In this document: piece after piece, positions 1 through 64,000 of the stretch | How positions within the stretch are numbered: position 1 is the first letter of the stretch | Layout of the letters: every line of letters begins with the position of its first letter | Assembly (NCBI RefSeq): GCF_007751715.1 | Contig: NZ_CP036292.1 | Span: 930,001 to 994,000 of the forward strand | Direction: 5' to 3' | Source of the DNA: Rosistilla oblonga | GTDB lineage: Bacteria; Planctomycetota; Planctomycetia; Pirellulales; Pirellulaceae | Length of the DNA stretch: 64,000 bases | Program-made: the position numbers and the translations under genes | The notes under the pieces: generated by a model | Told to the model about the DNA's origin: nothing | Database searches by the model: none | What the model saw: the letters and a program-made list of their open reading frames with translations, nothing else

Positions 1-308
1 AGCGATGCTAGCGGAGCCCCTTCGACCATCGGAGACGCTAGCAAAGCAGCGATCTCGGGATCGTTCGGGTTCGTCGACCGCGAATCGATCGTTCCCCAAA
101 CGACGCGTCGCGACTCCTCTTCGACTAGCCGCGAGCCCAAAATTCCAGGGATCACGATCACGGGATTGCGTTCGTAATCGGGGGCTTGGGCTAACGAATC
201 GTAGATATTTCCTAGGTCTTTCGCCGACCGTTTGCCCGCGCAGCCGATCGCCGCGATCAGGCAGCCGAGGCTGACGACGAAACTCCGGTAGCGTGGTGAC
301 AACAGCAT
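1..308 (-). CDS. LCAT-like alpha/beta-hydrolase lipoprotein (5' part, runs off the window)
   Basis: Reading leftward from an ATG at 308, the frame stays open to the window edge (102 codons). It begins with a basic n-region and a hydrophobic stretch ending in LIAAIGC, which fits a lipoprotein signal peptide and lipobox with Cys near residue 22. It is followed by NPVIVIPGILGSRLVE, the N-terminal signature of the lecithin:cholesterol acyltransferase/phospholipase-like alpha/beta hydrolases. Only the N-terminus is visible, so the catalytic Ser, Asp and His cannot be checked. It lies downstream of the small membrane-protein gene and uvrA on the same strand. Likely a surface or periplasmic lipid-anchored esterase or acyltransferase; substrate unknown. 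Confidence 0.72.
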   Translation of the reverse strand, partial: MLLSPRYRSFVVSLGCLIAAIGCAGKRSAKDLGNIYDSLAQAPDYERNPVIVIPGILGSRLVEEESRRVVWGTIDSRSTNPNDPEIAALLASPMVEGAPLAS

Positions 309-474
309 CCGTGCAATTGCAATCCGGTGTGGGAAAATATGGTGTACGGAGGTTAACAGAATTCCACCTCCCGGCAGGACCCCAATTCACCGGCATCGGC
401 GAGTAAACTGCAATGCTGGCAAATGGAGCGGCAGAGCTCACGTGAGAGCGCACAAATCTCCGCCGGCGGCAATT

Positions 475-942
475 CTATCCGCGCCGCGACTGCAGAAATT
501 CCGCTAACCGCTCGGCATCGTCGCTGCCAACTCGCAGCGTCCCTCGTCGCATCTGGATCAGGACGCACTGTCGTCCCCATAGATTCCAAACCCAGCCTCT
601 GCGAGGACTGAAGTGGATTCCCCAGCCGTCCATCACCGTCGTGCGGTCGAGTCGCGCGTCGACGATCTCGTCGTAGCGAACCGAGCGACGAAAAGTCGGC
701 AGCGGGCCGAAGCGGATCGAAATCCGGTCCCCTTCATCTTCGACAGTCAGATGATGAAACGAAGCGGCGAGCCACAGCATCGCCAATCCGACGACCGGGA
801 ATAACCACTGCAGAACCGGCATCCCGCGCGTCAGCCAAGCGGCCAACGCAAACGGAATGCACAACAGATACAATCCCCAGCACAGCGGCGCGTGTTGGGT
901 GTGCCGGTAGGTCGTCGCTCGGTTTCGGTTCTCGGAAGCCAT
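475..942 (-). CDS. small two-helix membrane protein, unknown function
   Basis: The encoded protein is about 155 residues. It has two adjacent hydrophobic segments (roughly residues 18-60, rich in Leu, Ala and Trp) and a soluble C-terminal half containing RISIRFGPLPTFRRS and WGIHFSPRRGWVWNLWG, which resembles small bacterial PH-like membrane proteins only in general architecture. The start at 942 is chosen over an in-frame ATG at 966 because an AAAAGGTAG Shine-Dalgarno-like stretch lies just upstream of it. It lies downstream of uvrA on the same strand, 65 bp away. No family is recognised with confidence. Confidence 0.6.
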   Translation of the reverse strand: MASENRNRATTYRHTQHAPLCWGLYLLCIPFALAAWLTRGMPVLQWLFPVVGLAMLWLAASFHHLTVEDEGDRISIRFGPLPTFRRSVRYDEIVDARLDRTTVMDGWGIHFSPRRGWVWNLWGRQCVLIQMRRGTLRVGSDDAERLAEFLQSRRG

Positions 943-1007
943 CGCACTACCTTTTTGAGTGAGCAATCGGCCGGTCCTCGGTCGCGGGCGATCTCGATCG
1001 TCCGCCG

Positions 1008-4000
1008 TTAACTGCCGACGGTTTTGTTCCAGTGGTTCTTGAGGAACTTGTCGAACGGTTCCGCGTTCAACTTTTCGTCGTTCCAGAACTCAAAGGTGAC
1101 TTTGATGTCCCCCTTGGTCCGGGCCGGCGGCTTAATCCCCAGTTTACCCAACGCGACGCAATCGATCGCTTGGTGCGGTCCGTCGACGGTGATCCGCAGG
1201 TTCATCGGATCTTTGGTTTCGATCTCGCACCAAGAGTGATTTTGGCCCGCCGGGCGGACGTTGATCTTCTCGGGCGAACCAAACTCGACGCTCTCCTCGC
1301 CGGCAAAGGCGATGATTTTATCGAGCAATTTGTCGACAAGTTCCAACGGCCAATCGGGCTTTTCGCCTTCGGGGAAGCCTTTTTCCAAGGTGTGCCATTT
1401 GCGGCCCATCACCCGCCACGGGCTCATCGCATCCAGCTTCTCTTCGACTTCCTTTTCGGCTTGCAGCGCGGCCTGCCGCGTTCGAGCGACCTCGACCTTC
1501 GATGGGCCATCCTCGGGACCTCGCCAGCTGGGGCGACTGATCTGCGGCTTCGTCCGCGTCTCGTGAACGAAGACCTTGGCATAGGCAGCGATCGCTTCGT
1601 CCAAGAAGTGCCAGAACTCGGGACGATCCATCTCTTCAAATTTGACGAATCGAATCTCGATCTCTTGGAACTTCGGATCGGTGTGGACGCGGACCCGCGG
1701 TTCGTTGCTGTACGCCGGAATGTCTTCCATCTGGTTCAGCGTCGGCAACGGCAGGCGTCGCGGCAGATCGTCTTTGTTGAAGGTCCCCTTGGGAACTCGC
1801 AGCTTCAGCTTCATCCACCACGATTCGGAGGTGAACAAGTGCATGAACCAGGGCCGGCTAGCGATCGGGCCTTTGACTTCGACGATGTTGCGGTGGTTGA
1901 AGTTGATAGGTTCGAAGCAGTCCGCCTCTTCCATTCGCTGGACGATCGGCAGCACCATCTTCTCTTCCCATGAGACGGGATCGCCGGCGTTGTCGACCAG
2001 TTCGGTCGTGTGCCATTTGCGGCCATCCTCTTCCCAAGGCATCTTGGAGCCTTCGCCGATCACGGGAGCGGCCTGCTCGCGTTCGAACTGTTCCAACGCC
2101 GCGGCGTGCGGATCGAATTCGTCACGATGTTCGTAGGGGCCCGCTTCGATCACCGGCGCCAAGAACTCACCGGTATAGCTGCGCAGCGGCTTGGTTTTGG
2201 CTCGCGACTTTTTCCCCGCGACAGCGTATTCGCTCAGCTGTTCCGGCGTTCCGGCGAAGACCAGCTGGCCTCCTTCGGCTCCCGCTTCGGGACCGATATC
2301 CAAGATCCAGTCGGCAGCTTTGATGATGTCCAGGTTGTGTTCGATCACCAGCACGGTGTTGCCGACGTCGACCAATCGCTGCAGAACGTTCAGCAGTTTG
2401 GCGATGTCGTCGAAGTGCAAACCGGTCGTCGGTTCGTCCAACAGATACAGCGTTCGCCCGGTGTCGGGACGGGCCAATTCTGCAGCCAGTTTAATCCGCT
2501 GAGCTTCACCACCGGAGAGCGTTGGTGCACTCTGGCCGAGGGTGACGTAATCGAGTCCGACGTCGCAGATCATTTGCAGGATCCGCGTGATCTTCGGTTG
2601 GTTCTCAAACAGCCCGACGGCGTCGCCGATCGACATGTTCAAGACGTCGCTGATCGAATTGCCGTGGAACTTCACTTCCAGCGTTTCAGGCGTGTAGCGC
2701 GAACCGCCACATTCCTCGCACGGCACCCAGACGTCGGGCAGGAAGTGCATTTCGATCTTCCGTCCACCGGTACCCTCGCAAACTTCGCAACGACCGCCGG
2801 GGACGTTGAAGCTGAACTGACGCGCGGTGTAGCCGCGAGTCTTCGCTTCGGGAACCTGTGTGTACAGGTTGCGGATCAAATCGAACGCGCCGGTGTAAGT
2901 TGCCGGGTTGCTGCTAGGCGTGTTGCCAAGCGGGCTCTGGTCGACGCGGATGACTTTGTCGATCAATCCGATCCCGTCCAGCTTGCCGTAACGTCCCGGA
3001 CGAACGCCCGAACGATGCAGCTTGCGGGCCAGCGCGGGATACAGAATGTCATCGATCAATGAACTCTTACCGCTTCCCGACGGGCCGGTCACGGCGGTGA
3101 ACGTTCCCAGTGGAATGTGGACGTCGATGCCACGCAAGTTGTTCTCGCGGGCGTCGCGGATCGTGATCCATTGGCCCAGCGGTGGATAGTGCGTCGGCGC
3201 GTAATCGGCTTTGCGAGCCAGCTTGCGTTCGGCCATCGTCTCGGGCCGCTTGCCGCTCTTCTTCTTAACCGGTTTCGCGGCTGGCGTCTCGCTTTCGGGA
3301 GCCTTGATCATCCGCCGGTTCGAAGGAATCGGGATCGCTTTGGTATCGGAGATATACGGGCCGGTGACCGATGTCGGCGACTGACCGATCTGTTCGGGGC
3401 TGCCATCGGCGACGACTTGGCCACCGTTGCGACCCGCCTTGGGACCGAAGTCGAAGATGTGGTCGGCGCCAGCGATCACGTCCTTGTCGTGCTCGACGAC
3501 TAACAACGTGTTGCCAAGGTCCCGCAATCGATGCATCGCCGACAACAGACGGTGGTTGTCGCGTGGGTGCAGACCGATCGTTGGTTCGTCCAAGACATAC
3601 AACACGCCGCACAGACCGCTGCCCAATTGGCCGGCCAGTCGAATACGTTGAGCTTCGCCACCGGAGAGCGTCGACGCTCCGCGGCCGATGCTCAAATAGT
3701 CCAGGCCGACATCCAACAGGAACTGGATCCGCGATCGGATCTCGCGGATGATCTCGCCGGCGATCTTCTTCTCGCGCGGGTCGAGCTTCCAGGTTTTGAC
3801 CGTCTCGCCCAGTCGCGACAGCGGCATGTGAACGATGTCGCCGATCGTCAGGTCGCGGAACCGGACCGCCGATGCGTCGTCGCGAAGTCGCGTTCCGCCG
3901 CACTCGGAGCAATCGATCTCGGCGGTGAACTTTTCCAGTTTGGCTCGCAGGGTCGGCGACAATTTCGAAGCCAATTCTAGCGAAGGATAAAGCCCCTTGA

Positions 4001-7000
4001 AGCGGAATTTGAACAGCACGCCCTTGGACGCACCGCTGTTGAGCGCTTCTTCCAATCGGTCGCCACGGGTGTCGGTGGCGGATTCACCATCGGCATCGGA
4101 ACTGCTTCGTTTGCGTTTGGCGTTGTAAATCTTGTCGGCGACTTCGCGATCCGATTCACGCACAGCGATCCATTCGTCGCCGGTACCGTGGAAGATCAGA
4201 TTGCGTTCGCGAAGCGTCAGGTCGTCGATCGAGCGGTCGATCGGAATCCCAGCGTGGCGGCCCAGGGCAGCCATCATTTGACGGGCGACGCTGCGTTGCA
4301 GTTTCGGCCACAGGAAGACGGCACCTTCCATCAGCGACAGTCGGCGATCGCGCAACAGCGCGTCGGGGTTGGTGCCGTGTTGAGTTCCCAGCCCTTCGCA
4401 GCGGCGGCAATAACCGGCGGCGCTGTTGAAGCTGAAGTGATGCGGAGTCAGCGGTTCGAAGCTGCGGCCGCAACACTCGCAGGCCAAGTGTTGGCTGTGC
4501 CGGAAGACCTTCCATTGCAGTTCGGGGCGATCTTCGTCGACGATCGCAAGGTCCATGATTCCGCCGCCGATTCCGAGCGCCAATTCGATCGATTCGGCAA
4601 GCCGGCCGCGGGTCTTCTCGCTGATCGAGACGCGGTCGACGACCAGTTCGATCTTGTGATTGGTCCGCATGTCGATCGTGGGAGCGTCTTGGATTGCACT
4701 TGTGGTGCCGTCGATCCGGATCCGTTGGAATCCGTTCTCTTGCATCTTGGCGAAGTGTTCCTTTGGATCTTCGTTGCCGCTGATCTCGATCGGAGCCAGT
4801 AGATACGCCTTGGTTCCCTCTTCCAGTTGAAGCACCTTGTCGGTGATCTGGTCTGGCGTTTGCGTGCCGACCGGCTTGCTGCAATCGGGGCAGAACATCT
4901 TGCCCAGTCGAGCCATCAGAATCCGCAGGTAATCGTAGACCTCGGTTACGGTACCGACGGTCGAACGCGGGGAGTGCCCCATGTTCTTTTGTTCCAACGC
5001 GACCGCAGGCGATAGGCCTTCGATCCGTTCGACGATCGGTTTTTGCATCTGGCCGATAAACTGACGAGCGTACGACGACAGGCTTTCGACGTAGCGACGC
5101 TGGCCCTCGGCGTAGATCGTGTCCATCGCAAGCGACGACTTGCCGCTGCCGCTGGGGCCGCAGAAGACGCTCATCTTGTCGCGCGGTACCATCGCGTCGA
5201 CCGACTTCAGGTTGTGCTGTTCGGCTCCTTCGACCTCGATGAACTTCGCTTCGCCACCGCGGTTGTCGGTCGCGCCGTGGGTTAATTCGCTGAGCGATTT
5301 CTCCTTGGCGTCCGAATCGACTTCGCCGTACATGAACTTCCGCATCGCCCGACTGGTATACGAGATCTGGTTCTGTGCGACCTCTTCGGGCGTCCCCGCT
5401 GCGACCACGGTGCCGCCGCCGGCGCCACCCTCGGGACCGATGTCGATGATCCAGTCGGCCGTTTTGATGACGTCCAGATTGTGTTCGATCACCAATACGG
5501 TGTTGCCACGCTCGACCAGACTGTTCAAGACGCCCAACAGCATTCGGATGTCGGCGAAGTGCAAACCGGTCGTCGGTTCGTCCAAGACGTACATCGTGCT
5601 GCCGGTCGATTTTTTGGAGAGCTCGCGCGACAGCTTGATCCGCTGCGCCTCGCCACCGGAAAGAGTCGGCGAGGGTTGGCCGAGCTTCAAATATTCCAAG
5701 CCGACGTCGATCAGAGTCTTCAGTTTGTCGGCGACCTTGGGAATGTTCTCGAACAGCGAATAGGCGGCGGAGACGTCGAGGTTCAAGACGTCGGAGATCG
5801 AATGATCTTTGAAGCGAACGCTGAGCGTTTCGCGGTTGAATCGAGCCCCTTCGCAGACCGGGCAGGTGACCCAGACGTCGGCCAGGAAATCCATGTCCAA
5901 TCGCGTCGCCCCGTTGCCGTCGCACGCCTCGCAGCGACCGCCGGAAACGTTGAAACTGAAGCGACCGGGCGTGTAGCCGCGCTTCTTGGCTTCGGGCAAT
6001 TGAGCGAACAGTTTACGGATCTCATCGAAGACCTTGACGTAGGTCGCTGGGTTGCTGCGCGGGGTGCGGCCGATCGCCGATTGGTCGATCGCGATGACTT
6101 TGTCCAGGTGTTCCAGACCGGTGATCTCATCGTGCTCTCCCCCTTCGCATTCGGCGCCGTTGAGGAATCGCCGCAGCGTCGGTTCGAGGATCCCGTTGAC
6201 CATCGAACTCTTGCCGCTACCCGAAACGCCGGTCACGCAGATGAACAAGCCTACGGGGAAGTCGACGTTGATGTTCTTTAGATTGTTGTGCCGTGCACCC
6301 AACAACCGCAACCAACGCTCGTTGGGGTCGCGGCGATGCTCGGGCGTCGGGATCGTCTCTTTGCCCGCCAGGAACTGGCCGGTGATACTCTTCTTCGCTT
6401 TGGCAAGATCTTCCAGCTTGCCTTGCGCAACGACATAACCACCGTTGACACCGGGGCCGGGGCCGAAGTCGATGATCCGGTCGGCTGCACGCATCGTATC
6501 TTCATCGTGCTCGACGACGACCAGCGTGTTGCCAGCGTCGCGCAGACGCAGCAGCGTTTCGATCAACCGATCGTTGTCGCGCGGGTGCAGACCGATCGAT
6601 GGCTCATCCAAGATATAGAGTACGCCGACCAAGCCGCTGCCGATCTGGCCCGCCAAGCGGATCCGCTGCGATTCACCACCGGAAAGGGTTGGTGCGGTGC
6701 GGTTGAGAGTCAGGTATTCGAGTCCGACGCCCAACAGGAAGCCGAGCCGCGTGCGGATCTCTTTGACAGCTTCGCCCGCGATCATCTGCTTCAATTCGTC
6801 CAGCTGCAGATAACCCAAGAACTTGGCGGTTTGGGAGACCGGCAGGTCGCAGAGCTCGGGTAACGAGAGGGACGACTTTTCCATAAAGTCGGGATGGTCG
6901 GTCGCGATCCGAACCGCACCGGCTTGCGAATTCAAACGCTTGCCGTTGCACTCCGGACAGACCATCGTGTCCATGTAACCTTCGAACTGCGTCAGCTTGG

Positions 7001-8387
7001 TCTTGGCTGTCGTCTCTTTGTATTTCTCCAGCAGCTCGGGAATGATTCCCGCAAACGTGCCGCCGTATTTGACCGGGCTCGCCCCGCCCCGCCAAGTGTA
7101 AGTGACGTGCAGGTCGCCGGTTCCCCACAGCCACAGGTGCTGCAGTTTCGGATCGAGTTCGCACCATGGGGTCAGCAGCATCGTGTCGGGAGGCAGTTCC
7201 ATCTGCCGTTCGATCGATTCGGCTACTCCCTGGTAGATGTGACGCTTGTAGCGGCCCATCGCTTTCCAGTCGCCGACCAATTCGAAGCAGCCCTTTTTGA
7301 CGCTCTTCCGCGGTTCCGGGATCAACAGATCGGGTACGAAGGTGTACAGCGTTCCCAGCCCGTCGCACGATTCGCACATCCCTTGAGGGCTGTTGAACGA
7401 AAACATCTGCGGCGTCGGCGATCGGAAACTTTTGCCACACGAACCACACGAATACTTCGCCGAAAACAGGACGTCGCGTCCGGCGGAAATCTGCGGCGGC
7501 AGCGGCGCATCATCGTCGTCTCCTGCGGCGGCAAGAGGCAATTCAACGGGCGCATCCTCGTCTTCGAGATCGGCTTCGTCGTCGAGATCCTCGTCCGCTT
7601 CGTCGTCGATTTCGTCGGAGGCTTCGAAGTCGTCGGGCGAAGCTTCCCACTTGCTCTTGTCCGCTTCGTCGACAAGCCAAGCGATGATGCTGTCGTCGCC
7701 GAGCTTCATCGCGGCGTCGATCGCTTCGGCCAATCGGCCTCGCTCGCGTTCGCCCGCTGGCAGACGGTCGATCACCAATTCCACGTTGTGCCGACGCTGG
7801 CGGTCCAGGCTTGGCGGTTCGGCCAATTGGATCAAGCGGCCGTCGACGCGAGCGCGCGCATAACCCTGCTTACGAAGGTCTTCGAACAGGTCTTTGAATT
7901 CACCCTTTTGGCCGCGGATCAATGGCGCCAACAGCAGCAGCATCGAATCGCTGGGCAATTGCATTAACCGGCCCAGGATCTGTTCGCGGGTCTGCGCACT
8001 GATCTCGGTGTTGCAGCTAGGGCAATACCCGGTGCCGATCCGCGCGTACAGAACGCGCAGGAAATCGTAGATCTCCGTGATCGTACCGACTGTCGAACGC
8101 GGGTTGTTGCCCGCCGACTTCTGGCTGATCGAGATCGACGGCGAAAGTCCGCTGATCAGATCGACGTCCGGCTTGGGCATCTGCCCCATGAATTGGCGCG
8201 CATACGACGAGAGGCTTTCGACATAACGTCGTTGCCCCTCCGCATAGAGCGTATCGAAGGCGAGCGAGCTTTTGCCGCTACCCGAAACGCCGGTGAAACA
8301 GATGAGTTCTCCTCGAGGCAACACAAGGTCGACGCCTTGCAAATTATGCTCTCGAGCCCCTTTGATGATGATGTCAGTGGTTGTCAT
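1008..8387 (-). CDS. uvrA: double-length UvrA (excinuclease ABC subunit A) with C-terminal extension
   Basis: UvrA is the damage-sensing ATPase of nucleotide excision repair and normally has about 940 residues and two ABC ATPase modules. This 2459-residue protein is two UvrA proteins fused head to tail. It has four Walker A sites (GVSGSGKS at 33-40 and again near 720; GPSGSGKS near 1080 and 1771) and four ABC signature/Walker B blocks (LSGGESQRIRL near 565, LSGGEAQRIKL near 908, LSGGEAQRIRL near 1576, LSGGEAQRIKL near 1959), each followed by an LDEP motif. Zinc-finger Cys pairs such as CPSC, CEAC, CPVC, CPDC, CEVC and CEEC recur in both halves. A very acidic linker sits near 250-300. After the usual UvrA end (about 2070) come some 385 extra residues containing GRKWHT twice (near 2123 and 2328). 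Tandem UvrA is known in Chlamydiae, which belong to the same superphylum. The gene is divergent from the dehydratase gene. Confidence 0.96.
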   Translation of the reverse strand: MTTTDIIIKGAREHNLQGVDLVLPRGELICFTGVSGSGKSSLAFDTLYAEGQRRYVESLSSYARQFMGQMPKPDVDLISGLSPSISISQKSAGNNPRSTVGTITEIYDFLRVLYARIGTGYCPSCNTEISAQTREQILGRLMQLPSDSMLLLLAPLIRGQKGEFKDLFEDLRKQGYARARVDGRLIQLAEPPSLDRQRRHNVELVIDRLPAGERERGRLAEAIDAAMKLGDDSIIAWLVDEADKSKWEASPDDFEASDEIDDEADEDLDDEADLEDEDAPVELPLAAAGDDDDAPLPPQISAGRDVLFSAKYSCGSCGKSFRSPTPQMFSFNSPQGMCESCDGLGTLYTFVPDLLIPEPRKSVKKGCFELVGDWKAMGRYKRHIYQGVAESIERQMELPPDTMLLTPWCELDPKLQHLWLWGTGDLHVTYTWRGGASPVKYGGTFAGIIPELLEKYKETTAKTKLTQFEGYMDTMVCPECNGKRLNSQAGAVRIATDHPDFMEKSSLSLPELCDLPVSQTAKFLGYLQLDELKQMIAGEAVKEIRTRLGFLLGVGLEYLTLNRTAPTLSGGESQRIRLAGQIGSGLVGVLYILDEPSIGLHPRDNDRLIETLLRLRDAGNTLVVVEHDEDTMRAADRIIDFGPGPGVNGGYVVAQGKLEDLAKAKKSITGQFLAGKETIPTPEHRRDPNERWLRLLGARHNNLKNINVDFPVGLFICVTGVSGSGKSSMVNGILEPTLRRFLNGAECEGGEHDEITGLEHLDKVIAIDQSAIGRTPRSNPATYVKVFDEIRKLFAQLPEAKKRGYTPGRFSFNVSGGRCEACDGNGATRLDMDFLADVWVTCPVCEGARFNRETLSVRFKDHSISDVLNLDVSAAYSLFENIPKVADKLKTLIDVGLEYLKLGQPSPTLSGGEAQRIKLSRELSKKSTGSTMYVLDEPTTGLHFADIRMLLGVLNSLVERGNTVLVIEHNLDVIKTADWIIDIGPEGGAGGGTVVAAGTPEEVAQNQISYTSRAMRKFMYGEVDSDAKEKSLSELTHGATDNRGGEAKFIEVEGAEQHNLKSVDAMVPRDKMSVFCGPSGSGKSSLAMDTIYAEGQRRYVESLSSYARQFIGQMQKPIVERIEGLSPAVALEQKNMGHSPRSTVGTVTEVYDYLRILMARLGKMFCPDCSKPVGTQTPDQITDKVLQLEEGTKAYLLAPIEISGNEDPKEHFAKMQENGFQRIRIDGTTSAIQDAPTIDMRTNHKIELVVDRVSISEKTRGRLAESIELALGIGGGIMDLAIVDEDRPELQWKVFRHSQHLACECCGRSFEPLTPHHFSFNSAAGYCRRCEGLGTQHGTNPDALLRDRRLSLMEGAVFLWPKLQRSVARQMMAALGRHAGIPIDRSIDDLTLRERNLIFHGTGDEWIAVRESDREVADKIYNAKRKRSSSDADGESATDTRGDRLEEALNSGASKGVLFKFRFKGLYPSLELASKLSPTLRAKLEKFTAEIDCSECGGTRLRDDASAVRFRDLTIGDIVHMPLSRLGETVKTWKLDPREKKIAGEIIREIRSRIQFLLDVGLDYLSIGRGASTLSGGEAQRIRLAGQLGSGLCGVLYVLDEPTIGLHPRDNHRLLSAMHRLRDLGNTLLVVEHDKDVIAGADHIFDFGPKAGRNGGQVVADGSPEQIGQSPTSVTGPYISDTKAIPIPSNRRMIKAPESETPAAKPVKKKSGKRPETMAERKLARKADYAPTHYPPLGQWITIRDARENNLRGIDVHIPLGTFTAVTGPSGSGKSSLIDDILYPALARKLHRSGVRPGRYGKLDGIGLIDKVIRVDQSPLGNTPSSNPATYTGAFDLIRNLYTQVPEAKTRGYTARQFSFNVPGGRCEVCEGTGGRKIEMHFLPDVWVPCEECGGSRYTPETLEVKFHGNSISDVLNMSIGDAVGLFENQPKITRILQMICDVGLDYVTLGQSAPTLSGGEAQRIKLAAELARPDTGRTLYLLDEPTTGLHFDDIAKLLNVLQRLVDVGNTVLVIEHNLDIIKAADWILDIGPEAGAEGGQLVFAGTPEQLSEYAVAGKKSRAKTKPLRSYTGEFLAPVIEAGPYEHRDEFDPHAAALEQFEREQAAPVIGEGSKMPWEEDGRKWHTTELVDNAGDPVSWEEKMVLPIVQRMEEADCFEPINFNHRNIVEVKGPIASRPWFMHLFTSESWWMKLKLRVPKGTFNKDDLPRRLPLPTLNQMEDIPAYSNEPRVRVHTDPKFQEIEIRFVKFEEMDRPEFWHFLDEAIAAYAKVFVHETRTKPQISRPSWRGPEDGPSKVEVARTRQAALQAEKEVEEKLDAMSPWRVMGRKWHTLEKGFPEGEKPDWPLELVDKLLDKIIAFAGEESVEFGSPEKINVRPAGQNHSWCEIETKDPMNLRITVDGPHQAIDCVALGKLGIKPPARTKGDIKVTFEFWNDEKLNAEPFDKFLKNHWNKTVGS

Positions 8388-8519
8388 ACCGCAACATTAG
8401 CCATCTCGTGAAACCTAGAAAAGCCCACGGGACAAGAACGTTTGTGGATGGTATGATCCGGGGTGCTTTCCCGCCTTACGAGCCCCGCCTGAACCCTCGA
8501 GAGCCGTGTTTTAGCTATC
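8388..8519. promoter_or_regulatory. divergent intergenic region uvrA / dehydratase
   Basis: This 132-bp gap separates the divergently read uvrA and PLP-enzyme genes, so it must hold both promoters. No LexA-like box or convincing -35/-10 pair was recognised by eye. The assignment rests on gene orientation only. Confidence 0.4.
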
Positions 8520-9524
8520 ATGACGATCCCCATTGCGACCATCGACGACGTTCGAAAAGCTCAGAAAGTGATCGATCAGCACATCAGTCCCGCTCCGTTG
8601 GTGCGGTCTTATGCGTTGGAGAAGGAGCTAGGGTTGCCGCCCAGTCGCCGCGTTTGGTTGAAGGATTACGGTTGGACGCCGGTCGGATCGTTCAAGCTGC
8701 TCGGAGCGCTCAACTGGATGGCGAATCATCTGGAAACGATCGGCGATCGTCCGGTCGCCGCCCATTCGTCGGGCAACTTCGCTTCGGGAATCTCTTTCGC
8801 TGGCATGCGCTATCAAAAGCAAGTCGTGATCGTGATGCCCGACACCGCGCCGCAGGTGAAGTTCAATTTGACCAAATCGTTTGGTGCGGAGGTGCATACC
8901 TATGATATCTCTCGCGACCACGAGACCGGCGATCGCGATCGTCTAACTCGCGAGATCGTCCAACAGCGGCAGTGCGTCCAAGCCTCGCCGTACGACGATC
9001 CGCATGTGATTGCTGGCAATGGCGTCGGCGGATTGCAGATCGTCGAAGAGTTGAAGCGACAGCAGCGGGGCGTTTCCGATTTTGTCTGCCAGGTCAGTGG
9101 CGGCGGCCTGATGGCTGGCCATGCTCTGGCGATCGCCGACGGTTTCCCGCAGGCAAGGATCATCGGCGTCGAACCCGAGGGGGCGGACGACTTTCGTCAA
9201 TCGTTGGCCGCCGGAGAGCGAGTGCGCGTCGAGCGGCCCACCAGCATTTGCGATGGATTGCTATCGTACGATGTCGGCGAACATAACTGGCCGATCCTGC
9301 GGAAGCATGTCGCGTCGTCGGTGACTGTCGCCGATCTGCAAACGCGGCAAGCGATGCGATGGTTATATGACAAGCACGGCCTGCGGACCGAACCGTCCGG
9401 CGCGGCGGCGACCGCAGCATTATTGACCGGCCAGATTTCTCCCGACGGCGAAGGGGATATCGTGCTAGTCGTCAGCGGCCGAAACGTCGACCAACAACCA
9501 TTCATGGACTGGATCGAAGTCTAA
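8520..9524 (+). CDS. PLP-dependent threonine/serine dehydratase-like protein
   Basis: This 334-residue protein is a fold-type II PLP enzyme of the threonine ammonia-lyase/serine racemase group, which deaminates L-threonine or L-serine to the 2-oxo acid. The Schiff-base lysine is K59 in GSFKLLGAL. SSGNFASG (about 83-90) is the substrate and carboxylate loop. The glycine-rich phosphate loop is VSGGGLMAG near 190. No ACT regulatory domain follows, so it is the short catabolic or racemase-like form rather than feedback-regulated IlvA. It is alone on the plus strand between minus-strand genes. The exact substrate cannot be read from sequence, as related enzymes include hydroxyaspartate dehydratases. 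Confidence 0.85.
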   Translation: MTIPIATIDDVRKAQKVIDQHISPAPLVRSYALEKELGLPPSRRVWLKDYGWTPVGSFKLLGALNWMANHLETIGDRPVAAHSSGNFASGISFAGMRYQKQVVIVMPDTAPQVKFNLTKSFGAEVHTYDISRDHETGDRDRLTREIVQQRQCVQASPYDDPHVIAGNGVGGLQIVEELKRQQRGVSDFVCQVSGGGLMAGHALAIADGFPQARIIGVEPEGADDFRQSLAAGERVRVERPTSICDGLLSYDVGEHNWPILRKHVASSVTVADLQTRQAMRWLYDKHGLRTEPSGAAATAALLTGQISPDGEGDIVLVVSGRNVDQQPFMDWIEV

Positions 9525-9530
9525 CATTCG

Positions 9531-9554
9531 CGTTGGAGTCAAGACTTCAGCCGA
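9531..9554 (+). repeat. degenerate copy of the REP-like hairpin repeat
   Basis: In the 44-bp gap between two convergent genes lies a degenerate version of the 24-bp repeat found around the RAYT gene. It reads ttggagtcaagacttcagcc where intact copies have a ctggagtcgag core followed by ggcttcagcc, about three mismatches overall. One mismatch breaks the hairpin stem, so it looks like an old, decayed insertion. Confidence 0.6.
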
Positions 9555-9568
9555 CCGAGCGCATCCCA

Positions 9569-10921
9569 TTAATCCTCTTTCTCTGGATTGAGCGTCAACG
9601 TGACGTCTGGTTCCGCTTTGCCGCCACCGATGCCGCCGTCGTCGACCATGTCGATGCCGACGCACCAGGCGATCGGGTACCCATCGCGCAGGGCGTAGCG
9701 AACCGGAGCGTTATCGTGCGGATCGATCGGCACGCTGGGCAGGTAGGTGGGGACCAGTTCTTCGATCGTTTTAGGGTAGTCGGAGTTCGCAAGCTTATAG
9801 CGCTGGGCCGCGATCAGCACATCGGTCAGCTTGGCATAAGAATCGGCTCGCGCACCCGCGGCGTTAACAGCTTCCAAGGCGGGGAAGAATAGAGTTGTTA
9901 GCAGATATCGAATTCCGTGGATTGGACTTTTAGTGGCCTCCGTCAGCCTTGTTTGAGCCGAGTCAGCCGCTCGGAAACTCTCCGACCACGAGACTTTTGT
10001 CCCTTCGATGTAATCTCCCATCAGTTCCAGATACAACGCTTGGTCCCCCGCACGAAAAAACGGCAGGCCAGGAAGCGTCGTACGTTCTTCGCCAATCGAT
10101 ATTGGGTTCTCGAACGCCTGCATCACAAATACCTGTTCGCCCAACAGGCTGTTGCGAACGGAATCGAGATAGTTTGGTTGCCGAACCAATTCTTGCAGAC
10201 GTTGCAGTTGGGAATCGTTCCACTGGAGATGCGGCAACAAGTCCACGGTCGTTCGGACCGCCATGCCGTCCATTGCGATCATCACCAGCTGAGAGACCAG
10301 GATCGGATCGTTTTCGATAGCGCGGCCGATCGTAAACAAAGCTTCGAGCGATTGGAGGCACGCTGCAGGGTCGCCTCGGTGGGCGTTGGTGTGAGCTTCC
10401 AGTTTAAGCATCCTCGCTCCGCTGCGAAGGCTCTGGACGTTGGGCAGCAGCAGTGCGATGCCTTGCGTGAAATCGTGATCGAACCGAGCGTAGCCGCCGA
10501 GCGCCGTCGCCTGATGCATTAACTGCATCGAGTCGGCGTACGTGTTCAACAGCTGCTGCACCGCGGCCTGTTCTTTCCAAGGCGTTCCCGGCGGCGGGAT
10601 TTCAAGAGGGCCATTGGCACCAACGATCGGCAGGTCGGTTCCGGCGAGCCTGAACTGTTCGGTGTCCAACGGCGTGCAAGCGTCGATCCACAGCTGAGTC
10701 GCATCTTCGGCGCCGGCTGGGATCACGTAATGCTTCGAGAGTTCAGCCGCCGTCGTCGGTTGCCCGTTGGCTCGCATGCGGTCGAGCTGTTTTTCCAGCT
10801 TCGCTTGGGAGCTCGCTCTCCAAGTCAAGATTCCCGCGCAGGGAATGAGAAATCCCGCCAAGCCGATCGCGGCCAACGCGATGGCCACGTTGCGTCCCCG
10901 TTTGCTTTTCTGCTCGCCCAC
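9569..10921 (-). CDS. membrane-anchored hypothetical protein with pseudopilin-like C-terminus
   Basis: The protein has about 450 residues. A basic N-terminus is followed by one transmembrane helix (about residues 11-33, VAIALAAIGLAGFLIPCAG) and a long soluble region rich in helices. The C-terminus contains AQRYKLANSDYPKTIEELVP and PSVPIDPHDN, reminiscent of the periplasmic part of type II secretion pseudopilins (GspG-like), although no prepilin cleavage motif is present. The start is uncertain: a GTG at 10921 preceded by GGGGGA is preferred, and a TTG at 10951 is also in frame. It sits downstream of the parvulin gene on the same strand. Function unknown. Confidence 0.6.
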   Translation of the reverse strand: MGEQKSKRGRNVAIALAAIGLAGFLIPCAGILTWRASSQAKLEKQLDRMRANGQPTTAAELSKHYVIPAGAEDATQLWIDACTPLDTEQFRLAGTDLPIVGANGPLEIPPPGTPWKEQAAVQQLLNTYADSMQLMHQATALGGYARFDHDFTQGIALLLPNVQSLRSGARMLKLEAHTNAHRGDPAACLQSLEALFTIGRAIENDPILVSQLVMIAMDGMAVRTTVDLLPHLQWNDSQLQRLQELVRQPNYLDSVRNSLLGEQVFVMQAFENPISIGEERTTLPGLPFFRAGDQALYLELMGDYIEGTKVSWSESFRAADSAQTRLTEATKSPIHGIRYLLTTLFFPALEAVNAAGARADSYAKLTDVLIAAQRYKLANSDYPKTIEELVPTYLPSVPIDPHDNAPVRYALRDGYPIAWCVGIDMVDDGGIGGGKAEPDVTLTLNPEKED

Positions 10922-11129
10922 CGTGATTCCCCCGTTTTCATCGCCGCGCAATTGTTAGCTGCCGGTGATTGTTATATCAGGAAATCACGTGGCTCGATGA
11001 AAATGGTCCCGACGCGATGCAGCGGGAGTTCTGCATCTTTTCAGAAGCAGGTTGCAGAAGGCCTGATCGGGCGGAGCAACTTAACCAGGGCTATTCACAT
11101 TTTCAAACAGACGTGTCTGGAAAAATGGA

Positions 11130-11182
11130 AACCCGACGCGTAAGCGAGGAATGCAAACGGTGCCTCGCTTACGCGTCGGGTT
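11130..11182. repeat. perfect 20-bp inverted repeat, REP-like element and possible terminator
   Basis: The arms 11130-11149 and 11163-11182 are exact reverse complements (aacccgacgcgtaagcgagg in one orientation) around a 13-nt loop. On the minus strand the hairpin is followed by a T-rich run (tttccattttt), so it could terminate the parvulin gene, whose stop lies 38 bp upstream. Its length and perfection suggest a mobile palindromic element rather than a plain terminator. Confidence 0.75.
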
Positions 11183-11219
11183 ATCGAGAACGCCGAAATA
11201 CAAACAGTGAATTGGCGAT

Positions 11220-12371
11220 TTAACGCAGCGATTTGGTTTCAGCCGATGCGACGGCCGCGCTTTCCAGTGGCATCGATTTTGGAACATCGTCGGGGAAGAT
11301 CGTCCAGACGGGGATCTTCCGTTCCAATTCGGTGATCAGATTCTTCTGCTGCTCTTGTTGAATGTTCTCTTTAAGAATCTTGCGGATCTCGTCTTGAGCA
11401 TCGGCAAACGAAAGCATCCCCGCCTCTTCGCGTTCCAGCACGCGAATGATGTGGAATCCGTTATCGTCTTCGATGATCTGGCTCAACTTGTTGACCGGCA
11501 GACTGAAGATCTGTTGGTCGAGGATGTCCGACGCAAGGCTGCCCTTGTTGGTCCAGTCGTGAAGGCCACCGGTTTCGTCGGCCAATGGTTCTTGCGACAA
11601 CCGCTTCGCGACAGCTTGGACGTTACCGCCGTAGTAGGCTTCGTTGCCCATACGGATGATCGCGTCGCGGGCTTCTTGTTTGGTTTCGAATCGCGAGAAG
11701 AGAACGGTCAGTTGTTCCCAGCGAGCCCGCGCATTGCGGCTGAATTTTTCGGTGTTCTGTTCGTAATAGAACTTCATGTCAGGCAATGGAATCTCGGGAT
11801 CCTTGTCCATTTCACCGCGAAGATACTCCTGCCCAAGGATGCTCTCGACAAACCGACGCTCCTGTTGTTCCAGCGACGAACCGCTCTTCCGCAACATCGC
11901 GTCGGCTTCGGAGACGGTTTCGAGCTTGTATTGTTCGAGCAGTTGAGGCAACTGTTGCTCGTAGAACATTTTGCGGACGTTGCTGGTGATCGACAGTTCC
12001 ATCTCCGCCCGCTTGTCCTCGGGCTGAGTGCCGGTCATCTTCCGCACAAACGCGCGGTACATCATCTTGCCCTGGATCTCTTTCCGCAGTTCGCGGCGGA
12101 TCAGCGTGGTCCGAGCCATCTTCAGTTCTTCGGGACTCGGTTTACGTCCCGAGCTGGCGATGATCTGTTGAATGTTGTTGTCGACGGTTTCGGCAACATC
12201 GCGCAGCAGGATCGGCACACCATCGACGTTGGCGATCATCGCCGTCGGTTCCGAAGGTAGTTCGACATCGGAGAATGCGATGCCGGGCGGCTGCGCAACA
12301 GCCCACGAACCACTCAGACAAAGACTTGCCAGCAGTGCGAGCGTTGAGAAATATTTCAAACCAACAATCAT
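11220..12371 (-). CDS. secreted parvulin-type peptidyl-prolyl isomerase (SurA/PpiC-like)
   Basis: This 383-residue exported protein catalyses cis-trans isomerisation of prolyl bonds, probably helping envelope proteins fold. A signal peptide (KYFSTLALLASLCLSGSWAVA) starts at ATG 12371. A GGAG six bases upstream decides this start against a longer frame from 12461. An N-terminal SurA-like helical region (IANVDGVPILLRDV) precedes the parvulin domain at about residues 235-340, with DETGGLHDWTNKGSL, FSLPVNKLSQIIEDDNGFHIIRVLE and a closing helix. It lies 165 bp downstream of mfd, same strand. Confidence 0.85.
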   Translation of the reverse strand: MIVGLKYFSTLALLASLCLSGSWAVAQPPGIAFSDVELPSEPTAMIANVDGVPILLRDVAETVDNNIQQIIASSGRKPSPEELKMARTTLIRRELRKEIQGKMMYRAFVRKMTGTQPEDKRAEMELSITSNVRKMFYEQQLPQLLEQYKLETVSEADAMLRKSGSSLEQQERRFVESILGQEYLRGEMDKDPEIPLPDMKFYYEQNTEKFSRNARARWEQLTVLFSRFETKQEARDAIIRMGNEAYYGGNVQAVAKRLSQEPLADETGGLHDWTNKGSLASDILDQQIFSLPVNKLSQIIEDDNGFHIIRVLEREEAGMLSFADAQDEIRKILKENIQQEQQKNLITELERKIPVWTIFPDDVPKSMPLESAAVASAETKSLR

Positions 12372-12536
12372 GGAGAACTCCGCGATTCCATTCGCAGCGA
12401 CCAGTTGAAACTGTGCTTTTCGTATCGCCATCGACCGTGGGCTGGCAATAATGCGAGCCACGCCGCTGAATCGACCGGTGCAACTGGTGCAGTTTGACGG
12501 CGGGCGATGGGTTACTGTTGGCTTATAAAGACGTCG

Positions 12537-15500
12537 CTAGGCCAAGTGCAAGATCGATCTGGCAAGTTCCAACCAATCGATTTCGGAGGCGTTGTTCGCA
12601 GCCGGTTGAGGCTTGCGCTTGGTCGACTTTGCTATCAATGCCGGAACATACGCTTGTTGATCGTCGACGATCCGAACCGGCCGATTGGCTTGACGCTTTA
12701 GTTGTTCGATCCGGCTGCGGTCGGTGTATTGCAGGACCAGGTAATCGCCGTCGATCCGGATCTCGCTGACCTGCCAGATCGCCGCGTCGAACCGCAGTTC
12801 CGCGATCTCCATCATCCGTTGGACTTCGATCGGCAGCGGGCCAAAGCGATCCAACAGCTCTTCGCGCATCTCCTGCAATTCGTCGAACTGTTCCATCCTT
12901 GCGATCCGCCGATACAGATCGATCTTCTGCCGCAGATCGGGGACATAGTCCTCCGGCAGATAGGCTTCGATCGGTAGATCGACATCGACGTCGGCCGACA
13001 GTTTAGGGGGCAGTTTCTTCATCTGCCGGACCGCCGATTCCAACAACTGGCAATACAGTTCGTATCCGATCGCGGCGATGTGGCCACTCTGCTGAGTGCC
13101 CAGCAGATTTCCGGCACCACGAATTTCGAGGTCCCGCATGCTGATAGCAAATCCAGCTCCCATCTGGCTGAATTCTTCGATCGCCCGCATCCGCTTCGCC
13201 GCCGACGGGCTTAGATGTTTGTGGGCGTCGATCATCATGTAGCAATACGCTTGATGTTTGTAGCGACCGACGCGGCCCCGCAATTGATGCAGATCCGACA
13301 GCCCGTACCGATCGGCTTCGTCGATGAAGATCGTGTTGGCGTTGGGGATGTCGAGGCCGCTCTCGATGATCGTCGTCGCGAGCAGGATGTCGAACTTGCG
13401 AGCGATGAAATCGACCATCACTTGTTCCAGATTGTTTTCGTTCATCTGGCCATGCCCGACCACGATGCTCGCCTGCGGGACGATCCGCTTCAGCTTCTCC
13501 GCGACTTGGTGGATGTCGTTGACGCGATTGTGGACGAAATAGATCTGGCCGTTGCGGTTGAGTTCCCGGACGATCGCGTTGTGGATCAGTTTCTCATCCC
13601 ACCGCGTGACCCGCGTCTCGACGCTCAAGCGATCTTCGGGCGGCGTCTCCAAGTTGCTGATATCGCGGACGCCGACCATCGCCATGTGCAGCGTCCGAGG
13701 GATCGGCGTCGCCGACATCGTCAGCACATCGACGTTGCTGTGTTTGGTCTTCAGCCGTTCTTTGACCTGCACGCCGAACCGCTGCTCTTCGTCGATGATC
13801 ACCAGTCCCAAGTTGTTGAACTTGACGTTCGCTCCGGCGACGCGATGCGTTCCGATCACGATATCGACTCGCCCCGACTTGATCCCTTTGAGTGTTTCCC
13901 GCTGTTCTTCGGGGCTGGCAAAACGGCTGAGCTTGCCGATATCGAAAGGGAATTCGCCCATCCGGCTCGTAAACGATTGATAGTGCTGTTCGGCCAAGAC
14001 CGTTGTCGGGACCAAGACGGCGACTTGATAGCCGGCATCGACAGCTTTGAAGGCGGCCCGCATCGCGACTTCCGTTTTGCCAAACCCGACGTCGCCGCAG
14101 ATCAAGCGGTCCATCGGCTGTGTCGATTCCATGCTCTCTTTAAAAGCGATCGTCGCCAGGGCTTGGTCGTGCGTGTCGGTGTAAGGGAATGAGGATTCAA
14201 ACAGCCGCTGCCAGTTGCTGTCGGGTGGAAATGCGATCCCGCGTCGCGCCGACCGCTGCGCCTGAAGCTCCAACAGTTCCGACGCCATGTCGGTCACCGC
14301 CGACTCAGCCGCTTTCTTGTTTTTGGTCCAGGATTGGCCGCCGATTTTTGCGAGCCGTGGACGACTCTTGTTGCCGCCGATGTAGCGTTGGATCAGCCCG
14401 ATCCGCGTCGCCGGGACATAGATCTTGGTGCCGCCGTCGAATTCGATCGCCAGGTGTTCCAGTTTTTGGCCGTGCTTTTCCAGCAGTTCCAGGCCGCGAT
14501 AGAGTCCGATGCCGTGGGACAGGTGGACGACCAAGTCGCCCGGATGCAGTTGCAGGAAGCCGTCGATCGGTTTGCTGCGGACCTGGGCTTTGACGCGTCG
14601 CAGCGGCGTGCGGTGGAACAGTTCCGCGCCCGTCAGGACCAAGACCGCGGGATCGTCGATCTGGAAACCGCCCCCGAGCGAACCGGTTTGGAAACTTAGT
14701 TTGCCCCGCTTGGCGACCTCGGTCCCGATCAACAGTTCGCTCATCCGTTGATTGTCGGCTGGCGTGTCGGCGACGACGATCACCTGTTGGTCGGACGCAA
14801 CTTGGTCGATCCGCCGCGTGATGTATTCCAGGTCGCCAACAAATCCATCGACCGAAACGCTGTGCAGGTCCAACACCTGGTCGGTTCCCGCTTCGGCCAA
14901 CTGCGTCCCCATCGCGATTCGAAACGGTTGGCACTGGACCAGCAGGTCGTTCCAGGAAAGGTAGTCGTCGTGATGGCTGGTGCGAGCCAGCAGCGCGTCG
15001 ATCGATTTCTTGCAGGCCTCGGGATCGACGATCACGATCGCCGTCTCCGCCGGCAGATGCTGCATCAACGTTCCCGAGGAATGGCTGCCACTGTCGACCG
15101 CCGAAAATTCAAACTGCGGGACATTGTTGATGCTGCGTTGGCTGGCGACATCAAACGAGCGGATCGAATCGATCTCGTCGCCAAACAATTCGATCCGGTA
15201 GGGATGCTGGTGATCGGGGGCGAAGACATCCAGGATCCCGCCGCGCATGCTGAATTCGCCATGCAGTTCGACGGCGGTCGAGGCGTGGAATCCAGCGGTC
15301 GCCAGCCATTGTCGCAGTTCGTCGACATCGATCCGTTGGCCGACCTTCAGCGTGCGGCTGGATTGTTCCAGCTTCTCCGGCGACGGGACGCCTTGGATCG
15401 CTGCGGTGATCGGGGCGGTGACGACATCGGGGACGCCGCCGGGCTGCCAGGCTCGCAACTGCTGCAGGACTTGCAAACGCCGCGCGTAATCCTGGTCCTG

Positions 15501-15824
15501 GATCGACTCGGGAGTCCCTTCGGCGGTGCTGAAGGGGAGCGTCAACGCACCGGGAATGTCGAACGATTCGAGGTCGGCGGCGACCAGATCGGCGGCGCTG
15601 CCGTCGGGCGTCAGGACCAATAGCGGGCGGGTATGTTGGCACAGAACGGCGGTCAGCAGCGAAGCGGTGCCGCTCCAAACGCCTTGGATCCAGAGCGGTT
15701 CGCCTGGTTTCCAACGCTTCAGCGCAGCGGCAACCGGGCGCCGCCGCGCGATCGCGGGGGGAAGTTGAGCAAGCGTTTTGAGCTTCGATCGAGGTGCCCG
15801 TTTCGCCGGTTTGGCAACGGGCAC
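12537..15824 (-). CDS. mfd: transcription-repair coupling factor Mfd
   Basis: Mfd removes RNA polymerase stalled at DNA lesions and recruits UvrA. This 1095-residue protein has the family order: an N-terminal UvrB-like region without a Walker lysine, the RNA-polymerase-interacting domain (LHPGDLVVHLSHGIGLYRGL and following residues, about 415-480), then a RecG-like translocase. The translocase shows GDVGFGKT near 576, the DEEQ box near 676 and SATPIPRTLHMAM. The TRG-type region is GLDIPNANTIFIDEADRYGL followed by QLRGRVGR. The C-terminal TRCF domain is YVPDLRQKIDLYRRIARM onward. It is slightly shorter than the E. coli protein (1148). The start is a GTG with GGAAG six bases upstream. Mfd's partner uvrA is encoded about 4 kb away on the same strand. 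Confidence 0.96.
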   Translation of the reverse strand: MPVAKPAKRAPRSKLKTLAQLPPAIARRRPVAAALKRWKPGEPLWIQGVWSGTASLLTAVLCQHTRPLLVLTPDGSAADLVAADLESFDIPGALTLPFSTAEGTPESIQDQDYARRLQVLQQLRAWQPGGVPDVVTAPITAAIQGVPSPEKLEQSSRTLKVGQRIDVDELRQWLATAGFHASTAVELHGEFSMRGGILDVFAPDHQHPYRIELFGDEIDSIRSFDVASQRSINNVPQFEFSAVDSGSHSSGTLMQHLPAETAIVIVDPEACKKSIDALLARTSHHDDYLSWNDLLVQCQPFRIAMGTQLAEAGTDQVLDLHSVSVDGFVGDLEYITRRIDQVASDQQVIVVADTPADNQRMSELLIGTEVAKRGKLSFQTGSLGGGFQIDDPAVLVLTGAELFHRTPLRRVKAQVRSKPIDGFLQLHPGDLVVHLSHGIGLYRGLELLEKHGQKLEHLAIEFDGGTKIYVPATRIGLIQRYIGGNKSRPRLAKIGGQSWTKNKKAAESAVTDMASELLELQAQRSARRGIAFPPDSNWQRLFESSFPYTDTHDQALATIAFKESMESTQPMDRLICGDVGFGKTEVAMRAAFKAVDAGYQVAVLVPTTVLAEQHYQSFTSRMGEFPFDIGKLSRFASPEEQRETLKGIKSGRVDIVIGTHRVAGANVKFNNLGLVIIDEEQRFGVQVKERLKTKHSNVDVLTMSATPIPRTLHMAMVGVRDISNLETPPEDRLSVETRVTRWDEKLIHNAIVRELNRNGQIYFVHNRVNDIHQVAEKLKRIVPQASIVVGHGQMNENNLEQVMVDFIARKFDILLATTIIESGLDIPNANTIFIDEADRYGLSDLHQLRGRVGRYKHQAYCYMMIDAHKHLSPSAAKRMRAIEEFSQMGAGFAISMRDLEIRGAGNLLGTQQSGHIAAIGYELYCQLLESAVRQMKKLPPKLSADVDVDLPIEAYLPEDYVPDLRQKIDLYRRIARMEQFDELQEMREELLDRFGPLPIEVQRMMEIAELRFDAAIWQVSEIRIDGDYLVLQYTDRSRIEQLKRQANRPVRIVDDQQAYVPALIAKSTKRKPQPAANNASEIDWLELARSILHLA

Positions 15825-15917
15825 CGAATCTTCCGTGGGAATAACCGCACCTCGCGATTCGTGTACCTTGCGAATTTAAAGATAACGAATCGCGGTGAGA
15901 AAACATCTAGGGCGGCG

Positions 15918-15942
15918 AAAAAGAATGGCGGCCGCAGCCGCC
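15918..15942 (-). terminator. rho-independent terminator of the DUF3500 gene
   Basis: On the minus strand, just after the stop at 15968, GGCGGC-TGCG-GCCGCC forms a 6-bp GC-only stem (15927-15942) followed by attctttttc. This separates the DUF3500 gene from mfd. Confidence 0.7.
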
Positions 15943-15967
15943 GTCGCAGGGCCCGTGGCGGCGGAGA

Positions 15968-17026
15968 CTACTTTGCTGGCAAATTGAAGTCGCCGGTCAG
16001 ATCGCGCCAAACGCAGTGGATGTGGTTGGCTGGATTGCCGGCCGCATCGGGCTGCGTGTTGACGAATTCGATCAGGAACGACTTGCCTTGGACGCGGTAG
16101 TAGTGGCCGATTCCGGTCTTCAACGCACCGCCCCAAGCGAAGTGAACGTCGTTCCAGCCATCGTTATCGATGATCTGTCGACGGTCGGCCGCGACTTCGG
16201 CGGTCATTGAATCGATGTAGACATCGACCAGCGAGCGCAACATCTCTTGTTGCTGTCCGTTGAGCGAGGCGTACGAGATGCCAACCAGCTTTGGCGCGGT
16301 CGGTTGCGGTTCGCCCGCGTCGCTGATCTCGGCGGGGGCTTCGGCGGCGAAGATCGCTTTTTCGCGTTGGCTCGACTGCAGCGACGCCATCAAATCGAAG
16401 GCCAGCTGCTCTTCGTCGCGCAGCACGCGAGTTCCCTTTTTCAGCGGGCCGCTGACGTCGTTTTTGATCTCGGCGGGATTGCTGGCGAAGAACTGAGGCG
16501 TCGAGTCGACGATCTTGCCCCCTTCGACGACGAAGTTCAACGACATGTGGTGCCCTTCGAAACTGAAGCCCCACGGTTGCGTGTCGCTCGGTTCGCCGAA
16601 CAGCGTTACATAATACTTCTCTGGATCGCGGCGGCCCTTGCTTTTGGGACCTTCCAATTCCAACAGAACCGCTTCCAGTGACATGATCCGTCGCGACTTT
16701 TCGTATCCCGATTCGCTGAGCGCCGCGCGCAGCAATCGCAGCGCGGCAGCTTTTTGAGCTGGATTCATATCGCGGATCACAAGCCCTTTCCGCGTTGGCA
16801 TCGGAATGAAATGCCACTTCGTCCGCTCGGCTGCATCGTAAGCCAACAGCGCCTTCGATTTGGCTGCGTCGTCCAGCGTGCTCAGGAAGGCGTTGCCCGA
16901 TTGGACCATCGCCGCACCGCCGGAGTTTGCTTGCAACAGGATCGCGCCGGTTGCTGTCGCCAACAGCCCTCCGAAACAGAGCATCGTGATCAGGGAGAGG
17001 CGTGAGAAGAGTCGAGGGTTGCGCAT
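15968..17026 (-). CDS. exported DUF3500 protein
   Basis: This 352-residue protein belongs to the DUF3500 family, common in planctomycetes and related to no characterised enzyme. Visible family marks are DPEKYYVTLFGEP, WGFSFEGHHMSLNF, FFASNPAEI, the W-G/H-Y-Y block (HFAWGGALKTGIGHYYRVQG) and the C-terminal NHIHCVWRDLTGDF. Several conserved His residues could bind a metal, but this is inference. An N-terminal hydrophobic segment (LSLITMLCFGGLLATATG) indicates export. ATG 17026 places this signal at the N-terminus; a longer frame from 17122 adds an implausible leader. It ends at a terminator. Confidence 0.88.
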   Translation of the reverse strand: MRNPRLFSRLSLITMLCFGGLLATATGAILLQANSGGAAMVQSGNAFLSTLDDAAKSKALLAYDAAERTKWHFIPMPTRKGLVIRDMNPAQKAAALRLLRAALSESGYEKSRRIMSLEAVLLELEGPKSKGRRDPEKYYVTLFGEPSDTQPWGFSFEGHHMSLNFVVEGGKIVDSTPQFFASNPAEIKNDVSGPLKKGTRVLRDEEQLAFDLMASLQSSQREKAIFAAEAPAEISDAGEPQPTAPKLVGISYASLNGQQQEMLRSLVDVYIDSMTAEVAADRRQIIDNDGWNDVHFAWGGALKTGIGHYYRVQGKSFLIEFVNTQPDAAGNPANHIHCVWRDLTGDFNLPAK

Positions 17027-17291
17027 ATTGGCGGGTCCGTGGTGGAGTGAATGGATCGAGCAGAAGGCTTGGAAAGCCAGCGAGTATGATATTCGCCCGC
17101 CGGCTGCAATGCAAAATGGCAAGCTTCAGCGAGCTCCGAAAAGCTGTGCCTTCTACCTTTGCACTCCTCTGCTTTTGAGGGGCAATTGTTGCAGGCAGCC
17201 GCGGCGAGGCTCGCTTTGCCGATGGGCCGCTCCGGCTCCTGACCCGCGGTGCGGAGGTTGGAGCCGGCGAGGGGATATCGGCGACAGACGC

Positions 17292-18083
17292 TTAGAATTG
17301 CAGTTGTTCGCCGCCCGCTTTTGTAACCAAGCCGCGTCGCGTCGAAGCATCAATGGTATTGGGAAAGAAGCGGATTGAGCCGTCGGCTATGGTGATGTGT
17401 GTTCCGCCAGGATGGTTGGTGGCGTGCCGTTCTTGCCCGGCAAAGCTCTCGAACGTTGGCAAGTCGATATCTTGAGGACTCATCCAAGGGACGGCATGAT
17501 CCGGGCCGACTTCGACAAACAGGAGCGTGTTGGATGACCCATCGGTGATCTCTCGAAAACTTGTTCCTACCGGACCTGTCATCACGCTGCTTGGATCGAC
17601 AACGGCGACGTATCCGGTGACGGTAGGATCGGACGCGGATGGGCATCCGAAGACTTCGAGAACAGACGAGGCGATCTGCTGATTGGCAGGGTCGTCCCAC
17701 GGTTTGTTGAGATCGATCTGATCGTAAAGTGCTTTCTGTTCCAGAAAGGGTAGGATCAGCGTCCGCCAGCTGTGCAAGGGTTGCCCGGCTTCATCGACGG
17801 TGTAGGCGGGAGGAAGGGCACGATACGCGGCGTGGTAATTGTGCATCGCCAGGGCGATCTGTTTCATGTTGTTGCTGCACTCCACGCGGTGCGCCGCTTC
17901 GCGGGCGGCTTGGACCGCGGGTAACAACAGACCAACGCAGATACCCAGGCATGGCAGCGCCCCTAGCCCCAGCAGGACCAACACGATGATTAGCAGCGTG
18001 TTGCTCTTCTGTGCCGGTGGTTGCCCCGGTTGGCCGTAGGGAGCGTCGGGAGGAAATTGCGCGGGTGGTGGCTGATTGCTCAT
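17292..18083 (-). CDS. DUF1559 protein with Pro-rich N-terminus
   Basis: DUF1559 proteins are a very large planctomycete family resembling type IV pseudopilins, with unknown roles. This 263-residue member starts at ATG 18083 (GAGG five bases upstream) with a Pro/Gln-rich cytosolic tail and then a membrane helix (about 28-53). It continues with the family hallmark LLPAVQAAREAAHRVECSNN, the NMKQIALAMHNYH block, SWRTLILPFLEQKALYDQID and the C-terminal HPGGTHITIADGSIRFFPNT motif. Unlike the classical members it lacks the GFTLVELLV prepilin cleavage site, so it is probably an uncleaved membrane protein. A CCGGCTCC/GGAGCCGG stem lies downstream but has no T-run. Confidence 0.88.
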   Translation of the reverse strand: MSNQPPPAQFPPDAPYGQPGQPPAQKSNTLLIIVLVLLGLGALPCLGICVGLLLPAVQAAREAAHRVECSNNMKQIALAMHNYHAAYRALPPAYTVDEAGQPLHSWRTLILPFLEQKALYDQIDLNKPWDDPANQQIASSVLEVFGCPSASDPTVTGYVAVVDPSSVMTGPVGTSFREITDGSSNTLLFVEVGPDHAVPWMSPQDIDLPTFESFAGQERHATNHPGGTHITIADGSIRFFPNTIDASTRRGLVTKAGGEQLQF

Positions 18084-18240
18084 GACGCCTCTTGGGTCGA
18101 AAGTTGAAATCACAGTAGGCCGGGAGCGGCCCGTCGCCACTCCCCTACCCTCGCATCATCCTACTGGAAAACGGACGCCGCCGTTGTAGGGTGCTGCTGT
18201 GATTTCTTCGATCGACCGATCGACACCAAGTTGGCGGTCG

Positions 18241-19851
18241 TTAGCTGAGCCGTTCGGTCAGCTCGGCCACGAGGTCTTTGGTCGCCACACGCCATTGCTT
18301 CAGCGAATCGCGATCGCGGATCGTGACGGTGTCCTCTTTCAACGAATCTCCGTCGACGGTGATGCAGAAAGGGGTTCCCGCTTCGTCCTGGCGACGGTAA
18401 CGACGACCAACAGCCGCCTTTTCGTCGTAGAACGTCGACATCTTCTCTTTCAGCATGCCGTAGATCTCTTTGGCCTTTTCGGGCATTCCGTCCTTCTTCA
18501 CCAACGGGAAGACAGCCGCTTTGATCGGTGCCAGCCGCGGGTGGAATTTCAGCACGGTGCGAGTTTGCATCTTCCCCTTTTCATCGGGTTGTTCGTCTTC
18601 GCTGAACGCTTGGCACAAGAAGGCCAGCGTCGCGCGGTCGGCACCGGCGGAGGGTTCGACGACGTGCGGGATGTACTTTTCGCCCGTCAGATCGTCGCGA
18701 TAGCTGAGGTCCTTGCCGCTGCCGCGATGCTTCGGTTGGCCATGCTCGTTCTTTTCGACTTCCATCGGTTTGGTCTTCGGATCCAACTTGCCTTCCATGT
18801 GGCTGCGGAGGTCGAAGTCGCCGCGGTGGGCAACCCCTTCCAATTCGCCATATTCCCCTTCGGCCATGAACGGGAAGGCGTATTCGATGTCGGCGGTGCC
18901 GACGCTGTAGTGGGCCAGTTCGCTGGCAGAGTGTTCACGCATGATCAAGCGGTCGCTGGAAAGGCCCATGTCCTTGTACCACTGCAGCCGGCGATCGCGC
19001 CAGTAGCTGTACCACTTGTGCGATTCGTCGGGGTGACAGAAGAACTCGATCTCCATCTGTTCGAACTCGCGCGAACGGAAGGTGAAGTTCCGCGGCGTGA
19101 TCTCGTTGCGGAAGCTCTTGCCGATCTGGGCGATACCCATCGGCAGCCGCATCCGGCTGCTGTCGAGAACGTTCTTAAAGTTGACGAAGATGCCTTGCGC
19201 GGTCTCGGGACGCAGAAAAGCGGTGTCCGCTTCGCCACCGAGAGCACCGATGGTCGTCTTGAACATCAGGTTGAATTCGCGCGGCTCGGTCAGCGTGCCG
19301 AGTTCTTTGGCGTCGGGGCCCAAGACTTTTTCCTGCTCTTGGACGCTGTCCAAGGTGGCGAAATCGCCGTCGTATTTCAGCGATTCGGCATCTTTGGGGC
19401 GAAGCTTAAAGAACTTCAGTGCCCGCCGCTGCACATCGGCTTGCTCTTCGTCGGCTTCCACGGTCGTGGTGACAAAGATCTTCTGGTCCTTCGCTTCGAC
19501 CCAACGTCCGCGGACTTGGTCGAAACGATAACGCTTGCGAGTTTCGCGGCAATCGACCATGTGATCGTGGAACAGATCGTAGTGGCCCGAGCACTTCCAG
19601 ACCTGCGGATGCATGATGATCGTGCAATCCAGGCCGGTCATTTCGTACGTGCCGGGGGCACCGGGAGGCGTGACCAATTCGTTGTGGCCGCCGACCATGT
19701 CGTGCCACCAAGCGGCTTTGACGTTCCGCTTCAGCTCGACGCCAAGCGGTCCGTAGTCCCAAAAACCTTGCAGCCCTCCATAGATTTCACTGGATTGGAA
19801 CAGGAAACCACGCCGTTTACACAGCGCGACGAGTTTCTCCATTGGCATCAT
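18241..19851 (-). CDS. glyS: glycyl-tRNA synthetase (single-chain, alpha2 type)
   Basis: This is a 536-residue class II aminoacyl-tRNA synthetase that charges tRNA-Gly. It is the eukaryote/archaea-like homodimeric form, not the bacterial alpha/beta type. It opens with KLVALCKRRGFLFQSSEIYG and GFWDYGPLGVELKRN, typical of the family. Motif 2 is FRNEITPRNFTFRSREFEQM followed by EIEFF, motif 3 lies in ADRATLAFLCQAF, and the C-terminal anticodon-binding domain begins at LKFHPRLAPIKAAVFPL. Three closely spaced ATGs (19851, 19848, 19842) could start it, and no Shine-Dalgarno sequence discriminates between them. A long plus-strand frame opposite it is a codon-bias shadow. Confidence 0.95.
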   Translation of the reverse strand: MMPMEKLVALCKRRGFLFQSSEIYGGLQGFWDYGPLGVELKRNVKAAWWHDMVGGHNELVTPPGAPGTYEMTGLDCTIIMHPQVWKCSGHYDLFHDHMVDCRETRKRYRFDQVRGRWVEAKDQKIFVTTTVEADEEQADVQRRALKFFKLRPKDAESLKYDGDFATLDSVQEQEKVLGPDAKELGTLTEPREFNLMFKTTIGALGGEADTAFLRPETAQGIFVNFKNVLDSSRMRLPMGIAQIGKSFRNEITPRNFTFRSREFEQMEIEFFCHPDESHKWYSYWRDRRLQWYKDMGLSSDRLIMREHSASELAHYSVGTADIEYAFPFMAEGEYGELEGVAHRGDFDLRSHMEGKLDPKTKPMEVEKNEHGQPKHRGSGKDLSYRDDLTGEKYIPHVVEPSAGADRATLAFLCQAFSEDEQPDEKGKMQTRTVLKFHPRLAPIKAAVFPLVKKDGMPEKAKEIYGMLKEKMSTFYDEKAAVGRRYRRQDEAGTPFCITVDGDSLKEDTVTIRDRDSLKQWRVATKDLVAELTERLS

Positions 19852-20053
19852 GGCGGCTAGACTCTGGCAGTTTTGGGGTTTTAAAGAAGGTTGAACGCTT
19901 ATTGAATGTCCGCAAGTCTACGACGCTTTTCAGAAAACAGGTAGACCGGTTGAGAATCTCATCGCCCTGGCCACTTGTTGGCCGACGAGCGATTTGCGTC
20001 AATACGTGTTCGATCGACCTTTGGTTTCGACAAATCGGAGCGGACAGGCGTCG

Positions 20054-21529
20054 ATGCGAGCCCGATTTGAAGGGGATTTGTTCGTGTCGCAGTTGATTTT
20101 GCTTGCCAGTTCCGTCCAGCAGCTCGACCGCTGTCTGCCTCTGTTGGCTCATTTTGGTTCCACCCCGGCGTCGACGGTCACGATCTGGGTGATCGCTGAA
20201 GCGAAGAGTTCCCTGGCGGCCTACGCGAATCGCTGCAGCGAGCAACTGTCGGTCGAGAGTCGCGTGCAGTGCGTAACAGAAAACGAGACGGAGCTGCTGC
20301 ATCGGTTGTCGCAGTGCCGCCATGTCGATTGGTTTGTGATGCCCTACGCGGGGGAACAGCAAGCGTTTTTCAGCAACCTGTTCGAACGTTCTCCCTGCCG
20401 CACGATGCTGTTGGATCCGGGAGCGGAGTTTTCGGGGGAGGTCGGCCGGATCGTCGAACTGCTCAACGACGAATCGGATTCGATCGGCCGGATCTGTCGA
20501 GCCAATCCCAAGATGGCCGAACGCAAGCTGGCGTTCGACGCTCCCGATGAACTGACCGCCGCCGACAGCGCCCGTCGCCGCGAGCTGTTGGTCGATCGTT
20601 TGGCCGAACTTCAGTTGCAATCGAACGATCTTGTCGTCACGGCGGTCCAACGGACTACCAAGCCAAACGGTGATCTCGCGATCGCGCGTCAATTGTTGGA
20701 TCTCGATATTCCCGCGACGGTTGTGATCCTTCGCCATCGGATGGGCTGGGTGGAGCATACTTGGTCGTCGATCGAGAAGAAGATCTTCGAATGGTCGCCG
20801 CCGATGGAGCGGGAGGCGCGGATGGAGCTGGCCGAAAACCTAGCCGACAATTCGTCGCTGCAGTTCGAATTTGTGGCGATGATGTGCGCCGCGACTTGTC
20901 TGGCTGCCTTTGGATTGGTGCAGAATTCTGCCGCGGTGATCATCGGGGCGATGCTGGTCGCACCGTTGATGACGCCGATCATGGGAGCCGGCCTCGCCTT
21001 GGCCTATGGCAACCGGCCGCTGTTTGGCCGCGCCGGGATGACGGTCGGCGTGGGCTTTCTGTGCGCATTGGCGACCAGTTTTTTGTTCGGGTTGTTGGTG
21101 CGGATGGTTCAAGGAGCCGAGGTGACGCCCGAGATGTGGGCTCGTAGCAATCCATCGATCCTCGACTTTCTCGTTGGCCTGGTTGGCGGTTCAGCAGCCG
21201 CTTACGCGCGGACGCGGTCGCACCTGTCGAGCGCCTTGGCCGGCGCAGCGATCGCCGCGGCGTTGGTCCCACCGGTTGCAACCGCCGGCTTGCAGTTGGC
21301 CTTCCTGCCGATCCCGACAACGCCCACGCGGTGTCTGCCCGTTACCGGCCCGCTGTTGTTATTCACCGCCAATGTGTTGACGATCATGGTCGGATCGTCC
21401 TTCATCTTGTGGCTCAGCGGCATCCGCGGCGACCATCGCTTTGGCAAGAAGCAGCGTTGGGCCAACCGCGCCCTGATGCTGCTGCTGATGCTCACCTCGC
21501 TAGTCCTGGTCGTGGTGGTGGAGCATTAG
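20054..21529 (+). CDS. DUF389 membrane protein with N-terminal UspA-like region
   Basis: The protein has about 491 residues. The C-terminal half carries the DUF389 signature: LQFEFVAMMCAATCLAAFGL, then NSAAVIIGAMLVAPLMTPIM and GAGLALAYGN, followed by several membrane helices (about six in total). The N-terminal 250 residues are soluble and alternate beta strands and helices in a universal-stress-like pattern (LILLASSVQQLDRCLPLL, VDWFVMPYA, DLVVTAVQRTT). Start uncertain: ATG 20054 is given, but a GTG at 20084 has a better AAGGGG upstream. The role of DUF389 is unknown. It is divergent from glyS and is followed immediately by REP-like repeats. Confidence 0.82.
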   Translation: MRARFEGDLFVSQLILLASSVQQLDRCLPLLAHFGSTPASTVTIWVIAEAKSSLAAYANRCSEQLSVESRVQCVTENETELLHRLSQCRHVDWFVMPYAGEQQAFFSNLFERSPCRTMLLDPGAEFSGEVGRIVELLNDESDSIGRICRANPKMAERKLAFDAPDELTAADSARRRELLVDRLAELQLQSNDLVVTAVQRTTKPNGDLAIARQLLDLDIPATVVILRHRMGWVEHTWSSIEKKIFEWSPPMEREARMELAENLADNSSLQFEFVAMMCAATCLAAFGLVQNSAAVIIGAMLVAPLMTPIMGAGLALAYGNRPLFGRAGMTVGVGFLCALATSFLFGLLVRMVQGAEVTPEMWARSNPSILDFLVGLVGGSAAAYARTRSHLSSALAGAAIAAALVPPVATAGLQLAFLPIPTTPTRCLPVTGPLLLFTANVLTIMVGSSFILWLSGIRGDHRFGKKQRWANRALMLLLMLTSLVLVVVVEH

Positions 21530-21619
21530 CGCTGGAGTCGAGCCTTCAGGCGAAACGGCACGAGTCGAAGTTGGTGTCGAGCCTTCAGGCGACCGCGCTG
21601 GAGTCGAGCCTTTAGGCGA
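21530..21619 (+). repeat. cluster of three REP-like hairpin repeats downstream of the RAYT gene
   Basis: Copies lie at 21530-21553, about 21570-21592 and 21596-21619, all in one orientation. Each has the core ctggagtcgag (one copy ttggtgtcgag) running into a small hairpin, gccttcaggc or gcctttaggc, and ends in ga. The first copy begins one base after the DUF389 stop codon. They flank the 3' end of the RAYT gene, whose stop is at 21632. Confidence 0.85.
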
Positions 21620-21631
21620 AGAACCCAGCAT

Positions 21632-22261
21632 CTATAACTCCGGCGGATCCCAGCCTTTCCCAAAATCGTAGGGCGGATACGCTTGCCATCTCTTCAGCGC
21701 CAGATCTCGTCCGATCGCCTGCAAGTATTCCACTGCATTGCAATACGGCCATTCGATCCACTGCGTCACGTAGCCGTGCCGGACGGCATTGTTAAGTACG
21801 TAGTTCCAGGTTGCATAGAAGTGCCCTTCGGACTTCATCGCTGTCTCCGCCGCATTGCACCACACTTGCCGACCGCGACAATCTTCCACACGGTTCCAGA
21901 GGTATGAGCTGCGACCGTGCAATTGCACGAGCTTCTTCAGCAGGCCTTTCACCGACGGCGTATCGACGAGCGAGTGATAATGATTGGGGAGGATCGTCCA
22001 CGCATAAACGTGAGAGCATTGTGTGCCCAGCAGATCCACAAGCTCCTGTTCGAACGCGCTCATTCGCTGCGATGCATACCCAATGAACGGCCGATGCTCA
22101 AAACACGCTGCGGTGATCAGGTAGCAGGACGTCGTGTCGCTTTCGATATGAGGTGGGCTATGAGGGGGCCGGCCATACCTCCGTCGCTCGGCCAAAACCT
22201 CACGTTGCTGTTCGGGCGACATCTTACGCCACCGATACATCGTCTCTGGATTTGTGGGCAT
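21632..22261 (-). CDS. REP-associated tyrosine transposase (RAYT, IS200/Y1 HUH family)
   Basis: RAYTs are single-copy, IS200-related HUH nucleases thought to mobilise or process REP palindromes. This protein (about 209 residues from ATG 22261; ATG 22240 is also possible) has the metal-binding HUH motif LPNHYHSLVD near 93-97. Its nucleophilic Tyr is probably in WNYVLNNAVRHGYV near residue 154, followed by the typical W-P-Y-C and W-Q-A-Y-P C-terminal motifs. An upstream helix (MSPEQQREVLAERRR) is common in RAYTs. The open frame continues upstream through a 27-bp repeat array to 22447, adding ADRAGVEAL repeats that are probably not the native N-terminus. It is flanked by its presumed repeats on both sides and by no terminal inverted repeats of an IS. 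Confidence 0.88.
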   Translation of the reverse strand: MPTNPETMYRWRKMSPEQQREVLAERRRYGRPPHSPPHIESDTTSCYLITAACFEHRPFIGYASQRMSAFEQELVDLLGTQCSHVYAWTILPNHYHSLVDTPSVKGLLKKLVQLHGRSSYLWNRVEDCRGRQVWCNAAETAMKSEGHFYATWNYVLNNAVRHGYVTQWIEWPYCNAVEYLQAIGRDLALKRWQAYPPYDFGKGWDPPEL

Positions 22262-22286
22262 CGCACAGGGCTCCAGTGGCTTGTGG

Positions 22287-22394
22287 TCGCCTAAAGGCTC
22301 GACTCCAGCGCGGTCGGCTAAAGCCTCGACTCCAGCGCGGTCGGCTAAAGCCTCGACTCCAGCGCGGTCGGCTAAAGCCTTGACTCCAGCGCGG
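22287..22394 (-). repeat. four tandem 27-bp REP-like units upstream of the RAYT gene
   Basis: Units at 22287-22313, 22314-22340, 22341-22367 and 22368-22394 are nearly identical. Three have the stem ggctaaagcc and the first has gcctaaaggc, each followed by tcgactccagcgcgg. Because 27 is divisible by three and contains no stop in the RAYT frame, the array is open in phase with the gene. There are no spacers, so it is not a CRISPR. Confidence 0.9.
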
Positions 22395-22508
22395 CCGCCG
22401 GTGGTTCGGGGGAACTCTGATTCTAACATGTCGCTTTCTGGAAACACGCAAGGAATCTGAAAGAACCGCCGATTGGGCGGCGTATGCCTTGGTGCTCGGG
22501 TGGGGAGG

Positions 22509-22573
22509 TCGCCTAAAGGCTCGACTCCAGCGCTGGAGTCGAGCCTTCAGGCGAAAACGTTGGAGTCAGGCGA
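22509..22573. repeat. 46-bp head-to-head REP palindrome plus truncated copy
   Basis: Two repeat units face each other across a central cg: left arm 22509-22530, right arm 22533-22554, with one mismatch between arms (gcctaaaggc on the left, gccttcaggc on the right). A shortened copy, ttggagtcaggcga, follows at about 22560-22573. The block sits 9 bp from the haloperoxidase stop and could act as its terminator-like hairpin. Confidence 0.85.
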
Positions 22574-22581
22574 CCGCGTGC

Positions 22582-24429
22582 TCAACCGTCCAATGGACGC
22601 AGCATCGTTGCAGCGGCTTGCGTGCCGATTGCGCGGCCGGTGTCGAGGCCGGCGGTGTTGTCGAAGTCGAAGTGGATGCCGCCGTAGATTCGGCTCAGCC
22701 CCGCTTCTTCGGCTGCTTCGGAAAAGCTGTCGAAGGTCCGCGTGACGATAAGGTTCGGATCCAGCGGCCGCTGCTGCGGCGATGCAAACGCGTCGGTTTG
22801 GCTGGTGAAGCTGACGTTGTCGCCCAACAGTGCTGTCAGCACCGCGTCGGCGGCTCCGGAGAAGGTGCTGTGTCCGGAGGTGTACGTCGGGAAAGGCGGA
22901 CTGGTCAGCAGCGGTCGCCAGGCGTCGTCCTGATCGGTCGCTGGATTGCCATCTTCATCGGCTCGCTGGATCGCATCGATCGGCCGCCACAGATCGTAAT
23001 GGAACTTGGTGTCCCAGGCGGCGATCCCCGCATCGGCCATCGCGAGGTTCAGCAAGGCCAGCGTGCGGGCGGTTTCGATTAACGGTTGCTGTTGCCCGAC
23101 CATGACGTCGGCGGCGATCTGATTCCAGTGACCCGGCGGCGTAAACGTTCCGCCGCCATCGGACCAGAAGGTCGCGATCTCGGTCTGGTCCGCGGTGCGA
23201 TCGACGCTGTCGACACCGCCCAGTCGCATGACTTCGTCGACCGATGCGGCATAGATGTCGCTGGCAAGCGCTGGCGGTTCCGCAGGACGAAAGGTTGTGA
23301 CATCGTCGACGACAAACGGCTCGACATCGATCCATTGAGGCAGCAGCGGAGGCAAGTGGTCAGGCTCGGTCCGCTGCCAATCTCCAGGAGCATCGCCGTG
23401 AGTGTAAGTTTGCGTTGCCAGCGAGCCATCGTCGTCCCGAAGGGCAAGCATTTGCAGGCCGACCGATTCGCCAAAGCCGAGTCCAGCCGATTTGTCGGGA
23501 CCATCGGCGATCATCGCCAGCGATTCGTTCCGCGCCGCATTCCAGATCGCCATCGAATCGGCGTCGGGATAAAGTGCCGTCGAAACGGTGTAGGCTGCCT
23601 CGATCGCTGCGGCTTCGGCGGATGCTCCGGCGGCAGGAACGCCGGCGATCGGAAGGTAGGTTTCGTAGCCTCCTTCGATCGTGGCGATCGCATCGAACAT
23701 CGCCGTCTGGATCATCGCCAGATTGCGGGCGACGCGCGGCGGTTCGGACGTGACGATACGCCCTTCGTAAGGATCGTCGCTTGTCGTCGTCCATTCGCGG
23801 ATAACGTTCAGCGCCGCCGCGTTCCAGTTGACTGCGACATCGCCGCAGCGAATCTGCCGCGTCGTGGTCGTCGATTGCCCTAGCGGATCGGTGACCGTGA
23901 ATTGCAGATCGTGCATCCCCGGCGAAAGGACCGTCGTCAATTCGAAGGTTCCCGAGTCACCGTCGACTTGCGATGTTTGTAGCACCTGCCCTGCGTCGTC
24001 GGCCATTTCGACGCGTGTTCCGGGAGCCGATTGGCCAACCAGTTTCACCGTCTCGCTGAGGATGACACCATTGCCGTCGGGGTCCGAAGTCGATGCCATG
24101 CCGACAGCCAGCGTCGGTTGTTCGCGATAGCGATACTGGGCGTTGAGGATTCGCAGCGCGTCGATTGGCGTCGCCAGACGATCGCCGTTGGTATCGAAGT
24201 AGTTTGCTCCCGACGGACGCGCGCTGGGCAGTTGATGATCGGGAGTTTGATTCAGCCGATCGAGAAGAGCCGCCACGTCGGCATCGGTGACTAATCCGCT
24301 GCCATCGACGTCCAGTGGCAACGCCGGATTCTGCCACGCGGAATCCATGCAGAACCGAGGTTCCAAAGGCTGAAGCGATAGCGGTCGCCGTGTTTTACGG
24401 CGTCGTTTTGGCTGGGGGTTAATGGTCAT
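22582..24429 (-). CDS. secreted vanadium-dependent haloperoxidase-like protein with dockerin repeats
   Basis: This 615-residue protein combines a planctomycete export/anchoring leader (LSLQPLEPRFCMDSA, LEPR-type) with two dockerin-like Ca-binding repeats (DVDGSGLVTDADVAALLDRL and FDTNGDRLATPIDALRIL, about 40-100), an Ig-like stretch, and a vanadate haloperoxidase/PAP2 domain from about 210. The vanadate-pocket residues are visible: Lys and Arg in KFHYDLWRP (about 473-480), the SGH of YTSGHSTFSG (about 520), and Arg with axial His in RIYGGIHFDFDN (about 580-585). Family members oxidise halides with peroxide, though some act as acid phosphatases. ATG 24429 is preferred because the longer frame begins inside repeat DNA. 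It is flanked on both sides by REP-like elements. Confidence 0.88.
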   Translation of the reverse strand: MTINPQPKRRRKTRRPLSLQPLEPRFCMDSAWQNPALPLDVDGSGLVTDADVAALLDRLNQTPDHQLPSARPSGANYFDTNGDRLATPIDALRILNAQYRYREQPTLAVGMASTSDPDGNGVILSETVKLVGQSAPGTRVEMADDAGQVLQTSQVDGDSGTFELTTVLSPGMHDLQFTVTDPLGQSTTTTRQIRCGDVAVNWNAAALNVIREWTTTSDDPYEGRIVTSEPPRVARNLAMIQTAMFDAIATIEGGYETYLPIAGVPAAGASAEAAAIEAAYTVSTALYPDADSMAIWNAARNESLAMIADGPDKSAGLGFGESVGLQMLALRDDDGSLATQTYTHGDAPGDWQRTEPDHLPPLLPQWIDVEPFVVDDVTTFRPAEPPALASDIYAASVDEVMRLGGVDSVDRTADQTEIATFWSDGGGTFTPPGHWNQIAADVMVGQQQPLIETARTLALLNLAMADAGIAAWDTKFHYDLWRPIDAIQRADEDGNPATDQDDAWRPLLTSPPFPTYTSGHSTFSGAADAVLTALLGDNVSFTSQTDAFASPQQRPLDPNLIVTRTFDSFSEAAEEAGLSRIYGGIHFDFDNTAGLDTGRAIGTQAAATMLRPLDG

Positions 24430-24437
24430 CGTATGTT

Positions 24438-24510
24438 TCGGCTGAAGCCTCGACTCCAACGATTTCGGCTGAAGCCTCGACTCCAGCGCTGGTGTCGAGG
24501 CTTCAGCCGA
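24438..24510. repeat. three REP-like repeats including a 46-bp palindrome
   Basis: Copies at 24438-24461 and 24465-24488 (minus orientation) and 24487-24510 (plus orientation). The last two form a head-to-head palindrome around a central cg, with one mismatch. All three use the stem ggcttcagcc (ggctgaagcc on the other strand), the flipped version of the gccttcaggc stem beside the RAYT gene. They fill the gap between the ExeA-like gene and the haloperoxidase start. Confidence 0.85.
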
Positions 24511-24532
24511 TTGGCCTCGCCCGGATTCACTT

Positions 24533-25360
24533 TTAGGCGGGGATCGAGACGAGTTCGTTGTAGACGCCTTCGATGTGGTGCGCGTCGACTTGCGATTGGT
24601 CTTCGGCGTAGGCGACCATCAAACCGAGATCGCACAGGCGGTTGATCCGGCGCGGAATGCCGGAACTGCGGAGCTGAATCGCTTCGAGGGCTGCCAGCGT
24701 GAAGATCTTGTCGATCTCGGCACCAACAGCGGCTAAGCGATGTTGGATGTATCCCGCGGTCTGTTCCATCGACAACCGTTGCAGCACGCATTTGACCGAC
24801 ACGCGTCCGTCCAAAGCGCGGTTGCGTTCGATCGTGCTGATCAACGTCGGGTGACCAACCAGAATCAAGGTCCACGCCGATTCGGAGCCTTCGGCGCCGG
24901 CGTTGATGTTGAGCAGCAGCCGCAGTGTTTCAAGTTGTTGTGAATCGCTGAGCAGATGAGCTTCGTCGACGATCAGAACCGCATGTTTTCCGGCGGCGAC
25001 GTTGTTGTTCAGGAAAGTTTGAATCCGCCCCAACGCGCCGCGCATCGATTCGTTATCGTCGCCGGTGCTGCCGGTCCATTGGTCGGCGATGTAGGAGAGC
25101 AGTTGTTCGCCCGGCAGCGACGGGAAGACGACTTGAGCCACGGGGCCAAAATCGTCCGAAAGTTGGCGGGCGAAGCTGTCCAGTAGGATCGTCTTGCCCA
25201 TCCCACTCTCGCCGCACAGGACCGCCGCGCTGCGGCGATTTTCGACGCCGTATCGCAGTTTCAGCAGCGCCGTCTGGTGGACTTCCGAAGGATAATAGAA
25301 CTGTTCGTTCGACCAGTTTTCAAACGGGCGTTCGGTCAGATTCCAGTGGCTTTTATACAT
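24533..25360 (-). CDS. ExeA/GspA-type AAA ATPase
   Basis: This 275-residue protein opens with the family start YKSHWNLTERPFENW and FYYPSEVHQTAL. It has Walker A GESGMGKT at about 49-56 and Walker B LIVDEAHLLSD near 128-138. A sensor-like Arg region, RRINRLCDLGLMVAYAE, is typical of ExeA and of the ATPases linked to exosortase/EPS clusters. It is the last gene of a three-gene minus-strand cluster with a CpsD-like protein and a Pro/Gln-rich membrane protein. By analogy it may energise assembly of an envelope or polysaccharide export machine; the ExeA assignment is firm, the role is inference. No peptidoglycan-binding domain is attached, unlike Aeromonas ExeA. Confidence 0.86.
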   Translation of the reverse strand: MYKSHWNLTERPFENWSNEQFYYPSEVHQTALLKLRYGVENRRSAAVLCGESGMGKTILLDSFARQLSDDFGPVAQVVFPSLPGEQLLSYIADQWTGSTGDDNESMRGALGRIQTFLNNNVAAGKHAVLIVDEAHLLSDSQQLETLRLLLNINAGAEGSESAWTLILVGHPTLISTIERNRALDGRVSVKCVLQRLSMEQTAGYIQHRLAAVGAEIDKIFTLAALEAIQLRSSGIPRRINRLCDLGLMVAYAEDQSQVDAHHIEGVYNELVSIPA

Positions 25361-25425
25361 TTTGGTCCTTCCCCAGGCGATTGATTCAACGATCAGCGAG
25401 CGAATCCAGAGATCGTCGCGACGCT

Positions 25426-26811
25426 TTAAACGGCGGCGTCGGATGCGTCGGCGTCGGTGTAGTTTTCGATCAGGCCAATGTTTTCGATGCCGACCGCACG
25501 GATCCGGCGAGCATATGTTTCGAGTGTTTCGGGATCGATTCGACGCATGTCTTCGATCAGCACCACCGCGTCAAAAAACTCATCGCTCAGCGGAATCGAA
25601 AGTCCAAAGCTGGCGTGGTGCAGCGGTCCGAAGTCGACCACGATCAGATCGAAGTGCAGTTTCAGACGCTCTAGCAGCGACGCGGCACAGCGGTCGACCT
25701 GCTTGAGTTGTTCCGGTGATTTTTTCAACAGCGGCAGGAAGCAGAAGTTGTTCGATAGCGACAGCACCGCGACTTCTTCAATCGACACGTCTTGAGCGAT
25801 CGCGTCGACCCAGTCGTTGCTCATTTCCAGCTGCAGTTTTTCCAGCAGCGATGGGTTTTCGGTATCCGCATCGACCAACGCCACACGCAACCCGGCGGTC
25901 GCGGCGACTTGAGCGATTGCGATCGCAACGGTCGAACGCCCGGTGTCGCGATTCTGGCTGCTGACAGCCATCGTTTGCAGCCCTTCGCGGCTGGCGCGTT
26001 CCAGTTGGGCACCCATCGGAAGCAAGTGGTCGGTCGCAAGGTTCTTGGCGACTTCCGGCAAAACAAACTCGTCGACCTCCCAGACCGGCGCAAAGGCTGG
26101 CAGGGATTCGCGGTTGATCGTGGCGGCTTGTTTGGAAATCGTCGGCTCGCTGCTCAGGGGAGCCTCGGCCTTCTTCGGCAGTTCGAGCGTCTCCAACTTT
26201 GCCGACCACGCATCGTAAGCCGTCGTTCCCGGACGGATATCGATTTGCGGTTCGATCGCTGGCTTAGCGACAACGGGAGCTGGAACAAAGGGAGCTGGAA
26301 CAACGACCGTCGGTTCGTCGTCGGCGATGTCGATCGGGCGAACCACCGGTTGTGGATTGGTCGCAGAGACCTCGACCGAAACCAATGGGTCGGCATAGGT
26401 CATCGGTTCCGCTTCGGGTTCCAGATCGATGTCGGATACCAGCGGGGACGCTGCGGCAGCGATCGGTTGTTCGGCGGGAGCTTGTGGTGCAGCCGGTGTT
26501 TCTGGAGCCTGTGCGGCGGGAGTTTGCTGCGCTGCAGGTTGCGGCGGCGTGGCCGGTTCGCTGGCGGCGTTGGCTAACTTGTCAGCCTCCGCAGCGGGTG
26601 TTTCCGATTCGGCGACTGGCAATTCGGTAGCCGGAGCCTGTTGGAAGTGAGGTGCCCCGACGGCGTGAGCTGGCTCGTTTCGGAAGAACTGTCCCGAGGG
26701 GTCGTCGATCCAGACCGCGATCGTTCCGTTAGCCGATTCGCTGGTGGACCCGGACGTTCCGGTGCGTTTGGCATACGCTTTACGAAATGCCTGATCGATA
26801 CTGGTAGTCAT
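25426..26811 (-). CDS. ParA/CpsD-like P-loop protein with degenerate Walker A
   Basis: The protein has 461 residues. The first about 260 are Pro/Ala-rich and probably disordered. The C-terminal ~200 resemble the cytosolic domain of bacterial tyrosine kinases (CpsD/EpsG type): TMAVSSQNRDTGRSTVAIAI, the A'-motif VALVDADTENPSL and the Walker B LIVVDFGPL are in the right order. The P-loop Lys is replaced by Arg (TGRST instead of GKS/T), and no Tyr cluster ends the protein, so ATP hydrolysis or kinase activity is doubtful. ATG 26811 is chosen because upstream the frame overlaps the Gln-rich coding region of the preceding gene. It lies between the ExeA-like and Pro/Gln-rich genes. Confidence 0.75.
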   Translation of the reverse strand: MTTSIDQAFRKAYAKRTGTSGSTSESANGTIAVWIDDPSGQFFRNEPAHAVGAPHFQQAPATELPVAESETPAAEADKLANAASEPATPPQPAAQQTPAAQAPETPAAPQAPAEQPIAAAASPLVSDIDLEPEAEPMTYADPLVSVEVSATNPQPVVRPIDIADDEPTVVVPAPFVPAPVVAKPAIEPQIDIRPGTTAYDAWSAKLETLELPKKAEAPLSSEPTISKQAATINRESLPAFAPVWEVDEFVLPEVAKNLATDHLLPMGAQLERASREGLQTMAVSSQNRDTGRSTVAIAIAQVAATAGLRVALVDADTENPSLLEKLQLEMSNDWVDAIAQDVSIEEVAVLSLSNNFCFLPLLKKSPEQLKQVDRCAASLLERLKLHFDLIVVDFGPLHHASFGLSIPLSDEFFDAVVLIEDMRRIDPETLETYARRIRAVGIENIGLIENYTDADASDAAV

Positions 26812-26833
26812 AGCTTGGTACTCGAGAACAGGT

Positions 26834-28423
26834 TCATCGGCTGGGAACGTAGGGCTGCTGACCGGCATAGGGCGGTTGGTTTGGGTTGGCATACCCGCCT
26901 GCCGCCGCTGGCGAGTGCATTGGATAGCCAGCGCCTGCAGGCTGGCCGTAATTGTTCTGCGGTGCTGCGTAGTTCGGTGCATAACCGCTTTGTTGCTGAG
27001 GCTGATAAGGAGCCTGCGGCAACGATTGCCCGACGTAACCCTGCCCTGGGACATAGGTTTGCGTCGGCTGTTGCGACTGAGCCTGCTGCTGTTGAGCCGC
27101 CATCTGTTGTTGTTGCTGCTGCGCAAATTGTTGTTGGGCTGCCATCAGTCGCTGCTGAGCCATCTGTTGTTGATGCGCCGCGAATGTCTGTTGTTGTGCT
27201 GCCTGTTGTTGCGGATCGAATGCTTGTTGAGGAGCATACGGAGGTTGGTTCGCTGCCGCTGCCGGTTCACCCATGTATGGCGGGTATTGCGGCGGATTCA
27301 GTGGACTTGGCGAGACCGGATCGGTCGGGTAGTTGAACTGATTGCCAGGAGCGGTTGTTTGCCCTTCGGTTGGCTGAGCCATGGCAATGTTGGTTGGATT
27401 GTCAGCCCCGGCATCCGACGGGATGAATTGCCGCCAGTCGGCGATCGTGTTTGGCGTGCTGGTCGCTTGATAGGACTGCGAAGGAGTTGAATCGGCGGTT
27501 GTGTCAGCTGGTGTGTCGATCGCGGGGCGACTGGCAACACGTGGCTCGTCGGTTGTTGGTTCCGTTGCGGCTTGAGCTTCACTGTCGCCCGACTGTGGGC
27601 TCTCGACAGTAGTATCGTCCGCCGGAGCAGATGCTTGCGGTCCCGTCAACGCGAGATTGGGGATCGGGAACGCAGGGAGCTCCGTCTCAGGTTCGTCTTC
27701 GATTTCGCCAAGGCTGGGGAGATCGTGGGCATGGTCGCGAGCGTGGTCGTGCGTCGCTTCGGCGTCCGGCGTCTCGGCAGCTTCTTGATCGCTGGAAAGA
27801 TGAGTTTCACCCTCCGCTTCGAAATTGGTTTCCGGCGGGGCCAGTGGTTCGATTGTCGGCGAGACAACGTGAATCTCGGGCGGCAGTGCGGGATCGCTTG
27901 GAAGCCCGATGCTGGCGTGGTCCGAATCGGCAGGTTCGGTTGGCAAGGCGGTCGCATCGGCGACGTGGACCGGATCGCTGGAGCGAAGCGGTTCGGAATC
28001 ATCGGCCAGGTATTGAGCTCGCGATTCCGGCGGAACGTCGCGGGTAGCGATGATCGCCACGGTTGCGACTGCCAGGAACAGCAGGATCAGGACCAGACGC
28101 GATCCAACCGTCTCCATCCAGGTGCCGTCTGCCGGTTCGCTGATCGGCGGCAGTTCGGGGAGATCGCCATAGGTGTGGCTGGCGTCGATCCGTTGGTAGA
28201 CCGGTTCGGGCGCAGGAGCCGGTTCGGAAACCGGAGGTGTCGGTGGAGGAGTTTCGGCAAAATCGGTGCTGGGTGCTGCCAAGGGCGCAGCATCAACCGG
28301 TTCGCTCGTTTGTGGACGATCGTTCAGGTTGGGGATTCGGAATAGCGTTGGCAATCCGCCGCCGGTTGGCCGAGACGATGGGCGTGGTCGGTGAACCGTC
28401 GGTGGGTTGGACGTTGACGACAT
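26834..28423 (-). CDS. single-pass membrane protein with Pro-rich and Gln-rich regions
   Basis: The protein has about 529 residues with no recognised domain. An N-terminal Pro-rich cytosolic segment (about 1-105) precedes one membrane helix (RLVLILLFLAVATVAIIATR, about 106-130). A long acidic, Ser/Thr/Pro-rich outer region follows, and the C-terminal ~150 residues are dominated by Gln, Ala, Pro and Tyr (repeated QQQ runs). ATG 28423 is preferred over 28456 because AAGGA lies eight bases upstream of it. It is first in the cluster with the P-loop protein (22-bp gap) and the ExeA-like ATPase, suggesting a shared envelope function. Composition suggests a disordered scaffold or a surface polymer-binding tail. 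Confidence 0.7.
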   Translation of the reverse strand: MSSTSNPPTVHRPRPSSRPTGGGLPTLFRIPNLNDRPQTSEPVDAAPLAAPSTDFAETPPPTPPVSEPAPAPEPVYQRIDASHTYGDLPELPPISEPADGTWMETVGSRLVLILLFLAVATVAIIATRDVPPESRAQYLADDSEPLRSSDPVHVADATALPTEPADSDHASIGLPSDPALPPEIHVVSPTIEPLAPPETNFEAEGETHLSSDQEAAETPDAEATHDHARDHAHDLPSLGEIEDEPETELPAFPIPNLALTGPQASAPADDTTVESPQSGDSEAQAATEPTTDEPRVASRPAIDTPADTTADSTPSQSYQATSTPNTIADWRQFIPSDAGADNPTNIAMAQPTEGQTTAPGNQFNYPTDPVSPSPLNPPQYPPYMGEPAAAANQPPYAPQQAFDPQQQAAQQQTFAAHQQQMAQQRLMAAQQQFAQQQQQQMAAQQQQAQSQQPTQTYVPGQGYVGQSLPQAPYQPQQQSGYAPNYAAPQNNYGQPAGAGYPMHSPAAAGGYANPNQPPYAGQQPYVPSR

Positions 28424-28700
28424 CTGGTCATTCCTTGACACGTGGCGTTTTGCCATCCTGGGGATTTTCTGGCCGCGCTCTGCGAACCTAATCGCCGCAC
28501 AAGCTCCTCTTTGTATCGGTATCGGTACCGGTTACATCGATCTTGAGTGATTTAACGAATAGTCAATCGAGAAAGGCGAGGCAAGATCGATCGACTGTGC
28601 CGGTTGGCGAGGCGATGCGGATTGTCGATGTTTGCTTCCGTTGCGGTACTGACAGAATGGCTCGCGTGCCTCAGACTGTAGCCAGATTTGTTGCGATGGC

Positions 28701-28728
28701 TTAACTCGCCCCACAAATGTCGTACAAT
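28701..28728 (+). promoter_or_regulatory. candidate sigma70-like promoter of metH
   Basis: TTAACT (28701-28706) and TACAAT (28723-28728) with a 16-bp spacer resemble -35/-10 boxes and would give a leader of about 65 nt before the metH ATG. The rest of the 377-bp divergent gap (28424-28800) holds no structure that I recognise as a SAM, SAH or cobalamin riboswitch. Confidence 0.35.
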
Positions 28729-28800
28729 CGGGCGCCCGGGCTAGCCTGCCGTGCCCCCCGGTTAAAAACTAAATCAACTCAGAGATAGCAAATACTTTCC

Positions 28801-31800
28801 ATGACCAACCCTATCGATCTACTGCCCCATCTGATTCGAGAACGTATCCTGATCCTCGACGGAGCGATGGGAACGATGATTCAGCGGTTGGGGCTGGACG
28901 AAGCGGGGGTTCGCGGCGATCGGTTTGCAGATCACCACAAAGATCTGAAAAACTTCTCTGACATCTTATGTCTGACCCACCCGGAGAAGATCACCGATAT
29001 CCACCGCGCTTATTTTGAAGCGGGAAGCGATATCGTCGAGACCAACTCCTTTGGCGCTTCGCCGGTCGGAATGGTCGAATTCGATCTGCCGTTGGAATTG
29101 GTCGACGAGATCAATCACGCCGCGGTCGCGTGTGCTCGCAAAGCTGCCGACGAATGGACCGAACGGACGCCGGGCAAGCCGCGGTTTGTCGCTGGTTCGA
29201 TCGGTCCGACGACGCAGCAGTTGGCGATCAGTACGCAAGTCGACGATCCGGCGTTTCGCAGCACGACCTTCGAAGCGATGGTCGCCAGTTACAAAGCCCA
29301 AGTGAAATCGTTGGTCGAAGCGGGAGTCGACATCCTGTTGCCCGAGACGGCGATCGACACGTTGAACCTGAAGTCGTGCCTGTTTGCGATCCAAGATTAC
29401 TTTGACGGCGGCGGACGCCGCGTGCCGGTGATGGTCAGCGGAACGTTCGACAAGGGAGGCCGGACGTTTGTCAGCGGCCAGACTGTCGACGCCTTTGTGA
29501 CTTCGCTGGCTCACTTTCCTTTGCTATCGGTCGGCATGAACTGTGCCCTCGGCCCCGATGTGATGCGTCCCCACGTCGAAGAGATGTCGCACGCGACCGG
29601 GATTCCCGTCAGCTGTCACCCCAACGCGGGGCTGCCCAACGAGATGGGGCAATTCGACCTCGATCCTCCCAAAATGGCGGAGATCGTCGGCGAATACGCT
29701 GACAACGGCTGGATCAATATCTTGGGTGGCTGCTGCGGAACGACTCCCGATCACATCCGCGCGATGGCTCAGCGAGTGGAGGGCAAGCGGCCCAAGCAGG
29801 AGCAGACCGGACCGATCTACACGCGGCTGTCGGGCCAGTTGCCGATGGTGATGCGTCCGGAGATCCCGTTCACGATGATCGGCGAACGGACAAACGTGAC
29901 CGGCAGCAAGAAGTTCGCTCGTCTGATCCGAGGCGATCAGTTCGACGAGGCGGTCGAAGTCGCTCGCGAGCAGGTGCAAAACGGTGCCACGATCATCGAC
30001 ATCAACTTCGATGATGCCCTGTTGGATGGTGCCGAAGCGATGACGCGGTTCCTGCGTTTGATCTCGGGCGACGACGTCGTGGCGGCAGTGCCGGTGATGA
30101 TCGACAGCAGTAAATGGGAAGTCATCGAAGCGGGGCTGCGGAACACGCAGGGTAAGGCGATCGTCAACTCGATCTCGCTGAAAGATGGTGAGGAAGAATT
30201 CCTGCGACGGGCGCGATTGGTTCGCCAGTATGGTGCCGCCGCGGTCGTGATGGCTTTCGATGAAGAGGGTCAAGCGGCCGATGAAGACAACAAAGTTCGG
30301 ATCTGCAAACGGGCTTACGATCTGTTGGTCAACGAAGTCAAGTTCCCACCCGAAGACATCATCTTCGACCCCAATATTTTGACCGTCGCGACGGGCATGG
30401 ACGAGCACAACAACTATGCCGTCGATTTCGTCAACGCGGTGGTTCGGATCAAGAAGGAATGCCCGGGAGCCAAGACAAGTGGCGGCGTGAGCAACATCAG
30501 CTTCAGCTTCCGCGGCAACGACCGCGTCCGCGAAGCGATCCACAGCGCCTTCTTATATAAGGCTGTCAAAGCTGGGTTGGACATGGGGATCGTCAACGCG
30601 GGGCAGTTGGAGGTCTACGAAGAGATCCCCAAGGATCTGTTGGAACATGTCGAAGACGTGTTGTGGAACCGCCGCCCCGATGCGACCGACCGCATGCTGG
30701 AGTTCGCCGAGACGGTCAAGGGAGACGGCAAGCAGAAGGCGGGCGAAGACCTCGCGTGGCGCGACGCTCCTGTCATCGAACGGATGAAGCATGCGTTGAT
30801 CAAGGGAATCGATAAGTACATCGTCGAGGATACCGAAGAGGCGCGGCAGCACTTCGATCGCTGCCTGCACGTCATCGAAGGGCCGCTGATGGCCGGTATG
30901 TCGGTCGTGGGAGATCTGTTTGGCGAAGGAAAAATGTTCCTGCCGCAGGTCGTCAAAAGTGCTCGGGTGATGAAAAAGGCTGTCGCTTATCTGGAACCAT
31001 TCATGGAGCAGGAAAAGCGAGAAGCTGGGATCGAGAGCCACGCCGCGCGAGGCACGTTCCTGATCGCCACGGTCAAGGGAGACGTTCACGATATCGGCAA
31101 GAACATCGTTGGGGTGGTGCTGCAGTGCAACAACTACAAGGTGATCGATCTTGGCGTGATGGTCTCCAGCGAGACGATTCTCGAAGAGGCGGTCAAGCAC
31201 AACGTCGACATGATCGGGTTGAGCGGGCTGATCACGCCTAGCTTGGACGAGATGGTCCACGTCGCTCGCGAGATGAAACGCAAGAAGATGTCGCTGCCGC
31301 TGTTGATCGGCGGAGCGACGACCAGTGCCAAGCATACAGCGGTTCGCGTCGCCCCGGCGTACGATGGTTCGGTGTTCCATGTGTTGGATGCCAGTCGCAG
31401 CGTGAACGTGGTCGAGAAGTTGATCAGCGCCGAGCATCGCGACGCCTATATGGCCGAAAATGTCGAGCTGCAGAAAAAGCTGGTCGCCAGTTACCGCGAC
31501 CGCCAACAAAAACTGGTCCCCTACGCCGAAGCGTTGGAGAAACGTTTCGCCACCGATTGGCAGACCGTACAAATCGATAAGCCCGCGTTTACGGGGACCA
31601 AGACGCTCACCGATTTCCCGCTGGAAGAGATCCGCCCGTTTATCGATTGGTCGCCGTTTTTCATGACTTGGGAACTGAAAGGCAAGTTCCCCAAGATCTT
31701 CGACGATCCGTCGGTTGGAGCGCAGGCGAAGGAACTGTACGAAGATGCCAACCGCGTGTTGGACGAAGTGATCGCGGCCGGCTCGTTGAAAGCCAACGCG

Positions 31801-32493
31801 GTCTACGGCTTCTGGCCCGCAGCTAGCGATGGCGACGACGTGATTCTGTACACCGATGAATCGCGTTCGGCGGAATTGACTCGCTTCCATTTCTTGCGTC
31901 AGCAATGGGAACGCAAGGGACAATCGGACTTCCGTTCGTTGGCCGATTACATCGCACCGATCGATTCGGGACGCGAAGACTACATCGGCGGCTTTGTGGT
32001 CACCGGAGGCCTGGGGGCCGAAGCGTTGGCGGCGAAGTACCGGGAGGAACTGGACGATTACAAGGCGATCATGGTTTCAGCGGTTGCCGACCGGTTGGCC
32101 GAAGCGTTTGCCGAACTGATGCACCAGCGGGCTCGCGAGGATTGGGGCTTCGGCAAAACCGAAGGCCTTTCGACCGAGGAGTTGATCGCCGAGAAGTACC
32201 GCGGAATCCGTCCGGCGGCAGGTTATCCCGCCAGCCCCGACCACACCGAAAAGCGAACGCTGTTCGATCTGTTGGACGCGGAAAAGCAGACCGGCGTGGA
32301 GCTGACCGAAAGCTACGCGATGACGCCCGGTTCGAGTGTCAGCGGACTTTATTTTGCCCATCCGGAGTCGCGGTATTTCGCTGTCGATCGAGTCACCAAG
32401 GACCAGATCGAAGCCTACACGGCACGGAAAGGAAAGCCGTTGTCGGAAGTCGAACGCTGGTTGTCGCCGAATCTGGCGTACGAACCCTCCTGA
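28801..32493 (+). CDS. metH: cobalamin-dependent methionine synthase MetH
   Basis: MetH transfers a methyl group from methyl-tetrahydrofolate to homocysteine through cob(I)alamin. All four modules are present in 1230 residues. The homocysteine domain (1-330) has zinc cysteines in GMNCALGP (near 247) and [10 protein letters not shown] (near 310). The pterin domain starts around 355 ([16 protein letters not shown]). The B12 cap and binding domain has [11 protein letters not shown], whose His (about 763) is the lower cobalt ligand, and the [13 protein letters not shown] loop. The C-terminal AdoMet reactivation domain contains [15 protein letters not shown] and ends in GLYFAHPES and SRYFAVD. Length is the same as in E. 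coli. It stands alone, divergent from the envelope cluster. Confidence 0.97.
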
Positions 32494-32542
32494 TCTCGAG
32501 GGTAAGCCCTCCCCGAAAAACTCGCTGAAGGCTCGTTTTCCG

Positions 32543-32592
32543 ACCCTCCCGGCTCCGCCGGGCGGGTGGAGTGTGGGCTGCGGTGGGAGGGT
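32543..32592 (+). terminator. stem-loop downstream of metH, probable terminator
   Basis: ACCCTCCC (32543-32550) pairs with GGGAGGGT (32585-32592) around an inner GC-rich hairpin (ccggctccgccgg), followed by ttattcg, about 50 bp after the metH stop. The weak T-tract makes terminator function probable rather than certain. Confidence 0.45.
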
Positions 32593-32607
32593 TTATTCGT
32601 CTGATTT

Positions 32608-32666
32608 CCTGGGACTTGGGTCCCCAGGCTTCTACCTGCCGTGGCTTCGCCACTGCACGCAGTGCA
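32608..32666. repeat. three consecutive small hairpins in the metH-surface protein gap
   Basis: Three stems follow each other: CCTGGG/CCCAGG (32608-32628), GTGGC-TTC-GCCAC (32641-32653) and TGCAC-GCA-GTGCA (32654-32666). The 557-bp gap (32494-33050) has no credible gene. This stretch looks like an intergenic repeat element, while the remaining sequence to 33050 presumably carries the promoter of the surface-protein gene, which I could not pinpoint. Confidence 0.45.
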
Positions 32667-33050
32667 TCTACCGTACGGGGGCCCCTGCGCTGTTTGATGC
32701 TGTCGTCGTTGTGAGGACGCTATGTGGCGTGCCGGTTGCAGCGGAGGCCTCTTCGGCGGTGCTACTTGGGAACTTTTGGCACCCGATCCCGTCAGAATTA
32801 CATAGCTTTTCCTGAATTCTAGGTCGGGTTTTGCTGCCTTGGCGGTGGTGTTCCGATTGCGCAAGGTACGCAATGAATGCGGGTTGCGACGATACACTTG
32901 GTCTTGTCGCGAGAAAATTTCCGATTGAGTGAGTTTGGGTGAGTTGCGCGATTCGGTATTTCCGTCCTGTATTAAGCTTAGGGGACGGCGCCTTGTATCT
33001 GGATTCGCTCGTCCTTGGTGGATTTTTTCCTGTTTGAACTGCTGACAGCT

Positions 33051-36000
33051 ATGACAAAACGATCATCCGAACTCCGAAAGCCACAGAATAAGTCTCGTTT
33101 ACGACGCTGGATTCGCACCCTGATTGGGCAATCCGATATGCGTAACAACGGTTCGCGGTTTCTGCGGCTGGAACCTTTGGAGCATCGTCAGTTGTTGGCG
33201 GGTGACGTCGATCTGCTGCCACCGATCGCTCCAGCCAGCGACGAAACGGTTCAGTATGCGATGATGTCGACGACCGCTGCCGAGGGGGAAGTAACTCCCG
33301 AAGGCGAAGCGGCGCCCGATCTTGTCGCCTTTGCCAAAGCCCTCTCCGATGGCGGAGTCGTCTTCTTCGGAGCGGCTTGGTGCCCGAACTGCACCGAGCA
33401 GAAAGAGTTGTTCGAGGACGGGCAGAACTATCTTCCGTTTGTCGAAGTCACCAATCCCGATCACAGCCTCAATGCGACCGGCACCGCCGAAGGGATCTCC
33501 AGTTTCCCAACTTGGCGATTCCAGGACGGAACCGAGGTCGAAGGGGTTCTGTCGCTGGCCGATATCTCGCAACGCAGTGGCATCGCGATCCCTCAGGGAG
33601 AAACTCCCAGCTTTGTTCCCGTCGGCAACCAGAGCGTTGGCATCGGTTCTCCGCTGCATGTCCCAATCGACGCTTACGATCCCGATGAACAACCGTTGAC
33701 GGTAACTGTCAGCAGTTCGGATCCGAATCTGTTGGAGGCGTCGGTGGTCAGCGGCAATCGCAGCTGGCGGCTGAAGATCGCCGATTATGGCGAGATGGTC
33801 TTCGAGTTGTACGAACAGCGGGCCGAGCGGCCGACGTCGCGGATCATCGAATTGACCGAGGACGGATTTTACGACGGGATCACGTTCCATCGCATCTTGG
33901 ACGATTTTGTCCTGCAGGCTGGCGATCCCTTAGGTCTGGGCTCTGGCGGTTCGGACCTGCCCGACTTCGACGATCAATTCCACGAGGATCTGCAGCACAA
34001 CGCGACGGGCATCCTGTCGTACGCCAAGACCACCGACGACACCAACGATTCGCAGTTCTTCATCACCGAAGGGGACTCACGCCACCTCGATTTCAATCAC
34101 TCGATCTTCGGTCAATTGGTCGAAGGAGAAGCGGTTCGCGAAGCGATCAGCGAGGTGCCGACCGACAGCAGCGGCCGGCTGACCACCGCGTTCGCAAACG
34201 CTTTTGGACAGATCACGATCGAAGAAGCGTCGATCTTCACCGACAACGAAAACTCGGTTGTCATGCTGAAGCCGACCGGCAACGGGACCGGCCCGGTGAG
34301 CGTTACGATCACGGTCACCGACAGCGACGGGAACCAAACGTCGGAAGTGATCACGGTGAACGTGACCGCCGACAATCAACTGAACTCCAACGGCAAGCCG
34401 TTCCTGGGTGATCTGAGCGACGTTGCCACGACCGCTGTACAGCCCGCCACGATCCAATTGTCCAGCAGCGATGTCGAAGGGGACGCGGTCACCTACGCTG
34501 CGTTTAACGTCGGCACCGTCGGCTACACTACGTCGGTCAACCAATCGACAGGGGAAGTCACCGTGACGCCGCCCGCCGGTTTTGTCGGTACGTTCGACGT
34601 GATGGTTGGTGTCAAAGCGGCCAGCAGCACCGTGACCACTGCCGATTCGACATCCTTCGATCTGCAGACCCTCAGCGTGACGGTGCAAGCGTCGGCGTTA
34701 CAGGGTGTTAGTCTCGATGCGGCAAGCGATACCGGCGTCAGCAATAGCGACGGAATCACCAGCAGCACCAATCCGACGTTCACGATCACCGGAACCACAG
34801 CCGGTTCGACCGTCGAACTGTTGTCGGGCACCACGGTGATCGGATCGGCTGTCGCCACCGGCACGACGACTCAGATCACGACGACTGAATTGGCGGCCAA
34901 CGGCAACGGCACCTATTCGATCTCGGCGCGGCAGACCAGCGGCGGGACGACCAGCGCGGCGACCACTCCGATCACCGTCGTCTACGACTCGTCGGCTCCC
35001 GCGGCACTCAGCACGCAGATCGCCTCACAAGCGATCGCCGGATCGCTTTATACCTTGGATCTTGGACACGTTGAAGAAGGCAACGGACTCGTCTACTCGC
35101 TGGCCAACGGGCCTGCGGGGATGACGATCAACGCGCAGACCGGCGTCGTTTCCTGGACTCCCACAACCGCTCAGGTTGGCGATCAGTCGTTTACGGTAAC
35201 GACTTCGGATCGAGCGGGAAACAGTCGCGACAACCAGTTCAATCTGAACGTCGGCGAAGAAGCGACGGTGACGTTGGACATGTCCTTCACCGATCTCGAT
35301 GGCAACGCGATCACCCAGTTGAAGCCGGGGGACGAGTTCCTGCTGAACATCACCGCGATCGACGAACGGTTGTTCGAATCGCTCAAAGGTGTCGCGACAG
35401 CCTACTTGGACATTCTGTACGACCAAAATTTGGCGGAACCGGTTGGGAACAATCTAGTAATCGATGTCGACGACACCGACGATGAGATCGCCGATTCGCC
35501 CTTTACGTTCACCAACAGCTTCCGCGACTCGCGACGCGGTTCGGCGGCGACGCCTGGTTTGATCGATGAATTGGGAGCGTTCTCGACAAGTCCTCCCGGC
35601 CTGCAAGCTGGCTTGGTCTCGATCCATTTCCGCGCCTTGAGTGCGGGAACGCTTGTCTTCACCGGCGATCCGGCTGACGGAAACGGAACCGAGGTTCTGG
35701 TCCACGGCAGCGACGACGAACTCGATCCATCGAAGGTCAACTTCGGCAACGCGTCGATCAACATCGTCTCTACCTTCAGCGCCGCCGACGACATCTTCAA
35801 CTTCGATGAAGATAGTTCCAACAACGCGATGGACGTTCTGAGCAACGACCAGTTGTTGGTTTCCGGAACGACATTGACGATCGTCAGCACCAGCACTCCG
35901 GTCAACGGCGGTACGGTTTCGATCGTCGGGAATGGACAATCGCTGTCGTACACTCCCGGGGCCAATATCAACGGAGCCGACGAGTTCACCTATACGGTCG

Positions 36001-37748
36001 AAGATCAGAACGGATCCAGCCAAACCGTGACGGTTTCGGTCGGCTTGCAACCTGTCAACGATCCGCCAAACGCTGTCGCCGATACTTTCAGCGACATCAA
36101 CCGGGGCAGTACCGGCAATGTGCTGGAAGTTTTGGACAACGATACGATCTCGCCCGACGAGAACGAAACGCTGCGAATCATTTCGGTTGGCACAACCAGC
36201 CACGGCGGAACGGTTACGATCGCCTCGGGCGGTAGCTACATTCAGTACACGCCCGCCGCTAATTTCTCTGGCACCGAAACCTTCAACTACACGATCAGCG
36301 ATCGGACGACCGGCGGGCTGACCAGCACCGCCACGGTGACTGTCAACGTCTCTGCATTGAGCACCGGGACGCATACCTTTACCGTCCTCGAAGATGCTGC
36401 TGCGACGTCGTTTGATGTTTTGACAGGCGATCGGGCAGCGAATCCCGATGAGGCGAGCATCTCGTTGCAATCGATCGTTTCGACTTCGCACGGCGGAACG
36501 GCGTTGATCACCAGCGATGGCCAGGTTCAGTACAAACCCGCCGCCAACTTCTTCGGCACCGAGACCGTCGTCTACACGATCCTCAGTGGCGATGGCGATA
36601 CGGGGACCGGAACGATCACCTTTAATGTCGATGGCGTCAACGATCCTCCCGTAGCGGTCGACGATTCGTTTAGCGTTGGGAAATCGGGTGGCGCTAAGAC
36701 GCTGTCGGTGCTCGACAACGATACGATCGGCGTCGATACCAACGAAACGCTGACCATCGAATCGATCAACACCGCGAATCTGACCGGCACGGTGACGATC
36801 AGCAGCGATAAGCTGTCGCTGGTCTACACACCCAACGGAACGTTCACTGGAAACGAGACGTTCACCTATCAGATCGCCGACGGCAATGGCGGCCAAGCGA
36901 CAGCGACAGTAACAGTGAACGTGCTCGATTACGTGCCACGCGACTTCAACTTTACGATCGATAGCACATTCTTGAACACGTTTGGGTTCGATGTGATCCT
37001 GAGCGGCACCGACGAATTCGGCAACGCTGTCAACGCAACCGTGACGGTCGATGCCGCCGGCACGTTCACCTTTGCCGATCAAGCACCGGGCAGCTACACG
37101 TTGACGGTTCCGGCGATTCCGTTCTTGATCGGTGCCGAACAAGACCAAGTCTTCGCGATCGAATCGGACATGGACGATGGCGATTACACCGCACCGGCGA
37201 TCGAGATCGGCGCGATGCATCCGTCTTATATCGCGCTCCGCGATTGGTTCGGCAGCACATCGCGGGAGAACGTCGTATTGGCGGTTGTCCAAGAGGGTGA
37301 TACTCCCGGCATTAACCTGCAGGTCTCCAACTTGGCTTCGGGCCTGACCGATCCGAAGGTTGTGTTGAGCGACGACGGGTCTCAGGTGATCGTCACGGCT
37401 ACCGTCTCCAACGGTCTGGCCTCCTCGGCGCTCGACGTCGATTCGGACGATGTCGATATGCGTGGCCAAGAGGGCGATTTCATGCTGCTTCGGATCAACG
37501 CGCCAGCGGCTACTGAATTCACGCCCGTTAGCAGTTCGTCGTCGGCTAGCGGAACCGCCGCGGCGGTCTTTGCCGAGGGAGAGGCGTCGAGTTCGGCGAT
37601 GGTCCTGCCGTTGGGTTCAGCCGATGTTTGGGGCGATCAGCAGGCCGATTCTCAGTTTGCCGGCGACGTGCCCGGAGAAGACGACGACGAGGATGACGAG
37701 ACCGTCGCCAGCGACATCGTGTTTGCCCAGTTGGGTGATTTGAGCTAG
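33051..37748 (+). CDS. giant surface protein: thioredoxin-like, cyclophilin, cohesin-like and cadherin-like domains
   Basis: This is a 1565-residue exported protein. The basic N-terminus and LRLEPLEHRQLLAGD form a LEPR-XLL-type motif seen at the start of planctomycete surface proteins. Domain order: thioredoxin-like (about 75-185) with active-site CPNC at 111-114 in FFGAAWCPNC; cyclophilin-type prolyl isomerase (about 240-375) with FHRILDDFVLQAGDP and NDSQFFITEGD; Ig/cadherin-like repeats; a putative-Ig segment (VSWTPTTAQVGDQSFTV); a cohesin-like segment (about 740-905); four ~95-residue cadherin-like repeats with VLDNDT and YTPAANFSGTETF motifs (about 910-1295); and an acidic tail (EDDDEDDETVASD). 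It may combine redox and proline-isomerase folding with adhesion at the cell surface. ATG 33051 is preferred over an upstream TTG at 33015. Confidence 0.88.
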   Translation: MTKRSSELRKPQNKSRLRRWIRTLIGQSDMRNNGSRFLRLEPLEHRQLLAGDVDLLPPIAPASDETVQYAMMSTTAAEGEVTPEGEAAPDLVAFAKALSDGGVVFFGAAWCPNCTEQKELFEDGQNYLPFVEVTNPDHSLNATGTAEGISSFPTWRFQDGTEVEGVLSLADISQRSGIAIPQGETPSFVPVGNQSVGIGSPLHVPIDAYDPDEQPLTVTVSSSDPNLLEASVVSGNRSWRLKIADYGEMVFELYEQRAERPTSRIIELTEDGFYDGITFHRILDDFVLQAGDPLGLGSGGSDLPDFDDQFHEDLQHNATGILSYAKTTDDTNDSQFFITEGDSRHLDFNHSIFGQLVEGEAVREAISEVPTDSSGRLTTAFANAFGQITIEEASIFTDNENSVVMLKPTGNGTGPVSVTITVTDSDGNQTSEVITVNVTADNQLNSNGKPFLGDLSDVATTAVQPATIQLSSSDVEGDAVTYAAFNVGTVGYTTSVNQSTGEVTVTPPAGFVGTFDVMVGVKAASSTVTTADSTSFDLQTLSVTVQASALQGVSLDAASDTGVSNSDGITSSTNPTFTITGTTAGSTVELLSGTTVIGSAVATGTTTQITTTELAANGNGTYSISARQTSGGTTSAATTPITVVYDSSAPAALSTQIASQAIAGSLYTLDLGHVEEGNGLVYSLANGPAGMTINAQTGVVSWTPTTAQVGDQSFTVTTSDRAGNSRDNQFNLNVGEEATVTLDMSFTDLDGNAITQLKPGDEFLLNITAIDERLFESLKGVATAYLDILYDQNLAEPVGNNLVIDVDDTDDEIADSPFTFTNSFRDSRRGSAATPGLIDELGAFSTSPPGLQAGLVSIHFRALSAGTLVFTGDPADGNGTEVLVHGSDDELDPSKVNFGNASINIVSTFSAADDIFNFDEDSSNNAMDVLSNDQLLVSGTTLTIVSTSTPVNGGTVSIVGNGQSLSYTPGANINGADEFTYTVEDQNGSSQTVTVSVGLQPVNDPPNAVADTFSDINRGSTGNVLEVLDNDTISPDENETLRIISVGTTSHGGTVTIASGGSYIQYTPAANFSGTETFNYTISDRTTGGLTSTATVTVNVSALSTGTHTFTVLEDAAATSFDVLTGDRAANPDEASISLQSIVSTSHGGTALITSDGQVQYKPAANFFGTETVVYTILSGDGDTGTGTITFNVDGVNDPPVAVDDSFSVGKSGGAKTLSVLDNDTIGVDTNETLTIESINTANLTGTVTISSDKLSLVYTPNGTFTGNETFTYQIADGNGGQATATVTVNVLDYVPRDFNFTIDSTFLNTFGFDVILSGTDEFGNAVNATVTVDAAGTFTFADQAPGSYTLTVPAIPFLIGAEQDQVFAIESDMDDGDYTAPAIEIGAMHPSYIALRDWFGSTSRENVVLAVVQEGDTPGINLQVSNLASGLTDPKVVLSDDGSQVIVTATVSNGLASSALDVDSDDVDMRGQEGDFMLLRINAPAATEFTPVSSSSSASGTAAAVFAEGEASSSAMVLPLGSADVWGDQQADSQFAGDVPGEDDDEDDETVASDIVFAQLGDLS

Positions 37749-38044
37749 TCGAGGGGCAATTGCTGCCTCGCGCCGACGGCGGGAGCAAAAATCCCGCAGA
37801 ATCCAAGCCCTGCGTCCGTTTACCGCAAACATCCCCTCTGTGGGGTGGGGCGAGGTTCGCAGTGGCGTCGATCTCCTCCTAATCGGCCGTCTCAATTGCT
37901 AAAAACCTGGAAAATGCAGGGTTTCCGTGACGCGGCGACTTGCGGAAACAGGACTTTCCGACGTAATCTTTGCCAATTCGCCGTAAAGGTAGCAAACACT
38001 ACGAAACGTACTTAAACACCTTCTACCGATAGAAAGGACCATTC

Positions 38045-38347
38045 ATGGTAGGAAAAGCTCCAACCAAGACAGAAATCTTCAATGCAATCGCCGAGTCGAC
38101 TCAGTTGACGAAGAAAGACATCGCTGCGGTTTTCGACGCTCTGAGCGCTGAAGTTGCCACCGCTGTCCAAGGCCCTGGTCAGTTCACCATCCCTGGTCTT
38201 TGCAAGGTCACGGTTCGTGAGACCCCAGCCAAGCCAAAGCGCAAAGGCCGCAACCCAGCGACCGGCGAAGAGATCTGGTTGCAACCAAAGCCAGCATCCA
38301 AGAAGGTCACCATTCGCCCGTTGAAGGCGTTGAAGGAAATGATCTAA
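38045..38347 (+). CDS. HU-family DNA-binding protein
   Basis: A 100-residue member of the HU/IHF family, which binds and bends DNA as a dimer to compact the nucleoid. It shows the helical N-terminus (TKTEIFNAIAESTQLTKKDI, then AAVFDALSAEV), the central GPGQFTIPGLCKVTVRETP and the DNA-binding arm with KRKGRNPATGEEI, followed by KPASKKVTIRPLKALKEMI. The variant GLCKV replaces the usual GFGTF, and the family's arm motif GRNPxTGE is retained. AAAGGA sits six bases before ATG 38045. The 296-bp upstream gap has no gene; this and a strong downstream terminator fit a highly expressed single-gene unit. Confidence 0.93.
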   Translation: MVGKAPTKTEIFNAIAESTQLTKKDIAAVFDALSAEVATAVQGPGQFTIPGLCKVTVRETPAKPKRKGRNPATGEEIWLQPKPASKKVTIRPLKALKEMI

Positions 38348-38372
38348 GTTTGATCGTTCCTTAGCTCGAAAT

Positions 38373-38408
38373 AAAAAGCCAACATCGTCCCGCGGTGTTG
38401 GCTTTTTT
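38373..38408 (+). terminator. rho-independent terminator of the HU gene
   Basis: aaaaagccaaca (38373-38384) pairs with tgttggcttttt (38396-38407) around a GC-rich loop, giving a 12-bp stem with flanking A and T tracts, 25 bp after the stop codon. Confidence 0.93.
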
Positions 38409-38504
38409 CGTACACAGTGGGCCCTGCCGACGGCGCCGTCGCGGAACACGCTCTCACGCCCGCCGGCGATTCCACCAGCTCACGGCACTTCCGCTGCGAG
38501 ATTG

Positions 38505-39581
38505 CTACGACTTCGCCGCTTCGGTCGCGGGCGGCTTGGGACGCATGTCGATGTGATCGCGGATCCGGACAGCTTTTTTGCCCTTCAACGCTCCGATCGT
38601 CGCTTTGAATTTAGGGACGCTCTGAATCGCAACTTCCAGCGGTTTGTCGATCAGGTGTTCGGTGGTGATCACGTCGCCGACGTCCATGTTCAACAGGTCG
38701 CCGGTTTTGATCTTCGATCGCGCGAGAGTTACCGTCAGTTCGACTAGGGCCGAATCGAGCTGCGTCTCGAGAGCCTGCTTCGACTCGGGCGTCGCTGGAT
38801 TGCTGGAGTAGCCGCCCCAGCCTTTGCTCGACAGTTGGCTGCTGAAGCGTTCGATCGTGTTGTAGGGGATGCATAGATTCATCATCCCGCGGTTCTTCCC
38901 CATCGTGACCTCGAAGCAGATCAAGACGATCACTTCGTTGGGAGGCACGATTTGAACCAGTTGCGGATTGCTTTCGATCGATCGCAGCGTCGGTTCCATT
39001 TCGACGACGTTTTGCCACGTCGATTGCATGCCGTCGAGAAACAGCTGGGTGACCCGAGCCATCAAGCGATGTTCGATCTCGGTCAGCGCCCGATTGGGCA
39101 TCTCGTTCGGCTGAGGATCGCCGCCGAGCATCCGGTCGACGACGGCAAAGGAGAGCGCCGGCGCGATGTCGAGGATCCAATTGCCCTCCAGCGGTTTAAC
39201 GTCGAGCACGCAGAAGCAGGTCGGGGTATCGAGGCTGTAGACGAATTCGCTGTACGTCAGTTGGTCGGCGCTGACCAGCTTGACTTCGGTGATGCTACGC
39301 AACAGCCCTGAGAGCTTCGCGTTGAAGGCTCGCCCGAGTCCTTCGTGCAACGACCGCATCGCCCCCATCAGCTCCTTACCGACGCGTTCGGGGCGTTTGA
39401 AGTCGTAGTTCATCGGTCGCAAGCGCGGATCGTTGACCCGCGATGCCGACGCCGCCGAACGCGGGATCGCGTTGGCTGTGGAACTTGCCGCCGGCTTCGG
39501 AGCGGGCTGGCTGGCCCCTTCGGATTCCATCGCGCGGATCAGGTCTTCGACTTGATTCTGGCTGAGTATTTCGTCGGACAT
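38505..39581 (-). CDS. fliM: flagellar motor switch protein FliM
   Basis: FliM forms the cytoplasmic C-ring and binds CheY-P to switch flagellar rotation. The 358-residue protein has an N-terminal CheY-binding-like stretch (EILSQNQVEDLIRAM), a Pro/Ala linker, the middle domain from PMNYDFKRPERV through LDIAPALSFAVVDRMLGG, and a SpoA/FliN-like C-terminus (VELTVTLARSKIKTGDLLNM). The start has a strong AGGAAGG just upstream. It lies 86 bp downstream of proA on the same strand. No other flagellar gene is in the window, so the flagellar genes are dispersed in this genome. Confidence 0.95.
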   Translation of the reverse strand: MSDEILSQNQVEDLIRAMESEGASQPAPKPAASSTANAIPRSAASASRVNDPRLRPMNYDFKRPERVGKELMGAMRSLHEGLGRAFNAKLSGLLRSITEVKLVSADQLTYSEFVYSLDTPTCFCVLDVKPLEGNWILDIAPALSFAVVDRMLGGDPQPNEMPNRALTEIEHRLMARVTQLFLDGMQSTWQNVVEMEPTLRSIESNPQLVQIVPPNEVIVLICFEVTMGKNRGMMNLCIPYNTIERFSSQLSSKGWGGYSSNPATPESKQALETQLDSALVELTVTLARSKIKTGDLLNMDVGDVITTEHLIDKPLEVAIQSVPKFKATIGALKGKKAVRIRDHIDMRPKPPATEAAKS

Positions 39582-39667
39582 AGTCGCCTTCCTTGGCTGA
39601 TAAAGTCTTCCGCTGGTGCTCCGGTTGGTTCACGCTGCTGCCGCTCGCTTCCCTCGCGAGCGATGGC

Positions 39668-40942
39668 TCAGCTGCGGACCTGTCCCTGGCCGTTGACCAC
39701 ATATTTGTAGCTGGTCAACTCGGTCAACCCGCACGGCCCACGGGCATGAAATTTATCGGTCGAGATGCCGATCTCGGCGCCGAGTCCAAATTCGCCGCCA
39801 TCGTTGAATCGAGTGCTCGCGTTGACCATTACCGCGGCGCTGTCGATCGCATCGGTAAACCGCTCCGACGCGGCGAGGTCCTTCGTTACGATCGCGTCGG
39901 TGTGATGCGAACCGTAGCGGTTGATGTGTTCGATCGCCGATTCCAGGTCGTCGACTACGCGGACGCTGATCTTGGGGCCCAGGTATTCGGTGCTCCAGTC
40001 GGCTTCGGTCGCTGCCGACGCTGCGGGGACTCGCTGGCAGGTCTGCGGGTCGCCAACGATCTCCACGTCGTGCTGAGCCAACGCTGCAGCGATCTGCGGC
40101 AGGAAGGCATCTGCGACGTCGCGGTGGACCAGCAGCGATTCACAGGCGTTACAGACGCCCATGCGGTGGCATTTCGAATTGACAGCGATCTCGACCGCCT
40201 GATCGAGGTTCGCATCGCGGTCGACGTAAACGTGACAGTTGCCGTCGTAGTGTTTGATCACGGGCATCGTCGCTTCGCTAGCAACGCGGCGAATCAAGCT
40301 CTCGCCGCCGCGCGGGATCGTGACGTCGATCAGTTCGTGCATCCCGAGGAAGTGGCCGACCGCGTCGCGATCGGCGGTGCTGACCAACTGCACCGCGTCG
40401 GCTGGCAGACCGACTTCGGCCGCGGTTTTGTTGAGGATCTCCACGATCGCCGCGCTCGAATGCGCCGCCTCTTTGCCGCCTCGCAAGATCACCGCATTGC
40501 CGCTTTTGACGCAGATCGCAGCCGCGTCGGCGGTCACGTTGGGACGACTTTCGTAGATGAAAAAGACGACGCCCAGCGGTACCCGGCGCTTGATAATTTG
40601 AAGGCCATTGGGACGGCGAAAGCCTTCGATCACCTGGCCGATCGGATCGGGCAAGGCAGCGATTTCGCGGAGCCCCTTGGCGATCGCCGCGATCCGGTCG
40701 CTGGTCAGCCGCAGCCGATCGACTTCCGCGTCGGTCAAGCCAAACCCCGCTGCAGCTTGCAAATCGAGAGTGTTTGTTTTTTGGATCTCCGCTTCGTGTT
40801 GAAGCAGCGCGTCGGCAGATTGCAGCAACCAGCGGTTTTTAACTTCGGTGCTCAACGTCGACAGCTGGCGCGACGCACGATGGGCGCGCTCGGCAACATC
40901 CAGGCAATAAGATTTCAGGGAAGGTGTTTCGGCAGTGGTCAT
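39668..40942 (-). CDS. proA: gamma-glutamyl phosphate reductase ProA
   Basis: ProA reduces gamma-glutamyl phosphate to glutamate semialdehyde with NADPH, the second step of proline synthesis. The 424-residue protein shows the aldehyde-dehydrogenase-like order: [30 protein letters not shown], the [14 protein letters not shown] block, the catalytic Cys in [11 protein letters not shown], and the C-terminal [23 protein letters not shown] 40942 fits the family start (a longer frame from 41035 adds a non-homologous leader). proB is not adjacent. It lies upstream of fliM with a short gap, though a functional link is unlikely. Confidence 0.95.
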
Positions 40943-41090
40943 CAGACGCGGGATGCTCCAGCAATCAAAGGCGGTTCGAAGTGTTCGTGTCGGGATCGGA
41001 TCAGGTCCGCGGCAGGCGGTGCCGCATCGAATCACCTGACGTCAGTATCTGTCAGTCCTTGGGATTGGTCAACGCGATCGGAACGTGGGA

Positions 41091-42137
41091 TCAATAGTCG
41101 TACCACAATCCAAATCCGATCAGGGGTTCGTAGCTATCGTAGAATGACCATTGCTGGCTCTTGCCTTCGTAAAAATCGACGCCCAGCCGCAGCAACGCCC
41201 CGTCGCGGCCTCGCCACGCCCAACCCGCCTGTAGCGTCAGGCTGCCGCCGTAGTCGAGTTCTTCTCGGAGATGGGCGTGAGCGGCGGCGAACGGAGCTCC
41301 TCGCCAACCGGTGGGGGCTGTTGGCATGAATTCGATGCCAAACATGAACTCCCACTGCTCGCTGACGTCCGAATAAAACGCCCAGCCGACTTCGCCATAG
41401 GTCCGCAGCCGCTCGGTGATCCAAAAAGCAGCTCCGGCGAACAGCACGTCGCGGGAAAAGTTCAAACGATCGTGGTCGGGGTTTTTCAGTAGGAACTCAT
41501 CGCCTGTGTGCGAGCTCAAGTGGTAATATCCAACGCGAGTTTGCCAGCGTCCAAATCCAAAGGACAGCGGCACGCCGGCGCGGAAGTCGACCGAACGGAC
41601 GTCAGCCTCCTCCTCCATGTCCAACCGCACCTGCGCCGAACCTTCGATATCCAATTGCATCCCGTGACGAAACGGACCGTTGGAACGATCGCCAAATCGA
41701 AACAGGCCAAACCGGCCGCCCAACGTTCCATCGAGCAGCAGGTTGTCACCCTCGGGACGCGTGAACCGGCCTGCCAGACGCGACGCCTTTTCGTCGGCCA
41801 AATAGACGGGATAGATCGAATCCTTCGGCAACAGTTGCCACTGCCAGACTGTGGATTGGGGCGACATTCCCAGCGGTTGCAGCGTCTGGGGAGCAAACGG
41901 CAGCGGGGCCAATGGCAGCGGCGGGAGTCCCGCGACCTGCGTCTGGGGCGGAGAGGTTTGGTAGGGATCGAACGACAGCGTTGGCGAGTCGTTTAGCGCC
42001 GCGGTGATCGCACCGGGCGTGGGGAGCGACTGGCTTGTCGTGGGCGTTAGCGAAGCGACTCGCTGAGCGATCGCCGCGTCGCAGCAGAGCACGGCCATCC
42101 ACAACGCAATCGCGCAACGATGTCGATCTACGTTCAT
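41091..42137 (-). CDS. exported DUF1207 protein
   Basis: This 348-residue protein begins with a signal peptide (CAIALWMAVLCCDAAIAQ), a Pro-rich spacer, then a beta-rich C-terminal domain typical of DUF1207: WQLLPKDSIYPVYLADEKAS, GGRFGLFRFGD, GYYHLSSHTGDEFLLKN, WAFYSDVSEQWEFMFGIE and a terminal aromatic residue (GLWYDY). The alternating pattern and C-terminal Tyr suggest an outer-membrane beta-barrel, by inference. Function unknown. It is transcribed away from the Wzz-like gene, separated by a roughly 500-bp gap. Confidence 0.82.
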   Translation of the reverse strand: MNVDRHRCAIALWMAVLCCDAAIAQRVASLTPTTSQSLPTPGAITAALNDSPTLSFDPYQTSPPQTQVAGLPPLPLAPLPFAPQTLQPLGMSPQSTVWQWQLLPKDSIYPVYLADEKASRLAGRFTRPEGDNLLLDGTLGGRFGLFRFGDRSNGPFRHGMQLDIEGSAQVRLDMEEEADVRSVDFRAGVPLSFGFGRWQTRVGYYHLSSHTGDEFLLKNPDHDRLNFSRDVLFAGAAFWITERLRTYGEVGWAFYSDVSEQWEFMFGIEFMPTAPTGWRGAPFAAAHAHLREELDYGGSLTLQAGWAWRGRDGALLRLGVDFYEGKSQQWSFYDSYEPLIGFGLWYDY

Positions 42138-42641
42138 GCTGCCGGTGCTTCCATAAATCGATGATTTTCCGAACTGCCAGTCACTGAAAGAGAACCCTCT
42201 TCAGGATCGGTGCCCGCCTAGGATCTCGAGCCGCCGTCGGCACAGATCGGGCGTTTCTCCACTCAAAATTCCATATTTAGAGATTTTGACGTTTCGGGGC
42301 CAGATGAGTCGCACGCTAGCGACAGCTTCGGAAATCGTCTCTCAACTTGCTTGCTGAACGCCGTTGCGCCACCACGCTGGGGGTGGTTGAAATTGGCATC
42401 GATTCGCCGCCACAGCAGAAATGCCCAACGTTTTAGGGGGGCAAGCAAAATTCAACCGTTGAATTAATCGGATTGATCTATCAAACTGGAACCCACCATT
42501 AGGAAGTTGGGTCGATCTTTGGCGGTTAGCGAAGCACGAAGCATTCGCGTGTTTATTGTGAACAATCGATCAAATTGCTTTTGATTCTCCGAGTCAACTC
42601 TTTGCAACCTACCCATCCGGGTGGGGCTAGGACGCTTTCCG
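42138..42641. other. divergent non-coding gap before the polysaccharide genes
   Basis: About 500 bp between divergent genes, with no credible coding frame. It must hold the promoters of the DUF1207 and Wzz-like genes. An ACCC-ATCC-GGGT hairpin (42611-42622) flanked by CCT/AGG lies about 20 bases before the preferred Wzz start. I recognise no known riboswitch. Confidence 0.4.
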
Positions 42642-44312
42642 ATGGCACGAAGACGCCGAAATACGGCTGCTGATAGTCCACTAACACTATTTGATATCTT
42701 TGCCGCGGTCCTCGAATATCGCTGGCGCGCTGCGTTCACCTTTCTGTTGGTGCTAGCTCTGTCGTTAGTGGCCATTGTGCTGTTTCCCAAAAAGTATGAA
42801 TCCGAAGCGAAGATGTTCGTTCGGTTGGGGCGCGGTAGCGTGACGATGGACACGACCGCCACCACCGGTCAAACGATCTCAATTCAAGAGTCGCGAGAAT
42901 CGGAGATCAATTCGATCACCGATATGTTGCAGAGTCGCCAGTTGGCGGAGGATGTGGTCAACGCGGTCGGAGCCGATCGGATCCTGGAAAAGCACTCCTG
43001 GATCGAACAGATGGTCGATCGGGTCTCCGCGATGATGCCCGAAATGCCCGTTGCAGTCGCCGAGACGGGCGAGATGGGAGAGATGACGCCGGAACAAATC
43101 GAGCAGCAGGAGCGATTTGAATCGGCTGTTCGCTACGTGATCAAAAACACAAAGATCAACTCTCCGAAGAAGTCGACGACGATCACCGTCGTGTGTCGCG
43201 CTCGCACGCCCCAGTTGGCGCAAGACCTAACGACTAAGTTCCTGGAAAGTCATAACCGGATGCATCTGGATGCCTACAAGTCTCCCGGTTCGTACAAGTT
43301 CTTCGAGGAGAATTTTGCCGAGCACGAGCGGATGGTTAGCGATTACGAAGACGCCATGCGCGAGGCCAAAAACGATATGGTCGTGATCACGATCGAAGGC
43401 AAGCAGCAATCGTTGCAGGAGCAGGTGACGAGCGTTCAAAAAGAGATTATCAACGCCAGCGCCGAACTGTTTTCAGCAAGGGCGAGTCTGTTGGATTTGA
43501 TGGCCGACATGGAACGCTTGCCCGAGGAGATGGCAACCGAGACGACTCGCGGGATCGCGAACGAAGCGAACGATAAGATGCGCGATCGGTTGTACGAATT
43601 GGAGATCCGCGAAAAGGATCTTGCCTCGAAATATAAATCGGTCCATCCGAAACTTGTCACCCTGCGGCAACAGCTAAACGATTCCAAGACGATTCTCGCC
43701 TCGCAGGAGAAGGAGCGGGAGCACAATGTGATGTCGGTCAATCCCGTTCGTCAGGACGTCCATAAATCGCTGCTGACCGAAAAGTCGCGGATCGCTGGGC
43801 TCGAAGCCAAAGTCGATGCGTTGCGAATGGTCGAGCAGGAGTTGAACGAAGAACTACAGAAGGTGAACTCGTTTGAACTCACCTCGTCGGAACTCCGCCG
43901 CAGGATCCGTATCGCCGATAACAATCACCGCATCTACGCTCAGAAGTTAGAGGAATCGCGAATCAACAACGCGTTGGATCAAGAGGCGATCTCGAATGTT
44001 TCGATCGTTCAAAAACCATCGTTTGTGATGAAACATGTGAGTCCCAAACGAAGTCTGTTGGGCGCGTTGGGGTTCTTGATGTCGATGTTGTGTGGCGTCT
44101 TTGTGGCTGTCGCCAGCGATCGCTTTCGCGGCGTCGATGATGACTATGCCAAGCTCGATCAACGGTTGGCTCAAATCGAATCCCGAGCTACCGATCGCGT
44201 GGCATCGGAGCCGGGCGAGAATCGCGTTATCGAGGCGGCCGAGTCGGAAGTTGGTGACAATCACCATTCCGACGGTGAGCAGAATCACGACGACCATCCT
44301 CACAACGATTGA
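42642..44312 (+). CDS. Wzz/GumC-type polysaccharide chain-length determinant
   Basis: A 556-residue inner-membrane protein of the polysaccharide co-polymerase family, which sets the length of exported polysaccharide chains. A first membrane helix (AAFTFLLVLALSLVAIVLF, about 30-48) precedes the Wzz motif KKYESEAKMFVRLGRGSV. A long periplasmic coiled-coil region follows (about 200-430), then FELTSSELRRRIRIADNNHR and a second helix (LLGALGFLMSMLCGVFVAVA, about 465-485). There is no C-terminal tyrosine kinase domain; the tail is His/Asp-rich. ATG 42642 (AGGA upstream) is preferred to GTG 42621. It is followed 11 bp later by the Wzy-like gene, clearly one transcript. Confidence 0.88.
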   Translation: MARRRRNTAADSPLTLFDIFAAVLEYRWRAAFTFLLVLALSLVAIVLFPKKYESEAKMFVRLGRGSVTMDTTATTGQTISIQESRESEINSITDMLQSRQLAEDVVNAVGADRILEKHSWIEQMVDRVSAMMPEMPVAVAETGEMGEMTPEQIEQQERFESAVRYVIKNTKINSPKKSTTITVVCRARTPQLAQDLTTKFLESHNRMHLDAYKSPGSYKFFEENFAEHERMVSDYEDAMREAKNDMVVITIEGKQQSLQEQVTSVQKEIINASAELFSARASLLDLMADMERLPEEMATETTRGIANEANDKMRDRLYELEIREKDLASKYKSVHPKLVTLRQQLNDSKTILASQEKEREHNVMSVNPVRQDVHKSLLTEKSRIAGLEAKVDALRMVEQELNEELQKVNSFELTSSELRRRIRIADNNHRIYAQKLEESRINNALDQEAISNVSIVQKPSFVMKHVSPKRSLLGALGFLMSMLCGVFVAVASDRFRGVDDDYAKLDQRLAQIESRATDRVASEPGENRVIEAAESEVGDNHHSDGEQNHDDHPHND

Positions 44313-44323
44313 TAAACCGCTCG

Positions 44324-45595
44324 ATGGCAACTGTTGCATACTCTCGGGTTGATGAACGCCCTGTCGCGACGAGCGGTTCCAGCCGGCTGGTCACATCGTT
44401 TGTGGCGTCGCTGGTCTTTGCTGTTGTGTTCCTCAACGCCGCCGATTTTCGCGGCGATACCGGGGAGGAGTTCAGTGTTCACTGGCAGATCTATCTCCGC
44501 TTGCTGATCTGTGCAGTTTGTGGCGGTACGGGGATCTTGCTGGTCTCCAAATCCTACCGAGCCTTTTTGACCTTCCCCGGTTTTCTGATCACGCTGTTGA
44601 TCGCTTGGATCGGTGTGACGCTGCCGTTTTCGGTCGACCGTACCTATTCGCTGGCGGCCTACGTTTCGCTCGGGGCGGTCGCGATGTTGATTCCTGCCGC
44701 GATGCAGATCCTGGGTGGCTATCGCTATTTGATGATCGTCGCCGCCGGTTTGATGACCTTCATTGTCGGTTCGTGGATCGCGTATCTTGTCTTTCCCGAA
44801 ATCGGAATCTTCAAAGAGCAGATCACACAAACCGAAGTCCTCGAGCGGATGGGCGGGCTCGGTCACCCCAACGAACTGGGACTGTACAGTGCGTTTACAA
44901 CGGTTCTGTTTGCAGTGCTCGGGTATGGTCGACGGCTGAGCTACCTCATCGTGGTTCCTGCGATGCTGTTGAGCTTGGTGACGCTAGTTGTCTGTTTCAG
45001 CCGCACATCGATGGGGATCACGCTTGTCGGGCTGCTGGTTGTCTATCGCAAGGAACTGTTCACGCAGCAGACGGTGATTGCAACGCTGCTGTTGGCGATC
45101 CTCGCGATCCCGCCGATCTTTGTCGTTGCAGGAACCGGCGGATTTGATTGGCTGGTCGGCGACGCTTTAGAGAAGTTGTCCAAATCGGGGACCGCCGATG
45201 AACTGACAACCGCAACCGGGCGAACCGATATTTGGGCGTATGCAATTCAGCGGATCGGCGAACAGCCGCTGCACGGTTACGGCTATATGACCGCCCGGTT
45301 CGTGATGGAAAAGTACAGCTACCATTGTCACAACATCGTGCTCAACATGTGCTTGAACACGGGAGTGATCGGAGGCATGACGCTGTTGTCGATGGTCCTC
45401 TACTTCGTCTATGCGATCTATCACGATCCGCGTTACGAAGTCGACGGCTTGGTGGCTGTTATCTTGGCGGGCGGCTTGATCGACGGATTGTTGTTCGCCG
45501 CAGTTCCGTCGGCTGCGGTCTTGATCTGGTTTTCGGCACTGCTGTGGCGGCAACTCGATATGAAGTTTGATCCGCCACAGCCCGAGACCTTGTGA
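44324..45595 (+). CDS. O-antigen ligase/polymerase-like (Wzy_C) membrane protein
   Basis: The 423-residue protein has about ten to twelve hydrophobic segments and the Wzy_C/O-antigen-ligase pattern: GGLGHPNELGLYSAF in a central loop, then VCFSRTSMGITLVGLLVVY and a long outer loop with TGRTDIWAYAIQRIGEQPLH and CHNIVLNMCLNTGVIGG. The family polymerises or ligates lipid-linked polysaccharide units at the outer face of the inner membrane. ATG 44324 is used instead of TTG 44309, which would overlap the upstream stop. It ends 6 bp from the stop of the convergent peroxiredoxin gene. Confidence 0.85.
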   Translation: MATVAYSRVDERPVATSGSSRLVTSFVASLVFAVVFLNAADFRGDTGEEFSVHWQIYLRLLICAVCGGTGILLVSKSYRAFLTFPGFLITLLIAWIGVTLPFSVDRTYSLAAYVSLGAVAMLIPAAMQILGGYRYLMIVAAGLMTFIVGSWIAYLVFPEIGIFKEQITQTEVLERMGGLGHPNELGLYSAFTTVLFAVLGYGRRLSYLIVVPAMLLSLVTLVVCFSRTSMGITLVGLLVVYRKELFTQQTVIATLLLAILAIPPIFVVAGTGGFDWLVGDALEKLSKSGTADELTTATGRTDIWAYAIQRIGEQPLHGYGYMTARFVMEKYSYHCHNIVLNMCLNTGVIGGMTLLSMVLYFVYAIYHDPRYEVDGLVAVILAGGLIDGLLFAAVPSAAVLIWFSALLWRQLDMKFDPPQPETL

Positions 45596-45601
45596 TTGCG
45601 A

Positions 45602-46135
45602 TCAGTTCTTTTTCGCAATCCCTAGCTTTTCCATTTGGGCCGCGATGTCGGCGCCATGCGAAGCTGTTTTGACACTCTTGTCAATGTGTAGAATCTTTCC
45701 ATCTTTGCCGATGTAGTAGGTCCAACGACTCGAAACGCCTCGCGGGCTCAAGCAGCCCAACGCCTTGGCAAACGATTTGTCAGGATCGCTTAAGATTGGA
45801 TAATCCAGGTCCAAGCTGGCGGCAAAGTCCATGTTCTTCTTGACGTCGTCACAGCTGGCGGTGAAGTAGGCGACTTCGAATTGCTTCAAGGTTTCGCCAG
45901 CTTCTCGCATCGACTTGCACTCCTTGGTGCAGCCACCGGTGAAGGCTTTGGGGAACCACGCGATCACAATCGCCTGCTTCCCTTTAAACTGCTCGCTGGT
46001 GTAAGTCTTGCCGTCGCTGCCGACCAGTTTGAATTCGGGGACGTCGTCGCCAACTTTGACTTCAGCTCGCGCCGTGCCGGACATCAGCAGCAGCGACGCC
46101 AACAGCATCGCTCCCAATACGTATACTTTTTTCAT
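45602..46135 (-). CDS. exported peroxiredoxin (AhpC/TSA, BCP-like)
   Basis: The 177-residue thiol peroxidase has a signal peptide (KKVYVLGAMLLASLLLMSG, then TARA). The thioredoxin fold begins at GDDVPEFKLVGSDGKTY. The peroxidatic Cys lies in FTGGCTKECKSM (about residue 69) with a second Cys four positions later, a spacing close to atypical BCP-type enzymes. It ends with HGADIAAQMEKLGI. ATG 46135 coincides with the signal peptide; the longer frame from 46636 is spurious. It probably removes peroxides in the periplasm. It is read toward the Wzy-like gene and is independent of the exosortase cluster upstream. Confidence 0.92.
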   Translation of the reverse strand: MKKVYVLGAMLLASLLLMSGTARAEVKVGDDVPEFKLVGSDGKTYTSEQFKGKQAIVIAWFPKAFTGGCTKECKSMREAGETLKQFEVAYFTASCDDVKKNMDFAASLDLDYPILSDPDKSFAKALGCLSPRGVSSRWTYYIGKDGKILHIDKSVKTASHGADIAAQMEKLGIAKKN

Positions 46136-46314
46136 GCGTTCGATACCTTCTTGAAGATGAAGCTGTCGCGCCACACTCGGGCGCGTTCTCCAGCGTCCCC
46201 ATTCTATCAACGCGATTCGGCCCGGGCTATGAAGTGCTCGCTTTCGCTTGAGTCGCTGCCGAACGCCGCCGCCGCTAGCACAGCAGTCTTCGGCGCCTAA
46301 ACCGTTCTTGGTGG

Positions 46315-47820
46315 TCAGTCGATTGCGGGCGAGTCGAGGCCAATCGTCGACGCCTGTTTTTCGTAAGCCGCGGCGATCTCGTTTTGGTCGAGTGCGCGAT
46401 AGGCTTTTGCGAGCGCTCGCAACGTATCTGCTTTCGCCCGATCGTTGAGCTGGGGAACGGCGGTTTCCAGATCGGCGATCGCCTCTTCCCAACGTTCCAT
46501 TTTCACCAAGATGTGGCCGCGTGTGTCGCGGAATCGGTTTGCGATTTCCCCTTTGTTGCCAACCAGATTCAGAGCTCGATCGGCATAGCTTTTCGCAGCG
46601 TCTAATTGCGGAGGATCTTGTCGAGCGACCAGCCATGCCATGTTGTTCAGCAAGACCGGCAGATTGGGATTCTTTTGATAGCCAAGATCCATATGAACCT
46701 TCGCCGTGGCATCGTCGCCGGTCAACATCGCTCGCGTCGCAACTAATAGATGGACCGACGCGTTGGCTTGTCCGCTGGCGAGTAGATTTCCCAAAACTTG
46801 GCTCGCCTTGTCTTCTGCGATTCCACTTTCGTCCAGGAATCGCATCAGCCGTTGCAGAGCGATTGGGTGATTGGGGACCAGTTGGATTGCTCGCTCGATC
46901 AATTCCAGCACGCCGCTGAGTTCTAGATTCTGCGACGAGCTCTTGGCACGAAGATCGTCGGCATGTTGCACATACAGAGATGCCAGTGCCGAGCGGAATT
47001 CCGCGGCATCGGGACTCCGTTTCAGGCCTTCCAATAAGATGGTTTCCGTTGCTCGAAAGCCTTCGGTTTGGAAGGTTGCTTGCGCGAGTGCCAAGCGGTT
47101 CTTATTGTCGTTTGGATCGTTTTTAAGCTGGTCGGAAAAGTGAGTGGCAGCCGCTGCAAAGGCTTGCTGCTCGCCCTTCTCATCTCCTTGTTGCTTCTTT
47201 AACTTCGCGATCAAGAGCCAGACTTCCGGCTTGCTTTGAACAACCTTTTCGAGTTCCCGAGTCGCCGACTTTAGATCGTTTTCCGCCACATAGATCTTCG
47301 ACAGCGTGCTCGCCGTCCACTGCCGCTCCGCGGAAATCGAAGAGGCGGCGATCAGGTGATGCTTCAGCTTTGCTGCTGTCTGCGGATCGATATTGTTTCG
47401 TTGGACGATCTGTTTGGCGACAAAGAGGTGAGCATACGGATATCCGATAGCGTCGGCGGGCGCCAGCTTGATCAGCTTCTCTTGAGCATTTTGTAACCGC
47501 CCCACCCGCAAGTCGATTACTGTCTGGATCCATTGGACCTCGGGGCGGTTTTCCGCCCCCAGTGCCACGAGTTTACTGGCGTATCGCTCGGCAACCTCGG
47601 TTTGATCCGACTCGACAGCCGTGCTCAAAGCCTTCAAATATCGCGGTTGCAAGAATTGGCTCCTGGAGCGAGTCCATACGCATGCGCCTCCGATCGCCAA
47701 CGCTGTGATCACTGCTGGTGCAGCGGGGAGCAGTTTGGACCATTGCCGCGACGCAATCCAGGCTCCGAAGTTGAAGGCGTTGCGACGTTTCTGCTGTCGG
47801 TTTTTGCGAACGGGTTCCAT
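46315..47820 (-). CDS. TPR-repeat membrane protein of the exosortase locus
   Basis: A 501-residue protein with a basic cytosolic N-terminus and one membrane helix (LLPAAPAVITALAIGGACVW, about 30-49), followed by a long alpha-helical solenoid of tetratricopeptide-like repeats. Examples are YASKLVALGAENRPEVQWI, LNNMAWLVARQDP and the C-terminal WEEAIADLETAVPQLNDRAK, then DTLRALAKAYRALDQ. Its start is 3 bp after the exosortase stop, so the two are cotranscribed. TPR proteins (for example PrsT) accompany EPS/PEP-CTERM loci elsewhere, so a scaffold role in polysaccharide or exosortase function is inferred. Confidence 0.82.
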   Translation of the reverse strand: MEPVRKNRQQKRRNAFNFGAWIASRQWSKLLPAAPAVITALAIGGACVWTRSRSQFLQPRYLKALSTAVESDQTEVAERYASKLVALGAENRPEVQWIQTVIDLRVGRLQNAQEKLIKLAPADAIGYPYAHLFVAKQIVQRNNIDPQTAAKLKHHLIAASSISAERQWTASTLSKIYVAENDLKSATRELEKVVQSKPEVWLLIAKLKKQQGDEKGEQQAFAAAATHFSDQLKNDPNDNKNRLALAQATFQTEGFRATETILLEGLKRSPDAAEFRSALASLYVQHADDLRAKSSSQNLELSGVLELIERAIQLVPNHPIALQRLMRFLDESGIAEDKASQVLGNLLASGQANASVHLLVATRAMLTGDDATAKVHMDLGYQKNPNLPVLLNNMAWLVARQDPPQLDAAKSYADRALNLVGNKGEIANRFRDTRGHILVKMERWEEAIADLETAVPQLNDRAKADTLRALAKAYRALDQNEIAAAYEKQASTIGLDSPAID

Positions 47821-47823
47821 CGC

Positions 47824-49479
47824 TCAGCGGTCTCCCGTTTTGGCGGCGACTAAAGATCGAAGCGTTCGAGTCACCTGTTGGTGTAGATCGATAATCGCTT
47901 GATCCGAGAGGCGGTCCGACTCATTGAGAATCGGCGCCAGCACTTGCACTTGATATGTTGGCTCGTGAGAATTCTCTCCCGCATCGAGGATGCGACTGAA
48001 TCGGCCGTGGAGGTTGGCAGCAACTCCCTTTGTGTCGGGGGGCGGTTGCAACGCGGCGCCTGAACGTCGGAACAAGCAGAAAGCTAATAGGCTGGTGTGC
48101 CCCGAGCGGCTGGCTAGTTCCGCGTACACGATGGGAGGAAGTTCATTGTCGCTCGGCAACACCTTCCGAGATGTGAGCTCTTTGCCTTGGTTTTCGTAGC
48201 AGATGATCAATTCGTGCCAATGCCGGAACGGGTAATCGATCGATACAAAGACTTCGTAATTGTTCCGCCGGTAGGTCCAGATCGCACTATGCTCCCCAAA
48301 GAAATTTAGGGCGTCGCGTTTCTGTACCTCAAAGCCTGATTGTTTCCAACCATCGATTGCGAGAGGCAGATCGGTAGCGACAAAGGTGACGTTGGACTGC
48401 GGCAACGATTGGCGTTCCGCATATCCTGCCCCGGCAACAAGCGAATAGAACTGTCCCAGTAACAACGCGATGAACAGTGGAGAGGCGATCGCGGCGAATC
48501 GGTGTTCGCCGACTAGAAGAGGAGCACTGTCGGGTGTCGGATGGGATCGTTCATTGTTCAGGGGTGGCGCATTGAGTTGCAACCCATTAGCTTGACGTTT
48601 TGTTGCGTCGAGATCGACGATATGCTCCGATTGGTGAAACACCATTAGAAACTGGTCGGTCGCAACTAACATTGCGCCGGCAAATCCAAACACGAGTAAT
48701 CCAAATATTGTGTGCGGCGTGCCTTCGAGTAGGTTGATCTGAAACCGTTCGTTAAACAGAACGAGCAACGCGACGCGGAGGATGTTGACGACCGAGGCCC
48801 AAAAGGCGGCAGCGAATATCAGTAACACCGCGTGCACCAGAGGGCGGGGACTTAAGACCAAGGCGACCGCAACCAGTGCAGTCAGCGAGAAGAGTGAATT
48901 GATTCCGCTGCATGCCTCTTCGACAAAGTAGTTTTGCGGTCCAGCCCAGATCACGTTGCCTAAGAGTGCATGATCGATCCGCAGTGCGTCGAGCAGCAAG
49001 CTGGCGGCACGTGAGGTCCATGACTGCAACGCAAGCATCAATGATGTGTCGAGATTGGCCGGCATCCGAACAAGAAACCAAAGCACGATCCAGAGCGGCA
49101 TGAAGCGGGCAATTTTTCCGGTTCGCCGCATCGCCAGCAGGATGCTGCCAGCGGCAAATACCGCTCCCATCATCGCGATATTGGGAGACCACAGGAACAG
49201 TGCAGCAGCTAGCAGCAGTAAGCTGGTTAGCGTAAAGCCTTGTTCCCATCGTTGCGAGGTTGAACTCGGCAACCCTGGTTGTTGCGAAGTCCAAAGCAGA
49301 TAAGGGAATACCAGTAGGATCAGCGGGAAGAACTGGTAGTGATCGTGGCGCCAAAGGTTGCGGAAGTGCAATAAGGCCAGCGGAGTGAAGCAGATTAGGA
49401 TCAGCAATTCAAAGCGATAAGCTCGGGCAAACTTCGCCAATTGAGTTGGCAGATCGACTGTCTCGGCAATCTGATTCAT
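47824..49479 (-). CDS. xrtU: exosortase with fused EpsI-like C-terminal domain (exosortase U type)
   Basis: Exosortases are membrane cysteine transpeptidases that process PEP-CTERM-type surface proteins. This 551-residue protein has about eight membrane helices in the first 290 residues. The three family catalytic residues are present: Cys in EEACSGINSLFS (about 189), Arg in VVNILRVALLVLF (about 233) and His in GTPHTIFGLLVFG (about 254). The C-terminal ~200 residues form an EpsI/DUF3485-like domain (PLAIDGWKQSGFEVQ, ALNFFGEHSAIWTYRRNNYE and a WHELIICYE block). ATG 49479 is chosen over a longer frame from 49527. It is the middle gene of WecA-like, exosortase, TPR. The U-type label is from memory of planctomycete exosortases and is less certain than the exosortase call. 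Confidence 0.9.
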   Translation of the reverse strand: MNQIAETVDLPTQLAKFARAYRFELLILICFTPLALLHFRNLWRHDHYQFFPLILLVFPYLLWTSQQPGLPSSTSQRWEQGFTLTSLLLLAAALFLWSPNIAMMGAVFAAGSILLAMRRTGKIARFMPLWIVLWFLVRMPANLDTSLMLALQSWTSRAASLLLDALRIDHALLGNVIWAGPQNYFVEEACSGINSLFSLTALVAVALVLSPRPLVHAVLLIFAAAFWASVVNILRVALLVLFNERFQINLLEGTPHTIFGLLVFGFAGAMLVATDQFLMVFHQSEHIVDLDATKRQANGLQLNAPPLNNERSHPTPDSAPLLVGEHRFAAIASPLFIALLLGQFYSLVAGAGYAERQSLPQSNVTFVATDLPLAIDGWKQSGFEVQKRDALNFFGEHSAIWTYRRNNYEVFVSIDYPFRHWHELIICYENQGKELTSRKVLPSDNELPPIVYAELASRSGHTSLLAFCLFRRSGAALQPPPDTKGVAANLHGRFSRILDAGENSHEPTYQVQVLAPILNESDRLSDQAIIDLHQQVTRTLRSLVAAKTGDR

Positions 49480-49619
49480 ACGTTCGTAAACGGCTAAAAT
49501 GCAAAAAGCCGATGCCCTGATTCGCAACGGTCACCACAAAAGTGGACCTTTGAAAAGCGTCCACTATTCATGAATTAAAATACTGCTCGTCTACGGTTAG
49601 AATGCAGCGTGCTTCCATA

Positions 49620-51197
49620 CTACGGTTGAACCGCAGTTGGGTTGAGTTTCCTTGTAGGAGTTTGGTGCTCTAGCCTTTGTTTGCGAACGGGCGCAGCGAC
49701 TGTATCGCGAGGATCATCGTTTACAATCGATTCGAAATGTGGTTGCAAGTCGACTATCAACTCCAGCAACGTTTCCATCAATTGGTAAGTTGCAATTCCA
49801 CCGCCGCGGCCCACGACTTCCATGCTGCCAACCTGCCGATCGCCAACCTCGACCGGGAATCGAATCTTCCACTGCGTGGCACGATCGGGCAGTCTCGAAC
49901 GCTGCCATTCGCCATGAAAGCCCTCGTGCAGCCAAGCGACATTGAGGTCTAGTTTGATTTGCCACAAGTCGTGTTGTTCGGCATATTCGACCAAAGTCGA
50001 CCAAGCAACGTCCCAGTTCCGAGAACCTTGCAGACGGATCGAAGTGTGCCGCACTACTCCGTCCGCGTGTTGGCTGCGAGTCAGGAGCGAGGTCCCAAAG
50101 CCGATCGACCGTTGCGCTAAGAGCGAAAGCTCCGCATGTCCAAACGACTTTGTCAGTACCATGCCGCCGAGAACGAGGCCAGTGGCTAAAAATGCGTATG
50201 CTGGTTCACCGTAGATCACGCTTGCGACAGCACCAGAGACTGGGATCAAAGTCAGGATGGCTACGATCACAAGCATCCAGCCTTGTGCGTACCCCTTGGA
50301 ATCCAAATAGGCTTTTAAGACGTGATGCATGTGCGCCCGATCGGCTGCATAGATGCTGCGTCCGGTCAGTACACGGCGTAGGATTGCGATCGACGAATCG
50401 AACAGCGGGACCGACAAAACTGCAAGCGGGATGATCACTGCGATCGCTGTCGATTCTTTGGTTCTCGTCCAAATCGCCAACGTGCCGACGACCAATCCGA
50501 TCATCATGCTTCCCGAGTCGCCGAGGAAAATCGACGCTGGAGGACGGTTAAATGCTAGGAATGCCAACAGTCCGCCGGCTAGCGCGATCGAGACAACGCC
50601 TTCGATAACCTCGCCTCGGGAAAATGCGATCACTGCAAGGCCCACGCAGATGATGGAACCAATTGTCGAAGCGACTCCATCGGCACCGTCGACCAAATTC
50701 AGTGCGTTGATCGCACCCAGCAGCCAAAGCATCGTTAGCGGGAGTGCAAAAATCCCCAATTCGATCGAAAGCCCCAGCAGGTCTGCGTGTCTGATGACAG
50801 TTCCTTCACCGACCAAACCGCCGCCGACAAGCAACGCTACGATCATGATCTGACCTAGCAGTTTCTGCCGCCCGCGAAGCGTTAACCAATCGTCGACCAA
50901 TCCGAGGATTACGATCAACAAGGCACACAAGAGCAACGTCGCCCAGCCGGAACTGATATGCACGTCTGTGCCGAGCAGCGCCGGGACAAGTGTGTGTAGC
51001 GTGAAGATGATGGCACTTAGCGAAGCCGCAAAAACAGCCAGTCCGCCACCGAGAGCAATTGCTCCCGCGTGAAGTTTGCGTGTCGGATCGGGCCGATCCA
51101 CAAGACCAACGCGGCGGGCCGAAGCTCTCACCACGGGAACCAACAACAGACCTGCAAAAAGGGCGATCGTTCCGCAAAGGGAAGCGAGAGTTAACAT
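49620..51197 (-). CDS. WecA/TagO-type undecaprenyl-phosphate sugar-1-phosphate transferase
   Basis: The 525-residue protein starts polysaccharide synthesis by moving a sugar-1-phosphate (usually GlcNAc) onto undecaprenyl phosphate. Ten or so membrane helices fill residues 1-345. Active-site motifs are visible: RKLHAGAIALGGG, GLVDDWLTLRGRQKL, NALNLVDGADGVAS, FLGDSGSMMIG and RAHMHHVL. The family normally ends there. This protein adds a soluble tail of about 180 residues (WDVAWSTLVEYAEQHDLWQI, IRFPVEVGDRQVGSMEV) of unknown function. It lies 140 bp upstream of the exosortase gene on the same strand. Confidence 0.9.
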   Translation of the reverse strand: MLTLASLCGTIALFAGLLLVPVVRASARRVGLVDRPDPTRKLHAGAIALGGGLAVFAASLSAIIFTLHTLVPALLGTDVHISSGWATLLLCALLIVILGLVDDWLTLRGRQKLLGQIMIVALLVGGGLVGEGTVIRHADLLGLSIELGIFALPLTMLWLLGAINALNLVDGADGVASTIGSIICVGLAVIAFSRGEVIEGVVSIALAGGLLAFLAFNRPPASIFLGDSGSMMIGLVVGTLAIWTRTKESTAIAVIIPLAVLSVPLFDSSIAILRRVLTGRSIYAADRAHMHHVLKAYLDSKGYAQGWMLVIVAILTLIPVSGAVASVIYGEPAYAFLATGLVLGGMVLTKSFGHAELSLLAQRSIGFGTSLLTRSQHADGVVRHTSIRLQGSRNWDVAWSTLVEYAEQHDLWQIKLDLNVAWLHEGFHGEWQRSRLPDRATQWKIRFPVEVGDRQVGSMEVVGRGGGIATYQLMETLLELIVDLQPHFESIVNDDPRDTVAAPVRKQRLEHQTPTRKLNPTAVQP

Positions 51198-51550
51198 GAG
51201 TTGCTATTGTCCGTGTGATTTTGTGAATCGAACAGCATTCGATGCCCCGATGCCAGAATAGTCGAAAGCGGCCTAGAGTGTCACAAACTGGCCTTGGAAC
51301 TTGCCCCGATGCGATCGAGCGAATTCGAAAATCCGTACTTTCGGAACAATCGTTCGCACTGGTAATCGCTGTCGTTTCGATCGAGTGATCGACATTCGAT
51401 CCTATCGAATGCCGCCAGATGTGACAATGAATTATGAGCGATATTCCTCAAATCGTGACCTTTGGAGGACGCTGTGTAACTGCTTGGGCGGTGCGATGGA
51501 AATCTCTGTAATTTCATGGGTTTTTAACGTCTTTTTAGGTGCCCAGTACG
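51198..51550. other. non-coding gap between WecA-like gene and DUF1559 pseudogene
   Basis: A 353-bp gap between divergent elements. It should carry the promoter of the WecA-exosortase-TPR operon. No gene, repeat or confident promoter was recognised. Confidence 0.3.
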
Positions 51551-52405
51551 ATGAGATATCCATCCCGGGGGTACATGTTTGTCGAATTGTTGGTGGCCGT
51601 GGTGAGCGCCGAGATTCTCCTCGCTCCACTACTGCCAACTGTCCAGGCGGCGCGTGAAGCGTCGCACAGAATGAAGTGCCAAAACAATCTCAAGCAATTT
51701 GGCCTCGCACTTCACGGTTAGCATGGCACGTGCAACCGCTTTCCGTCGGCGGATCCACGCCATGCGTGGGGCAGGCAAACGTCTCTCCAGTAGCTGGACT
51801 TCAGTTCGTTGAACAGTTGGTTCGGTGCGGGGGATTCCGTCGCGCCTCGCAGGCATACTTCGATTTGTCTCAGTCCCCGACGTGCATGGTTCCGACCACT
51901 TCATTGTCGATCGCGTTCCTGCGAATTACTTGGCGTCAGCCTCCAGGCTTATAACGCGTGAAGCGGGCGCTGCCCCGCAAGAATTGATGTGCCACCTATA
52001 GATGCAGACGGTTACATCCTTGGCCAGAGTTGGTCGCGGGTCGGTCACATGAGGGGGGGCTCTGATGATCCAGGGCAGCGAAGCGGAAATGTGCTGTGTC
52101 GATTACTGGGAGGCTGAACTTCACGGTCGATTGCTGTCCTGCTGCTGCCTCCGCTTGCGGGGGGCTGCCCTGCCCTTGTTGGTTGTGCCTGGGGCGGCAG
52201 GAGTTCCAGCAGCGTATCGTTATATTGAACGACCGAACGGTCTATCGATGAACGCGAACTCTGCTTTTCCAGTCGTCATCGCGGCGGTGTCCAAGCGGTG
52301 TTGGTCGATGGACATGTGAAGTTCTTCGCCGAAACGATCGACCCGCAGGTCTGGTCGGCCTTGGGGACCCGCAATGATGGTGAAGTGGTCCCCGATTCGC
52401 TGTGA
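51551..52405 (+). pseudogene. decayed DUF1559 gene
   Basis: From ATG 51551 the frame reads a degraded prepilin-like N-terminus ([20 protein letters not shown] where family members have TLVELLVVIAIIGIL) and then [20 protein letters not shown], a DUF1559 hallmark, before a TAG at 51719-51721. Directly after the stop the same frame continues CNRFPSADPRHAWGRQ, the next family motif. The family C-terminus, HRGGVQAVLVDGHVKFFAET and VWSALGTRNDGEVVPDSL, is recoverable just before a TGA at 52403-52405. The middle is scrambled by frameshifts. It is therefore a dead gene. An intact family member is at 17.3-18.1 kb. Confidence 0.85.
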
Positions 52406-52434
52406 TGCGTTGACTCAAAGAAGGTGGGCCAAGA

Positions 52435-53745
52435 TCAGGCGTCTTCGCGACGCTGGCCTGTCACGCGATCATCTTTCGCTTCGGCCACCTGGACTTTGAT
52501 TAGCTGCTTTTCCAGGTTCGCATCGGTGCTGTGGAATTCGACCGGTGCGTACCGGCACGATGTGCCGCGATGAACATAATGAGGCGTCCCCGCCGCTAGA
52601 TCGACGATCGGTTGCGATCCCTCGACCAGCACGTCGAGCTCGCGCCCAACGAGGCTGCGGTAATAATCGGCTCGCAGTTCCGCCTCCAGAGCCAACAGCC
52701 GATCGACCCGCTCCTGTTTGACCTGTTTGTCGACTTGGTCGGCGTATTCAGCCGCGGGGGTTCCCCGTCGCGGGCTGTAGGGAAAGACGTGGATCTTCGA
52801 AAACCCTGCGTCGCGGCTGGTCTGGCACGTCTGCTGGAAATGCTCTTCGGTTTCGCCAGGGAAGCCGACGATCACATCGGTCGTCAGCGCGGGGTGGTCC
52901 AGTGCGTCGCGCAACATCTGACAGCGGTCCAAAAACATCCGCGTGCTCCAACGGCGTCGCATCGCTCGCAGGATCGTGTCGCTGCCACTCTGAAGGCACA
53001 GGTGCAGATGAGGTGCGATCCGCGTCGGATAGCTCTGCATGATCTCGATCAGCTCACGCGTCACCTCGGTCGCCTCGATGCTGCTCAAACGGATCCGGAA
53101 CTCGCCCGGCAATTCGGCCAATCGCTGGACCAAGTGAGCCAGGCGAATCCATTTCTCTTTCGGTTGCTGGCGATTCCAGTCGACGCCGTAATGGCCCAAG
53201 TGGATTCCCGTCAGCACGACTTCGCGGAATCCGCCGGCGACAAGACGCTCCACTTCCTCGACGATATGCTCCATCGGGCGGCTCGTCAGTTCGGGCCGGA
53301 CCTGGGGAATGATGCAATAACTGCATCGCAACAGGCAACCGTCTTGCACTTTGACATACGCTCGCTTGCGGCCGCTGTGGCCATCCAGTCCGTTCGGCAG
53401 ATCGATCACGCCAAACCGCGTCAGCAGATCGGGCAGCTCTCGCTTGTCGGTAACGACTTCAGACACTCCCGGCAGCGCAAGGACCTCTTCGGGAGCCCGC
53501 GTGGCGTAACATCCCATCACGACGATCCGTGCATCGGGATTCTGCCGCGCCATCCGACGAATGATCTGCCGGCTCTTCGTGTCCCCTTCGGCGGTGACCG
53601 TGCAGGTGTTTACCACGCACACGTCGGCGGCTTCGTCTTTGTCCGCATCGCGATAGCCGGCGCGTTGCAGCCCCTGCCGCACGAGTTCGGTTTCGTATTG
53701 GTTGACTTTACAGCCGAGCGTATGGGTTTTGAGCTTTGCAGACAT
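52435..53745 (-). CDS. mtaB: tRNA t6A37 methylthiotransferase MtaB
   Basis: A 436-residue radical-SAM enzyme that converts t6A37 of ANN-decoding tRNAs to ms2t6A. The UPF0004 domain has three Fe-S cysteines (THTLGCKVNQYE, VVNTCTV, VVMGCYA). The radical-SAM CxxxCxxC motif is DGCLLRCSYCIIPQ. Later family motifs are EVVLTGIHLGHYG, HLHLCLQSGSD and VIVGFPGETEEHF, and the C-terminus is TRAM-like. The order and the GIHLGHYG motif point to MtaB rather than MiaB or RimO. ATG 53745 matches the family N-terminus. It is downstream of clpS on the same strand. Confidence 0.92.
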   Translation of the reverse strand: MSAKLKTHTLGCKVNQYETELVRQGLQRAGYRDADKDEAADVCVVNTCTVTAEGDTKSRQIIRRMARQNPDARIVVMGCYATRAPEEVLALPGVSEVVTDKRELPDLLTRFGVIDLPNGLDGHSGRKRAYVKVQDGCLLRCSYCIIPQVRPELTSRPMEHIVEEVERLVAGGFREVVLTGIHLGHYGVDWNRQQPKEKWIRLAHLVQRLAELPGEFRIRLSSIEATEVTRELIEIMQSYPTRIAPHLHLCLQSGSDTILRAMRRRWSTRMFLDRCQMLRDALDHPALTTDVIVGFPGETEEHFQQTCQTSRDAGFSKIHVFPYSPRRGTPAAEYADQVDKQVKQERVDRLLALEAELRADYYRSLVGRELDVLVEGSQPIVDLAAGTPHYVHRGTSCRYAPVEFHSTDANLEKQLIKVQVAEAKDDRVTGQRREDA

Positions 53746-53879
53746 GGTGCCAGTGTGCCACGGTCGTCGCGGCTCGTAAAGATGCACCGCCGCGATCGGG
53801 AGTCTTTGAAAAGAGGGGATCGCCCAATCGCGAAACAAGAGAGCCTCCGAAGCAGTCCGGAGGACGAAGAGAGAGGCGA

Positions 53880-54224
53880 TTATTCGCCGGGAACCGGTTC
53901 GATCGTCGCCGACATGCTCCCTTGGCAGCGAGCGATCAGCGAATCCTTGCCAAACGCGTGGATCTGATCGCGTTTCAGTTCGGCGTGTTCGCGGGTCGTC
54001 GTCAAACAGATCGCTCGCCCGCTGCGATCGACCTCTTTGGCGACTTGAAAGCCTTTTTCGATCGGATAGCGAAACAGCTCTTTCATCATCATCATTACGT
54101 ATTCATACGAATGATCGTCGTCATTCCATAGGATGACGTTGTAACGCGGCTGCCGTTTTGGCTTGGGTCGCGTTCCCTGTTGTTCTACTTCAGGTATCGC
54201 CGCTGCGGCGCTTTTGCTTGTCAT
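53880..54224 (-). CDS. clpS: ClpS adaptor protein
   Basis: ClpS delivers N-degron substrates to the ClpAP or ClpCP protease. This 114-residue protein has the family core YNVILWNDDDHSYEYVMMMM, the helix ELFRYPIEKGFQVAKEVD with the usual binding-pocket region, GRAICLTTTREHAELKRDQI and a short C-terminal strand. The NDD motif is present, and the substrate-pocket position often held by His in H-x-x-G (hxG) is replaced by DRSGRA, so specificity may differ. The N-terminal 25 residues are a typical flexible tail. The clpA/clpC gene is not in this window. Confidence 0.9.
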   Translation of the reverse strand: MTSKSAAAAIPEVEQQGTRPKPKRQPRYNVILWNDDDHSYEYVMMMMKELFRYPIEKGFQVAKEVDRSGRAICLTTTREHAELKRDQIHAFGKDSLIARCQGSMSATIEPVPGE

Positions 54225-54390
54225 GGCTCGTCATTGCTCCTGCGTGAGCCTGTAAAACAAGACCCGGCGTTTCGGGTCTCGGAAACATCGATATATTGTA
54301 GCGATTGAGAAGTCGCCCAACACCATAATTTCGCCATCGTGTCGCTTTCGCCGCACGCTCGGCGAGCGCACAAAACGGACAGCCCCTGCA

Positions 54391-55761
54391 ATGGCTAAAG
54401 ACCTAGACACTATTTTGCACTCTCGCCAAGCTGATTTTCAATCCGATTTGATCGATTGGTTGAAAATTCCCAGTATCAGCTCCGATTCGCGGCATACCCA
54501 AGATGTCCACGCCGCAGCCGACTGGGTTGTCGAGAAGTTCCGCTCGCTGGATCTCGAGGTCGAGTTGATCCCGACCGAGGGGCATCCTTTGGTCTACGCC
54601 CAGACGCCGCCAGTGCCGGGCGCTCCCGTCGTCCTGGTCTACGGACATTATGATGTTCAGCCGGTGGAGCCGCTGGACAAGTGGGTGACCGGCCCGTTTG
54701 AACCCGATGTTCGCGACGGCAACATCTACGCTCGGGGGGCTACCGATGACAAGGGGCAAGTTCTAACGCATATCCAAAGTCTGGCCGCTTGGCGCGAAAC
54801 CGGCCAGCCACTGCCGCTGCAGATCAAATATCTGATCGAAGGCGAAGAGGAAGTTGGCAGCGAGAACCTGCAACAGTTCCTCAAGACTGAATCGGAACGT
54901 TTGGCTTGCGACGTCGTTGTGATCAGCGATAACAGCCAGCTCGGCGACGGCAAGCCTGCGATCACCTACGGCCTTCGCGGGATCATCGCTTTCGAATTGC
55001 ACGTCGATGGTCCTGTCAGAGACCTGCATTCGGGATCCTTCGGCGGCGCGTTAGCCAATCCGGCCAATGTTCTGTGCCGGATGATGTCCGAATTGATCGA
55101 TGCCGAGGGAAAGATTCAGATCCCTGGCTTTTACGACGACGTCCGCGAACTGTCCGATGCGGAGCGAGCCCAATTGGCGAAGCTGCCGTTTGACGAATCC
55201 CGATTCGCCAAACAAGTCGGCGTCGACGCCCTGGTGGGCGAGCCCGGCTTCACGACGAACGAGCGGCGTTGGGCTCGGCCGACTCTCGACATCAACGGTT
55301 TGACCTCCGGGCATCAAGGCGAAGGTGGCAAGACGATCGTCCCTTCGACAGCGTCGGTCAAATTCACCTGCCGCTTGGTCCCCGACCAAAACCCCGACAA
55401 GATCGCAGAGGTTGTCAAAGAACGGATCGCTGCGATCTGTCCTCCCGGCGTGCGGCACCGCTTGGAAATCGGACACGGTGGCGGCGGCATGCTGGCCAGC
55501 ATCGACAGTCCTTATATGGCGGCAGCCCAGCAGGCGATCCAGCGTTCCTTCGGCGTGACGCCGTTTTTGATTCGCGAAGGGGGCTCGATTCCGATCGTCG
55601 CCGAATTCCAGGAACAGTTGGGGGCTGAATGCCTATTGTTGGGCTGGGGATTGGACGATGACAACGCACATAGCCCGAACGAAAAGTTTTGTTTAGCCGA
55701 TTTCCATCGCGGTATCCGCGCCAGCGCCTACCTCTGGGAAGAACTGGCTGCGAAGTCGTAG
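54391..55761 (+). CDS. M20-family metallopeptidase (dipeptidase)
   Basis: This 456-residue di-zinc peptidase of the M20/CNDP-like dipeptidase group has metal-binding His and Asp in VYGHYDVQP (about 85-93), Asp in YARGATDDKGQ and the catalytic Glu pair in EGEEEVGSEN, with a further Asp in VVISDNSQ and a late conserved His in the C-terminal catalytic domain. The dimerisation domain sits between about 190 and 330. No signal peptide, so it is cytosolic and probably hydrolyses dipeptides or related amides. It stands upstream of serS with a gap of about 125 bp, both on the plus strand. Confidence 0.9.
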   Translation: MAKDLDTILHSRQADFQSDLIDWLKIPSISSDSRHTQDVHAAADWVVEKFRSLDLEVELIPTEGHPLVYAQTPPVPGAPVVLVYGHYDVQPVEPLDKWVTGPFEPDVRDGNIYARGATDDKGQVLTHIQSLAAWRETGQPLPLQIKYLIEGEEEVGSENLQQFLKTESERLACDVVVISDNSQLGDGKPAITYGLRGIIAFELHVDGPVRDLHSGSFGGALANPANVLCRMMSELIDAEGKIQIPGFYDDVRELSDAERAQLAKLPFDESRFAKQVGVDALVGEPGFTTNERRWARPTLDINGLTSGHQGEGGKTIVPSTASVKFTCRLVPDQNPDKIAEVVKERIAAICPPGVRHRLEIGHGGGGMLASIDSPYMAAAQQAIQRSFGVTPFLIREGGSIPIVAEFQEQLGAECLLLGWGLDDDNAHSPNEKFCLADFHRGIRASAYLWEELAAKS

Positions 55762-55887
55762 CCCAATAAATTACCGGCTGATAGCCGCGGATTTGCCGTC
55801 GCCAGCAGGCTTCAACTGAGAGCGGCCGCGATGCTGCGGCCCACTCTTCCACGATCACACTTCATTCCATCTACCCGAATACGACAG

Positions 55888-57162
55888 ATGCTAGACCGCA
55901 AATTTATTGTCGAACACGCCGATCAGGTTCAAGCCAATTGCGAGCGCCGCGGCGTCAGTTGCGAGGTCCAGCGGATCGTATCGCTGGAAGCTCAACGCAA
56001 GACGTTGCTGACCGATTCGCAAGAGTTCAATCGCTTGGCGAATGAAGTAAGTAAGAAGATCAAATCGGCCAAGGACAATGACGAGCGTCAGCAGTTCATC
56101 GCCGAGGGGCGTGACTTGCGTCAGAAGAAGGACGCAGCGCAGAAGCAGCACGACGAGATCGATGCCGAAGTTCTCGCGCTGATCTCGGCGATTCCGAACA
56201 TGACTCACCCCGATGTTCCCAGCGGTGGCGAAGACGATGCGAAGGAAGTCGGCTTTGGCAAGACCGCGGTCCGCACGTTCGACTTCGCAGTCAAGGATCA
56301 CTTGGAACTCGCCCAACCGCTGGACCTTGTCGATTTCGAAGCGGGCGCTCGCGTGACCGGTTCGGGATTCTACTTCCTCAAAAACGATGCGGTCCTGTTG
56401 GATCTGGCGTTGCAACAATTTGCGATTCGCCATCTGATGTCCAAGGGCTTCATCCCCGTCACCACCCCTGATCTTGCGACCACTTCGGTTCTGCAGGGAA
56501 TCGGCTTCACGCCGCGTGGTCCCGAGACGCAGATCTACAGCATCGAAAATTCGGATCTCCACCTGGTTGGCACCGCCGAGATCACGTTGGGCGGAATGTA
56601 CGCCGACCAGACGGTCGATCTCGAAGAATTGCCGATCAAGCTGTGTGGGCTGAGCCACTGTTTCCGCACCGAAGCGGGAGCTGCGGGGCGTGCGTCGCGA
56701 GGTCTGTATCGCGTGCATCAGTTCACCAAGGTCGAGATGTTTGCGTTCACCAGCCCCGAGCAGAGCGATGCGATGCACGAGGAGTTGCGCCAGACCGAAT
56801 GCGAGCTCTTCGACGCGTTGGAGGTTCCCTACCGCATTGTCGACACCGCCAGTGGCGATCTCGGCGGACCGGCTTACCGCAAATACGATCTCGAAGCCTG
56901 GATGCCCGGTCGCGGCGAAGCGGGTGAATGGGGCGAAGTCACAAGCACAAGTAACTGTACCGACTATCAAGCCCGCCGCTTGAACGTGCGTTACAAAACC
57001 AAAGGCGAAAAGGGAACGAACTTCGTCCACACGCTCAACGGCACAGCGTTTGCAACCGGCCGAGCGATGATTGCGATCATCGAAAATAACCAGCAGGCCG
57101 ACGGATCGATCGCGGTTCCCAAAGCCCTGCAGCCTTGGGTCGGCAAAGAAAAGATCGGTTGA
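55888..57162 (+). CDS. serS: seryl-tRNA synthetase
   Basis: SerRS charges tRNA-Ser and tRNA-Sec. In 424 residues it has the N-terminal antiparallel coiled coil that grips the tRNA (about 30-105), then class II motifs: TGSGFYFLKNDAV, motif 2 around HCFRTEAGAAGRASRGLYRV followed by HQFTKVEMF, and motif 3 in NGTAFATGRAMIAIIENNQQ. The typical CSNCTDYQARR block appears as SNCTDYQARRLNVRY. ATG 55888 matches the family start MLDRKF; ATG 55831 would add a non-homologous leader. A GTTTAACGGC/GCCGTTCAAC hairpin at 57190-57212 may end the transcript. Confidence 0.96.
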   Translation: MLDRKFIVEHADQVQANCERRGVSCEVQRIVSLEAQRKTLLTDSQEFNRLANEVSKKIKSAKDNDERQQFIAEGRDLRQKKDAAQKQHDEIDAEVLALISAIPNMTHPDVPSGGEDDAKEVGFGKTAVRTFDFAVKDHLELAQPLDLVDFEAGARVTGSGFYFLKNDAVLLDLALQQFAIRHLMSKGFIPVTTPDLATTSVLQGIGFTPRGPETQIYSIENSDLHLVGTAEITLGGMYADQTVDLEELPIKLCGLSHCFRTEAGAAGRASRGLYRVHQFTKVEMFAFTSPEQSDAMHEELRQTECELFDALEVPYRIVDTASGDLGGPAYRKYDLEAWMPGRGEAGEWGEVTSTSNCTDYQARRLNVRYKTKGEKGTNFVHTLNGTAFATGRAMIAIIENNQQADGSIAVPKALQPWVGKEKIG

Positions 57163-57189
57163 TCGATCGGCCCACGCACGAAAGAGATC

Positions 57190-57212
57190 GTTTAACGGCA
57201 ATGCCGTTCAAC
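57190..57212. repeat. short palindrome downstream of serS
   Basis: gtttaacggc (57190-57199) pairs with gccgttcaac (57203-57212) with one mismatch around a 3-nt loop. A related motif, acggtattgcgtttaacgg, recurs near 57331-57349, so it is a small repeated element rather than a private terminator. Confidence 0.55.
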
Positions 57213-57251
57213 GAAGGAGCCTCGGACCGTCGAAAGAATTAGCGGCGGGAT

Positions 57252-57320
57252 GTAGTGGACGAGGTTACGAGTCCCAGCGATTTGGTCTGATGCAAAAGGA
57301 CTCGTAACCTCGTCCACTAC
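57252..57320. repeat. perfect 23-bp inverted repeat with 23-nt loop
   Basis: The arms 57252-57274 and 57298-57320 are exact reverse complements (the left begins gtagtggacgaggttacg). The loop is also 23 nt. No coding frame or transposase gene is adjacent. It resembles a non-autonomous palindromic element in the serS-recQ gap, unrelated in sequence to the 24-27 bp RAYT repeats. Confidence 0.85.
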
Positions 57321-57341
57321 GCATCATTGAACGGTATTGCG

Positions 57342-57521
57342 TTTAACGGCGTCGGCATCGCCTCGCGCCGCACTCGATATCCTTTAGCCGCGTGGGCATC
57401 GTCTTGCTCGCCGCCCTCGATTTCGTTTAACCGCGTGGGCGTCGTCTCGCTCGCCGCCCTCGATTTCGTTTAACCGCGTGGGCAACGCCCCGCGCGCGGC
57501 CCGTTGGGCACGCGGTTAAAC
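57342..57521 (+). repeat. four-unit ~43-bp direct repeat ending in an inverted arm
   Basis: Units begin at 57342 (41 bp, degenerate), 57383, 57426 and 57469. The middle ones are 43 bp long and nearly identical: a tttaaccgcgtgggc head followed by a gtcgtctcgctcgccgccc body. The last unit runs into an inverted copy of the head (57502-57521), forming a 20-bp inverted repeat with 57468-57487 (two mismatches). There are no spacers and no cas genes, so this is an intergenic repeat patch. Confidence 0.8.
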
Positions 57522-57603
57522 CAGTGCCTGTGCCGGTGGATTGGTGCATGCATAACAACTGGAAGCACCTGCTACATTCCTCTTTTTTGCTCTGCTGACG
57601 CTC

Positions 57604-59055
57604 TTGAATACTCCCGTTTCCGTTCTGAAGAAATTTTTTGGTTATTCGGAGTTTCGCGCCAAGCAGGCTCAGATTGTCGACCACGTGCTGTCCGGTCAGC
57701 ATGCGTTGGTGATCATGCCGACCGGGATGGGCAAATCGCTCTGCTTCCAGATCCCGGCGCTCATGCTGGCTGCGGAATCTCGGGCCGCAAAGACCAAGCG
57801 GCGGCCACTGACACTGGTGATGTCACCCTTGATCGCGCTGATGAAAGATCAAGTCGACACGTTGGTTCGACGCGATATATCGGCGACGTTTGTCAATTCG
57901 TCGTTGGATCGCAAGGAGCGGAACAAGCGTTACAAGGAGATCGGCGAGGGGAAATACGATCTGCTGTACGTGACGCCCGAGCGATTTCGCAAAACCGATT
58001 TTTTGGAGCAGTTGTCGCGTCGCGAGATCCCGTTGCTGGCCGTCGACGAAGCGCATTGCATCAGCCAGTGGGGACACGACTTCCGGCCCGACTACACGCG
58101 GTTGGAAGAGATCCGCCAGACGCTCGGTAATCCAATAACGATCGCTTTGACCGCCACGGCGACTCCGCAAGTGCAGGCCGATATCGTCGCCCAACTTGGG
58201 TTGCAACCACACGAAGCGCGGACGTTCCACGAGGGAATCGATCGCCCCAACCTTTCGCTGAAGGTGCTCGATGTCTGGGGCGAAGACGAGAAGCTGCAAC
58301 AGATGCTGCGGATCCGCGAGGAAGCCGAGGGAAGCGGGATCGTCTACTTCACGTTGATCAAGACGCTGGAACAGTTCAGCGACCGCCTGTTGTCGCGCGG
58401 CGTTCCGCATCTTGTCTATCACGGTGATCTTCCGCGTCACGAGCGTCGCCGCGTGCAAGACGAATTCATGCTGCAGCCCGATTGGATGGTCTTGGCGACC
58501 AATGCCTTTGGGATGGGCATCGACAAAGAGGACATTCGTTACGTGGTCCACGCCGATGTGCCTGGTTCGATGGAGTCGTATTACCAAGAGATCGGGCGAG
58601 CTGGCCGTGATGGTCTGCCGTCGCAGTGTACGCTGCTGTACGAGGAAGCGGATCTGGCGACGCAGATGGAATTCATCGGCTGGAGCAATCCGTCGGCGGA
58701 GTACTATCGCCGCGTCTACGATTTCCTGAACCACGACGCCGAGCAGATCCAGGCTTACGGCATCGAATGGCTCCGCGATCAACTGACGCGGAAAGACAAG
58801 CACGACCATCGGCTCGATACCGCGCTATCGATGTTGCACCGGTGGGGAGCGATCGAGGGATCGCTGCGGCCGCTAAAAGCCCGCGTGACCGGACCGATGC
58901 CGCCGCAATTGTCCGACCAGGATCAACTGGACGAAAAATTGCGTCGCGACCAGCAAAAACTGTACGCGTTGGTCCAATACGTGAAGCACGAAGGGGACCG
59001 CAAAGATTTCTTGAACGAGTACTTTGGCGTCGCAGAATCTCAAACGGAAGCTTGA
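57604..59055 (+). CDS. recQ: RecQ-like DNA helicase lacking zinc and HRDC domains
   Basis: The 483-residue protein has the RecQ helicase core. Walker A is MPTGMGKS (39-46), the DEAH box with aromatic loop is LAVDEAHCISQWGHDFRPDY (about 143-162), followed by LTATATPQVQADI, VYHGDLPRHERRRVQDEFM, NAFGMGIDKEDIRYVVHADV and QEIGRAGRDGLPSQC. It stops at NEYFGVAESQTEA, exactly where RecQ proteins normally begin the CGNCD-type zinc-binding cysteines. Those Cys residues and the HRDC domain are absent. The start is a TTG at 57604 with no clear Shine-Dalgarno sequence; no in-frame ATG occurs before the Walker A motif. It is probably cotranscribed with nothing upstream because the gap is full of palindromes. 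Confidence 0.88.
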   Translation: MNTPVSVLKKFFGYSEFRAKQAQIVDHVLSGQHALVIMPTGMGKSLCFQIPALMLAAESRAAKTKRRPLTLVMSPLIALMKDQVDTLVRRDISATFVNSSLDRKERNKRYKEIGEGKYDLLYVTPERFRKTDFLEQLSRREIPLLAVDEAHCISQWGHDFRPDYTRLEEIRQTLGNPITIALTATATPQVQADIVAQLGLQPHEARTFHEGIDRPNLSLKVLDVWGEDEKLQQMLRIREEAEGSGIVYFTLIKTLEQFSDRLLSRGVPHLVYHGDLPRHERRRVQDEFMLQPDWMVLATNAFGMGIDKEDIRYVVHADVPGSMESYYQEIGRAGRDGLPSQCTLLYEEADLATQMEFIGWSNPSAEYYRRVYDFLNHDAEQIQAYGIEWLRDQLTRKDKHDHRLDTALSMLHRWGAIEGSLRPLKARVTGPMPPQLSDQDQLDEKLRRDQQKLYALVQYVKHEGDRKDFLNEYFGVAESQTEA

Positions 59056-59189
59056 TTTCCGATACAATCGCTGGCGACAGCGTACCTCGGCTGTTTTCCG
59101 ATTATCATAAAGTCTCGGCAGCTTGCGGCATTCTCCGTTGCCCCGCTGCTGCAGAAATGCTCCCGCCTCCCACCTGACAGCTTCTTCCG

Positions 59190-62100
59190 ATGCATCATTC
59201 TTTGACCTTTAAGGCTCGTCTTTTCCTTTGCGCGATCAGCTTCTTGGTTGCTCATCCCGCGATCGCTCAAGACGACGACCTGTTCGACGATTTCCCCAAG
59301 CCTGGACTGATCGGAACCTATCTCGATGCCGATGGGCACACCGCGGTTCGCGTCGATTCGGGCCTCACCTTCGATTGGGCCGATGCCGCTCCCGATCCGC
59401 GGATCGATGCCAACAAATTTTCAGTGGTCTGGCAGGGGCAGCTCTTGGTTCGCACCGCCGGCACCTATCGCTTCGCCTCCGATTCGATCGGCCAAGTAAA
59501 GTTCGAAGTCGACGACGAAGTGCTGTTGGACTGTCAGTCGCCGCAGCGCGATTGGATCGCTGGCGAAGCGTTCCCGTTGCGAGCCGGGATGCACGACTTG
59601 ACGATCCGCTTCCAAAAAACATCCGATGCCGCGGCGATGCGTCTGTTTTGGTCGAGCGATTCGTTTTCGTGGGAGCCGATCAATCCGGCCAACACGCTGC
59701 ACGAGATCGAAGACGAACCCGAAGACGGCTTTGCTCGTGGGCACGCGTTGGCTGAAGCGTTCCGCTGCGCCGCGTGCCATGAGATCGGTGGTGCTTCACC
59801 GCCGTTGGACGCTCCGTCGCTCGAACGCTTGACCGGCAATCTACACCCGTCGTGGGTCGTCGATCGGCTGATGCAGTCGACCTCCGACGCCGATGCGTCG
59901 ACCAAGATGCCCCATTTCGCAATGACTGAAAAGCAGAGCCAAGCGGTCGCGGCTTATCTGTTTGGATTGTCCAAGGACCAGTCGCCGAAGAAGTTGGCGG
60001 CGGTGAAGCAGCCCAAGCCGAAGCGGGGCCAAAAGCTGAAGAAACCCGTCGAGCGTGGGCATGACCTTTTTGTCGGCATGGGCTGTCTGGCCTGCCACGA
60101 AAAGGGAGGCCTGGGGACACAGGATTTGCTGGGGGGCGGATCGCTTGAAAAAGTCGCCGCGAAGCGACCTCAAGACTACTTTGCCCGTTGGCTGCTCAAC
60201 CCCGCGGCGGTCAACGCTCATCATCGCATGCCGCGATTTGAGCTGTCCGCATTGGAAGCTTCCGATCTGGCGACCTATCTACAGCAGGACGCCGCAAAAA
60301 GTGATGACGCTGCTCAGCCGAAGTGGCTTGGCGATCCGGCGCTGATCGAAATGGGACGTCAATTAGTAAAGCAAAATCGCTGTGCGTCGTGTCACGAGAT
60401 CGAAGAATCGCTTCGTCCCGCTCCGTCATTGGCCAAGATCGCTTTGACTTCGCAAAGCGATTGGTCGCAGGCGTGCGTCGGTTCGACCGGAGCCGATCGC
60501 CCGCATTACGCATTGGGCGACGAGGACCAGCAAGCGATCAAAGCGGCTGTCGACGCGGTCCTGCCGGACGCGGAAATTCAATTTAGTGGAGCCGATGTGT
60601 TGCGACGCAGCAATTGTTTGGCTTGTCATCCTCGCAACCTGGCCACAGGAAATGCGAAGCTCGCCTTTGCGATCGCCTCTGAAAACTCGGACGCCTTCGA
60701 ACATGCTGCCGTGCTGACGCCGCCGTCGCTGAACAGCATCGGCGACAAATTAAAAGACGCTTCGCTGCAGCAAGCCGTTCGTGGCGAAGCTCCCAAGCGA
60801 CGCCCGTGGTTGCAGGTGCGGATGCCGAAGTTCCGGTTCAACGCGGACGAAGCCGATCGCTTGGCTGATTGGTTCATCGCTCAAGACCGAATCCCCGCTC
60901 ATGGCCAAGCCGAGCAACCGGCGCAGCTGAGCGAATCGGCACTGCTCGCCGTCGGGCCGCGTCTGGTTACCAGCAACGGTTTCGGATGTGTCAGCTGTCA
61001 CAGTATCGGCGACGTTTCCCCGGCCAAGGCGCCAGTCAATTCGCGTGGTCCGAATCTGGCGGGGCTGGGCAAAGATGTTCGCAAGGAGTGGTTCGACCGC
61101 TGGGTTGCCGATCCGTTACGCGTGGTTCCACGCGTCGAAATGCCGGCGATCAAGGTGCCGGTCGACGGCGTGCTGCACGACAACTTGGATCAACAGATCG
61201 GTGCCGTTTGGCAGGTCTTGAATCTCGAAGGCTTCCGCCCGCCGCGTCCCGACGCGGTCCGAGTGGTCCGCCATAGTGGAAACGATCTCAGCGACGACAC
61301 CCACGTTTTGACCGACGTATTGCGAGTCGACGAGACACAATACATCAAACCGTTTCTGATTGGGTTACCCAATCGACATAACATCTTGTTCGACCTGGCC
61401 GAAGCTCGGCTGACCGGTTGGTGGATGGGCGATACTGCATCGCAATATACCGAAGGCAAAGCGTGGCACTGGGAAGCGGGGGGCGTGAACTTGATCGACG
61501 CTCCAACATCCGATGCCGATTTTGCTCTGGTCTCCAAGACCTCGGGCGAGGTGCTGATGCCGATTCGCGAGCGGCAATTTATCACCGAGCCCGACGCGTG
61601 GCGTCAGACCGCGGATGGATTGCAATTCGAGTACCGCTTGAAGTTTCAAGCTTCCGACGATGTCGAGATCGTGGTCCCCGTCGAAGAGTTGTATTCCGTA
61701 GTCGCTGGAGAAAACGGAGCCTCGGGCTGGAGCCGACGAGTGGTTTCCGGCGAGGTCCCCGCAGACTGGACGCTACGGTTCCGCGCCGCTGGCGACGAGT
61801 TTCAACTCGCTGGCGATGGGAATTTGCGAGCGAAAGACAAAACCAAGCTGTACGTTGCTGCGGGGAATGAAGCGACAAAATTTGATCCGACAGGCAAGTT
61901 GTTGCTGCAGTCGAACCAGCCGGTTCAATTGAACTACCTCGCAGAGTTGCCAGTCGATCGCTTGCCGAAGTTCGACGCGGCGGATGACGATCTGCAATCG
62001 ATCGCGTTGGATGTGGTGCCAGGCTTCAAGTCGATCCAGTTGCCGCTGTCGCACGAGATCATGCCTGTGGCGATGGCCTGGCGCGATCCGCAAACGATGT

Positions 62101-63377
62101 TCATCGCCGATCTCAAGGGACGTGTCTTCCGCGGCGAGGATACCGATGGCGATCAGATTCCCGATCGCGTGACGCAGTACAGCGACGAACTGGCCGCGCC
62201 GTTTGGTATCAGCGCTGGCGAAGACTACGTCGATGTGATCACGAAATATGCGTTGCTGCGTCTGTTCGACGACGGCCGCGTGGAGAACCTGGTGAGCGGA
62301 TGGGGGCATACCGCCGACTATCACGATTGGGCCACCGGGTTGCCTCAAGATGCCGACGGCAGCTATTACGTCGCTCTCGCATGTCAGCAGGATACGCGGA
62401 CTCAGCCAGCTGCTTATCTGCGAGGGACTGTGTTGCGGTTGAATCCGCGGCGGCCGAGTGCCGCCAATCCGCAGCATTTCGATATCGAAGTGCTCAGCGG
62501 CGGGCATCGCTTCCCGATCGGAATCGCCCGGAACCGTGGAGGCGATCTGTTTGTGACCGACAACCAGGGCAACTACAACCCGTTCAATGAACTCAATCAT
62601 GTGATGAAGGGGCATCGTTACGGATTTATCAACCGGCTGGAACGCAAGGACGGATTTAATCCGCCGCTGACCGCACCGGCGATCGATATCCCGCACCCTT
62701 GGACGCGTAGCGTTAACGGGATCTGCTTCCTTGAGTCGCCTGAGGAGTTGGGCAGCGATGCGTTTGGTCCCTTCGAAGGGCATCTGGTCGGATGCGAATA
62801 CGATACGCGGCGGCTGGTTCGCATGAGTCTTGAAAAAGTGGGCGACACGATTCAGGGAGCGGCTTATCCGTTCAGCTACGATCAACCGCCGACTGGCCCG
62901 GCGATGTTGGGGCCGATTTCCGCAGCGGTCTCGCCCGACGGAGCGTTGGTGATCGGCAACATCCGCGACAGCGGTTGGGGAGCGGGGCAGAACACGGGAA
63001 GCGTCGTGCGGATGGAGCTCGTCGAATCGGAACTGCCCGCGGGGATTCGAGAAGTGCGAGCAACATCGACAGGGTTTATCGTCGAGTTTACCGGAGAGGT
63101 CGCTGCGAATGCGGCAGCCGATTCGGACAACTACGCGGTCCAATCCTACACGCGAGAATCGACGCCCGCGTACGGCGGCGACGACAAAAACAACCGCTCC
63201 GAAACCGTGGCCTCGGTCGCTTACGATCCGGACAAGCGAACCGCAGTCATCGAACTGGCCAATCCACTGCGTCCCGATTACGTCTACGAATTCAATCTGA
63301 AGTCGATGGCAAAGTCAGACTCAGCGGCCTTCTTCCCCGACCGCGCGTTCTACACGCTACGAACGGTTCCTAAGTAG
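59190..63377 (+). CDS. large secreted PA14 / multihaem cytochrome c / beta-propeller protein
   Basis: The 1395-residue protein begins with a signal peptide (KARLFLCAISFLVAHPAIAQ). A PA14-like carbohydrate-binding domain follows (about 35-170: PGLIGTYLDADGH, VRTAGTYRFASDS, LTIRFQK). Five CxxCH haem sites come next: CAACH (about 191), CLACH (about 299), CASCH (about 397), CLACH (about 476) and CVSCH (about 599). The C-terminal ~400 residues resemble a soluble glucose/sorbosone dehydrogenase-type beta-propeller (MAWRDPQTMFIADLKGRVFR, GGHRFPIGIARNRGGDLFVT). This architecture is known among planctomycetes, where it probably couples periplasmic sugar or polysaccharide oxidation to electron transfer. 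The gene is convergent with the hydrolase gene. Confidence 0.92.
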   Translation: MHHSLTFKARLFLCAISFLVAHPAIAQDDDLFDDFPKPGLIGTYLDADGHTAVRVDSGLTFDWADAAPDPRIDANKFSVVWQGQLLVRTAGTYRFASDSIGQVKFEVDDEVLLDCQSPQRDWIAGEAFPLRAGMHDLTIRFQKTSDAAAMRLFWSSDSFSWEPINPANTLHEIEDEPEDGFARGHALAEAFRCAACHEIGGASPPLDAPSLERLTGNLHPSWVVDRLMQSTSDADASTKMPHFAMTEKQSQAVAAYLFGLSKDQSPKKLAAVKQPKPKRGQKLKKPVERGHDLFVGMGCLACHEKGGLGTQDLLGGGSLEKVAAKRPQDYFARWLLNPAAVNAHHRMPRFELSALEASDLATYLQQDAAKSDDAAQPKWLGDPALIEMGRQLVKQNRCASCHEIEESLRPAPSLAKIALTSQSDWSQACVGSTGADRPHYALGDEDQQAIKAAVDAVLPDAEIQFSGADVLRRSNCLACHPRNLATGNAKLAFAIASENSDAFEHAAVLTPPSLNSIGDKLKDASLQQAVRGEAPKRRPWLQVRMPKFRFNADEADRLADWFIAQDRIPAHGQAEQPAQLSESALLAVGPRLVTSNGFGCVSCHSIGDVSPAKAPVNSRGPNLAGLGKDVRKEWFDRWVADPLRVVPRVEMPAIKVPVDGVLHDNLDQQIGAVWQVLNLEGFRPPRPDAVRVVRHSGNDLSDDTHVLTDVLRVDETQYIKPFLIGLPNRHNILFDLAEARLTGWWMGDTASQYTEGKAWHWEAGGVNLIDAPTSDADFALVSKTSGEVLMPIRERQFITEPDAWRQTADGLQFEYRLKFQASDDVEIVVPVEELYSVVAGENGASGWSRRVVSGEVPADWTLRFRAAGDEFQLAGDGNLRAKDKTKLYVAAGNEATKFDPTGKLLLQSNQPVQLNYLAELPVDRLPKFDAADDDLQSIALDVVPGFKSIQLPLSHEIMPVAMAWRDPQTMFIADLKGRVFRGEDTDGDQIPDRVTQYSDELAAPFGISAGEDYVDVITKYALLRLFDDGRVENLVSGWGHTADYHDWATGLPQDADGSYYVALACQQDTRTQPAAYLRGTVLRLNPRRPSAANPQHFDIEVLSGGHRFPIGIARNRGGDLFVTDNQGNYNPFNELNHVMKGHRYGFINRLERKDGFNPPLTAPAIDIPHPWTRSVNGICFLESPEELGSDAFGPFEGHLVGCEYDTRRLVRMSLEKVGDTIQGAAYPFSYDQPPTGPAMLGPISAAVSPDGALVIGNIRDSGWGAGQNTGSVVRMELVESELPAGIREVRATSTGFIVEFTGEVAANAAADSDNYAVQSYTRESTPAYGGDDKNNRSETVASVAYDPDKRTAVIELANPLRPDYVYEFNLKSMAKSDSAAFFPDRAFYTLRTVPK

Positions 63378-63450
63378 GATCGGTGGCACGTTTTGACTCC
63401 GGAGGAGTTCCCGTCGGTAGCTCGGGGCGTCAGCCTCGAGACCGTTCGAG

Positions 63451-64000
63451 TCAGTTTGTTTGCCATTCGATTCGGCGGACCTTGCCGCCGAGGCTCTTCT
63501 TCACCAAGGCGTTGCGAGCGGTTTGGTCGAGCTTGGGAGCGCCGCGGAGGTAGGTGTCCAGAATTCGCGGGACAATGATTTGCAACGCATGGGTGACGTC
63601 GGTGTCGGTCCGCATCAGCTTGCGGGAGCCGCCGGTGGGATCGGAAAAGCTGAAGTGATTGGCATCGTAGAACCACAGCAGATGTTTGTCCTTTGAAGGC
63701 ATCAGCTTAAAAAAGTCACGGTGCCCGTTCCCTTGAATGTCGCGTGTTCCGGAGATCCCGACAAACGGAACCTCGACTTCGGAAAAGCTGTTTCGGTCGA
63801 AGAAGTTTCCGTTGGAACTCTGCGGACTCATGGCGATCCCCAGTCCGATGCGAGGTTCGGAAAGGTCCTCGTCGATGCCAACCGGTTTGACTCCGCAGCT
63901 GACCATCGCGGTGTAGGCACCGTAAGAATGTCCTAGGATCGCGATCTTCGATAGGTCGATGCGATCTCGGATTCTGGCGTCCGAACTGTTGAGTCGCTCG
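63451..64000 (-). CDS. alpha/beta hydrolase, 3' part (5' end beyond the window)
   Basis: The frame is open to the window edge and covers about 182 C-terminal residues. The nucleophile elbow is [17 protein letters not shown], giving the catalytic Ser in GHSYG. Downstream are the acid region ([20 protein letters not shown]) and the catalytic His region ([16 protein letters not shown]). The pattern fits PAF-acetylhydrolase- or dienelactone-hydrolase-like esterases. The N-terminus, any signal peptide and the operon context are outside the window. Confidence 0.8.

Follow-up and report, generated by a model that had tools for sequence, protein, structure and literature searches.

A probable REPtron in Rosistilla oblonga with hairpin repeats carrying a guide other than GTAG

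In a 64,000-nucleotide stretch of the Rosistilla oblonga genome (hereafter, the window), a transposase gene lies among clusters of a short repeat. The locus raises the question whether the two form one system, in which the enzyme acts on the repeats, or whether the repeats merely happen to surround the gene, and, in the former case, how the enzyme recognises its partner. From the sequence, we consider it highly probable that this is a REPtron: an HUH-tyrosine RAYT derived from the IS200/IS605 transposases that recognises, as single-stranded DNA, hairpin repeats both near its gene and throughout the genome.

The gene and the surrounding repeats

The features of the locus are the following.

21526-24532, unstranded: repeat-bordered island with the RAYT and haloperoxidase genes, not aligning at this place in the relative G006
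21532-21553, plus strand: REP copy 1 of the downstream cluster, GGAG (pattern search)
21571-21592, plus strand: REP copy 2 of the downstream cluster, GGTG (pattern search)
21598-21619, plus strand: REP copy 3 of the downstream cluster, GGAG (pattern search)
21632-22261, minus strand: coding sequence of the TnpAREP-like RAYT, probably beginning with the ATG at 22261; the reading frame stays open to a GTG at 22447
21800-21802, minus strand: codon for Tyr216, probably the catalytic tyrosine, which does not vary in alignments of 16 and of 56 relatives
21830-21868, minus strand: putative guide-reading loop, residues 194-206, with the top covarying residue for 5 of the 9 repeat positions tested
21974-21985, minus strand: codons of the HUH motif N155-H-Y-H158 (P0001 numbering), from motif and alignment
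22287-22389, minus strand: tandem array of four REP copies at 27-bp spacing; 25 bp separate it from the RAYT start codon
22509-22554, unstranded: two head-to-head REP copies (22509-22530, minus; 22533-22554, plus), a 46-bp near-perfect palindrome
24438-24459 (minus), 24465-24486 (minus) and 24489-24510 (plus, GGTG): three REP copies past the haloperoxidase gene (pattern search)

By its sequence, the product of 21632-22261 belongs to the RAYT (TnpAREP) proteins and has a single domain, of the HUH/Y1 type. The HUH motif in LPNHYHS and the tyrosine in WNYVLNN, both pointed out in a first-pass annotation, are present, and NHYH and the single, probably catalytic Y216 of the Y1 fold are conserved among relatives. 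The RAYT identity proposed there is supported by a match to NF047646 (E=3.8e-17; 62.5 bits, under the curated cut-off of 80), by the profile search, where 4ER8 is the nearest solved structure (E=1.5e-8), and by the predicted model, whose top PDB match is also 4er8 (TM 0.43/0.53). The E. coli-type family model NF047646 covers this RAYT clade incompletely. In the class 2 tyrosine motif, Y---NP, the window protein has N at +4 and A replacing P, the latter being present in most relatives shown. Translation probably starts at ATG 22261 and not at the start of the long reading frame, because the first 61 codons of the latter include the repeat array in frame and because conservation starts at MPxDPxxMYRW.

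The repeat unit combines a four-base guide, GGAG or in some copies GGTG, with two bases, a short stem and a TTYA loop; the pattern around the gene is CTGGAGTCGA-GNC-TTYA-GNC-GA, with 12 copies nearby. The layout described earlier, with three copies downstream, a four-unit array upstream, a palindrome and three copies past the haloperoxidase gene, was recovered in full. The guides GGAG and GGTG depart from the canonical GT[AG]G foot. The repeat does differ from proteobacterial REPs, as the annotation had it, but as a variant of the GTAG guide rather than as an unrelated sequence. Among the consensus repeats of the clade, 17 of 88 have GTAG and 40 have GGAG.

Two stem pairs not demanded by the repeat search, +3/+14 and +2/+15, are standard in 73 and 76 of the 88 consensus repeats, compared with maxima of 59 and 68 over 1000 shuffles. 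The motif searches (linkage, covariation, hold-out and shuffle counts) demanded the TTYA loop and two stem pairs; therefore, evidence for these elements comes only from the k-mer scan made without that demand.

Repeats and RAYT genes across genomes

The R. oblonga genome holds 114 repeat copies (at most two mismatches), with none for the reversed pattern. Outward-guide inverted doublets of the REPIN kind occur in 12 of the 28 multi-copy clusters among the 100 copies listed, where tandem copies are as common. Among the same 100 of 114 copies, the densest 3 kb surrounds the RAYT gene (12 copies; the next separate cluster has 8). The expected density peak near the gene is less clear in the sister genome G072, where, with 100 copies examined, the RAYT region comes second (8 copies per 3 kb versus 9 elsewhere).

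The window gene is the sole match to its own clade in the R. oblonga genome (G000); hence the gene is single, as had been claimed, as far as its clade is concerned, but ten weaker Y1-transposase matches lie elsewhere. We thus observe a single-copy RAYT flanked by its own, genome-dispersed repeat family. One could suppose instead that the gene and the flanking repeats are an ordinary IS200-like insertion sequence moving as a unit, since repeats lie on both sides of the gene and the predicted fold is also close to the IS608 and ISDra2 transposases. This seems hardly credible to us: G072 too has one clade RAYT, at the same place as in R. oblonga, most of the 27 listed genomes with matches have one, hundreds of repeats occur without the gene, and the haloperoxidase gene is bordered by repeats as well. 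Classification as an IS200/IS605 insertion sequence was rejected, as near-identical copies within a genome are lacking in both G000 and G072. Outside the family, some genomes have several clade members, for example four matches in G342.

The REPtron reading is supported by linkage. The architecture G-T-N5-C-TTYA-G occurs within 1 kb at 99 of the 104 RAYT-clade loci from several phyla, on both sides at 85, with 467 copies versus 1.35 in shuffled flanks. Other Y1-transposase loci have it in 6 of 44 cases, with one or two copies each, these controls being scanned whole and the clade loci within 1 kb. RAYTs beside unrelated repeats, which would speak against the pairing, were not seen as such, with the strict motif missing at 5 of the 104 loci. 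The cross-phylum survey rests on a search that yielded at least 287 relatives, of which 80 were kept; records whose titles name Verrucomicrobia, Lentisphaerae, Acidobacteria and other groups also show this architecture beside members of the clade. Thus, the pairing of the repeat with the RAYT is supported, but the restriction to planctomycetes was too narrow and is rejected. In the genomes of three clade members with GTAG-type repeats, 0, 1 and 0 copies of the TGG pattern were found.

The alternative is that the repeats, be they terminators, RNA hairpins or recombination sites, form a family of their own that merely surrounds the gene. Many places of the genome hold copies, and the clade RAYT is absent from 20 of the 40 repeat-rich genomes of the family, four of these 20 being closed. 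The prediction that genomes lacking the RAYT lack the repeat had a mixed outcome: of the 179 family genomes without a TGG-guide RAYT, 159 have at most 5 copies each, but the other 20 have 16-305. Their median is 51.5, compared with 35 in genomes with a RAYT, a group that includes broken genes and one fragment (G037). This survey scored up to 12 candidates in each genome, and 24 repeat-bearing genomes without a RAYT match were rescanned with a profile. Service of these repeats by another Y1 transposase nearby was rejected, as none of 30 such loci (L050-L079) has TGGWGT. Still, independence of the repeats is very unlikely given the linkage and the covariation with RAYT residues described below. 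The Rfam search argues in the same direction: no family reached its cut-off, and the only match, on the palindrome, was far below it, so a known RNA family was also discarded.

The closest relative found, G006, is repeat-rich and has no clade RAYT; its alignment with R. oblonga breaks exactly at the repeat borders of the island. At nine aligned repeat sites both genomes have repeats, two sites differing in number; no new insertion was seen among these nine sites, and no empty site for a whole repeat pair was found in G006 among the nine closely examined aligned regions.

A further possibility is that the RAYT persists because it serves regulation or genome architecture, by binding repeats near its own and other genes or by recombination at repeats, repeat dissemination being a minor side effect. 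The array immediately before the RAYT start fits this, as does the position of the first motif upstream, at a median of 43 bp in 90 loci. Further, 19 of 48 G000/G006 alignment ends are within 30 nt of a repeat, versus 2.4% of positions, although the regions were chosen for holding repeats and the count includes array-size differences. As repeats that number in the hundreds must once have been amplified, and clade RAYTs are often broken or absent, we consider this role unlikely, while giving it some weight.

For the REPtron itself we propose the following course of events. The loop 194-206 would read the guide, and the tyrosine would cleave close to the guide, in the manner known from the REPtrons of E. 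coli, Stenotrophomonas and Marinomonas. Cleavage followed by rejoining could then generate tandem arrays, inverted pairs and dispersed copies, and after loss of the RAYT the repeats may long persist as passive elements.

Covariation of guide bases and RAYT residues

From the 104 loci we retained 88 RAYT-repeat pairs, having removed 6 broken or partial genes, 7 near-duplicates and 3 loci without the strict motif. Bases in the guide and beside it show covariation with residues 194, 201 and 202, adjacent to the loop whose counterparts in E. coli contact GTAG. E201 is accompanied by G at position -3 in 59 of 59 cases, and D201 by T in 21 of 29; Q194 goes with C or A at +1 (40 of 41) and K194 with T (34 of 40), while T202 goes with T in all 29 cases. 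The tree-aware p, uncorrected for the nine positions tested, was 0.013 for residue 201 and 0.0033 for 194 and 202. No significant residue was found for -4, -2 and +2 among the clade pairs, and at +3 and +5 the top residues are outside the loop.

Such covariation could reflect shared ancestry instead of a recognition code, as close RAYTs have both the repeat and the residues in common. The signals at -2 and -4 are within the tree-aware null. Among the new loci of the hold-out, 7 of 9 obeyed the best rule (at -3, G with E201 and T with D201), but only 4 of 7 obeyed the +1 rule, which failed in 3. Conversely, tree-aware p remains 0.0033 for positions -5 and +1 and 0.013 for -3, 6 of the 8 base changes at -3 coincide with a branch on which residue 201 changes too, and the E. 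coli residues aligned with the top covarying residues are known GTAG contacts. Hence we regard ancestry alone as a rather improbable explanation. Together with the linkage, the covariation extends the pairing proposed by the annotation beyond one locus.

Whether the code is readable is a more specific proposal, on which our judgement is evenly balanced: the loop next to the invariant-type Trp position, with residues 194, 197, 201, 202 and 206, would determine the guide region one base at a time, and matched changes of single residues would have let repeat families switch guide several times (GTAG, GGAG, GGTG, GTTG, AGAG). In IS608 and Marinomonas Mb the guide takes part in the choice of the cut site, and the switches may therefore also have changed the target; a cut-site dinucleotide switching with the guide was looked for by eye in the clade repeats, and none was found.

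Comparison with known systems

How a RAYT selects its REP is understood from three biochemical models, all with GTAG guides, according to the parts of PMC8266576 available to us. The natural guide variants of this clade therefore offer ready-made matched RAYT-repeat pairs and a single-residue prediction, that E201D shifts guide position 2 from G to T. They also widen the range of REPtrons whose guide is not GTAG to several phyla, and the repeat families in genomes without the enzyme bear on why bacteria keep such repeats.

Of the known systems, as described in the same parts of PMC8266576, the Group 3 / subclass 2.5 REPtrons come closest, and especially Marinomonas Mb, whose guide was shown to choose the cut site. 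A guide tetranucleotide, two bases, a five-bp stem, a four-base loop and HUH with one Tyr are common to both; the Mb guide is GTAG, whereas here it is mostly GGAG or GGTG, and subclass 2.5 has DH[LF]H and W then Q, compared with NHYH and C, H, F or Y here. E. coli TnpAREP (subclass 2.2; 4ER8), the nearest solved structure, shares the Trp and Glu/Asp at the E100 position. According to PMC8266576, its guide must be exactly GTAG and its stem must contain a bulge, whereas the guides here are variable and the stems short.

Subclass 2.8, compared by its description in the available parts of PMC6006769, shares NHYH, a similar length and a proline-rich N-terminus with the window RAYT; of its other features (W[YH], YIHYNP, long GT[AG]G REPs, Cyanobacteria), the motifs are partly present and the guide differs. 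Class 3, in the same partial source, likewise includes Planctomycetes, with Acidobacteria, and has atypical high-copy repeats, but its NHVH, W[TA], Y...EQ (YV..EQ) and CnGA foot contrast with NHYH, W[CHFY] and Y...N here, and membership in it was rejected on the protein motifs. REP families in Planctomycetes and Verrucomicrobia are also represented by the repeats of R. baltica, a species with many tyrosine transposases, and O. terrae; by the text description in the parts of PMC3733652 at hand, these end in GTAG or GTGG. The probable REPtron of the window belongs to a known kind of system, and what is new in it is the non-GTAG guide.

The transposase gene and its repeat unit

The genome (G000) is a single contig of 7.25 Mb, in which the window spans C1:930001-994000. 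The two genes considered here are, in window coordinates:

21632-22447, minus strand: reading frame of P0001, the window's RAYT (a TnpAREP-like HUH/Y1 protein); probable start near ATG 22261, where the conserved part begins
22582-24459: haloperoxidase gene, with VCPO_N and PAP2 domains and a dockerin-like N-terminal part

A four-unit repeat array sits inside the P0001 codons upstream of ATG 22261. The protein has NHYH at residues 155-158, W196, and Y216 with N220. It matches NF047646 (REP-associated tyrosine transposase) at E=3.8e-17, under the curated cut-off of that model, and Pfam Y1_Tnp weakly (0.13); for the structure 4er8 the value improves from 0.11 with the single sequence to 1.5e-8 when a profile built from 16 relatives is used. 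Foldseek with the AlphaFold2 model (mean pLDDT 86.5, pTM 0.81) gave 4er8 as the top match, followed by the IS608 and ISDra2 transposases, at modest TM-scores (0.43/0.53).

The repeat unit comprises the guide GGAG, a T plus one base, and a short stem with a C-G pair closing over TTYA. The stretch 21532-24510 contains twelve copies, GGTG replacing GGAG in two of them. The lower two stem positions are G.A and A.G in the window repeat, and standard pairs in 76/88 and 73/88 consensus repeats of P0001's relatives (the clade). A genome-wide count allowing at most two mismatches gives 114 copies, and 0 when the pattern is reversed. Clustering and density were analyzed for 100 of the 114 and for 100 copies in G072, the RAYT-bearing sister genome. 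The 100 G000 copies form 48 clusters, 28 of them multi-copy; 12 of the 28 contain a + - doublet with outward guides, and tandem neighbors are equally frequent. Among the copies examined, the RAYT region has the highest 3-kb density in G000 (12 copies; the next cluster, 8) and the second highest in G072 (8 copies vs 9 elsewhere).

Elsewhere in G000, a Y1-transposase match (L016, C1:5934306-5937524) is flanked by seven copies of a different repeat, TGGGGCTTGCGCC, and perhaps forms a second REPtron, that is, a RAYT with cognate REP repeats.

Linkage of the repeat and the RAYT across genomes

P0001 has matches at E<=1e-10 in 27/199 family-sample genomes, several of the weakest (28-32% identity) resembling other Y1 groups. 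With 80 named loci added, the clade comprises 104 loci, whose flanks have a common repeat architecture with differing letters. The motif occurs within 1 kb in 99/104 loci and on both sides in 85/104; two of the others (L032, L086) have the closing pair A-TTYA-T, and three (L110, L134, L120) a different spacing or stem. The clade flanks contain 467 copies vs a mean of 1.35 over 20 dinucleotide shuffles. Among other Y1 loci, 6/44 have one or two motif copies, and several carry different repeats of their own; L060 (G006), L054 (G184), L067 and L068 lie amid 12-15 such short repeats.

Copies were then counted by genome with the exact pattern TGGWGTNNNGNCTTYAGNC. All 20 family genomes having a clade RAYT with the window-type repeat (TGG-guide RAYT) have at least seven copies, including five where this RAYT is broken or a fragment (G098, G161, G163, G195, G037). 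For three genomes with a RAYT accompanied by GTAG-type repeats, the counts are 0, 1 and 0. The first-pass annotation had proposed testing whether RAYT-less genomes lack the repeat. The outcome is mixed: where a TGG-guide RAYT is missing (179 genomes), 159 genomes have at most 5 copies (Fisher p=9e-17 for RAYT vs repeat presence) and 20 have 16-305, not depleted relative to the genomes with the RAYT (median 51.5 vs 35). Scanned with a profile, these 20, like four genomes with 3-5 copies, yielded nothing closer than distant Y1 proteins (E=1.3e-10 at best). Among the 20, seven have a completeness of <90%, and four consist of a single contig (G006, G028, G137, G178). At L024, L025, L036, L040/L048, L045 and L047, clade RAYT genes are interrupted by stops or frameshifts, or reduced to fragments, with their repeats kept, which looks as if RAYT loss were frequent.

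In the closest relative found, G006, the window consensus occurs in 53 exact copies, and a clade RAYT is absent; G006 shares 99% identity with the window in the DUF389 protein, vs 89% for G072, where the RAYT and haloperoxidase occupy the same place as in the window. The G006 alignment ends at 21525 and resumes at 24533, exactly at both edges of a repeat-bordered island, and the DUF389 and AAA genes are about 43 kb apart in G006, with changed relative orientation. The simplest reading is that the island was lost in G006, along with rearrangement at repeats; its gain in G000 and G072 is a possible alternative. The island without alignment in G006 also encloses the haloperoxidase gene. Of the G000-G006 alignment ends, 19/48 are no more than 30 nt away from a repeat (2.4% expected), an enrichment that is only suggestive, as the compared regions were chosen for containing repeats. 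At nine closely aligned sites, both genomes have repeats at all nine, and copy number differs at two: 2 vs 3 at one, and, at G000:C1:589567-589907, 8 pattern copies vs 1 exact and two degenerate ones at G006:C1:676320.

Covariation of the repeat with residues around W196

We compared 88 non-redundant RAYTs, each with its consensus repeat (positions -5 to +5, the guide including -3 and -2; P0001 residue numbers). The guides are GGAG (40), GTAG (17), GGTG (13), AGAG (11), GTTG (4), TGAG (2) and GGGG (1). The top covarying residues T202 (-5), E201 (-3), C197 (-2), Q194 (+1) and S206 (+4) all fall in 13 residues around W196; those for the remaining positions, F132 (-4), Y260 (+2), S97 (+3) and R247 (+5), lie outside. 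At -3, G accompanies E201 in 59/59 cases, and D201 goes with T in 21/29 and G in 8/29. At +1, Q194 goes with C (21), A (19) and G (1); K194 mainly accompanies T (34), with C in 3, G in 2 and A in 1. Position -2 is A in 55/55 cases with H, F or Y197, and A (15), T (16) or G (1) with C197; position -5 is T in 29/29 cases with T202.

For a tree-aware null, a tree was built without residues 190-208, and repeat letters were evolved 300 times at matching rates, taking the best residue each time. The p-values, uncorrected for nine tests, were 0.0033 (-5), 0.19 (-4), 0.013 (-3) and 0.31 (-2) on the guide side, and 0.0033 (+1), 0.41 (+2), 0.047 (+3), 0.043 (+4) and 0.037 (+5) on the plus side. Six of the eight changes at -3 coincide with branches on which residue 201 changes.

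As a hold-out, 392 planctomycete genomes yielded 17 loci beyond the window's own; with one identical to a training sequence and seven lacking the strict motif excluded, nine were left. The -3 rule was correct in 7/9: G accompanied E in 3/3 cases and T accompanied D in 4/6, the two exceptions being distant from the training set (39% and 32% identity). The K194 to T rule was correct in 4/7. Hence, the -3/201 pair is the solid part, and +1/194 the weaker. Two loci at 32-39% identity (L271 in G545, L267 in G553) have D201 yet GGAG-type motifs, and therefore the rule may fail beyond the clade.

Relation to described REPtrons

In the profile alignment, C197, E201, T202 and K205 correspond to E. coli Q95, E100, H101 and R104. 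PMC6006769 links W94, Q95, E100, H101 and R104 to the guide, and the contacts named in PMC8266576 include Q95, D100 and R104. The text of PMC2817692 mentions neither Planctomyce, Verrucomicrobia nor GGAG, and the sections of the REPtron literature searched gave no description of GGAG-type guides or of P0001's clade. GTAG families are described for R. baltica and O. terrae (PMC3733652) and, compared by text alone, possibly overlap with the window's repeat family. RAYTs are described as single-copy and vertically inherited in PMC8049555. Tested against the GT[AG]G guide criterion, the window's repeat does not conform. We file the window RAYT and its REP as a pair of a new variant, REPtron-like and agreeing with REPtrons on most tests; of the classes given in PMC6006769, the clade matches subclass 2.8 and class 3, each only in part.
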